Origin: an uncultured Butyrivibrio sp.
GTDB lineage: Bacteria; Bacillota; Clostridia; Lachnospirales; Lachnospiraceae
DNA length: 34,748 nucleotides
Assembly (NCBI GenBank): GCA_947168935.1
Contig: CAMVNV010000024.1
Location: 1 to 34,748, forward strand
Direction of reading: 5' to 3'
Shown: positions 1 through 34,748 of the stretch, one piece after another
Position numbering within the stretch: position 1 is the first letter of the stretch
Layout: the number at the start of each line of letters is the position of its first letter
Translations under genes and position numbers: made by a program
Notes under the pieces: model-generated
Seen by the model: only the letters and a program-made list of their open reading frames with translations
Database searches by the model: none
Told to the model about the DNA's origin: nothing

Positions 1-1218
1 TCTAAGCCAATTTACATCAAGGGCGCTGATGGTATCGATCCAAGCATTTTCTTTGATGATGACGGAAAGTGCTATTATATCGGAACTCATCCAAATCCTG
101 AAGGAGAGAAGTACGGCGGTGATTATTACATCTATATAGGCGAGCTTGATACTGAGACTTTCCAGTTTGTAGGCGAAAAGGTCAACGTTTGGAACGGCTC
201 AATGCGCAATATCATCTGGCCTGAGGGACCTCACCTTTATAAAAAGGATGATTACTACTACATCATGCACGCTGAGGGCGGTACAGGACCAAATCACTGC
301 GAAGCAATCTGCAGAAGTAAATCTCTTTTCGGGCCTTATGAGAATAATATGAACAACCCTATCATCACTCACAGAGATATGGGTAGCCAGTATCCGATCC
401 AGTATGTTGGACATGCTGATCTTGTTGAGACTCCTGAAGGCGAATGGTTCATGGTAATGCTTGGCGTAAGACGTACAGAGGGCTTTACTACTATCGGTAG
501 AGAGACTTTCATCGCCAAGGTTATCTGGGAAGACGGATGGCCAGTTGTTAACCCTGGGGTAGCTAAGCTTACACAGACTGTTGAGACAGGTCTTGAAGAA
601 GTTAAATGGGAAGATGATGTTAAGGCTAACAGAGATTACAAGTTCTCTTCCATGAAGGAGATAGGACCTGAGTTCCTTACTCTTAGAAATGAGCAGGAGG
701 GAAGATATTCCCTTTCATCTGAAGGACTTGTAATGAAGGCTTCAAAGCTTCCTGTAACAGAAGTTTCCAATCCTTCATATCTTGGTATGAGAGTTCAGAA
801 CCATGCATTCAAGGCAAGCGCCTCAGTTTCTCACGAAGCAGGTGATAAAGATGTTACCAAGGGACTTGTAATGATGCAGAATGAAGGCTTCTCATTAAGA
901 GTTGAAGCTGCGGGAGATACAGTATCTGCAATCCTTAGACAGGATGAAAAAGACAGCGTGATCGGATCTGCATCCCTTTCTGATAAGGAAAGCGGTCAGC
1001 CGGTAACATTTGTGATTGCAGCAGACGGACTTAAAGCACGACCTGGTGTGATTATTGGGGGAAAAGAAATACAGTTTGATGAAGTTGACATAAGGAGCCT
1101 TTCTACAGAGATAGCAGGAGGCTTTGTTGGATGCACTATCGGAATGTATGCTTCTGATAATAATGGCAAGGATCTTGAGAATTGCGCAGTGTTTACTAAT
1201 TTTAAATACGAAGCATAA
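1..1218 (+). CDS. GH43 beta-xylosidase/arabinofuranosidase, 5'-truncated by the window
   Basis: The frame is open from base 1 to a TAA at 1216-1218, giving 405 visible residues; roughly 110 N-terminal residues, including the catalytic-base Asp, should lie upstream. Visible GH43 landmarks are GIDPSIFFDDDGK (the pKa-modulating Asp), WPEGPHLYKK (the general-acid Glu), AEGGTGPNHCEAICRS and VGHADLVETPEGEWFMV. These match the Selenomonas-type beta-xylosidase group of GH43. The last 200 or so residues form the beta-sandwich C-terminal domain usual in this group. Known members release xylose or arabinose from xylo-oligosaccharides, often in the cytoplasm. The next gene, a GH115, starts 16 bases later, so the two probably work together on imported decorated xylo-oligosaccharides. 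The subfamily and exact substrate cannot be fixed from the part seen. Confidence 0.93.
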   Translation, partial: SKPIYIKGADGIDPSIFFDDDGKCYYIGTHPNPEGEKYGGDYYIYIGELDTETFQFVGEKVNVWNGSMRNIIWPEGPHLYKKDDYYYIMHAEGGTGPNHCEAICRSKSLFGPYENNMNNPIITHRDMGSQYPIQYVGHADLVETPEGEWFMVMLGVRRTEGFTTIGRETFIAKVIWEDGWPVVNPGVAKLTQTVETGLEEVKWEDDVKANRDYKFSSMKEIGPEFLTLRNEQEGRYSLSSEGLVMKASKLPVTEVSNPSYLGMRVQNHAFKASASVSHEAGDKDVTKGLVMMQNEGFSLRVEAAGDTVSAILRQDEKDSVIGSASLSDKESGQPVTFVIAADGLKARPGVIIGGKEIQFDEVDIRSLSTEIAGGFVGCTIGMYASDNNGKDLENCAVFTNFKYEA

Positions 1219-1234
1219 GATATGAGGTTTTAGT

Positions 1235-4200
1235 ATGGATTTTAAGATTGATAACAAAAGCGGACTTTCTTTTTATTATTCTTCAAAGACTCTTCGCGGT
1301 GTCAGAAGAGTTATGGATAAAGTAGCTGAAGACGTTAACAAGGTTTTTGGTATCGCTCCTGATTTTTGTGAAACTGAAAACTTTACTGATGTAAATACTA
1401 ATAATTCAAATGGTATATACGTTGGAACGTTGGGAGTATCTTCTGATCTTCCTCTTACAAGCGAAGAGATGGATACTTTATCAGGCAGAAAGGAAGCATA
1501 TGCTTTCCTTCTTAAGGAAGTTCCCGGAAAAGATAAACCGGCACTTGTAATAGTAGGAAGCGATAAGAGAGGTACAATCTACGGTCTCTTCCATCTGTCA
1601 GAGCTTATTGGTGTATCACCCTGGGTCAACTTTGCAGATGTAAGACCTGCAAAAAAGACTGAAGTTGTTATTACAAAAGCAGATGAACTTATCTCAAGAC
1701 AGCCTTCAGTTAAGTACAGAGGTCTTTTCATAAACGACGAGTGGCCGTCTTTTGGTAACTGGACTATGAAACATTACGGCGGATTCACTGCTGAAATGTA
1801 TGACAACGTATTTGAGCTGATCCTCCGTCTTAAAGGTAACTATCTGTGGCCTGCAATGTGGACTTCCAATTTCTCACTTGATGGTCCTGGTCTTAAGAGT
1901 GCAGAACTTGCTGATGAATACGGAATCGTAATGAGTAACTCTCACCACGAGCCATGTTCAAGACACAGTGAGGAGTGGGACCTTGTAAGAGGCGAAGACA
2001 GTAAATATGGTAATGCCTGGAACTTTGACAAGAACAAAGAAGGTCTTACTAATTACTGGAGAGATGGTCTTAAGAGAAATGCTCCATTTGAGAACATCAT
2101 CACTGTTGGTATGAGAGGCGAAAGAGATAGTGAGGTTCTTGGACGTGAGGCAACTCTTAAAGAGAACATTGATTATCTTAAGGAAGTAATACTTACTCAG
2201 AGAGATCTTATCAAAGAAGTATATGGCGAAAATGCGGATGAGATTCCAATGATGCTCGCTATATATAAGGAAGTAGAGAAGTACTACTTTGGTGATGAAA
2301 CTACTGAAGGTCTTAGAAGCTGGGATGGTCTTGACGGCATAACACTTATGCTTTGCGAAGACAACCAGGGCAATATGAGAAGACTTCCTGAAGACGGCGA
2401 AGTTCATAACGGCGGTTTCGGAATGTATTATCACTTTGATTATCATGGCGATCCTGTTTCATACGAATGGGTTAACAGTACATATATACCAAAAGTATGT
2501 GAGCAGATGAGTGAAGCTTATGATAAGGGTGTCAGAGATATCTGGATCGTTAATGTTGGTGATCTTAAGCCTCAGGAATTCCCGCTTTCATATTTCTTCG
2601 AACTTGCTTATGACTATGAGAAGTGGAGCGTTCATTCTGAAAAGCCTTACATCAGATTCCTTGACTACTGGACCAAGCAGCAGTTTGGCGGATACCTTCC
2701 GGAAAAGGAGCTTGCAAGGATCGAGACACTTCTTGATGAATATACATACCTTAGCAGCATAAGAAAGCCTGAATGTCTGTATCCCGGAACACTTCACAAC
2801 TTCAACTATGGTGAGGCGGACCGTATCTATAAGAAGGCTAAAGAGATCAGACAAAGCTGCGATGAACTTGAAATGTATATCCTTGCTAACAGACTTAAAG
2901 TGATAGATTCAGCATTATTTGAGCTTGTTACTTTCCCTGCAAAGGTTATCGCAAATCACTATGAAATGAATATAGCAGCAGAGAAGAACAGAGTTTGTGC
3001 TAAACAGGGAAAAGTTACAGCAAACTTCTATGCAGAAGAAGTTGAGAAGTGCTACAGAATTGAGAAAAATCTCATCAGTACATATCACTCAATTGAGAGC
3101 GGCAAGTGGGACGGAATGATGCTGTCTCAGCACACAGGCTTCAGATACTGGAATGAAGAAGAGAATATGTATCCTTCAAGATCATATATCTGGCCTGCTG
3201 AAAAGCACAGAATGATAGTTTCAGTTCCTCTTACCGGTGCATATTCTATGGGAGGAGACTGGACCAGAAAGCCTCTCTTCTTATATGAATACTTAAAACC
3301 TGAAGTAAGTAAGCAGTCATTCCTTATTGAAAACGGCGGCAACACACCTGTTGAATATAAGATCGAAACTGCTGATGAATGGATAAGCGTTGAGGAAACA
3401 GAAGGTAAGATTCCTGTCTTTGAGCAGATTGACGAAAAGATCAGCGAAAAAGAGATCACTGTCACTATTGATAGAGATAAGCTGTCAAAGCTTATCGAAG
3501 CTAAAGCTTCTAATAAAGAAGGAAGCGATGATCTGAAGCTTATCCGTAAAGGAAATACTGATTATGTATCAGGAAGCCTTTTGGTATCATCCGGCAACAA
3601 GAAAGTAACAGTTGTAGTTCTTGCAGCTTGCTATGCAGATGAAGATGTTAAGCTCAGCCACATGGTTCCTGTTGTTCCTGATGAATGGGTAAGATTCATA
3701 AATCCTCAGGACTTCCCGACAGCATTCGTTGAAGTTAGAGAATCTGCTAATACAGGAGATTCAATAGGTCTTGCGATTGAAGCTGATGAATATGACAAGT
3801 TAAATGATGACAAGGACAGAGATCTTAAAGTAATAAGCCCTCTTGGCAAGTATAGATGCGGCGTTAAGGCTCTTGGCAAGGGCGACGGATCAAGGCCAGA
3901 TGCTTCTTATCTTCTTAGCTTTGTTGAAGAAGGCGATTATGAACTTACCTTTATCATTGCTCCTTCAAATCCTATTACCAAGGACAATACTTTAAGACTT
4001 GGTATTACCTGGGAAGGCGAGAGACAGGAACTTAATCTTATAGGAAAAGAGTTCGTTGGAGGAGATAATTCCAACTACCTTTGGTCAAAAGATATATTCG
4101 CCGGTGAACACAGAGCAAGTGTTACAGTTCCATGTAAGGTTGGAACAGGCAGGCTGGATGTTGATTTTATTGATGAAGGAATTGTTCTTGAAAGAATCCT

Positions 4201-4267
4201 TGTAAAGAATGCAAAGAGCAAATGGCACAAAGGATTTTTGGGTCCAAAAGCCATAATTGCAAAATAA
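1235..4267 (+). CDS. GH115 xylan alpha-1,2-glucuronidase
   Basis: This 1010-residue protein has the usual GH115 length. It removes (4-O-methyl)glucuronic acid side chains from xylan or xylo-oligosaccharides. Family signatures are KGNYLWPAMW, SNSHHEPCSRHSEEW (HHE at residues 237-239), VGMRGERDSEVLG, MLCEDNQGNMRRLP, GGFGMYYHFDYHG and IVNVGDLKPQEFPL. The C-terminal third carries a beta-sandwich domain. No signal peptide or lipobox is present, so it should be cytoplasmic and act on imported oligosaccharides. A GAGG at 1224-1227, seven bases before the ATG, supports the start. It follows the GH43 gene in an apparent operon. The family is secure; preference for internal or terminal uronic acid cannot be read from sequence. 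Confidence 0.96.
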   Translation: MDFKIDNKSGLSFYYSSKTLRGVRRVMDKVAEDVNKVFGIAPDFCETENFTDVNTNNSNGIYVGTLGVSSDLPLTSEEMDTLSGRKEAYAFLLKEVPGKDKPALVIVGSDKRGTIYGLFHLSELIGVSPWVNFADVRPAKKTEVVITKADELISRQPSVKYRGLFINDEWPSFGNWTMKHYGGFTAEMYDNVFELILRLKGNYLWPAMWTSNFSLDGPGLKSAELADEYGIVMSNSHHEPCSRHSEEWDLVRGEDSKYGNAWNFDKNKEGLTNYWRDGLKRNAPFENIITVGMRGERDSEVLGREATLKENIDYLKEVILTQRDLIKEVYGENADEIPMMLAIYKEVEKYYFGDETTEGLRSWDGLDGITLMLCEDNQGNMRRLPEDGEVHNGGFGMYYHFDYHGDPVSYEWVNSTYIPKVCEQMSEAYDKGVRDIWIVNVGDLKPQEFPLSYFFELAYDYEKWSVHSEKPYIRFLDYWTKQQFGGYLPEKELARIETLLDEYTYLSSIRKPECLYPGTLHNFNYGEADRIYKKAKEIRQSCDELEMYILANRLKVIDSALFELVTFPAKVIANHYEMNIAAEKNRVCAKQGKVTANFYAEEVEKCYRIEKNLISTYHSIESGKWDGMMLSQHTGFRYWNEEENMYPSRSYIWPAEKHRMIVSVPLTGAYSMGGDWTRKPLFLYEYLKPEVSKQSFLIENGGNTPVEYKIETADEWISVEETEGKIPVFEQIDEKISEKEITVTIDRDKLSKLIEAKASNKEGSDDLKLIRKGNTDYVSGSLLVSSGNKKVTVVVLAACYADEDVKLSHMVPVVPDEWVRFINPQDFPTAFVEVRESANTGDSIGLAIEADEYDKLNDDKDRDLKVISPLGKYRCGVKALGKGDGSRPDASYLLSFVEEGDYELTFIIAPSNPITKDNTLRLGITWEGERQELNLIGKEFVGGDNSNYLWSKDIFAGEHRASVTVPCKVGTGRLDVDFIDEGIVLERILVKNAKSKWHKGFLGPKAIIAK

Positions 4268-4282
4268 CTTGTCACTTTGACG

Positions 4283-4302
4283 AAGGTAATGCGGCTTACC
4301 TT
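4283..4302 (+). other. Small hairpin between GH115 and the transport operon
   Basis: AAGGTAA at 4283-4289 pairs with TTACCTT at 4296-4302 around a six-base loop. No T-run follows, so it is not a clear intrinsic terminator. It may be a weak terminator or an RNA-processing element between the enzymes and the transport genes. Confidence 0.25.
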
Positions 4303-4388
4303 GGGCACTATTGTGAAGGATGGCAAATCATAGCAATGTGTGAAAAGGTAGTCGCAATATATAGGAAGTTTGAGTAACTGCCTGAAAG

Positions 4389-4394
4389 TATAAT
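4389..4394 (+). promoter_or_regulatory. Possible -10 box of the importer operon
   Basis: A perfect TATAAT lies in the 160-base gap after GH115. Transcription from it would begin near 4401, which makes an ATG at 4401 unusable and supports the ATG at 4428. No good -35 box is present at 17 bases; the nearest TTGAGT (4370-4375) is only 13 bases away. It is therefore a weak or activator-dependent candidate. Confidence 0.35.
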
Positions 4395-4427
4395 TTATTT
4401 ATGAAATCTAATGCAGGAGATAGGTAT

Positions 4428-7379
4428 ATGAAAAGTTGGAAGAAAGGCCTGGCAATCGGGGCTGTAGCGGTTCTGGCAATAATAGGCATCGCTGCATTGT
4501 TTCTGACAAAAAGGGTCGAAAGCTTTAGGGACAAGTACGAAGGAATGGACCTCACTCAAGAGGTTGAAGGTATGGAGCGAACAGGCGGCTATACCGGATA
4601 CCTGTTAGAGCATGAAGGTGCTAAGAATTCCGATCAGGACATTGATATTGATCTTTCTTCATATGAAGCAGAAGGCGATGTCAAGTTCGAGGCTAGCTAT
4701 GAAGGTGAGAGCAATGTTCTTTATACAGAACTTAATTCAAAAGTTACCTTCAAAGTAAATGCTCCGGAAGAAGGATTTTACAATCTTTACCTTGAGTACT
4801 ATCTCCCAGAGTCAAGAGGTGTTGCTGCTGAAAGAGCAGTATACATTAACGGAGAACTTCCGTTTGATGATGCCATCAACATTTCTTTTTCAAGAGTATG
4901 GGTTGATGGTGGCGACAAGAGAATTGATAACCAGGGCAATGAGATAAGACCTAAGCAGGTTGAAGAGTATTGCTGGCAGAGTGCTTATTTTAGAGATAAG
5001 CTTGGTTACATCTCAGAGCCATATAAGTTCTTCCTTAATAAAGGGGAGAACGAAGTAACAATTGAAGCAGTTAATGAGCCGATGGCGATCAAGAGCCTTG
5101 CGTTCACAAGTGTATTCGAACTTGCAACATACGAAGAGTATACAGCTGCTAATTCTGGCAACAGTGCAGGCCAGACTGAAGGATACACACAGATAGTTCA
5201 GGGTGAGCAGTCATCCAGAAGATCAGAATCATCACTTTATGCTAAGTATGACAGATCTTCACCTTCTACTCAGCCAATGTCACTCAAGCATACAGTACTT
5301 AACTATGTTGGTGGTGAAGCTTGGAGTACAAACGGACAGTGGATCGAATGGGAAGTAACAGTTGAAGAAGATGGCTTCTATAATCTCACTGTTAAAGGTA
5401 GACAGAACTATTCAAGAGGTAATGTATCAAACAGAACTCTCTATATTGATGGAGAGATTCCTTTCAAAGAAGTAGAAGAGATTTCTTTCCCTTATACAAA
5501 TAACTGGGATCTGATCACTCTTTCAGATGAAAATGGTACTCCTTATAACTTCTATCTTACAAAGGGAACACACACAATAAGACTTGAAGCTTCTCTTGGA
5601 GAGCTTGGTTCTATTCTTGAAGAGATTGAGGATTCAACATACAGACTGAATCAGATCTATCGTAAGATTCTCGTTTATACAGGTGCAACACCTGATCAGT
5701 ACAGAGACTATCATATTGAGACAACATATCCTGAAGTTATGAAGGCTATGGATCTTGAGTCCAAGAGACTTTATAAGATAGTCGATGACATGGTTGACTA
5801 TTCAGGTCAGAAAGCTGACTCAATTGCAACAGCTCAGACTCTTGCCCAGCAGCTTGAAAGATTCTGCGAAAAACCTAACAAGATAACAACTGAGTTTACA
5901 ACATTCAAAGATAATATCACATCACTTGGTACATCTACACTTAACCTTAGTATGACAAAGCTTGATATTGACTATATTGAGGTTACAGCTGCTGGTACTG
6001 CACCAGAAAAGGATTCAGAAAGTGCTCTTGACCGAATCGGACATGAGATCAAGTCTTTCGTGATTTCATTCTTCGTTGATTACAACGCAGTAGGTGATGT
6101 ATACGGCGATGATGAAGATGTAGTTAAGGTATGGGTATTAACAGGTAGAGATCAGGGTACAATCCTTAAGTCACTTATCGACGAAGAGTTTACTCCTGAT
6201 ACTGGAATCAAAGTTAACGTAGAAATAGTTGATGCAGGAGCACTTCAGAGTGCGGTAATTGCAGGTAGAGGACCTAATGTAGTTCTTTCAATCGGTGCTG
6301 ATCAGCCTGTAAACTATGCGCTCCGTGGAGCAGCAGAAGATATTACTCAGTTTGCTGATTATCAGGAAGTTCTTGCTAACTATTCAGAAAGCTCATATGA
6401 ACAGATAAGCCTTGATGGACACATTTACGGTATTCCTGAGACACAGACTTTCAACGTTATGTTCTATAGAAAAGACGTTATGGAAGAACTTGGCCTTAAG
6501 GTTCCTGATACATGGGATGAGCTTATAGCTGAGATGCCTACTATTCAGGGTAAAAACCTTTCAGTTGGTATACCTAGTGCAGCAGGTTCATCTTCATCAG
6601 CACAGGCTACAACATCTATCATGTCAGCAAATGCTGACCTTACAATGTACTTCTCACTCCTTTTCCAGTACGGAGGAGATGTTTATAACGAAGCAGGCAA
6701 CAAGACAACAGTTGATACTGAGGCAGGAATCAAAGCGTTTGAAGATTATGTAAGGTATTTCAATGATTATGGTATACCTACAGTTTATGATTTTGTTTCA
6801 AGATTCCGTTCAGGTGAGATGCCAATTGGTATAGCACCATACTCAACATACAACACTCTGATGGTATCTGCTCCTGAAATCAGAGGTCTTTGGGACTTTA
6901 CACTTATTCCTGGAACAGTACGTCAGAATGAAGATGGTACTACTTATATTGATCGTTCAGATTTCATATCTGGTGCAGCAACTATGATGATCAAGACAGA
7001 AGATGAGCAGCTTCGTCAGAAGTCTTGGGAGTTCATGAAGTGGTGGGCATCACCTGATACTCAGGTATCATTTGGACGTGAGATTGAAGCCCTTCTCGGA
7101 GCATCAGCTAGATATGCAACTGCTAACAGAGAGGCATTCTCAAATCTTTCCTGGAGTGCAGATGATATTGAAGTTCTGAATGCACAGTGGGATCAGACAA
7201 GAGGTATCAGAGAAGTTCCTGGTGGATATTACACAGGTAGACATATCTCTAACGCAATACGTAAGGTATTTAACGAAAAGGTAGATTCACGAGAAACCAT
7301 AATCGACTACTCCATCAAGATTGATGATGAGTTGACCAAGAAGAGAAAAGAATTTGGTCTGCCGGTTTATGGGGAATGA
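4428..7379 (+). CDS. Membrane-anchored ABC sugar-binding protein fused to two N-terminal beta-sandwich modules
   Basis: The ATG at 4428 is chosen because AGGAGA (4415-4420) precedes it by seven bases; an in-frame ATG at 4401 has no ribosome site. The 983-residue protein starts MKSWKKGLAIG with one hydrophobic helix (about residues 7-26) and no lipobox Cys, so it is anchored by a transmembrane segment. Two related modules follow at about residues 45-235 and 270-430. Both contain GFYNL, an SRG turn, an LYI(N/D)GE(L/I)PF-type strand and an ISF strand. A helical linker leads to a family-1 solute-binding domain from about residue 560, with VWVLTGRDQG, YGIPETQTFNVMFYRKDVMEELGL and SWEFMKWWASPDTQ. 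It probably captures oligosaccharides for the adjacent permeases. The modules may bind carbohydrate, but that is inference. Confidence 0.9.
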   Translation: MKSWKKGLAIGAVAVLAIIGIAALFLTKRVESFRDKYEGMDLTQEVEGMERTGGYTGYLLEHEGAKNSDQDIDIDLSSYEAEGDVKFEASYEGESNVLYTELNSKVTFKVNAPEEGFYNLYLEYYLPESRGVAAERAVYINGELPFDDAINISFSRVWVDGGDKRIDNQGNEIRPKQVEEYCWQSAYFRDKLGYISEPYKFFLNKGENEVTIEAVNEPMAIKSLAFTSVFELATYEEYTAANSGNSAGQTEGYTQIVQGEQSSRRSESSLYAKYDRSSPSTQPMSLKHTVLNYVGGEAWSTNGQWIEWEVTVEEDGFYNLTVKGRQNYSRGNVSNRTLYIDGEIPFKEVEEISFPYTNNWDLITLSDENGTPYNFYLTKGTHTIRLEASLGELGSILEEIEDSTYRLNQIYRKILVYTGATPDQYRDYHIETTYPEVMKAMDLESKRLYKIVDDMVDYSGQKADSIATAQTLAQQLERFCEKPNKITTEFTTFKDNITSLGTSTLNLSMTKLDIDYIEVTAAGTAPEKDSESALDRIGHEIKSFVISFFVDYNAVGDVYGDDEDVVKVWVLTGRDQGTILKSLIDEEFTPDTGIKVNVEIVDAGALQSAVIAGRGPNVVLSIGADQPVNYALRGAAEDITQFADYQEVLANYSESSYEQISLDGHIYGIPETQTFNVMFYRKDVMEELGLKVPDTWDELIAEMPTIQGKNLSVGIPSAAGSSSSAQATTSIMSANADLTMYFSLLFQYGGDVYNEAGNKTTVDTEAGIKAFEDYVRYFNDYGIPTVYDFVSRFRSGEMPIGIAPYSTYNTLMVSAPEIRGLWDFTLIPGTVRQNEDGTTYIDRSDFISGAATMMIKTEDEQLRQKSWEFMKWWASPDTQVSFGREIEALLGASARYATANREAFSNLSWSADDIEVLNAQWDQTRGIREVPGGYYTGRHISNAIRKVFNEKVDSRETIIDYSIKIDDELTKKRKEFGLPVYGE

Positions 7380-8329
7380 GAGAAGACGGTATGAGAGAGT
7401 TTTTCAGTAAGTATTTTAAGCTGAGGAAGCGTGAAGCCGCAATCATGGTCAAGAAGGCCAAGGTTTCAAAAATGTGCTACGCATTCCTTGCACCATATGC
7501 AATTCTTTTCGCAATGTTTTTTGTCTATCCGGTTGTTGCTTCAATATATTATAGCTTTACTTATTATAATATCTTGCAGCCACCAAGGTTTTTGGGATTG
7601 CAGAACTATGTTTCATTGATACTTGAGGATGATGTATTCCTTACCAGTGTCAAGAACACGCTTATGATAGCGGTTATAACAGGACCTCTTGGTTATATCA
7701 TGTCATTCCTTTTTGCATGGCTGATAAATGAGCTTCCAAGATGGGTCAGATCAATTGCTGTTATAGTATTCTATGCACCTTCAATCGCAGGTAACTGTTA
7801 TGTTATCTTCTCTGTATTCTTCAGAGGAGATGCATACGGATATGTAAACGCAGCACTTCAGAATCTTGGAATAATTGATACACCTATTCTTTGGTTCATG
7901 AATCCACAGTACATGTTGCCGGTATGTATGCTGGTTATCCTGTGGATGAGTTTGGGAACAGGCTTCCTTTCCTTCGTAGCAGGTCTTCAGGGTGTTGATA
8001 AATCACAGTTTGAAGCAGGTTACATGGATGGTGTAAAGAACAGATGGCAGGAACTTTGGTACATCACACTTCCTAACATGAAGCCAATGCTTATGTTCGG
8101 TGCTGTTATGAGTATCACACAGGCATTCGGTGTTGCTGATGTAACAATTGCTCTTTGCGGTAACCCAAGTACTGACTATGCAGCCAGCACAATCGTTACT
8201 CACCTTATTGACTACGGTTCACAGAGATTTGAAATGGGTTATGCATGTGCAATAGCAACAATTCTGTTCCTTATGATGATCCTTTGTAACAAGTTAATTC
8301 AAAATCTGTTGAGAAGAGTTGGTACGTAA
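7376..8329 (+). CDS. CUT1 sugar ABC transporter permease (LplB/UgpA type)
   Basis: This 317-residue inner-membrane permease has about six hydrophobic helices, beginning at MCYAFLAPYAILFAMFFVYP. The EAA loop that contacts the ATPase is seen as EAGYMDGVKNRWQELW followed by ITLPNMKP, about residues 219-243. Its ATG overlaps the stop of the binding-protein gene by ATGA, which suggests translational coupling; an in-frame ATG at 7391 is an alternative start. With the next gene it forms the membrane channel of the first importer. No ATP-binding subunit is encoded nearby, as is common for CUT1 importers that share an MsmX-type ATPase. Confidence 0.94.
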   Translation: MREDGMREFFSKYFKLRKREAAIMVKKAKVSKMCYAFLAPYAILFAMFFVYPVVASIYYSFTYYNILQPPRFLGLQNYVSLILEDDVFLTSVKNTLMIAVITGPLGYIMSFLFAWLINELPRWVRSIAVIVFYAPSIAGNCYVIFSVFFRGDAYGYVNAALQNLGIIDTPILWFMNPQYMLPVCMLVILWMSLGTGFLSFVAGLQGVDKSQFEAGYMDGVKNRWQELWYITLPNMKPMLMFGAVMSITQAFGVADVTIALCGNPSTDYAASTIVTHLIDYGSQRFEMGYACAIATILFLMMILCNKLIQNLLRRVGT

Positions 8330-8330
8330 A

Positions 8331-9230
8331 ATGAAGAAAAAGGAAAAAGTCGTAAAAGAAAAAGAATATCGTAAGCCGTTAGTGAAAAGAAGGAAGCCTA
8401 ACCGTTCCATTATCGGCGATATACTCTTATATCTGTTCTTATTATTTGTAGCAATAGTAATGGCTTTCCCTATTATATATGCGGTCAGCAGTGCTCTTAA
8501 GCCTCTTGATGAACTTTTCAAGTTCCCGCCGCGTATATTCCCACAGAATCCGACATTTGATAACTTCTCGGATCTGTTCGTAACAATGGGTAAGAGCTGG
8601 GTTACATTTTCAAGATACCTGTTTAATACTGTATGGATTACATTTGCAGGTACCTTTGGACACCTGGTCATAGCATCTATGGCAGCGTTTGTACTTGCCA
8701 AGTATGATTTCCCGGGTGGACAGACATTCTTTAAAGTTATAACAGTTGCGATGATGTTCACAGGTTATGTTACACAGATTCCTAACTACCTGATATTGAA
8801 CAGGCTCGGATGGATTGATACATATTGGGCAATCATAATTCCTGCGTTCGCATCACCTATGGGACTCTTCCTTATGAAGCAGTTCATGGAAGGACTTCCA
8901 ACTTCACTTATAGAAGCTGCTAAGATCGATGGAGCTAATGAGTGGAGAGTATTCTGGACAATTGTAATGCCTAATGTTAAGCCTGCATGGATGACTCTTA
9001 TCATCTTCTCAGTTCAGGGATTATGGAATAACAGAGCATCAACATACATCTACTCAGAAGAGCGTAAGACACTTGTTTATGCACTTCAGCAGATTCAGGC
9101 AGGTGGTATTGCAAGAACAGGTCAGGGTGCAGCGGTTCTCGTTGTTGTAATGATTGTACCTATCGTTATATTCGTTCTTTCAGAAAGCCAGATTCTTGAA
9201 ACAATGGCTAGTTCTGGTTTGAAGGATTAA
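8331..9230 (+). CDS. CUT1 carbohydrate ABC transporter permease (MalG/LacG type)
   Basis: This 299-residue permease is the partner of the preceding one. It has a highly charged Lys/Arg-rich N-terminus, then six helices, and the EAA loop EAAKIDGANEWRVFW followed by IVMPNVKPAW. The ATG at 8331 lies one base after the previous stop codon; an in-frame TTG at 8319 inside the upstream gene is possible but is less well placed. The C-terminus ends with the short ILETMASSGLKD tail common in this class. Like its partner it depends on an ATPase encoded elsewhere. Confidence 0.93.
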   Translation: MKKKEKVVKEKEYRKPLVKRRKPNRSIIGDILLYLFLLFVAIVMAFPIIYAVSSALKPLDELFKFPPRIFPQNPTFDNFSDLFVTMGKSWVTFSRYLFNTVWITFAGTFGHLVIASMAAFVLAKYDFPGGQTFFKVITVAMMFTGYVTQIPNYLILNRLGWIDTYWAIIIPAFASPMGLFLMKQFMEGLPTSLIEAAKIDGANEWRVFWTIVMPNVKPAWMTLIIFSVQGLWNNRASTYIYSEERKTLVYALQQIQAGGIARTGQGAAVLVVVMIVPIVIFVLSESQILETMASSGLKD

Positions 9231-9239
9231 GGAGGGGAC

Positions 9240-10757
9240 ATGAAAAAAGCGACAATAAAGAGAATCCTTGCGGGTGCATGTGCATTAGCGGTAGCAGTAC
9301 TTTTACCGCTTACCACATCTGCAGCCGAAAGAAGTTACTCATATATTTATGATTACTGGGGAGATGTACAGGATGCACCTAATGCATATACTTGCAGTAA
9401 AGTATTTACATCATCCGAGCTTGGACTTGATGTAAAGCTTAAATCTCCACAGGGACTTACAGTTGTAGGTAATAAGATCTATATCTGTGATACAGGTAAT
9501 AACAGAATAATAGAGCTTAACAGACCTACTCCTCAGGTACTTGAGGTTGAAAGGATCATCGATTCTTTCAAGGGTGCAGATAACAATACATTTGCATCAC
9601 CCTCAGACATTCAGGTATCAGAAGATGGCAATTTCTTCATCGCTGATACAGGTAATGCAAGAATCTTAAAGCTTGATAAAGATCTTAACTACATAATGGA
9701 ATTCACAAAGCCCAATGACAATACACTTGATCCGGCGCTTGTATTCCAGCCTACTAAGATCTCTGTTGACTCAGCTGAACGTGTATACTGTGTAGCATCC
9801 GGTATTAACAAAGGTCTTGTTAAATACGAAGATGACGGAACATTCGCAGGTTTCGTAGGTGCAACACCGGTTACATACAACTGGACAGATTATATCTGGA
9901 AGAAGTTTGCAACACAGGAGCAGAGAGCTCTCATGCAGAACTTCGTTCCAACACAGTACGATAACCTCTATATGGATCATGAAGGATTCATATATGCAGT
10001 TACTGGTTCAGGCGATTCGCTTGATATCAAGAATGGTAGCGTTGATGTAGTAAGAAAACTGAATCTTATGGGTAGCGACATCCTTGTAAGAAACGGTGAA
10101 TGGCCTATCATTGGTGATCTGTATATGGGTAACGGCGGCGGATATGAAGGCGCATCCTATTTTACAGATGTTACATGCTTTGATAATGACATCTATGTAT
10201 GTCTTGATAAGAACAGAGGAAGACTCTTTGCTTATGATGATCAGGGTAACATGGTAATCGCATTTGGTGGTAACGGTAACATGGATGGTTACTTCAGAAG
10301 ACCAGTAGCTATTGACCATATGGACTACGATCTGTTCGTTCTCGATGAACTTGATTGTGCTATTACTCTTTTCACAACAACAGAGTTTGGTCAGCAGATC
10401 TACGAAGCTATCGATCAGTTCGATAAAGGCTTCTATGAAGAATCTGAACAGTCCTGGCGTCAGGTTATGGCCCTTGATGGTAACTATGATCTTGCTTATA
10501 TAGGAATTGGTAGAGCACTCCTTCGTCAGAAAGATTATAAGGGAGCTATGGAATACTTCGAACTCAAGTATGACGCTGAAAACTATTCCAAGGCCTATAA
10601 ACAGTATAGAAAGCAATGGGTAGAAGAACATATTGTTCAGATTGTAATTGTTATTCTGGCTATATTCCTCATTCCACTTAGCATCGATAAATACAAGAAG
10701 ATCAAGTGGGAAATAGAAAAGGCTGAATTAGATGAATTGAAACGTAACGGAGGATGA
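9240..10757 (+). CDS. Exported NHL-repeat protein with TPR segment and C-terminal membrane anchor
   Basis: A strong AAGGAGGGG (9230-9238) precedes the ATG almost directly. The 505-residue product has a signal peptide ending near TTSAAE (residues 1-29). Several NHL beta-propeller blades follow, such as SPQGLTVVGNKIYICDTGNN and SPSDIQVSEDGNFFIADTGN. A TPR-like helical region lies at about 395-460 (FYEESEQSWRQVMALDGNYD and ALLRQKDYKGAMEYFELKYD). The protein ends with a transmembrane helix (about 470-488) and a charged cytoplasmic tail. The propeller and TPR should therefore sit outside the cell, tethered to the membrane. Its place between importer genes suggests a scaffold or docking role for the binding protein, glycan or DUF5696 protein. 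That role is inference; the domains are seen. Confidence 0.82.
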   Translation: MKKATIKRILAGACALAVAVLLPLTTSAAERSYSYIYDYWGDVQDAPNAYTCSKVFTSSELGLDVKLKSPQGLTVVGNKIYICDTGNNRIIELNRPTPQVLEVERIIDSFKGADNNTFASPSDIQVSEDGNFFIADTGNARILKLDKDLNYIMEFTKPNDNTLDPALVFQPTKISVDSAERVYCVASGINKGLVKYEDDGTFAGFVGATPVTYNWTDYIWKKFATQEQRALMQNFVPTQYDNLYMDHEGFIYAVTGSGDSLDIKNGSVDVVRKLNLMGSDILVRNGEWPIIGDLYMGNGGGYEGASYFTDVTCFDNDIYVCLDKNRGRLFAYDDQGNMVIAFGGNGNMDGYFRRPVAIDHMDYDLFVLDELDCAITLFTTTEFGQQIYEAIDQFDKGFYEESEQSWRQVMALDGNYDLAYIGIGRALLRQKDYKGAMEYFELKYDAENYSKAYKQYRKQWVEEHIVQIVIVILAIFLIPLSIDKYKKIKWEIEKAELDELKRNGG

Positions 10758-10758
10758 T

Positions 10759-11415
10759 ATGCTTCAAGTTGTTTTACAAAAGGAAAAAAGGAATAAATAC
10801 CTGGATTCGTTAAAGTTTGCCTTGTATTGCATGTCTCATCCTCTTGATGGTTTCTGGGATCTGACTCATGAAAAACGAGGAACAATGGCTGCGGCCAATA
10901 CGATTCTTATTGCGACAGTATTGATTCGTGTTTTGAAGCTTAGATATACAAGCTTCGTAATAGAGACGGTTTACTGGGAAGACTTAAATATTTTCTTATA
11001 CATTGCAAGTATTCTTTTTCCTCTTGCATTGTGGGTAATAGGAAACTGGGGACTTACAACTCTCTTTGATGGTAAAGGAAGACTTGGTCAGGTTTACATG
11101 GCAACATGTTACGGTCTTACTCCTTATCCACTTATCCAGCTTCCGCTGATGATATTCAGTAATTATGTAACTGTTGATGAACGTGAGTTCTATTCAGTAC
11201 TTAGTGGAATCTCTCTCGTATTTGCTGCATTACTTATAGTAACAGCCATGGGACAGATACATGAGTTTTCATTTGGTAAAAATATCCTGTTCACAATATT
11301 CACACTTTTTGCGATGCTGGTAATGATTTTTATCCTGATGATTTTCTTCAGTATGATTTCACAGGGCGTAGCTTACTTTATCTCTTTGGGTAAAGAATTT
11401 CTATTTAGGTTGTAA
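10759..11415 (+). CDS. Yip1-family polytopic membrane protein
   Basis: This 218-residue protein begins two bases after the previous stop, with ACGGAGG (10747-10753) as ribosome site. It has a soluble N-terminal stretch (LKFALYCMSHPLDGFWDLTHEKRG) and about five hydrophobic helices. The pattern HPLDGFWDL, GNWGLTTLFDGKGRLGQVY and TCYGLTPYPLIQLPL matches bacterial Yip1-domain proteins that sit in ABC sugar-transport operons of Firmicutes. Its biochemical role is unknown. The tight packing (ATG of the next frame overlaps its stop) implies a job with the same importer, perhaps in assembling or placing the membrane complex. Confidence 0.78.
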   Translation: MLQVVLQKEKRNKYLDSLKFALYCMSHPLDGFWDLTHEKRGTMAAANTILIATVLIRVLKLRYTSFVIETVYWEDLNIFLYIASILFPLALWVIGNWGLTTLFDGKGRLGQVYMATCYGLTPYPLIQLPLMIFSNYVTVDEREFYSVLSGISLVFAALLIVTAMGQIHEFSFGKNILFTIFTLFAMLVMIFILMIFFSMISQGVAYFISLGKEFLFRL

Positions 11416-11426
11416 TGGGAGCAAAT

Positions 11427-14024
11427 ATGAAAAAAGAATTGACAGAAAGACAGGTCGAGAGACGAAACGCCATAAAAGAAACTCTCAAGAGTATGATTGC
11501 TCCTGTAATATTCCTGGCAATAATCGGAGCGATTATATTTGCGGTAGTTACTTATCAGAATGCGGAAGTCCCACCTGAGATTATCGAACCAAATGCATAT
11601 AATGATGAGATCGAAGGTCCTGTAGTACTTGAAAATGATTCATTAAAGTTTACTATGGATCCCGAAACTACTCAGTTTGAACTGCTTGTAAAGTCAAGTG
11701 GAAAAACATGGAAGTCTTGTCCAGAAGGAAGTGAAGATGATCCCATCGCACTTACTGAGGAAAAGGGTAAACTTCAGTCAACACTGGTTATGTCATATAA
11801 CACAGAGGCTGGTCTTGAGACTACATACGATTCATATAACTATTCAGTAAAGAATAAGATTTATGAAGTAATTCCCGGTGAAGATCAGATCGAAGTTAAA
11901 TATTCTCTTGGTCAGGTTGAGAAGGAATATGTAATTCCTCCTGTATGTACTGCAGAGGATTTCGAAAAGTGGACAGGAGCAATGTCCAAAGAAGGTCTTA
12001 ATATCGTCGGTGAGTATTACAAAAAGTATGATATTAATAATCTTGGTAAAAAGGATAATAAAGACGAACTTCTTGCAAATTACCCTATTATCGAGTCAAC
12101 TGTAATTTATGTACTTCGTCCTTCTACAAAGGAAAACGTTAAAAAAGCAATTCAGTCTTACTTTGAAGAAGCAGGATATACATATGAGCAGTATCTTGCA
12201 GATAAAGAACTTGATCTTTCTGAATCTGTATCAGATAAGCCTATCTTCAATGTAAATGTTATTTACAGACTTGAAGGTGATGAGCTTGTTGTAGAAGTAC
12301 CACTTCAGGAGCTTGAGTATAAGTCAGAGTATCCAATCTATACTCTTACAGTACTTCCATTCTTCGGAGCAGGTGGTAAAGAGGATCAGGGATTCATGAT
12401 GGTTCCTGAAGGCGGCGGAGCAATCATCAACTTCAACAATGGAAAGACAACACAGAACAGCTATTACGCTAACGTTTATGGATGGGATATGTGCCTTTCA
12501 CGTAAAGCACTCGTTCATAACACAAGAGCAACATTTGGCGTATTTGGTGTATCACAGGGCGATGATTCCTTTATCTGTGTACTTGAAGACGGTAAGTCAT
12601 ATGCTTCAGTTCAGGCTGATATATCTGGTAAGAACAACAGCTATAACTATGTAAATGCTGTATACAGTATCTGCCAGAGAGAGCAGTATGAAGTAGCTGA
12701 TATCGCTAACTCAGAGATTTATAAGTACGTTCAGGATCTTCCTGATGAAGTGCTTACACAGAGATATAAATTCGTAGATTCAGGCAGCTATGTTGATATG
12801 GCTAAGGGATATGGATCATATCTCCAGAACAAGTATGGCGATTACATGTCTCTTAACTCAGATACAGAAGCTCCTGTAGAAGTTGAGATCCTTGGAGCAG
12901 TAGATAAGGTTAAGCAGATCGTTGGTGTTCCGGTATCAAGACCACTTCCTCTTACAACATTTGAAGAGGCACAGGGAATAATTGCAGACTTAAATGGTCA
13001 GGGCTTTAATAACATGTCAGTTAAGATGACAGGTTGGTGCAATGGCGGTGTAAGTCAGAAAATCCTTAAGGATGTTGATCTTGTAAGCGGCCTTGGCGGC
13101 AAAAAAGGTCTTACATCACTTACAGATTATGCAGCTTCTCAGAATGTAAATATTTACTTCAACGGTGTTACACAGTACGAATACAATTCAACAATTTTTG
13201 ATGGATTCTTCTCTTATACAGATGCAGCTAAGTTCATTACAAAAGAAAGAGCAGAGCTTTATCAGTACAGTGCAGTAACATATGCTCAGAGAGAGGGCGC
13301 AGATACATATTATCTTCTTCATACAGACCTTGCAGGAGAGTGCGCTGACAACCTTGTAAACTATGCATCATCATTTGGAGCAGGCGTTTCATTTGAGGAT
13401 GATGGTAAAGACCTTTCTGCTGACTACTATGTTAACAAGCCATATTCAAGAGAGGCAGTACTTAACCTCCAGACAGAGAGATTCAAGGCTATCAATGATG
13501 CAGGCCAGAACCTGATGGTAAATATGGGTAATGACTACGCAGTTCCATATGCAAGTATGGTTACAAGCATGGATCTTCGTGGTAATGACTATACAATTCT
13601 TGATGAGTGTATTCCATTCTATCAGCTTGCTATACACGGTTATGTAAACTATACAGGCTATCCGCTTAATATTTGCGGTGATGATGTACAGCAGCTTTTA
13701 TACAGTGCTGAATATGGCGCAGGCCTTTCTTTCACAGTTATGAAAGAATCTTCATTTGCACTGCAGAAGACATTATATACAGAGTACTATGGATCTGATT
13801 ATGATGCTTGGCGCGACAGAATGGTAGAGTATTACACAAGATACAATACAGAACTTGGACATGTATTTAATCAGGAAATGGTAGATCATCAGAACATTAC
13901 AGGTACACTTTCTGTTACAACTTATGCAGATGGTACCAAAGTATATGTTAACTATGATTTTGAAGATACAACAGCAGATGGTCAGACTATTCCTGCCAGA
14001 GATTATCTGGTAGTAAGATCATGA
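11427..14024 (+). CDS. DUF5696-type membrane-anchored, glycosidase-like protein
   Basis: The ATG at 11427 has GGGAG five bases upstream and is preferred over the ATG at 11415, which overlaps the previous stop. The 865-residue product has one N-terminal helix (SMIAPVIFLAIIGAIIFAVV) and a large extracytoplasmic part. The N-terminal half is beta-rich (FTMDPETTQFELLVKSSGKT). The C-terminal half reads like a TIM-barrel hydrolase with alternating strands and acidic clusters: NMSVKMTGWCNGG near residue 530, LLHTDLAGE near 630, FEDDGKDLSADY near 655 and ILDECIPFYQ near 724. A short beta-sandwich closes the protein. I recognise it as the DUF5696 family found beside sugar permeases in Paenibacillus and Lachnospiraceae. 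A catalytic activity is inference; it could equally be a non-catalytic glycan-binding barrel. Confidence 0.75.
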   Translation: MKKELTERQVERRNAIKETLKSMIAPVIFLAIIGAIIFAVVTYQNAEVPPEIIEPNAYNDEIEGPVVLENDSLKFTMDPETTQFELLVKSSGKTWKSCPEGSEDDPIALTEEKGKLQSTLVMSYNTEAGLETTYDSYNYSVKNKIYEVIPGEDQIEVKYSLGQVEKEYVIPPVCTAEDFEKWTGAMSKEGLNIVGEYYKKYDINNLGKKDNKDELLANYPIIESTVIYVLRPSTKENVKKAIQSYFEEAGYTYEQYLADKELDLSESVSDKPIFNVNVIYRLEGDELVVEVPLQELEYKSEYPIYTLTVLPFFGAGGKEDQGFMMVPEGGGAIINFNNGKTTQNSYYANVYGWDMCLSRKALVHNTRATFGVFGVSQGDDSFICVLEDGKSYASVQADISGKNNSYNYVNAVYSICQREQYEVADIANSEIYKYVQDLPDEVLTQRYKFVDSGSYVDMAKGYGSYLQNKYGDYMSLNSDTEAPVEVEILGAVDKVKQIVGVPVSRPLPLTTFEEAQGIIADLNGQGFNNMSVKMTGWCNGGVSQKILKDVDLVSGLGGKKGLTSLTDYAASQNVNIYFNGVTQYEYNSTIFDGFFSYTDAAKFITKERAELYQYSAVTYAQREGADTYYLLHTDLAGECADNLVNYASSFGAGVSFEDDGKDLSADYYVNKPYSREAVLNLQTERFKAINDAGQNLMVNMGNDYAVPYASMVTSMDLRGNDYTILDECIPFYQLAIHGYVNYTGYPLNICGDDVQQLLYSAEYGAGLSFTVMKESSFALQKTLYTEYYGSDYDAWRDRMVEYYTRYNTELGHVFNQEMVDHQNITGTLSVTTYADGTKVYVNYDFEDTTADGQTIPARDYLVVRS

Positions 14025-14038
14025 GCGGAAAGGATTTG

Positions 14039-14950
14039 ATGATGAAGAAGCAAAAGAATAAACTGGCAGGTCTTCAAAAGAGAAAAGCCATTGCCGGATA
14101 TTGTTTTATATCGCCATTTATTATTGGATTCCTTGCCTTTATGGTCAAGCCTCTGTTTCAGTCACTTCACATGAGCTTTTCAGAAGTAAGTCTTGGATCC
14201 GGTAACTTCTCACTTGCTTTAAACGGAATAGAAAACTTTAAGTATGCATTTAGAGTTGATCCGGAATATACAAGACTTCTTGTAGAAGAGCTTGGAAGAA
14301 TGGTTGTTTATTCACTGGCGATTATAGTATTTTCCTTTTTTGTAGCACTTATTCTTAATCAGAAGTTCAAAGGAAGAGCACTTGTTCGTGCGATATTCTT
14401 CCTTCCGGTTATTCTTTCATCCGGTGTTATTCTCGGACTTGAAACTAATAACCAGCTTATGGCTACACTTGCAGCACAGATCGAAGATTCAACAGGCGGT
14501 GTAAGTATCACAGCTGCACTTGAGGAAATACTTAGAACATCAGGTGTTGGTGTTAGAGCTTTTGAGAAGGTCTTCGAAGTAATTGATAATATCTATGATG
14601 TAGCAATTGCATCAGGTATCCAGATCATTATTTTCCTTTCAGGCCTTCAGACAATATCAAGCAGTATGTATGAAGCTGCTGATATCGAAGGATGTACAAA
14701 GTGGGAGAGTCTTTGGAAGATCACTTTCCCTATGATAAGCTCCATGTTCCTTGTTAACTGGATTTATACAGTAGTTGACTTCTGCATGAGATCAGATAAC
14801 GCAGTAATCGAGAAGATTCAGTCTGTTATGATCGATCAGATGCAGTACGGAAGAGCTTCAGCGATGTCATGGGTATATTTCGTGGTTATCCTGGCATTTA
14901 TAGGAATCTCATCATACCTGATCTCCAAGGAGGTTTACTACTATGACTAA
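14039..14950 (+). CDS. CUT1 sugar ABC transporter permease, second importer
   Basis: This is the first permease of a second importer, about 303 residues from the ATG at 14039. GGAAAGGA (14027-14034) supports starting at 14039 or 14042 rather than at the ATGA-overlapping ATG at 14021. Hydrophobic helices begin at GYCFISPFIIGFLAFMVKPL. The EAA loop reads EAADIEGCTKWESLW followed by KITFPMISS. There is an unusually long extracytoplasmic loop (about ETNNQLMATLAAQIEDSTGG to the helix at IIIFLSGLQ), of a kind seen in LplB-like permeases. It ends inside the start region of the next gene. Confidence 0.92.
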   Translation: MMKKQKNKLAGLQKRKAIAGYCFISPFIIGFLAFMVKPLFQSLHMSFSEVSLGSGNFSLALNGIENFKYAFRVDPEYTRLLVEELGRMVVYSLAIIVFSFFVALILNQKFKGRALVRAIFFLPVILSSGVILGLETNNQLMATLAAQIEDSTGGVSITAALEEILRTSGVGVRAFEKVFEVIDNIYDVAIASGIQIIIFLSGLQTISSSMYEAADIEGCTKWESLWKITFPMISSMFLVNWIYTVVDFCMRSDNAVIEKIQSVMIDQMQYGRASAMSWVYFVVILAFIGISSYLISKEVYYYD

Positions 14951-15944
14951 AGCAAAGAATATCGATAAGCTTGGTTTCTGGGAGAGAAACAAGCGTTCCG
15001 GTGGATATCTTTTAAGAAAAAAAATTATAGAGATAGGTGTGAGCGTTTGCAGATTTATACTTCTGTTTGGAATGTGCTTCCTGATCCTTCAGCCTATTCT
15101 GAACAAGATATCAGTAAGCTTTATGACAGAGCAGGATCTGTACAACCCAATTGTTACAAATATTCCTGAGCACTTTACAACAGCTAACTACAAGATGGCC
15201 TCAGACGTTATGTCTTATCCTACAGCACTTGTGAATTCAATTATTATCTCACTTACTATCGCTGTCTTACAGATTGCTGTATGTACACTTGTTGGATATG
15301 GTTTTGCAAGATTCAAGTTCCCGCTTAAGAAAATGTGGTTTGCTTGTGTAATACTTGTAATCCTTATTCCTCCGCAGACAATTGTCAGCTCACTTTATCT
15401 GCACTTCAGATTCTTTGATATTCTTGGAATCCTTAACCTTATTACAGGTCAGACAATTAACCTTCGTGGTTCCAAGCTTCCATACTATCTGATGAGTGCA
15501 ACCTGTATGGGACTTAAGAATGGTCTTTACATCTACATGATCAGACAGTTCTTTAGAAACATACCTGAAGATATGGAAGAGGCTGCATACGTTGATGGAT
15601 GCGGAATGCTTAGAACATTTTTAAGAATCATGCTTCCACAGAGTAAGCCAATCCTTTCATCCTGTTTCCTGTTTGCATTTGTATGGCAGTGGACAGACGG
15701 ATTCTACTCCAAGATGTTCCTTGGTACAACACCACTTGTAAGTACATCACTTGCAAGAATCGTTGATTCACTTGGTGCTTACATCCAGAGAATTTCCGGA
15801 ATTAAGACAACTATTTCTGTTGCTTATTCCAACTGTATCTTATCAACAGGTACACTTATGATCATCTTACCTCTTATTATTATTTACCTCTTCGCACAGA
15901 GAGCATTTGTTGAAAGTATCAGTGCAACAGGTATTAAGATGTAA
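14943..15944 (+). CDS. CUT1 carbohydrate ABC transporter permease, second importer
   Basis: This 333-residue permease overlaps the previous gene by eight bases. Its AAGGAGG (14927-14933) lies within the upstream coding sequence nine bases before the ATG, a typical coupled arrangement. Six helices are seen, starting at FILLFGMCFLILQPILNKI, with the EAA loop EEAAYVDGCGMLRTFL followed by RIMLPQSKPI. With the previous protein it makes the channel of the second importer. The binding protein for this pair is most likely the lipoprotein encoded at 16368, separated by a leader with its own signals. Confidence 0.92.
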   Translation: MTKAKNIDKLGFWERNKRSGGYLLRKKIIEIGVSVCRFILLFGMCFLILQPILNKISVSFMTEQDLYNPIVTNIPEHFTTANYKMASDVMSYPTALVNSIIISLTIAVLQIAVCTLVGYGFARFKFPLKKMWFACVILVILIPPQTIVSSLYLHFRFFDILGILNLITGQTINLRGSKLPYYLMSATCMGLKNGLYIYMIRQFFRNIPEDMEEAAYVDGCGMLRTFLRIMLPQSKPILSSCFLFAFVWQWTDGFYSKMFLGTTPLVSTSLARIVDSLGAYIQRISGIKTTISVAYSNCILSTGTLMIILPLIIIYLFAQRAFVESISATGIKM

Positions 15945-15951
15945 TATTATA

Positions 15952-15986
15952 GTTACTGAAACTATTGAAATAATAGTTTCAGTAAC
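15952..15986 (+). other. Perfect 15-bp hairpin at the 3' end of the permease operon
   Basis: GTTACTGAAACTATT (15952-15966) pairs perfectly with AATAGTTTCAGTAAC (15972-15986) around a five-base loop, eight bases after the permease stop. It is followed by a run of A, not T, so it lacks the U-tract of an intrinsic terminator. An mRNA 3'-end stabiliser or processing site separating permease from binding-protein expression fits better. Confidence 0.6.
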
Positions 15987-16367
15987 AAAAAAAGTATTAT
16001 GTGAATCTCAAAAAACTTTTTGGGTAACTATTAATAACATAATTTCTTTAAAACTGTAACAGTGACGAAATTATTACCTAAGAATCGTTCAATATGTTCA
16101 TAGTTTTTGTGCGAAATGTTTGGTAATATGAGTAGGGGGTTAGTTTTCTGGCTCATTCGTAATTAGATCTATAATGAACAAGTCAGTATACTAGTTCTAA
16201 ATAAATTCCACATTTTGATAATTGAATAAGATAGTCTTTATAAGATGTATGGATCAAATCTGAAGTTTGAAATTAGGGTTGACTGTCAGGTTTGTATTGA
16301 GAAGGCGAAGATGCCCACTAATTAGTGGTTATCGATATTAAATTTTTTCTTATGAAGGAGGAAAAAT
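15987..16367 (+). promoter_or_regulatory. Leader of the solute-binding-protein gene, with a predicted promoter
   Basis: This non-coding stretch of about 380 bases holds a plausible sigma-A promoter, TTGATA (16217-16222), an 18-base spacer, and TATAAG (16241-16246). Transcription would start near 16253 and leave a leader of about 115 bases. A second TATAAT lies at 16170-16175 without a good -35. The leader contains the palindrome listed separately and an AAGGAGG (16354-16360) seven bases before the ATG. No gene is seen. A separate promoter fits the usual need for more binding protein than permease. Confidence 0.45.
16315..16328. promoter_or_regulatory. Perfect 14-bp palindrome, possible operator
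   Basis: CCACTAATTAGTGG is a perfect palindrome about 60 bases downstream of the predicted transcription start and 39 bases before the binding-protein ATG. It could be an operator for a repressor acting as a roadblock, or a small hairpin in the leader RNA. The binding regulator is unknown. Confidence 0.35.
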
Positions 16368-17843
16368 ATGAAAAAGCAGTTAGCAAACAAAGCAATTGCA
16401 GTAGCTACAATTACAGCTATGTCAGCAGGAGTTGTTGCTTGTGGCGGATCAAACGATGCAGGTAATGACGCAAGCACAACAGCAGGTGGAGACAGCACAC
16501 AGGCTACAGATACAGCTAATAATGATGCTACAGAAGCTCCAGCTGAGGACGAGGGTCCACAGATCATCACAGATGAGAATGGTAATCCTATCGACCTTGG
16601 TGGTATGGAAATCGTTGTACGTGACTGGTGGTCACCTGAAGAGCCAGCTGAGCCTTCAAACGACTATGAGGAATCACTTGACGAGTATCGTGAGTGGATC
16701 CAGGAGACATACAACTTCAAGATTAAGCAGGTTGCTATTTCTGACTGGGGAACAACACCACAGGATTTCGTAGACTACGTTACAACAGGTGGCGACGATG
16801 TTAACTATGTATTCATCCTCAGAGGTGATGCAGCTATCGTTTCTGCTATGAGCAACGGTCTTATGTATGATCTTTCTACACTTGACTGCCTTGATTTCAC
16901 AAAGGATAAGTACACACTTAACCTTATTCACGAGCAGTATGCTAAGGGTGATTCGATCTATGCTATGTCAGCAGGTCTTGCTGAGCCTCGTACAGGTGTT
17001 TACTTCAACAAGAGACTCCTTACAGAAGCTGGTATCGATCCTGAAAGCATTTATGACATGCAGGCAGATGGCACATGGACATGGGATAAGTTCGAGGAAA
17101 TGATGGCTAAGTGTCAGAGAGATACAGATAACGATGGTATCGATGATGTTTACGGTCTTACACTTAACGAAGGTGTTATGACAACAGAAGCTGTATTCTC
17201 AAATGGCGGTTCATACGTTTCTAAGGATGCTGATGGTAACTATGTATACAACCTTGAAGCTCCTGAAACACAGGAAGCTCTTGAGTGGTGCGTAGATATG
17301 TACAACAAGTTCGATAACCACGATCCTGAAGGCGCTGAGTGGGATTACTACAAAGAAGAGTTCGTTCAGGGACACGCAGCTTTCATGGTAGAAGATGAGT
17401 ACGCTGGCGGACCTAGCGCATTCCTTGCAGATATGGAAGACGAAGTTGGTTTCGTAATGTTCCCTAAGGGACCTCAGATGGATCACTACATCAACGTTTG
17501 GAGCAACAACCCAGCTGCAATTCCTGGATGCTATGATGCAGACAGAGCTTGGAAGATCGCATTTGCTTATGATCTTTACACAGAAGCACCTGCTGGATAC
17601 GAAGATTACAACGGATTCCTTTCAACAGCTCGTCAGGGTGTATTTGATGAAAGAGCAATCACAGAGACAATCACAATGATGTCTGAGCAGGAATATGGTA
17701 CAGTTGCATACCACGACATGATCCCTAACCTTTCACTTGGTCAGGATCTTGTATGGAGCATCGGACCTAACGCTGACGTAGCAGCTCTTACAGAAGCAAT
17801 TGCTGATACATGGAAGGCTTATATCGACGAAGCTAACAAATAA
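16368..17843 (+). CDS. Lipoprotein sugar-binding protein (ABC family 1)
   Basis: The 491-residue protein has a lipoprotein signal with lipobox GVVAC (lipid-attached Cys25). A Gly/Ser/Thr/Asp-rich tether (about residues 26-65) lifts the binding domain off the membrane. Family-1 solute-binding features follow: GGMEIVVRDWW, SAGLAEPRTGVYFNKRLLTE, DTDNDGIDDVYGLTLNEG and MFPKGPQMDHYINVW. It binds a sugar or oligosaccharide for an importer, most likely the permease pair directly upstream. The tether segment DTDNDGIDDVYG resembles a calcium-binding loop, common in this group. Its codon choice is strongly biased to a few codons, which suggests high expression. The exact ligand is unknown; locus content suggests xylo-oligosaccharides. 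Confidence 0.94.
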   Translation: MKKQLANKAIAVATITAMSAGVVACGGSNDAGNDASTTAGGDSTQATDTANNDATEAPAEDEGPQIITDENGNPIDLGGMEIVVRDWWSPEEPAEPSNDYEESLDEYREWIQETYNFKIKQVAISDWGTTPQDFVDYVTTGGDDVNYVFILRGDAAIVSAMSNGLMYDLSTLDCLDFTKDKYTLNLIHEQYAKGDSIYAMSAGLAEPRTGVYFNKRLLTEAGIDPESIYDMQADGTWTWDKFEEMMAKCQRDTDNDGIDDVYGLTLNEGVMTTEAVFSNGGSYVSKDADGNYVYNLEAPETQEALEWCVDMYNKFDNHDPEGAEWDYYKEEFVQGHAAFMVEDEYAGGPSAFLADMEDEVGFVMFPKGPQMDHYINVWSNNPAAIPGCYDADRAWKIAFAYDLYTEAPAGYEDYNGFLSTARQGVFDERAITETITMMSEQEYGTVAYHDMIPNLSLGQDLVWSIGPNADVAALTEAIADTWKAYIDEANK

Positions 17844-17891
17844 TTAGACTTTTTATATAACTAATATATAAATAGTATAATTGTGTAATTT

Positions 17892-17923
17892 AAGAGGCGG
17901 TGCTATTGCATCGCCTCTTTTTT
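17892..17923 (+). terminator. Strong intrinsic terminator of the binding-protein transcript
   Basis: AAGAGGCGGTGC (17892-17903) pairs with GCATCGCCTCTT (17908-17919), with one G-U pair and a four-base TATT loop, and runs into six T at 17918-17923. It closes the transport region. Confidence 0.93.
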
Positions 17924-17966
17924 AAAAAATTTTTATGATCAATGGTGATAGGAAGGGTATTTAAGA

Positions 17967-18106
17967 TATAATGGTTGAGGAGTCATAAAATGATTGATGC
18001 TCACTTGGTTTTTAAATTTTGATATCATCATGATTGATCATGGAGTTTTATTACATTTGGTAGTATGACTCCTGGCCCGGTAAAAAGCGGACCAGAAGGA
18101 GAAGCA
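17967..18106 (+). promoter_or_regulatory. Upstream region of the GH5 gene: -10 box, palindrome and leader hairpin
   Basis: A TATAAT lies at 17967-17972 with no convincing -35. The near-palindrome CATGATTGATCATG (18029-18042) has six-base arms and shares ATGATTGAT with 17989-17997, which suggests an operator. Just before the ATG, CTGGCCCG (18072-18079) can pair with CGGACCAG (18088-18095) with one mismatch. CTC (18069-18071) can then reach GAG (18099-18101) inside the ribosome site. Confidence 0.35.
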
Positions 18107-19423
18107 ATGAAGAAAAAGGTATTAAGTTTGGTTTTGGCAACTATGCTTGTGGGATGTGCAGCTGATAATAATGTTCAGAATAGTGCTCAGAATGATACTC
18201 AGAGTAATGCTCAGAATAGTACTCAGAATAGTACGGATACAGCTGTGACAGATCAAGGTTCATCACAAGATAGTACGGTAGAAACTACCGAGGAGGAAGA
18301 TGAGATGGCAACTGAGATTACAGTTCCTGAAATAAACATTACGGGGAAAGATATTCCTGACAACGAGAGTCTTTCCTTCGTACGTGATATGAAGCTTGGA
18401 TATAATATTGGTAATACATTTGATGCATATAAAGACAGCGGAGTTAGTGATGATCTTACAATAGAAACAGCCTGGGGTAACGATAAGGTCACTGAGGAAT
18501 ACATCAAAGCCATTCATGAGATTGGCTTTAATACTGTAAGAATCCCTGTCAGCTGGCACAATCACGTTGATGAAAATTATAATATAAATGAAGCATGGCT
18601 TGACCGTGTACAGGAAGTAGTTGACTATGCGGTTAGCGAAGACATGTATGTTATCATCAACATTCATCATGACAATCATCTTGAAGCAAATGCTTTCTAT
18701 CCTGACGAAGCTCATAAGGAGCAGTCACTTAAGTATGTTGAGAGCATTTGGACACAGGTTGCAGATAGATTTAAGGATTATGACAACAAGCTTATATTTG
18801 AAGGACTCAATGAGCCCAGACTTGTAGGTCATAATAATGAGTGGTGGATCGATCCAAACAGCGAAGATTGTAAAGAATCTATTGCTGTTATAAATGAGCT
18901 TAACCAGAAGTTTGTAGACGTTGTAAGAGCATCAGGCTCAGGTAATGCAGACAGGTATCTTATGTGCCCTGGATACTGTGCAAGTCCTGACGGAGTTTTA
19001 AATGACGGATTTGTAATTCCAAGTGACAGTGCAGATAATAAGATAATCCTTTCTGTACATGCTTATACACCATACACCTTTGCGCTTGAAAGCCCCGGAA
19101 TTGAAAACTTTGATGCATCCATGTCATCCAGCACCAAGGATATTGACTATTTCATGGATAAAATATATACAAAGTATATAAGCCAGGGTATTCCTGTTGT
19201 AATAGGCGAGTGCGGTTGCGTTGACAAGAATGGCAATCTTCAGGACAGAGTTGACTGGGCTGCTTATTATACAGCTAAGGCAAGATCCTGCGGAATGACA
19301 ATTCTGTGGTGGGATAATGGAGCATTTACCGGAAACGGTGAGCTGTTTGGACTTATTCGCCGTGAGGATGGAACTGTAGAGTATCCGGATATCATGGGTG
19401 CAATGCTTAAGTACTGTGAATGA
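18107..19423 (+). CDS. GH5 lipoprotein endo-beta-1,4-glucanase (GH5_4-like)
   Basis: The ATG at 18107 has AAGGAG five bases upstream; an in-frame ATG at 18065 has none. The 438-residue product carries a lipoprotein signal (MKKKVLSLVLATMLVGC, Cys17). An Asn/Gln/Ser/Thr-rich linker built of 12-bp repeats follows, then a GH5 barrel from about residue 80 to the end. Motifs are MKLGYNIGNTFDAY, FNTVRIPVSWHNH, MYVIINIHHDNH, LIFEGLNEPRLVG with acid/base Glu236, VVIGECGCVD with nucleophile Glu368, and MTILWWDNG. It should sit on the outer face of the cell and cut beta-1,4-glucans, possibly also mixed-linkage glucan, xyloglucan or xylan. Its own terminator-isolated position suggests independent regulation. 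The subfamily assignment is from memory of NEPR-type motifs. Confidence 0.94.
   Translation: MKKKVLSLVLATMLVGCAADNNVQNSAQNDTQSNAQNSTQNSTDTAVTDQGSSQDSTVETTEEEDEMATEITVPEINITGKDIPDNESLSFVRDMKLGYNIGNTFDAYKDSGVSDDLTIETAWGNDKVTEEYIKAIHEIGFNTVRIPVSWHNHVDENYNINEAWLDRVQEVVDYAVSEDMYVIINIHHDNHLEANAFYPDEAHKEQSLKYVESIWTQVADRFKDYDNKLIFEGLNEPRLVGHNNEWWIDPNSEDCKESIAVINELNQKFVDVVRASGSGNADRYLMCPGYCASPDGVLNDGFVIPSDSADNKIILSVHAYTPYTFALESPGIENFDASMSSSTKDIDYFMDKIYTKYISQGIPVVIGECGCVDKNGNLQDRVDWAAYYTAKARSCGMTILWWDNGAFTGNGELFGLIRREDGTVEYPDIMGAMLKYCE
18176..18235 (+). repeat. Five tandem 12-bp repeats in the GH5 linker
   Basis: Five in-frame copies of a CAGAATAGTACT-like unit encode the linker motif QN(S/D)(A/T). 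Copy number can change without breaking the frame, so linker length may vary between strains. Confidence 0.85.
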
Positions 19424-19472
19424 TCTTGAATAACACAGTATATATCAACTTTCTGATTTTATGGAGATTGCT

Positions 19473-20213
19473 TTGAACTATACTTTTAGTAATAATGGAA
19501 TAGATACAAGTGTATATTATTCAGAAGACAATATAAAAGATATATTTCTTCCTTTGCTAAAACGTATGAGTGATTTAAGGAAGAGCAAGGATAAGCGGAT
19601 TCTTGTTATGCTTGCAGCACCGCCTGGAGCTGGCAAGAGTACGCTTTGCAGCTTCCTTAAATATCTTTCTGAAAACACAGAAGGCCTTGAAGACATATCA
19701 GTTATCGGAATGGACGGTTTTCACAGGTATCAGGAATATCTTTTGTCACATACTATAGTTCGTGATGGGAAGACAATTCCTATGATCGATGTGAAGGGCG
19801 CTCCTGAGACTTTTGATCTTGAAAGATTTCTTGATAAAGTAAAGAGCGTAGCTTCAGGAGATGTGTGCGGCTGGCCTGAATATAACAGGATGACGCATAA
19901 CCCTTTGGAAGATGCTATAGTAGTTGATAGTGATATTGTGCTTCTTGAAGGTAACTACCTTCTTTTAAAGGATGAGGGCTGGAATAAACTTTCAGATTAT
20001 GCAGACCTTACCGTAAGTGTTACGGCCGATCCTGATATGCTTAGAGGCCGCCTTCTTGAAAGGAAGATAAGAAGTGGCAAGAGCGCTTTGGAAGCTGAGA
20101 ACTTTGTAGATTTTAGTGATATGTATAATGTCAGAACTGTCCTTGAAAGATCTAAGGATGCTGACGTAAGACTGGAAGTTTTGTCTGATGGAAGTTATAG
20201 AGGGATACTATGA
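19473..20213 (+). CDS. YggC/COG1072-like P-loop sugar or nucleoside kinase
   Basis: The protein is about 246 residues long. I prefer the TTG at 19473, which has ATGGAG six bases upstream; the ATG at 19461 extends it by four residues but lacks a ribosome site. Walker A is AAPPGAGKSTLCSFL, about residues 46-60. Other family marks are VIGMDGFHRYQEYL, DVKGAPETFDLERFLDKV, CGWPEYNRMTHNP, IVLLEGNYLLL and FSDMYNVRTVLERS. These fit the nucleoside/nucleotide kinase family related to pantothenate and uridine kinases and to fructose kinases of sugar-transport operons. Its substrate is unknown; a sugar released by the neighbouring enzymes is possible. Its stop overlaps the ATG of the next gene by ATGA. 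A decayed second copy lies at 21796-22021. Confidence 0.85.
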   Translation: MNYTFSNNGIDTSVYYSEDNIKDIFLPLLKRMSDLRKSKDKRILVMLAAPPGAGKSTLCSFLKYLSENTEGLEDISVIGMDGFHRYQEYLLSHTIVRDGKTIPMIDVKGAPETFDLERFLDKVKSVASGDVCGWPEYNRMTHNPLEDAIVVDSDIVLLEGNYLLLKDEGWNKLSDYADLTVSVTADPDMLRGRLLERKIRSGKSALEAENFVDFSDMYNVRTVLERSKDADVRLEVLSDGSYRGIL

Positions 20214-20509
20214 AAAAACTTACAAAAAAGGTTGTTATCGCAACTACAGTAGGAATTGCAAGTATGCTCCTTAATGCTGCCTGTGGTTATGGGCCGCCAG
20301 TTCAGGAGTATGATGATAATAATAGCAGTTATGAGACATCTGATTCAGACGATGCTGCAGATCAGAAGAGCAATGCTGCAGAGAATGCTACAGGTAGTAA
20401 GGGCGATTCTAAGGATAATGCCAATACACTTGAATCAATTGATGTTGAACCCGAGGAATATCCTGTTCCCGAGCCAGAGGATGTATACGGACCTCCTGTA
20501 GAAAATTAA
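20210..20509 (+). CDS. Small lipoprotein with N- and C-terminal YGPPV motifs, likely partner of the radical SAM enzyme
   Basis: This 99-residue protein is translationally coupled to the kinase by an ATGA overlap. It has a lysine-rich signal, a hydrophobic segment and Cys25 (LLNAAC), so it is probably lipidated, although Asn at -3 is atypical. The Cys is followed at once by GYGPPVQEYD. A disordered acidic, Ser/Asn-rich middle then leads to EEYPVPEPEDVYGPPVEN at the C-terminus. The same YGPPV motif thus sits at both ends of the mature chain. From memory, rSAM/lipoprotein systems of gut bacteria pair a SPASM enzyme with a small lipoprotein carrying a Cys-x-YGTP/YGPP motif. Being a substrate of the next gene's product is inference from adjacency and motif. 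Confidence 0.72.
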   Translation: MKKLTKKVVIATTVGIASMLLNAACGYGPPVQEYDDNNSSYETSDSDDAADQKSNAAENATGSKGDSKDNANTLESIDVEPEEYPVPEPEDVYGPPVEN

Positions 20510-20531
20510 ATAATATAAAGAGATCACAGTA

Positions 20532-21617
20532 ATGAACAAATACAAGATGAAAAAATCTCACCTTGATATGCAAAGTGATGTTCGTTCAAAGCTTTTTGAA
20601 AAGCCTGTACTAAAGCAGCTTTTCTTCGAGCTGACTCTTAATTGTAATGAACATTGTCAGCACTGCGGATCAAGGTGCGGAGATGTGCGGGCAGATGAAA
20701 TGTCCCCACTTGAATGGAAACAAATACTGGATCAGGTCAAAGAGGATTTTGAAGGCTCTCTTCCACAGATCAATGTGACAGGAGGAGAGCCTCTTCTGTA
20801 CCCTGGATTTGAAGAAGTTTTGAGCTATGCCCACGAACTTGGCTTTAAATGGGGGATGACTTCTAATGCGATCCTGATAACACCTGAAGTAGCAAAAATG
20901 CTTCAAAGATGCGGGATGAATACTATCTCTGTCAGTATTGACGGGCTCCCTGATACTCATGACAAAATAAGAGGCTTAAATGGGGCTTATGCTAGAGCTA
21001 TGGAAGGTATTCAGAATCTTATAGACCTTCAATGCGTCGACCAGATCATGGTGACAACAGTTGTCAATCATAAGACTATAGGTGAATTAGATGCTCTTTA
21101 TGAGATAATGAGTCAGATTGATATCGACAGTTGGCGTGTAATGGGCATTGAGCCTATTGGAAGGGCTATGGATCATGAAGATCTCCTTCTTACAGGCGAA
21201 GACCATATAGCTCTGCTTGATTTTGTAAGAGACAAAAGAGCTAACAACGACCCTGTAACTTATGGATGTTGTCACTACCTTGGCCTTGATTATGAAAGAG
21301 AAGTAAGAGACTGGTATTTCTTCTGCATGGCAGGAGTTACAGTGGCTTCTATAACTGTAAGCGGAGATGTATACGGTTGCCTTGATATCGACAGGACCCA
21401 GGAAGGCGTCATACAGGGCAATATCCATGACAGAAGATTTTCTGATATCTGGAAAAATGAATTTAAAGCATTCCGCTATGATAGAGGCGCAGATGATAAG
21501 AAATGCGAAAAGTGCGAAAGCCGCAAGTACTGCATGGGCGGATCTTTTCACACATGGGATCTTGAGAAAAAAACTCAGCGTTTGTGCCTGAAGGAATTAG
21601 GCTTATTTGACAGGTAA
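20532..21617 (+). CDS. Radical SAM/SPASM enzyme next to the YGPPV lipoprotein
   Basis: The 361-residue protein has the radical SAM cluster motif C38-x3-C42-x2-C45 within LTLNCNEHCQHCGSRC, a GGEPLLYP segment for SAM binding, and SVSIDGLPDTHDKIRG. The C-terminal SPASM region supplies further Cys at 265, 283, 325, 328, 334 and 352 (VYGCLDIDR, CEKCESRKYCMGG). This suits two auxiliary iron-sulfur clusters. SPASM enzymes commonly modify ribosomal peptides or proteins by C-C, C-S or C-O bond formation or epimerisation. The gene starts 22 bases after the lipoprotein gene with only a weak ribosome site, so it is probably co-transcribed. No peptidase or exporter specific to a peptide product is adjacent, so a modified surface lipoprotein fits better than a secreted peptide. 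Confidence 0.9.
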   Translation: MNKYKMKKSHLDMQSDVRSKLFEKPVLKQLFFELTLNCNEHCQHCGSRCGDVRADEMSPLEWKQILDQVKEDFEGSLPQINVTGGEPLLYPGFEEVLSYAHELGFKWGMTSNAILITPEVAKMLQRCGMNTISVSIDGLPDTHDKIRGLNGAYARAMEGIQNLIDLQCVDQIMVTTVVNHKTIGELDALYEIMSQIDIDSWRVMGIEPIGRAMDHEDLLLTGEDHIALLDFVRDKRANNDPVTYGCCHYLGLDYEREVRDWYFFCMAGVTVASITVSGDVYGCLDIDRTQEGVIQGNIHDRRFSDIWKNEFKAFRYDRGADDKKCEKCESRKYCMGGSFHTWDLEKKTQRLCLKELGLFDR

Positions 21618-21719
21618 GCCTGGAGAAAATGACGCGAATGTTTTTAGGAAAAGAAAAAAGGCGAACCAAAAGCCAGTAACAAAAGGCCGACAAAAGACGG
21701 GAACAAAAGCTAGAAACAA

Positions 21720-21781
21720 ACAAGGAAAAAACAAGGAAAAAACAAGGAAAAAACAAGGAAAAAACAAGGAAAAAACAAGGA
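21720..21781. repeat. 11-bp tandem repeat array
   Basis: Five complete head-to-tail copies of ACAAGGAAAAA (21720-21774) are followed by a partial ACAAGGA (21775-21781). The period of 11 is not a multiple of three, which argues that this purine-rich tract is not translated. It lies exactly between the radical SAM gene and the kinase remnant. A lysine-rich frame running through it is not accepted as a gene. Confidence 0.9.
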
Positions 21782-21795
21782 ACATTAAGATGACG

Positions 21796-22021
21796 CTAAA
21801 TAGTAAGAAACTATGCGGATCTTACTATAAGCGTAGTAGCCGATGAAGTTATGCTTAGAAAGAGGCTTATAGACAGGAAGATTAAGAGCGGCAAGTCAGA
21901 GGTGCAGGCCGCGGAGTTTGTTGAATTTAGCGATATGTATAATGTCAGGACAGTGCTGAATAGATCGAGAGATGCTGATATCAGGCTCATAGTACTTGAA
22001 GATTGTAGCTATATATGGTAA
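21796..22021 (+). pseudogene. Decayed 3' end of a second YggC-like kinase
   Basis: The frame read from 21809 gives NYADLTISVVADEVMLRKRL and continues through KIKSGKS and EFSDMYNVRTVLNRS to TAA at 22019-22021. By my alignment about 47 of 67 residues match the C-terminus of the intact kinase at 19473-20213. Similarity continues at DNA level back to about 21796 with a frame change, and nothing of the P-loop half remains. It is followed by an intrinsic terminator. This is therefore the remnant of a paralogue that once closed the kinase-lipoprotein-radical SAM segment. Confidence 0.85.
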
Positions 22022-22077
22022 ATTAGTGGTCGTTATTTTAAGAATTGTGTAAAAAATCATATCGTGCTATATCAAAG

Positions 22078-22107
22078 AAAACAGGAGATATGATGCTCCT
22101 GTTTTTT
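22078..22107 (+). terminator. Intrinsic terminator after the kinase remnant
   Basis: AAAACAGGAG (22078-22087) pairs perfectly with CTCCTGTTTT (22096-22105) around an eight-base loop, with six T from 22102 to 22107. It ends the kinase/radical SAM transcript. Confidence 0.93.
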
Positions 22108-22256
22108 GTTGCGCAAGACTAGCAAGCGAATATATGCTTGCATACGTTTTGTTCGTTGCTCATAAGAGTGTGGGTCATGAAATAAGGAATGTTCGTCAAT
22201 ATCTAGTAGGAGTCAGCCTGCTAGATTGATGTAGATAGATTTGTCTGGGAGATTAT
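22108..22256 (+). promoter_or_regulatory. Non-coding leader with hairpins before the AT-rich membrane genes
   Basis: GCAAGC (22122-22127) can pair with GCTTGC (22136-22141). ATCTAGTAGG (22201-22210) can pair with CCTGCTAGAT (22217-22226) with one G-U pair and a six-base loop, 30 bases before the ATG. Neither is followed by a T-run. No clear promoter was found. A GGGAG (22246-22250) serves the next gene. Confidence 0.35.
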
Positions 22257-22784
22257 ATGTTTGGAGATTACAAAGATAGAACTGGAAACTGTAATTTGAA
22301 ATATAGGATTTATAGGGAAAGAAATGTTTTTGAAGTGGGAGTGGTCACTCTGTTATCTGTTCCGTTATTGCTTCTTATATATTTTGCTGGAGTACTAGGT
22401 ATATGGTTTAATTCAACAAAAAATCCTATTTATGTGATAGTTATGACATTTGGTCTTTCTTTTTTGATGGTTTTAGGATTAGTAAGTGTTGTTATTTGGC
22501 TGTATTTGTGCATAAAAGCTTTGTTTTTTCATAAAGCACTAATTTTTGAAGAGAGTAAATTAGTACGTAAGGGCTTTTTGATACAGAGGTCCTTTGAATA
22601 TAGCTCTATTATGTATGCGAAAGTAGGGTATAAATCTGAAGGAAAAGATCAGGCTCCTGATTCAAAAATGGTCATTTGGCTTATTACAGATGGGTCTGAA
22701 TATAAAATTACATTCAATAACAGAGCTTCATATAATGAATTAATTAGTGAAATGAGAAAGCACTTTTTGGTAAAAGAGCAGTAA
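22257..22784 (+). CDS. Unknown membrane protein, two helices plus a PH-like C-terminal domain
   Basis: I do not recognise a named family. The 175-residue protein has a short charged N-terminus, two transmembrane helices (VVTLLSVPLLLLIYFAGVLG, and VIVMTFGLSFLMVLGL into VSVVIWLYLCIKALF) and a beta-rich C-terminal domain of about 75 residues. This contains ALIFEESKLVRKGFLIQRSF and VIWLITDGSEYKITFNNR. The layout resembles bacterial PH-like/YcxB-type membrane proteins. The ribosome site is GGGAG six bases before the ATG. The next gene begins ten bases after it, so the two form a pair. Base composition is far more AT-rich than the sugar locus, which suggests a separate origin. Confidence 0.7.
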   Translation: MFGDYKDRTGNCNLKYRIYRERNVFEVGVVTLLSVPLLLLIYFAGVLGIWFNSTKNPIYVIVMTFGLSFLMVLGLVSVVIWLYLCIKALFFHKALIFEESKLVRKGFLIQRSFEYSSIMYAKVGYKSEGKDQAPDSKMVIWLITDGSEYKITFNNRASYNELISEMRKHFLVKEQ

Positions 22785-22794
22785 GAGGAAATTC

Positions 22795-24060
22795 ATGATT
22801 TATATAATAGATTCTAGAGATAAGATTGGTAAGGGTAATTATAACGTTGAGCTTGAAGGACTAAAGAGCCAACTGCCTCTTTTTCCAAAATTGACAAATG
22901 TTGATATATCTGAAACGAATTATAGTAATAAAAAGAGAATGACCATTTCGAATGGTGGATTACTTAAGCTTCGATATGATTTGTACGACTATGGAGATGC
23001 AGTAGATATCATCAGACGACATAGCGTAATTACTACATTGATAAAAGTTATATTGTTTGTGATATTCGTATTTTTAGGGATATTTCAGTTTAGAACTGCT
23101 GATACTTTTTTTCAGACGAGCTACAAGTATTTATTACTGTTTACATTTATATTTGCACTTTTAATATATGGGATTAGTTATGACAAAAAGTATGAAAGAC
23201 TTGCAGCTATTTTCTATACAAGAGATCTAAATGTCAAAACCTATCTCGTGATCGAGGAAAAAAAGAGGGCCGAGTATAAACAAAAGCTATTAGATGTCAG
23301 GAAAATCAAGGAAACGCACATAAAAAAAGATTCATCTTTAGAGGGGGTGTCGGAGTCATCTTTGGCAAAGAGAAAACTTGTATACAGGATAGGGATGATT
23401 CTCTCGGTGTTTATTTCATCGTATGTTTTGGAATGTATTATTATCATTTTTGATAAACAAAAGAGTTTATCTAGTAATATGTTTTTGGGACTCGGTTTTT
23501 CATCTTTACCATTATATTTGTATTCATTGATTTTTAAGAATGAAGTTAAATATTTTGATGCAAAGTTTGCACCTAAAGATAATCGTTTTAATATGGTTAG
23601 CGCGTTTCCTCTTTTAATATTAACAGTAACGTTTTGTTTTATTATGGCATTATCCGGAGACGTATATAGGGGAGCTATGACGATTGCTACTATATACTTA
23701 ATTGTAGTAGCTGTTTTATTGCTTATTATTTTTATCAGATTTCAAAATATTGACCATAAGAATAAAAACTATTGTTATATTATATATGTTGCGCTTTTGG
23801 CTTTTAATATGGTAGGTGCTTCTTTTTATGCAACAAGTTCTGCAGCGGAACATGTGCCTTGTGAATATGTTTCAAGATCATATTCGACAAGGCGCAACTC
23901 TACAACTTATTTTGTTACTGTTGAATTACAGGACGGATCAATATATACAAGTATTGTTGGTGAAAGTACATATGACAGGGCTGAAACAGCAGAGCTGGTT
24001 TCTTGCCATCGATATGGATATTTGGGTGTTGAATATATTAATGTACATTGTGCAGATTAG
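22795..24060 (+). CDS. Unknown polytopic membrane protein with a conserved-looking extracytoplasmic tail
   Basis: No family is recognised. The 421-residue protein has a soluble N-terminal region of about 80 residues, two helices (near 82-103 and 108-126), a charged cytoplasmic stretch rich in Lys/Glu (about 130-200), then five more helices. A C-terminal domain of about 65 residues contains SYSTRRNSTTYFVTVELQDG and ends near CHRYGYLGVEYINVHC. AAGAGG (22785-22790) eight bases before the ATG supports the start. It follows the previous membrane gene in a two-gene unit. Two text lines inside it that I counted (23041 and 23161) have 15 and 16 G/C of 60, against 29 of 60 at 2641. Horizontal acquisition is plausible. 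Confidence 0.75.
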   Translation: MIYIIDSRDKIGKGNYNVELEGLKSQLPLFPKLTNVDISETNYSNKKRMTISNGGLLKLRYDLYDYGDAVDIIRRHSVITTLIKVILFVIFVFLGIFQFRTADTFFQTSYKYLLLFTFIFALLIYGISYDKKYERLAAIFYTRDLNVKTYLVIEEKKRAEYKQKLLDVRKIKETHIKKDSSLEGVSESSLAKRKLVYRIGMILSVFISSYVLECIIIIFDKQKSLSSNMFLGLGFSSLPLYLYSLIFKNEVKYFDAKFAPKDNRFNMVSAFPLLILTVTFCFIMALSGDVYRGAMTIATIYLIVVAVLLLIIFIRFQNIDHKNKNYCYIIYVALLAFNMVGASFYATSSAAEHVPCEYVSRSYSTRRNSTTYFVTVELQDGSIYTSIVGESTYDRAETAELVSCHRYGYLGVEYINVHCAD

Positions 24061-24117
24061 ATTACATCGTCCAACTTGCGGTTGGATGTTCCCAAAATGC
24101 AGTAAACCAATGCGTTA

Positions 24118-24147
24118 TTGTCTTCATACTTCATGAGTTCGTATAAT
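24118..24147 (+). promoter_or_regulatory. Predicted promoter of the XRE regulator
   Basis: TTGTCT (24118-24123) and a perfect TATAAT (24142-24147) are separated by 18 bases. Transcription would start near 24154, immediately before a palindrome, which fits autoregulation. Confidence 0.55.
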
Positions 24148-24154
24148 AACTGTA

Positions 24155-24166
24155 TCAACCGGTTGA
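24155..24166. promoter_or_regulatory. Palindrome TCAACCGGTTGA at the predicted +1
   Basis: This perfect 12-bp palindrome covers about +1 to +12 of the predicted regulator transcript. It is a good candidate operator for the helix-turn-helix protein encoded 55 bases downstream. Binding is inference. Confidence 0.45.
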
Positions 24167-24221
24167 ATAAAACACTAATAAATACCGCTTTGTAGCTTTG
24201 TGCAGAAAGGTGATGACAGAT

Positions 24222-24992
24222 ATGAACATTGGTGATCAGATATTATTTTTACGAAAAAATATTGGTATTACGCAGGAGCAGCTTGCTCAAAAGCTTGGCA
24301 TTACTAATCAGGCTGTAAGTAAATGGGAGTCGGGGCAGTGCATGCCCGATATACAGCTCTTGCCTGATATTGCAGCTTTCTTTAATGTTTCAATTGATAA
24401 ACTTATGGGTGTGGAGTCTGGGGGTAACGATGATGACATTTTGCTATCGATCAATGATCAGATTCAAAACGCAGAGCCTGGAACAGAATATGGCAAGGTC
24501 ATGAAAATGGTCAAGGCACTTCATGCTATAGTTCTTGTAATGGAGTCAAGGAAAGAAGAATCCGGTTATCCTGAATTTGAAATGGATGAAACTATAGATC
24601 ATGCGGTCTGTAATGAATGGGGGCTTTCAAGTATAGCTATTCCACAGATTGTGACGACCATGAGGCGCGGTAACGTCTTTTTCTCAGATGATCAGAAACT
24701 GTATGATGAGAATAGCATTAAGAAGATTAGCGGTCTTATGAAGAAGTTGTCTGATAAGCTGGCGCTCACGGTACTGTTTGCGATATATGATATCACCTCA
24801 AAAGATGAGAAAAAGAGGGCGTTTATAGATGAAATCTGTGAGCTGACTGATCTTTCAAAAGAAATCGTAGAGACAGTACTTGGCGGTGATATATCTTTTT
24901 TCCTGGATAAAAAAGAGGATGGGTCATTCAGGATCAAGGGCGAATACATGAATCTTCCGCCTATTCTATCAGTTTTATATCCTGCGTTGTAA
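24222..24992 (+). CDS. XRE-family helix-turn-helix transcriptional regulator
   Basis: The ATG at 24222 is chosen because AAGGTGA (24207-24213) lies eight bases upstream; other in-frame starts at 24198 (TTG) and 24213 are less well placed. The 256-residue protein has an N-terminal Cro/C1-type domain (residues 1-65), with ITQEQLAQKLGITNQAVSKW and a DKLMGVE end. A helical C-terminal region of about 190 residues has no recognised ligand fold (LPDIAAFFNVSIDKL ends the DNA-binding part). Such proteins bind short palindromes; the palindrome at 24155 is the obvious candidate. It may control itself or the membrane genes upstream. No neighbour identifies its signal. Confidence 0.88.
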   Translation: MNIGDQILFLRKNIGITQEQLAQKLGITNQAVSKWESGQCMPDIQLLPDIAAFFNVSIDKLMGVESGGNDDDILLSINDQIQNAEPGTEYGKVMKMVKALHAIVLVMESRKEESGYPEFEMDETIDHAVCNEWGLSSIAIPQIVTTMRRGNVFFSDDQKLYDENSIKKISGLMKKLSDKLALTVLFAIYDITSKDEKKRAFIDEICELTDLSKEIVETVLGGDISFFLDKKEDGSFRIKGEYMNLPPILSVLYPAL

Positions 24993-25037
24993 TGGCTTGT
25001 ATAACGACAATAAGATGTCGGATAGATGTGAATATAC

Positions 25038-25172
25038 TATTATGGGGTAAATGTTCTGGCCCATCTGACATGTGTTTCGTCTACCAGGGAGCATGTTAAG
25101 AGCATGATCGCTTCCTACAAGGAAAGAGGAATTGAGAATATCATGGCTCTTTTTTTAGAAAATATTTTTTGA
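25038..25172 (+). pseudogene. metF: Fragment of metF (methylenetetrahydrofolate reductase)
   Basis: An open stretch ending at TGA 25170-25172 reads YGVNVLAHLTCVSSTREHVK and then SMIASYKERGIENIMAL, after which it diverges into LFLENIF. The HLTC motif and the GI-x-NI-x-AL motif, 26 residues apart, are hallmarks of MetF, where AL is normally followed by RGD. There is no start codon or ribosome site, and an in-frame stop lies at 25029. Only about 40 codons of a protein of about 290 residues remain, so it is a relic left by a deletion. Confidence 0.75.
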
Positions 25173-25266
25173 AAAAAGATGTTACGCATATTATATTCTA
25201 TTTGTGCGTATCTTTAGTTAAAATAAAAGAGTTTAGAAAACGATCAAAATCCCGGAGACTATATAA

Positions 25267-26916
25267 ATGTCCAAAGACCAAATCCTATTAGTAGCCTTGA
25301 ATGCAAAATACATACATTCAAATCCAGCGGTATACTCCCTTGCGGCCTATGCAAATGAAGTAAGCGGAAACGTATCGATCGCTGAATTTACAATAAATGA
25401 CCGTTATGAAGATGTCCTTAGGGGCATTCTTATGAGAAAGCCTGAAGTTATCGGCTTCTCCGTATATATCTGGAATGCGGAATTTATGAAGCAGCTTATC
25501 GAAGATATTCATAACATTGCGCCGCAGATTCGCCTCCTTGCAGGCGGTCCGGAAGCAACCAACGATCCGGAAACATATCTTAACTGGTGCGAACTCGTAA
25601 TGCTGGGTGAGGGGGAAAAGAACTTCCGAAAGATTGCTACCTGTATTCAGAAAGGGGAAGACTTGCCTTTTCGTGAAATGGAGGGAATTGCATACAAAGA
25701 GGAAGGAATTGAATACAAAGAGGATGGGATTGAATACAAAGAGAAGGGAATTGCATACAAAGATGCTGAAGTCATCATAAAAGAGCCGGGGCCAAAGTCG
25801 CTCCTTGATATGGATCAGATTCCTTTTTTGTATAACAGATTAGAGCCGTTTGAAAACCGCATTATCTATTACGAATCCAGCAGGGGATGTCCTTTCCGCT
25901 GCAGCTACTGTCTTTCTTCTTTGGAGAAAAAAGTCAGATACCGCAGCATGGATATCGTAAAGAAAGAGCTTAAATACTTCCTGGATCAGAAGGTAAAGCA
26001 GGTTAAGTTTATTGATCGTACGTTTAACAGTTCTTCAAAAAGGTCTATAGAGATATGGACCTTTATTAAAGAAAACGATAACGGCGTGACCAATTTTCAT
26101 TTTGAGATTGGAGCAGACCTTCTTACTGATAAAGAACTTGAGCTTCTTTCAACACTTCGCCCTGGGCTTGTGCAGCTTGAGATAGGTATTCAGACAACTC
26201 ATCTGCCGGCAATGGAGGCAATACACAGGACAGCAGACAATGCTAAGATATTCTCTAATGTCCAAAAGCTCCGCAGTGCCTACAATATAAATCTTCATAC
26301 AGACTTAATTGCGGGGCTTCCTTATGAAGATTATGAGCGTTTCAAGAAGTCTTTTAATGATATATATCCATTGTATGCAGACCAGCTGCAGCTTGGATTT
26401 TTAAAGGTTTTAAAGGGAACTGATATGTATGATCACAGACATGATTATGAGCTTATCTACAGTTCCAGACAGCCTTATGAGATCTTTGCCACCAAGTGGA
26501 TCACTTATGAAGAGATAGCCAGACTCCATAGGGTCTGCGATGCGGTTGAGCTTTTTTATAACTCTCAGATGTTTACGCGCAGCTTAAAGTATCTGGAGAA
26601 GTTTTTTGACACGCCGTTTAGTATGTTTGAAGAGATGGCAGAGTATTTGAATGAGCATCAGCTTGAAGGCGTCGGAATATCAGTTAAGAAAAAGTATGAT
26701 ATTCTTGAAGCATTTGGAAAAGAGCAAGGGGCTGATGATACTTTCAGCTTGTGGGTCCTTTTTGATAAAATGCTTCATACGCATCAGAGCAGGCGCATGA
26801 GCGCACGAGAGACATTCGCATGGCCTGATGGGGAGAAAACATATGAGTTTGATTATACAAATATTCACCCTGTTACCATGGAGGCGGCTTTTCGAGTGGC
26901 CTGTTCAGATGAATAA
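25267..26916 (+). CDS. B12-binding-domain radical SAM protein with DUF4080-like C-terminus
   Basis: The 549-residue protein starts with a Rossmann-like cobalamin-binding-type domain (about 1-135: ILLVALNAKYIHSNPAVYSL, EVIGFSVYIWN, LLAGGPEA, VMLGEGEKNF). The radical SAM core has C208-x3-C212-x2-C215 in SSRGCPFRCSYCLSS, followed by FIDRTFN, EIGADLLTD, QLEIGIQTT and HTDLIAGLPYED. The last 170 residues match the DUF4080 region found in this clostridial class. The classic DxHxxG cobalamin motif is not evident, as in many such proteins. The substrate is unknown; relatives act in methylation and related radical chemistry. A four-copy 7-residue repeat (about 139-166) links the first two domains. CGGAG lies nine bases before the ATG. 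Confidence 0.88.
   Translation: MSKDQILLVALNAKYIHSNPAVYSLAAYANEVSGNVSIAEFTINDRYEDVLRGILMRKPEVIGFSVYIWNAEFMKQLIEDIHNIAPQIRLLAGGPEATNDPETYLNWCELVMLGEGEKNFRKIATCIQKGEDLPFREMEGIAYKEEGIEYKEDGIEYKEKGIAYKDAEVIIKEPGPKSLLDMDQIPFLYNRLEPFENRIIYYESSRGCPFRCSYCLSSLEKKVRYRSMDIVKKELKYFLDQKVKQVKFIDRTFNSSSKRSIEIWTFIKENDNGVTNFHFEIGADLLTDKELELLSTLRPGLVQLEIGIQTTHLPAMEAIHRTADNAKIFSNVQKLRSAYNINLHTDLIAGLPYEDYERFKKSFNDIYPLYADQLQLGFLKVLKGTDMYDHRHDYELIYSSRQPYEIFATKWITYEEIARLHRVCDAVELFYNSQMFTRSLKYLEKFFDTPFSMFEEMAEYLNEHQLEGVGISVKKKYDILEAFGKEQGADDTFSLWVLFDKMLHTHQSRRMSARETFAWPDGEKTYEFDYTNIHPVTMEAAFRVACSDE
25681..25764 (+). repeat. Four in-frame 21-bp repeats within the B12/radical SAM gene
   Basis: Four adjacent 21-bp copies encode EGIAYKE, EGIEYKE, DGIEYKE and KGIAYKD. 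They lie in the loop between the cobalamin-type domain and the radical SAM core. The frame is preserved, so copy number can vary without loss of the protein. Confidence 0.92.
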
Positions 26917-26941
26917 TGTTATGTGACATTAAAGAGTTTTT
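26914..26941 (+). terminator. Weak possible terminator after the radical SAM gene
   Basis: TAATGT (26914-26919, including the stop codon) pairs with ACATTA (26926-26931), and five T follow at 26937-26941. The six-base AT-rich stem is weak. Confidence 0.3.
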
Positions 26942-26963
26942 ATAGTAACTGAATTGATAATTG

Positions 26964-26972
26964 TGTTATGAT
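26964..26972 (+). promoter_or_regulatory. Extended -10 promoter of the EamA transporter gene
   Basis: TGTTATGAT is an extended -10 (TGn plus TATGAT). No good -35 box is seen 17 bases upstream, which is acceptable for this promoter class. Transcription would begin near 26978, inside the cre-like site. Confidence 0.45.
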
Positions 26973-26975
26973 AGC

Positions 26976-26989
26976 TGTAAGCGCTTTCA
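26976..26989. promoter_or_regulatory. Perfect cre-like site (CcpA catabolite-responsive element)
   Basis: TGTAAGCGCTTTCA matches every position of the Bacillus cre consensus TGWAARCGYTWNCW. It covers the predicted transcription start, where CcpA binding normally represses. The following EamA transporter is therefore predicted to be repressed by preferred sugars. Confidence 0.65.
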
Positions 26990-27010
26990 TTCGCTTTAGA
27001 GGCGGTTCTT

Positions 27011-27073
27011 ATGTTTTTTAATAATATAAGGATCGTCTTTACTATAAAACACACGAAATGGAGACCGAAATGA
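27011..27073 (+). CDS. 20-codon upstream ORF overlapping the EamA start
   Basis: ATG at 27011 opens a 20-codon frame beginning MFFNNIRIVF and ending at TGA 27071-27073. That stop overlaps the preferred EamA ATG at 27070 as ATGA. AGAGGCGG (26997-27004) lies five to six bases before it, a fair ribosome site. It may be a leader peptide coupling translation of the transporter. The short length and lack of homologues to compare keep confidence low. Confidence 0.4.
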   Translation: MFFNNIRIVFTIKHTKWRPK

Positions 27074-28029
27074 ATTCAAACTCAGCTACCTCATCACAAT
27101 CAAAAATTATCTGGACCCGACTTCCAATTGTTGTAATCACAGCAATCTTTTGCTGCACCTTGTGGGGAAGTGCTTCGCCTGCCATAAAAATAGGATACGA
27201 GCTTTTCGATATTGCGGCAGGAGATACACCGTCTAGAATCCTCTTTGCAGGGAACAGATTCATAATTGCTGGAATTATGGTTATTATCTTTGGAAGCATT
27301 CTTCAAAAGAAGTTTCTTTTGCCCAAAAAAGAATCTATTAAATACATTCTGATTCTTGCCTGCTTTCAGACAATAATCCAGTACATCTTTTTCTATATGG
27401 CACTTGCCTTTACTTCAGGTGTAAGAGGATCAATCATTAATGCGGCTGGAAGCTTTTTTAGTATACTTCTTGCAGTATATATCTTCAGATTTGAAAATCT
27501 TACAATTCGTAAAGCGGCCGGTATGATCATCGGATTTGCAGGCGTTTTTCTATGCGTTACAGGGGGAAGTGCATCGTTTCTTGAAGGGGGATTTTCTGTT
27601 CAGGGCGAAGGCGCTATGCTACTTGCTGCCTTTGCAAGTGCGATGGCTGGATGCTTTATAAAGCTCTTTTCCGGAAAAGAAAATCCTGTGACCCTGTCAG
27701 GCTACCAGTTCTTCCTTGGTGGGATTGTTATGAGCATAGTAGGTAGGGCTATGGGAGGACATCTGACTATCGTATCATCAGGAAGTATCCCACTTCTTAT
27801 ATACATGGCATTCATTTCTGCAGGTGCATACACGCTTTGGGGAGTTCTTCTTAAGTACAATCCCGTAAGTACTGTAACTGTGCTGGGGTTCGTTAATCCT
27901 GTCATGGGGGTTATCCTATCTGCCATATTCCTTCATGAAGGAGCTGAGGCGCTGAGCATCTACACTCTTATAGCGCTGATGCTGGTAAGTCTTGGAATAT
28001 ATATAATTAACAGAAAAGGCGCTCGTTAA
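27070..28029 (+). CDS. EamA/DMT-family membrane transporter
   Basis: The ATG at 27070 is preferred because GGAG (27060-27063) lies six bases upstream; the ATG at 27058 adds four residues. The 319-residue protein has ten predicted helices in two related EamA halves. The first includes ITAIFCCTLWGSASPAIKIG, and the second begins near EGAMLLAAFASAMAGCFIKL. Other marks are MALAFTSGVRGSIINAAGSF and GVLLKYNPVSTVTVLGFVNP. Family members export or exchange metabolites such as amino acids, sugars or nucleotide precursors; the substrate cannot be read from sequence. A perfect cre-like site over its promoter predicts carbon catabolite control. It ends eleven bases before a terminator hairpin. Confidence 0.9.
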   Translation: MNSNSATSSQSKIIWTRLPIVVITAIFCCTLWGSASPAIKIGYELFDIAAGDTPSRILFAGNRFIIAGIMVIIFGSILQKKFLLPKKESIKYILILACFQTIIQYIFFYMALAFTSGVRGSIINAAGSFFSILLAVYIFRFENLTIRKAAGMIIGFAGVFLCVTGGSASFLEGGFSVQGEGAMLLAAFASAMAGCFIKLFSGKENPVTLSGYQFFLGGIVMSIVGRAMGGHLTIVSSGSIPLLIYMAFISAGAYTLWGVLLKYNPVSTVTVLGFVNPVMGVILSAIFLHEGAEALSIYTLIALMLVSLGIYIINRKGAR

Positions 28030-28039
28030 TAATCAATTC

Positions 28040-28084
28040 AAATCCTCCGATATACATGTAGTTGATGTATATCGGAGGATTTTT
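28040..28084 (+). terminator. 18-bp perfect terminator hairpin that also holds the next gene's ribosome site
   Basis: The arms 28040-28057 and 28065-28082 pair perfectly over 18 bp around a seven-base loop, ending in five T (28080-28084). The right arm contains GGAGG (28074-28078), which is the ribosome site eight bases before the ATG at 28087. The element can therefore both end EamA transcription and hide the start of the next gene in read-through RNA. Confidence 0.88.
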
Positions 28085-28086
28085 AA

Positions 28087-29682
28087 ATGGATCTTAAAAA
28101 AAGAATCTCTGCTTTGATTATGACCTTTGTCCTTGCACTGGTTGTTATAGTTCCTGCCAAGATGCCTGTAAGAGCGGCAGGATCAGTTGCTATTACATCA
28201 GCTTTGATAGAAGGAAGCAACGTTGTAGTTAAGGCTTCTAGTTCATCAGTTCCATCAAGTGACGATGGAGTCTATTATCTTTTTGCACTGAAAATGTATG
28301 AAGCAGCGCCGTCGGGATCACCTGTTGCAAGTGCAGCGGCTGGAACTAGCGCTACATTTTCTTTTGCCTTGGGAAAAGGTACGTCAAGCTGCCATCTATA
28401 TGACAAGTTTGTAGTCGCAACACTCAATTCCGGCAATTATACGATCGTAAGTAATGCTCACTATATTACAAATCCGGAATCTCTTGCTACTAATACATCA
28501 TCAAGAAAAAATGAATCTAACAAAAAAGGTATCTGGGGAAATGAACTTGGAGGCCTTAATGCAGGTCAGACTGCTTATAACTTCAACATTCATCAGTTCA
28601 GCGTAAGCGAATCTTCAAGCGGCAACTGGTCTTACAATGGAAAGACCTGGTCTATTACAGGTAATTTCTCAGGCTATGACCATCTTATGCAAAAATATAA
28701 TAATCAGGGCCTTGCTGTAACCATGGTGGTATTAAATGGCTATAAAGATGCGGAGTTTGTATATCCAACAGCCCGCGACGGCGGCGCAACCTGCCCTTAC
28801 TACATGCTCAATACAGCAGATTCAAGAGGCCTTGAGAAGCTTGAAGCTCTTATGTCTTATGTAAGTAACCGCTATAACGGAAGTACTGGCCACGGCCAGA
28901 TTGATAACTGGGTTATAGGAAATGAGGTTAATGCATACCTTTCATGGAATTACCTTCCATATACGGATGTGGGCACTTATTCAAGGATTTATGCGGACAG
29001 CCTCAGGATATGCTACAACGCTATCATGAGCGAAAATAAAAACGCTAATGTCTGCATGTGCATAGATCAGATGTGGGACAGAAACAGAACATCAGATGTA
29101 ACTTACTATGATGGAAGAGATGTCCTTGATAATGTTAATGCTTATATCAAGTCAGAGGGTAATATCAACTGGGGACTTGCCCAGCACCCATATAATACAC
29201 CTTTGTACTGGACACCTTTCTGGACGCCTATGTCGCCTTATTATGGTTCACTTATAAGCCATGATGCAGGTGCTGATATGATCACTATGGAGAATATTGA
29301 AGTCCTCACGGACTATCTGTGCCAGGCGGATTATCTTAACAATAAAGGTCAAGTGCGGCCTGTATACCTGACAGAAGTTGGCTACAGCTCAGCGGTATAC
29401 GGAGATCAGAACTCGCAGGCTGCTGGGATAATCTATGCTTACAACAGAGCGATACGCAATCAGTATATAAAAGGTATATTTATCAAGAACCTTGAAGAGA
29501 GCGGCGTTGAGATTGCACAGAATCTGTATTTTGGAATACTTGATTCAGGTGGTAATCAGAAAGTTGCCTATGCATATTTCAGAGACATGAATACTGGAGG
29601 AGCAGAGAATGCGGCAGCCTTTGCTGCGTCAATCATAGGAACTGACAGATGGGCTTTTGATATGAGTGCGTATTCCAGATAG
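28087..29682 (+). CDS. Secreted DUF5722-type glycoside-hydrolase-like protein
   Basis: The 531-residue protein has a signal peptide (MDLKKRISALIMTFVLALVV) with cleavage likely near VRAAG, about residue 31. A beta-rich domain of about 115 residues precedes a TIM-barrel-like part. This contains IDNWVIGNEVNAYLSW (Glu280, acid/base position) and RPVYLTEVGYSSAVYG (Glu430, nucleophile position), the spacing expected for clan GH-A retaining enzymes. Other strands are LAVTMVVLNGYKD and NINWGLAQHPYNTPLYW. I recognise it as DUF5722-like; its substrate is undefined. No cell-wall anchor is seen, so it may be released. Its ribosome site lies in the terminator stem just upstream, so expression is probably structurally gated. 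The neighbours give no specific substrate. Confidence 0.82.
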   Translation: MDLKKRISALIMTFVLALVVIVPAKMPVRAAGSVAITSALIEGSNVVVKASSSSVPSSDDGVYYLFALKMYEAAPSGSPVASAAAGTSATFSFALGKGTSSCHLYDKFVVATLNSGNYTIVSNAHYITNPESLATNTSSRKNESNKKGIWGNELGGLNAGQTAYNFNIHQFSVSESSSGNWSYNGKTWSITGNFSGYDHLMQKYNNQGLAVTMVVLNGYKDAEFVYPTARDGGATCPYYMLNTADSRGLEKLEALMSYVSNRYNGSTGHGQIDNWVIGNEVNAYLSWNYLPYTDVGTYSRIYADSLRICYNAIMSENKNANVCMCIDQMWDRNRTSDVTYYDGRDVLDNVNAYIKSEGNINWGLAQHPYNTPLYWTPFWTPMSPYYGSLISHDAGADMITMENIEVLTDYLCQADYLNNKGQVRPVYLTEVGYSSAVYGDQNSQAAGIIYAYNRAIRNQYIKGIFIKNLEESGVEIAQNLYFGILDSGGNQKVAYAYFRDMNTGGAENAAAFAASIIGTDRWAFDMSAYSR

Positions 29683-29930
29683 TCGTAGAAGTGGTGTGGA
29701 ATAATAGCCATTTTTGTAAAGTTCATACAGTAATTGTCGCGAGAACGGAATTTGAAAAAGGCTTGAAGGAACAGTAATGGCTGTAGCTGTAATGACTATT
29801 GCAAGTATATTGATCATTGTCTTATATCGCAATAAAAAAGTAACGCCTTACAATCCCTGGAACGATACGCATTAACAACTATTCATTGTCAAGATTTTAT
29901 GACGCAGTAGATAAATTCATAGACAAGTAA
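29683..29930 (+). pseudogene. Possible decayed reading frame with a membrane segment
   Basis: This 307-base gap (to 29989) has no intact gene, but three overlapping frames read like consecutive pieces of one protein. They are CKVHTVIVARTEFEKG (to about 29757), MAVAVMTIASILIIVLYRNK continuing to PYNPWNDTH (29777-29875), and INNYSLSRFYDAVDKFIDK ending at TAA near 29929. The first switch falls at an A-run, a common frameshift site. The middle piece has its own AAGGA (29765-29769) and could instead be a 32-residue single-helix protein. No family is recognised. Confidence 0.35.
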
Positions 29931-29989
29931 TCTGATTAAATATGAATGAAACAATACACTAACCATCATAGCTTATCAGGAGGTCACAA

Positions 29990-30805
29990 ATGGATAAAAA
30001 AGCAAGAAAACATTTGATATGTGAAAAGATGCCCTATATCGCCATTATACTCAGCATAATCATTCCAATGCTTTTCACTGGAATAGGAGCTTCTATAGGT
30101 GGGATGATTTCAGAAGATGCAGGAAATATAGGTGTATGCATTTTCGCGTGTATAGCGATGCTGATTTTTTGGTTTTGGTTCTCGCCTGAATTTAAAGGAT
30201 TTGTAAAGCCTGGAGCTACGGCCAATGATATATGTATATTGATGATTCCCTTTGTGATCCTTATAGTCCTTACCCTGATCGAACCATTATTTTTCTATCA
30301 TTCGTTTTATTTTAATCCTTCTCTTACTGCGGCTATCATGGGCATTTCAGCCGGATTTGGTGAAGAGACCATGTTCAGAATATTATCACTTGCTATTGTC
30401 ATGAGATATATCCGGAAGGAAAGAAGATTTGCTGCGATTATCATCCTGGCTTTAATATTCGGACTTTCTCATGCAGGTAATCTGACGCAGGGTGCAGATC
30501 TGGCCATGACTGCATCACAGGTATTTCATTCAACTTTCATGGCTTTTTTGCTTACCGCTTTATATTTAGGAACAGGGAGCGTTATATTCCCGATATTTGC
30601 ACACGGGTTATATGATTTTATCTGTTTTACAACGGACCCTGCACTTTCCGACAAAGGCATACTTACGCAGCAGTATAGTACGGGACGGCTGTTGTATGAG
30701 TTTATTGTAATTGTGATCATAGGAATTATTGCACTTTGTATGATCAGTAGAAATAAGCTTTCTAAGGCTAATGAAATTTGGGATAAGAAGTGGAGCAAAG
30801 AGTAA
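29990..30805 (+). CDS. CPBP-family intramembrane glutamic protease
   Basis: The 271-residue protein has about eight helices and the CPBP (CAAX protease/bacteriocin-processing) motifs. These are EETMFR with Glu125-Glu126 and Arg130, FGLSHAGN with His161, and IFAHGLYDF with His205. Family members cleave within the membrane, processing lipidated or bacteriocin-like substrates or giving self-immunity. Which applies here is unknown. AGGAGG (29980-29985) before the ATG is a strong ribosome site. It lies between a decayed frame and an M13 peptidase; a proteolytic theme with the downstream ABC exporter is possible but unproven. Confidence 0.88.
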   Translation: MDKKARKHLICEKMPYIAIILSIIIPMLFTGIGASIGGMISEDAGNIGVCIFACIAMLIFWFWFSPEFKGFVKPGATANDICILMIPFVILIVLTLIEPLFFYHSFYFNPSLTAAIMGISAGFGEETMFRILSLAIVMRYIRKERRFAAIIILALIFGLSHAGNLTQGADLAMTASQVFHSTFMAFLLTALYLGTGSVIFPIFAHGLYDFICFTTDPALSDKGILTQQYSTGRLLYEFIVIVIIGIIALCMISRNKLSKANEIWDKKWSKE

Positions 30806-30915
30806 CATGGAATAACATAGAGATACAAAATTAAAGGATTACTATTTATTCTCAGAATCAGTTAAGGCTTGCGCAAATCTTAAAACTTATAGATTAGATA
30901 GGAGAAGAATAGCTA

Positions 30916-33081
30916 ATGATAGGCAAAATATTGGATACATCTAGAAAAACCACTTCAGTAATACTTTTGGCCGCCTTGGTTCTAATGTCCACAGGGTGTG
31001 GAAGCAAAGCCAGTACAGCAGGCTCTGACACATCTTCTGAGGAAGCAGGAAGCGTGGATCTTGCCGGAGAACCCGGAGGAGGAAAATGGGTTGATTCAGA
31101 CGTTACAGGCATGGTTAATCCTGAAGATAATATACGACTTCAGGACGACTTTGCTGCGGCTGCAAATAAAGACTATATATTGTCGGCTAGTTTAGATCCT
31201 GCTTATGAAGAGGCTAGTATAGTTCTTGATGCAACTAAGCTTGTATATGAAAGAAGTATAGCTATTGCCTATGATGAAACTATAACAGGCGACAATGCAG
31301 ATAAATACAAAGCTTTGGTTTCACTCTACTCTAATTGGGATGAGAGAAACAAGCTTGGAGTTAAGCCGCTTGAAAAATATATTATAGATATACAGAGCAT
31401 ATCTTCTATAAGTGAACTTACAGAATATCAGGGAAGCACCACCAGAAACCCCTTTGGTCTTGGGCTTTTAATACCGCAGTCCGTAGGAGCACAGGTGCAG
31501 TTTCCGGACAAGAGTACATTAAACCTTACGGCTCCAAGTCTTTCTCTTGGCTCCGCCTCTTCATATGTGCAATATACAGATAGCACATTAGCAGCCAAGG
31601 AAAGGACTGATGAAGTGATTGGATACTTCCTTGGAAGACTTGGCTTTTCTGAAAAAGAGATCGAAGATACCTTAAAAGGTAATTACAAAGTAGAAACCTT
31701 TATCGCCAGACACAGTAACATAGATTACTTCGGCGTAAGTGAGATGTTTACACAGGCTCAAAATAACAGAGAAGGTATAAGTGAATTGCAAGGGAACTAT
31801 CCCCTCCTTGAGATACTAGATAGCAGAGGGTACCTTGGATGCGATAGTTTTTATGTGGATTATACATATCTTAAGTCTCTGTCTGATATTTATACTGACA
31901 GTAATCTTGAGGACATCAAGTCGTTTCTTATAGTCCATACCATTGATTCCACCAAGTATCTTCTTGACCGCGAATCTTATGAGAAGATGGTCACGCTTTA
32001 TAATCAGGGCGTCGGAGGGCAAGAGGGATTATCGGATGGTCAGATAAGCGTACTTTTTAGAAATGATATGACAATCTGCGGCTTCCTTCCACTATTAGAT
32101 ACATTATATCTGGATCAATATTTTAAGGACAGCGAAAAGACAGACCAGGTAGAAGAATTTACTGACGCACTAATAGATGCTTACATGCAAATATTTGATG
32201 AAGAGGACTGGATGTCAGATGATACCAAAACTGCGGCAAAAGATAAAATTCAAAATATGGCTCTGCATCTCATAAAGCCTGATAATATCGCTGACTATTC
32301 ATCTGCAGAGGTAAAGTCCTATGAAGAAGGAGGCAACCTTGTTGAAGCTGCTGTTGAAGGTAGACGCGTAGTGGAAGCTCACAGGGCAGATATAAGTAAG
32401 AACCCTGACTTTGACAGATTCAAATGGGATATTTATGACCAGAACAGATCTACAACCGAGATTAACTGTGTGTATTATACAAGTGAAAACGGCATCTATA
32501 TTATGGCGGGGTATCTGGCCATGTGCGATGCCGCCTTTGGAGAAGATTATTCATTTGAGCAGTTTGCGGGAATCGTAGGTACTACAATTGGGCATGAGAT
32601 AACTCATGGATTTGATTCTAACGGAACAAAGTTTGACATGTACGGGAGACAGTTTGATGAAAACATAAGCGCCATCGACTGGATGGCTGTACAGGACAGG
32701 TCCAAGATGGATGAAAAGGCTTCAAAACTTGCAGGTTATTTCTCACTGGCAAGGCCAATTCCCGGGCAACAGAAAGTAAATGGAAACAGTATAAAAGATG
32801 AAGCCATAGCCGATATGGGAGGCGTTAAGTCAGTCCTATATGTGGCAAGGGATATACCCGGTTTTGATTATGACGAGTTTTTCAGGGCCTTTGCAAGGCA
32901 ATATGCGCAGCAGACAACTAAGGAGAACGAACTTGGCACTATGAGAGGTGACGTGCATCCTCTTCCATTCCATAGAATAAATATTATTCTTCAACAATAT
33001 GATGAATTCATCGAAACCTATGATATTAAGCCGGGGGATGGAATGTACTTAAGCCCGGACAATAGAGTATGTGTATGGTGA
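30916..33081 (+). CDS. M13-family (neprilysin/PepO-type) zinc metallopeptidase lipoprotein
   Basis: The 721-residue protein carries a lipoprotein signal with lipobox MSTGC (Cys28) and a short Ser/Gly-rich tether. M13 features are the zinc site HEITH (His560, Glu561, His564), EAIAD with third ligand Glu629 and Asp633, the INCVYYTSENGIYIMAGYL strand, and the C-terminal GDVHPLPFHRINI ending in VW. The usual substrate-strand and RVNG motifs are slightly altered (INCVYY, HRINI). The enzyme should face outside and cut small peptides. A possible AGGAGA (30900-30905) lies ten bases before the ATG. The ABC exporter gene begins 25 bases after it, suggesting a shared transcript and a role in peptide handling. 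Confidence 0.93.
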   Translation: MIGKILDTSRKTTSVILLAALVLMSTGCGSKASTAGSDTSSEEAGSVDLAGEPGGGKWVDSDVTGMVNPEDNIRLQDDFAAAANKDYILSASLDPAYEEASIVLDATKLVYERSIAIAYDETITGDNADKYKALVSLYSNWDERNKLGVKPLEKYIIDIQSISSISELTEYQGSTTRNPFGLGLLIPQSVGAQVQFPDKSTLNLTAPSLSLGSASSYVQYTDSTLAAKERTDEVIGYFLGRLGFSEKEIEDTLKGNYKVETFIARHSNIDYFGVSEMFTQAQNNREGISELQGNYPLLEILDSRGYLGCDSFYVDYTYLKSLSDIYTDSNLEDIKSFLIVHTIDSTKYLLDRESYEKMVTLYNQGVGGQEGLSDGQISVLFRNDMTICGFLPLLDTLYLDQYFKDSEKTDQVEEFTDALIDAYMQIFDEEDWMSDDTKTAAKDKIQNMALHLIKPDNIADYSSAEVKSYEEGGNLVEAAVEGRRVVEAHRADISKNPDFDRFKWDIYDQNRSTTEINCVYYTSENGIYIMAGYLAMCDAAFGEDYSFEQFAGIVGTTIGHEITHGFDSNGTKFDMYGRQFDENISAIDWMAVQDRSKMDEKASKLAGYFSLARPIPGQQKVNGNSIKDEAIADMGGVKSVLYVARDIPGFDYDEFFRAFARQYAQQTTKENELGTMRGDVHPLPFHRINIILQQYDEFIETYDIKPGDGMYLSPDNRVCVW

Positions 33082-33106
33082 TGACTCATTCAGGAAGGAG
33101 ACAGTT

Positions 33107-33952
33107 ATGAGTTCAGAAAGTTCAAATGCAGCAATAAGGCTTGATAACATAATCAAAAGCTATGGCAAGCATGATGTACTAAAAGGGGTCACCATGCAGG
33201 TTAATAAAGGCGATATCTATGGCCTGATAGGCAAAAACGGTGCAGGAAAAACCACCATATTCAAGATGATCCTTGGACTATCCGAATATACTTCCGGCAG
33301 CGTTTCCATAGATGGCTCACAAAGTCGCAAAGAGCTTTTTGCAAACAGGTCAAAGGTTGGATTTTTTGTAGGATCCAATTTCTACGGATACCTTTCAGGA
33401 AGAGCCAATCTTGAATATTATGCAGCTGCAAAAGGGCTCAAAGGAAAAGAGCTAAAGAAGGAAGTAGATCGAGTTCTGAATGTTGTAGGCCTTACAGACG
33501 GTAAGGAGAAACAAAAAGCCAAGGGATATTCACTTGGAATGAAACAGCGTCTTGGAATAGGCAATGCAATCCTTGGTAATCCTGATATTCTCATCCTTGA
33601 CGAGCCGACCAACGGTCTGGATCCTCAGGGTATAGCCGATATCAGGCACATGATACGTAGGTTCAGAGATGAGTTTGGTATGACAGTCATAGTATCAAGC
33701 CATATCCTTGGTGAACTTGAAAATACCGCAGATCGCTTTGGCATAGTACACAACGGCGTTATAGCCAAAGAGATCACACAGGATGACCTTTCTGCCAAGC
33801 GCCCTGAAGTAGAGCTGACTGTTTCTGCAGGTAATCTGGAACGAGCCAAAAGTATTCTTGCAGAAAATGGTATTGATGTCCTAAAAGAAGGAAAAGAGAA
33901 AGTTACTCTGGAAGACTATTACTTTGAACTCATTGGAGGATCAGCAGAATGA
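33107..33952 (+). CDS. ABC exporter ATP-binding protein
   Basis: The ATG at 33107 has AAGGAG (33095-33100) six bases upstream; an in-frame GTG at 33071 overlaps the peptidase and is rejected. The 281-residue ATPase shows Walker A GKNGAGKTT (residues 42-50), the signature region YSLGMKQRLGIG, and Walker B ILILDEPTNGLDPQG. A C-terminal regulatory part of about 70 residues follows. It belongs to the single-domain group that powers ABC-2 exporters (bacitracin, lantibiotic and similar efflux). Its stop overlaps the next gene's ATG (ATGA), pairing it with the membrane subunits. Confidence 0.95.
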   Translation: MSSESSNAAIRLDNIIKSYGKHDVLKGVTMQVNKGDIYGLIGKNGAGKTTIFKMILGLSEYTSGSVSIDGSQSRKELFANRSKVGFFVGSNFYGYLSGRANLEYYAAAKGLKGKELKKEVDRVLNVVGLTDGKEKQKAKGYSLGMKQRLGIGNAILGNPDILILDEPTNGLDPQGIADIRHMIRRFRDEFGMTVIVSSHILGELENTADRFGIVHNGVIAKEITQDDLSAKRPEVELTVSAGNLERAKSILAENGIDVLKEGKEKVTLEDYYFELIGGSAE

Positions 33953-34680
33953 GGAATTTGTTAAGAGCAGATTTGAAACGTATCTTTCGGGTTGGCCTTA
34001 TTTACATCGGTCTTTTGCTTGCGCTGATCTATATCTCATATACAGTTCTTGAAGGCCTTGTAAATGATGGTTCAATCGGACTGATAAAGGGTGTGCAGAA
34101 AGCACTTAGCGGAGCTCCTATAGCTCTTTTTATAGTCTTTCCTACATTTTATGCTGTTTTTTCACATGAGCTGTCTTCGAAATCCATGCAGACTATACTT
34201 GGCCACGGTATAACCAGAAATAAGCTCATAATAGCCAAGCTCCTTGACGCCGCCATTTTACTTCTTTGCCTGTATCTGGTCATAATTGCAGCAGCTCTTA
34301 TCGTAATAAATACAGAATCGGCAATCGTATTAAGCCCGCAGCAACAGGCAAGTCTTATTATATATATCATCCTGAGATGGCTACGACATTTTGGATACAT
34401 CGTCTTTTCCGCCATGATCATGTACATCTCCGGTTCTACAGTTCTTGGTATTATCGCATGTATCGCATTTGCAGCCATATTTAAGCTGGTGTTTAACATA
34501 GTAGAATTTTTTTCTTCTCTTTCATTATATGATTATACCTTTGACGGGCTATTAGATTGGGCATATACCAAAGTAGAAGTAGGAGCAGCCCCCTGGGAGC
34601 TTCTGCCTGCTATCTGTTATCTTTTGGCAGCACTATTGATAACGACTTATTTTTTCAGGAGAAAGGAGTTTGACTTTTGA
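33949..34680 (+). CDS. ABC-2 type exporter permease
   Basis: The 243-residue membrane protein has six helices, from VGLIYIGLLLALIYISYTVL to LLPAICYLLAALLITTYFF, and a charged tail ending FRRKEFDF. The pattern HELSSKSMQTILGHGITRNK after the second helix is typical of ABC-2 permeases. It is coupled to the ATPase gene by an ATGA overlap and to a second permease beginning inside its stop codon region. The exported substrate is unknown; antimicrobial-peptide resistance or self-immunity is the usual guess for such trios. Confidence 0.9.
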   Translation: MRNLLRADLKRIFRVGLIYIGLLLALIYISYTVLEGLVNDGSIGLIKGVQKALSGAPIALFIVFPTFYAVFSHELSSKSMQTILGHGITRNKLIIAKLLDAAILLLCLYLVIIAAALIVINTESAIVLSPQQQASLIIYIILRWLRHFGYIVFSAMIMYISGSTVLGIIACIAFAAIFKLVFNIVEFFSSLSLYDYTFDGLLDWAYTKVEVGAAPWELLPAICYLLAALLITTYFFRRKEFDF

Positions 34681-34748
34681 AAGATCTTATTTTTGCAGAT
34701 GTGAAAAGAATCCTGAGAAAGCCGTCTTATTGGATCGTACTTGGAATA
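34677..34748 (+). CDS. Second ABC-2 permease, 3' end outside the window
   Basis: A TTG at 34677 overlaps the previous stop and has AAAGGAG (34662-34668) eight bases upstream. It opens a frame reading (M)KDLIFADVKRILRKPSYWIV up to the window edge. This resembles the N-terminus of the preceding permease (LLRADLKRIFRVGL), so a second, related exporter subunit is expected. Only 24 codons are visible. Confidence 0.72.
   Translation, partial: MKDLIFADVKRILRKPSYWIVLGI

Follow-up and report, generated by a model that had tools for sequence, protein, structure and literature searches.

The window, i.e. the whole stretch of 34,748 nucleotides analysed here (an uncultured Butyrivibrio sp., contig CAMVNV010000024.1), carries a small lipoprotein gene followed, after a gap of 22 bp and on the same strand (+), by a gene for a radical SAM/SPASM enzyme. 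The features of the locus are:

19461..20213, + strand: kinase-like gene, given as context and not a conserved neighbour; its stop overlaps the lipoprotein start (ATGA)
20210..20509, + strand: small acidic lipoprotein of 99 aa, predicted substrate (ORF list; resembles the proteins upstream of relatives' enzymes)
20210..20281, + strand: signal peptide, residues 1-24, with the lipobox LNAA-C25 (read from the sequence)
20285..20299, + strand: site 1, G26-Y27-G28-P29-P30, adjoining the lipid Cys (sequence; codon-pattern place 20288)
20483..20497, + strand: site 2, V92-Y93-G94-P95-P96, three residues short of the C-terminus (sequence; codon-pattern place 20486)
20532..21617, + strand: radical SAM/SPASM enzyme of 361 aa, predicted splicease-like Tyr-Gly maturase (Pfam, NCBIfam, trees, AlphaFold2, Foldseek)
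20643..20672, + strand: CNEHCQHCGS, the cluster motif and a Gly-Ser pair common to the nif11_3/GDL clade (column comparison)
21324..21587, + strand: SPASM region C265-C352 with the auxiliary-cluster Cys (Cys in 40/40; PF13186)

A small acidic lipoprotein with two YGPP tags

A sequence-only reading of this DNA had described a 99-residue lipoprotein with CGYGPPV at the lipid Cys, VYGPPVEN at the C-terminus and an acidic linker. All of this is present in the open reading frame at 20210-20509: the N-terminal part reads MKKLTKK...LNAAC-GYGPPV, the C-terminal part reads EDVYGPPVEN, and residues 25-99 contain 20 D/E versus 3 K/R (disorder of the linker was assessed by eye only). The Pfam profile search gave no match, and hence no Nif11 or NHLP leader on the lipoprotein, and the NCBIfam profile search gave no match to TIGR04134 (cut-off 39.8 bits). 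An identity with PplA was rejected: the match was weak (E 0.0036, 16.5 bits versus a cut-off of 325) and spanned only the signal peptide and the linker.

A chance motif was ruled out by residue shuffles and by the control genes described below. Two YGPP motifs appeared in 0 of 200,000 shuffles of the 99 residues, and at least one in 373 of 200,000. The codon pattern TAYGGNCCNCC occurs at 11 places in the genome of origin (81% complete), where the YGPP ORFs of at least 30 aa are three: the lipoprotein (both sites), an ATPase-like loop (LYGPPGTGKTT) and a 31-aa ORF.

A conserved operon with the kinase-like gene was also rejected, the kinase being matched in 0 of 31 relatives' loci. Neighbours differ among most of the 12 loci listed, with some in common between L008 and L010 and between L009 and L011. 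The lipoprotein-enzyme pair looks self-contained, because the other window genes were matched only weakly in the 31 relatives' loci. A 56-aa ORF at 21851-22021 (+) matches the C-terminal end of the kinase-like protein with 70% identity across 54 residues. The pair sits between this remnant and the full kinase-like gene, which would fit an insertion into a kinase tandem. Shortly 3' of the enzyme gene, at 21713-21782, lie about six 11-bp repeats (GAAAAAACAAG).

A radical SAM/SPASM enzyme encoded downstream

The second gene had been read as a SPASM enzyme with nine or more placed Cys. The protein has 14 Cys in total, and both PF04055 (Radical_SAM) and PF13186 (SPASM) were matched above cut-off; with its CxxxCxxC motif and auxiliary-cluster Cys it is a radical SAM/SPASM maturase by the usual marks. 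When it was aligned with 39 hand-picked relatives (n = 40), the positions C38/C42/C45 (CxxxCxxC), C265, C283, C325, C328, C334 and C352 were Cys in 40/40 sequences, C246 in 39/40 and C49 in 38/40. The Pfam radical SAM match begins at residue 34, which leaves no room for an RRE-sized N-terminal domain. The AlphaFold2 model had a mean pLDDT of 81.5, and the best Foldseek matches with this model were SkfB and SuiB. Further downstream, at 25267-26916 (+), the window encodes a second protein that by eye resembles radical SAM enzymes and contains an internal repeat (EEGIEYKEDGIEYKEKGIAYK).

Tagged proteins accompany the enzyme in other genomes

A contig scan yielded 12 relatives of the enzyme, all from Lachnospiraceae, and in 12/12 a lipoprotein with a YG motif is encoded upstream. 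The enzyme profile was matched in 7 of 41 close genomes, 19 of 397 Lachnospiraceae, 16 of 391 Clostridia and 2 of 398 genomes phylum-wide, four counts that each include the genome of origin and come from overlapping draws. The enzyme is present in 62/115 genomes of one other clostridial family, so that the clostridial setting, which had appeared unusual, is not. Viral contigs gave two weak matches only, which were not used.

From 137 matches, 103 distinct enzymes were retained by identity of the last 150 residues (loci L002-L007, L027-L031, L083 and L084 were left out of the count; L088, which lies outside the clade, and three broken enzymes are included). Beside 97 of the 103, mostly directly upstream, a same-strand neighbour within 450 bp carries YG followed by P at +2 or +3. 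The co-occurrence of YGPP with the enzyme, a check put forward in the sequence-only reading, was borne out: a YGPP neighbour was found at 85/103 enzymes versus 0/236 control genes, the controls being the other long ORFs of the same loci and of the window with the tagged partners masked. Without masking, the control is invalid, since 45/242 genes had a YGPP neighbour because they adjoin the partner itself. With the loose motif 10/236 control genes also have a neighbour, and a few of the 97 partners may therefore be chance. The partners of L067, L087 and L106 came to light with profile-based gene starts, and that of L061 was set by hand. The partner picked automatically for L080 seems to be an unrelated protein in which YGVP occurs by chance; at a distance of 404 bp there is a membrane protein with YGSP.

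In the 115 genomes of the other clostridial family, the lipoprotein profile A2 was matched in 61 of the 62 that bear the enzyme and in 2 of the 53 that do not, the latter two weakly (E 2.2e-4 and 9.3e-4). The association has a Fisher p of 5e-29, a value not corrected for kinship between genomes. A second YGPP-type lipoprotein match (G1248:C18:26467-26769, E 6.7e-30) lies on a contig other than that of the enzyme, and in L050 two similar small lipoproteins (YYGCPNS..KKLNL; 1333-1536 and 3104-3295) flank one enzyme.

The sole enzyme-bearing genome with no A2 match is that of L145, one of the six enzymes without a linked tagged partner. The L145 enzyme has lost its SPASM part, and no lipoprotein was matched in that genome. 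The L064 reading frame is broken (or misassembled) and the adjoining lipoprotein reads LYAPPP; L065 has lost CxxxCxxC and its neighbour reads RSGPPEMAG. These three loci suggest that enzyme and tag decay together, although the number of cases is small and the same picture would arise if the whole locus were decaying. In L148 a small membrane protein adjoining the enzyme reads PAYGID. L088 is from Aureibacter and is placed in the sister clade described below. The L057 enzyme is intact with no linked partner; on other contigs, its genome encodes a DUF805-like membrane protein that bears VYGPPE three times and a zinc-ribbon-like protein that bears CVYGPPPIE, and the remaining YGPP ORFs at the 12 pattern places of this genome are two ATPase-like loops and two 44-aa ORFs.

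Tyr-Gly appears to be the core of the tag

The 97 partners contain 280 sites, 1-7 per partner, so a second motif, which had also seemed unusual, is common in this family. YGPP, the core of the YGPPV whose conservation among homologues had been made a condition at the outset, accounts for 242 of the sites; YGPA (16), YGVP (5), YGAP (5) and others (12) make up the rest. The residue before Tyr is Val in 243/280 and otherwise G, L, E, M, D, A, I, Y, C or rarer (at least ten residues). Tyr-Gly looks like the fixed core of the tag, with variable prolines and a variable preceding residue, because the prolines depart from YGPP in 38/280 sites and yet neither [^Y]GPP nor Y[^G]PP occurs in the 97 partners; the sites were located via YG, and its invariance is partly by construction.

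Most partners are acidic lipoproteins, and a rough lipobox expression matched 90/97, missing L052 and passing zinc ribbons. Other types were also observed. Lipoproteins of the TIGR04134 type accompany L082 and L087 (by score) and L085 and L086 (by record annotation); the L082 partner scores 52.3 bits against a cut-off of 39.8 and carries CGMYGPPP, and weak, sub-threshold CarboxypepD_reg matches follow the tag in L082, L086 and L087. There is a DUF805 membrane protein with a tagged tail (L042/L060). In zinc-ribbon proteins of L062 and L069 (Pfam) and of L061 and L150 (by eye), two CxxC pairs enclose the tag, and short lipoproteins with YYGCPNS were found in L066. The common element is the tag, not the lipoprotein.

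At L062 (250-6081) the enzyme and its zinc-ribbon partner, with YGPK, have small WXG100-like genes (by eye) on one side and, on the other, a trypsin-like protease that has an FHA domain. At L086 of Treponema saccharophilum (3113-3502) the lipid Cys directly precedes the Tyr (SCYGMP), which would make the lipidated Cys itself the residue at which splicing is predicted.

The enzyme clade is sister to nif11-class maturase 3 and GDL enzymes

TIGR04133 (rSAM_w_lipo), the family named in the sequence-only reading, is the nearest NCBI family of the enzyme, and members from Bacteroidota and Treponema have YGTP, YGSP or YGMP near the lipid Cys. The score of 258.5 bits is below the cut-off of 425, as is that of L082 (385.8), a bridging member from Clostridia; Phocaeicola L087 scores 617.5. 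The enzyme and the TIGR04133 proteins form one clade (support 100/98), referred to here as the YG clade. Against TIGR04103 (nif11-class maturase 3, of which we take PlpX to be a member) the enzyme scores 127.3 bits, below the cut-off of 725, and AhbD scores 139. Because the cut-offs of TIGR04133, TIGR04134 and TIGR04103 were not reached, the enzyme is named splicease-like and not a PlpX.

Outside TIGR04133, the best four E-values (53 plasmid records) were those of enzymes from Agathobacter, Nostoc (nif11-class maturase 3), Aureibacter and Azospirillum (GDL maturase), which together with a Tropicibacter enzyme form one clade (100/99). Phages gave no match to the Nostoc enzyme. In a careful tree, from which six long or distant rows and seven near-copies had been left out, the YG clade is sister to this nif11-class maturase 3/GDL clade (branch 95/90), with the root at the midpoint, limited outgroups and some long branches. 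Heme-type enzymes, NirJ, TIGR04053, TIGR04347, MftC, PqqE, ACGX and other enzymes fall outside both. AU tests on groups named after a first tree rejected four alternatives (p 0.011 to 0.021), including YG+mftC (p 0.019) and YG+heme-type (p 0.012).

Several residues follow the same division. Gly46 and Ser47 are present in 29/29 YG rows and 5/5 sister rows, versus 0 and 2 of 14 others. Trp201 is found in 28/29, 5/5 and 3/14, respectively, Glu255 in 29/29, 4/5 and 1/14, and Arg259 in 27/29, 4/5 and 2/14. A point against a splicease-like reading is GGEA in 4/5 sister enzymes, where the YG clade mostly has GGEP.

Small proteins beside 4 of the 5 sister-clade enzymes also carry a tag. The most striking is the Nostoc Nif11 precursor, which ends ...SIALYGLPPELF (final residues ALYGLPPELF). 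One of two DUF1843 proteins in Azospirillum has RPYGPAM, the other lacking YG, and one of three in Aureibacter has QPYGAGI, two of the three reading YAA. No tagged small protein was found next to the Tropicibacter enzyme (L163). The DUF1843-type small proteins beside GDL-type maturases, at L154 (2308-2763) and L088 (2653-3366), are possible splice substrates. On an Agathobacter rectalis plasmid (L153, 3752-3958) a small unannotated ORF ending VMYGTGVRM precedes a nif11_3-like enzyme and an MFS transporter.

Predicted tyramine excision at the tags

The proposal that the YGPP motifs are modification sites stands in part: they are conserved and co-occur with the enzyme, and modification is supported by sequence comparison. 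They are better read as X-Tyr-Gly-(Pro), and they are not confined to lipoproteins. YGPP is very likely what the enzyme acts on. The resemblance of X-Tyr-Gly-(Pro) to the site used by the PlpX splicease allows a prediction of the chemistry. Passages of PMC10533398, PMC11002830 and PMC10373908 describe excision of tyramine (-135.0757 Da) by PlpXY at XYG, with MYG and LYG as natural sites and GYG accepted, and name IPR026482 for PlpX; in part of PMC10373908 several events per precursor and protease inhibition by the spliced products are reported.

From the sister relation, the shared residues, the tags of the sister clade and the published PlpXY chemistry, we infer splicing at G-Y27-G and V-Y93-G. 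It seems to us slightly better than evenly probable that the enzyme is a splicease-like radical SAM/SPASM maturase, active in the absence of a clustered helper, which cuts tyramine out of the tags and leaves ketoamides; the reaction, its timing and its function are all predictions. The enzyme would remove 135.08 Da per site, leaving a ketoamide at each tag, and the lipoprotein would then be exported and lipidated at Cys25. The displayed protein would bear one ketoamide beside the membrane and one near its free end. More speculatively, the spliced tags, tethered to the membrane, might act as decoys for proteases or inhibit them, P1 being Gly or Val.

The main rival is an oxidative cross-link of Tyr to a neighbour (a three-residue cyclophane Tyr-Gly-X, or another C-C or C-O bond), which would stiffen the tag at a cost of 2.016 Da per site. 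Many SPASM maturases form cross-links of this kind, and over the 280 sites the +2 residue is P, V, A, S, C, M or T and never Gly, so that a beta-carbon is always there. However, this residue is Pro in 265/280 sites, to our knowledge an unusual cross-link partner, and the nearest relatives, in a tree built without any characterised cyclophane enzyme, are nif11_3/GDL enzymes. We regard a cross-link as unlikely, if well worth considering.

Less probable still is another Tyr-directed reaction, either mycofactocin-like Val-Tyr chemistry or oxidation of Tyr to a redox group, which would make the lipoprotein a surface redox carrier. The predominance of Val before Tyr (243/280 sites) fits such a reaction, a MftA ends in CGVY, and L009 and L011 have, some 1 kb downstream and on the opposite strand, a flavodoxin-like gene (by eye). 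Part of PMC8326336 describes MftC as decarboxylating Tyr oxidatively and linking it to the adjacent Val. Yet the tag Tyr is followed by further residues and is not C-terminal, the preceding residue can be G, A, D, E or C, and YG+mftC was rejected in the AU test cited above (p 0.019).

It is quite improbable that YGPP is only a docking handle, with the enzyme modifying something else or positioned by the lipoprotein: the number of tags (up to seven per protein), their presence at both ends and their occurrence on unrelated scaffolds are more readily explained by a target site. Given the diversity of radical SAM/SPASM enzymes, the tag might undergo another of their reactions (epimerisation, or oxidation of proline or Tyr), but a fixed Tyr-Gly with variable prolines speaks against Pro as the target and this is the least probable reading.

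Tyramine excision, if it occurs here, may need more than the tag, as constructs with tagged FtsZ were spliced by PlpXY in just 2 of 16 cases, according to passages of PMC10533398, PMC11002830 and PMC10373908. Also against this reading are the low TIGR04103 score, which AhbD exceeds, the lack of a Nif11 leader and of a PlpY match, and the incomplete spread of the tag in the sister clade. In a wider form, which we advance tentatively and with somewhat less than even confidence, the system would represent general protein splicing outside natural-product biosynthesis. A single enzyme lacking a clustered helper would excise tyramine at YG-Pro tags scattered over membrane and cytosolic proteins of unrelated kinds, whether or not these are encoded beside its gene, and so arm anaerobic bacteria with tethered arrays of 1-7 ketoamide warheads, and the TIGR04133/TIGR04134 pairs of Bacteroidota and spirochaetes would do likewise. 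If so, ketoamide backbone splicing would extend beyond RiPP precursors to anchored cell-surface and zinc-ribbon proteins, and the enzyme's handling of many repeat tags could make it useful for labelling proteins. A loss of 135.08 Da per tag is a specific mass prediction for this uncharacterised family of enzymes from anaerobes. Literature searches on TIGR04133, YGPP with radical SAM and rSAM-modified lipoprotein, a set that did not extend to the primary splicing papers, found nothing, and no activity was reported there for the YG enzyme clade. A term check of the main text of a Bacteroidales RiPP paper (PMC10352776) found neither 'lipoprotein' nor 'TIGR041'.

Relation to known systems

MftC resembles the window enzyme as a SPASM enzyme that, according to part of PMC8326336, acts on adjacent Val and Tyr. 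It differs in that its precursor ends at the Tyr and mftB adjoins, and its grouping with the YG clade was rejected (p 0.019).

The TIGR04133/TIGR04134 systems of Parabacteroides (L085), Treponema (L086) and Phocaeicola (L087) have enzymes of the same clade as that of the window, and lipoproteins with YGSP, YGMP or YGTP near the lipid Cys. In contrast, the window enzyme and lipoprotein fall below both family cut-offs and, unlike the TIGR04134-type proteins of L082, L086 and L087, the window lipoprotein has no domain match and has a second tag.

PlpX, if a nif11-class maturase 3 as taken above, belongs with the GDL maturases (TIGR03913) to the sister clade of the window enzyme. A low-power search for a PlpY-like protein in the genome of origin (81% complete), with the 71-aa protein beside the Nostoc enzyme as query and assumed to be PlpY, gave no match at E 1. 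The window lipoprotein differs from the PlpX/PlpY case in having no Nif11 leader, and YG-clade substrates are lipoproteins, DUF805 membrane proteins or zinc ribbons. X-Tyr-Gly, the mark of a PlpX-type substrate, is nevertheless present in the window lipoprotein as GYG and VYG, and the Nostoc core ALYGLPPE closely resembles the window tag.
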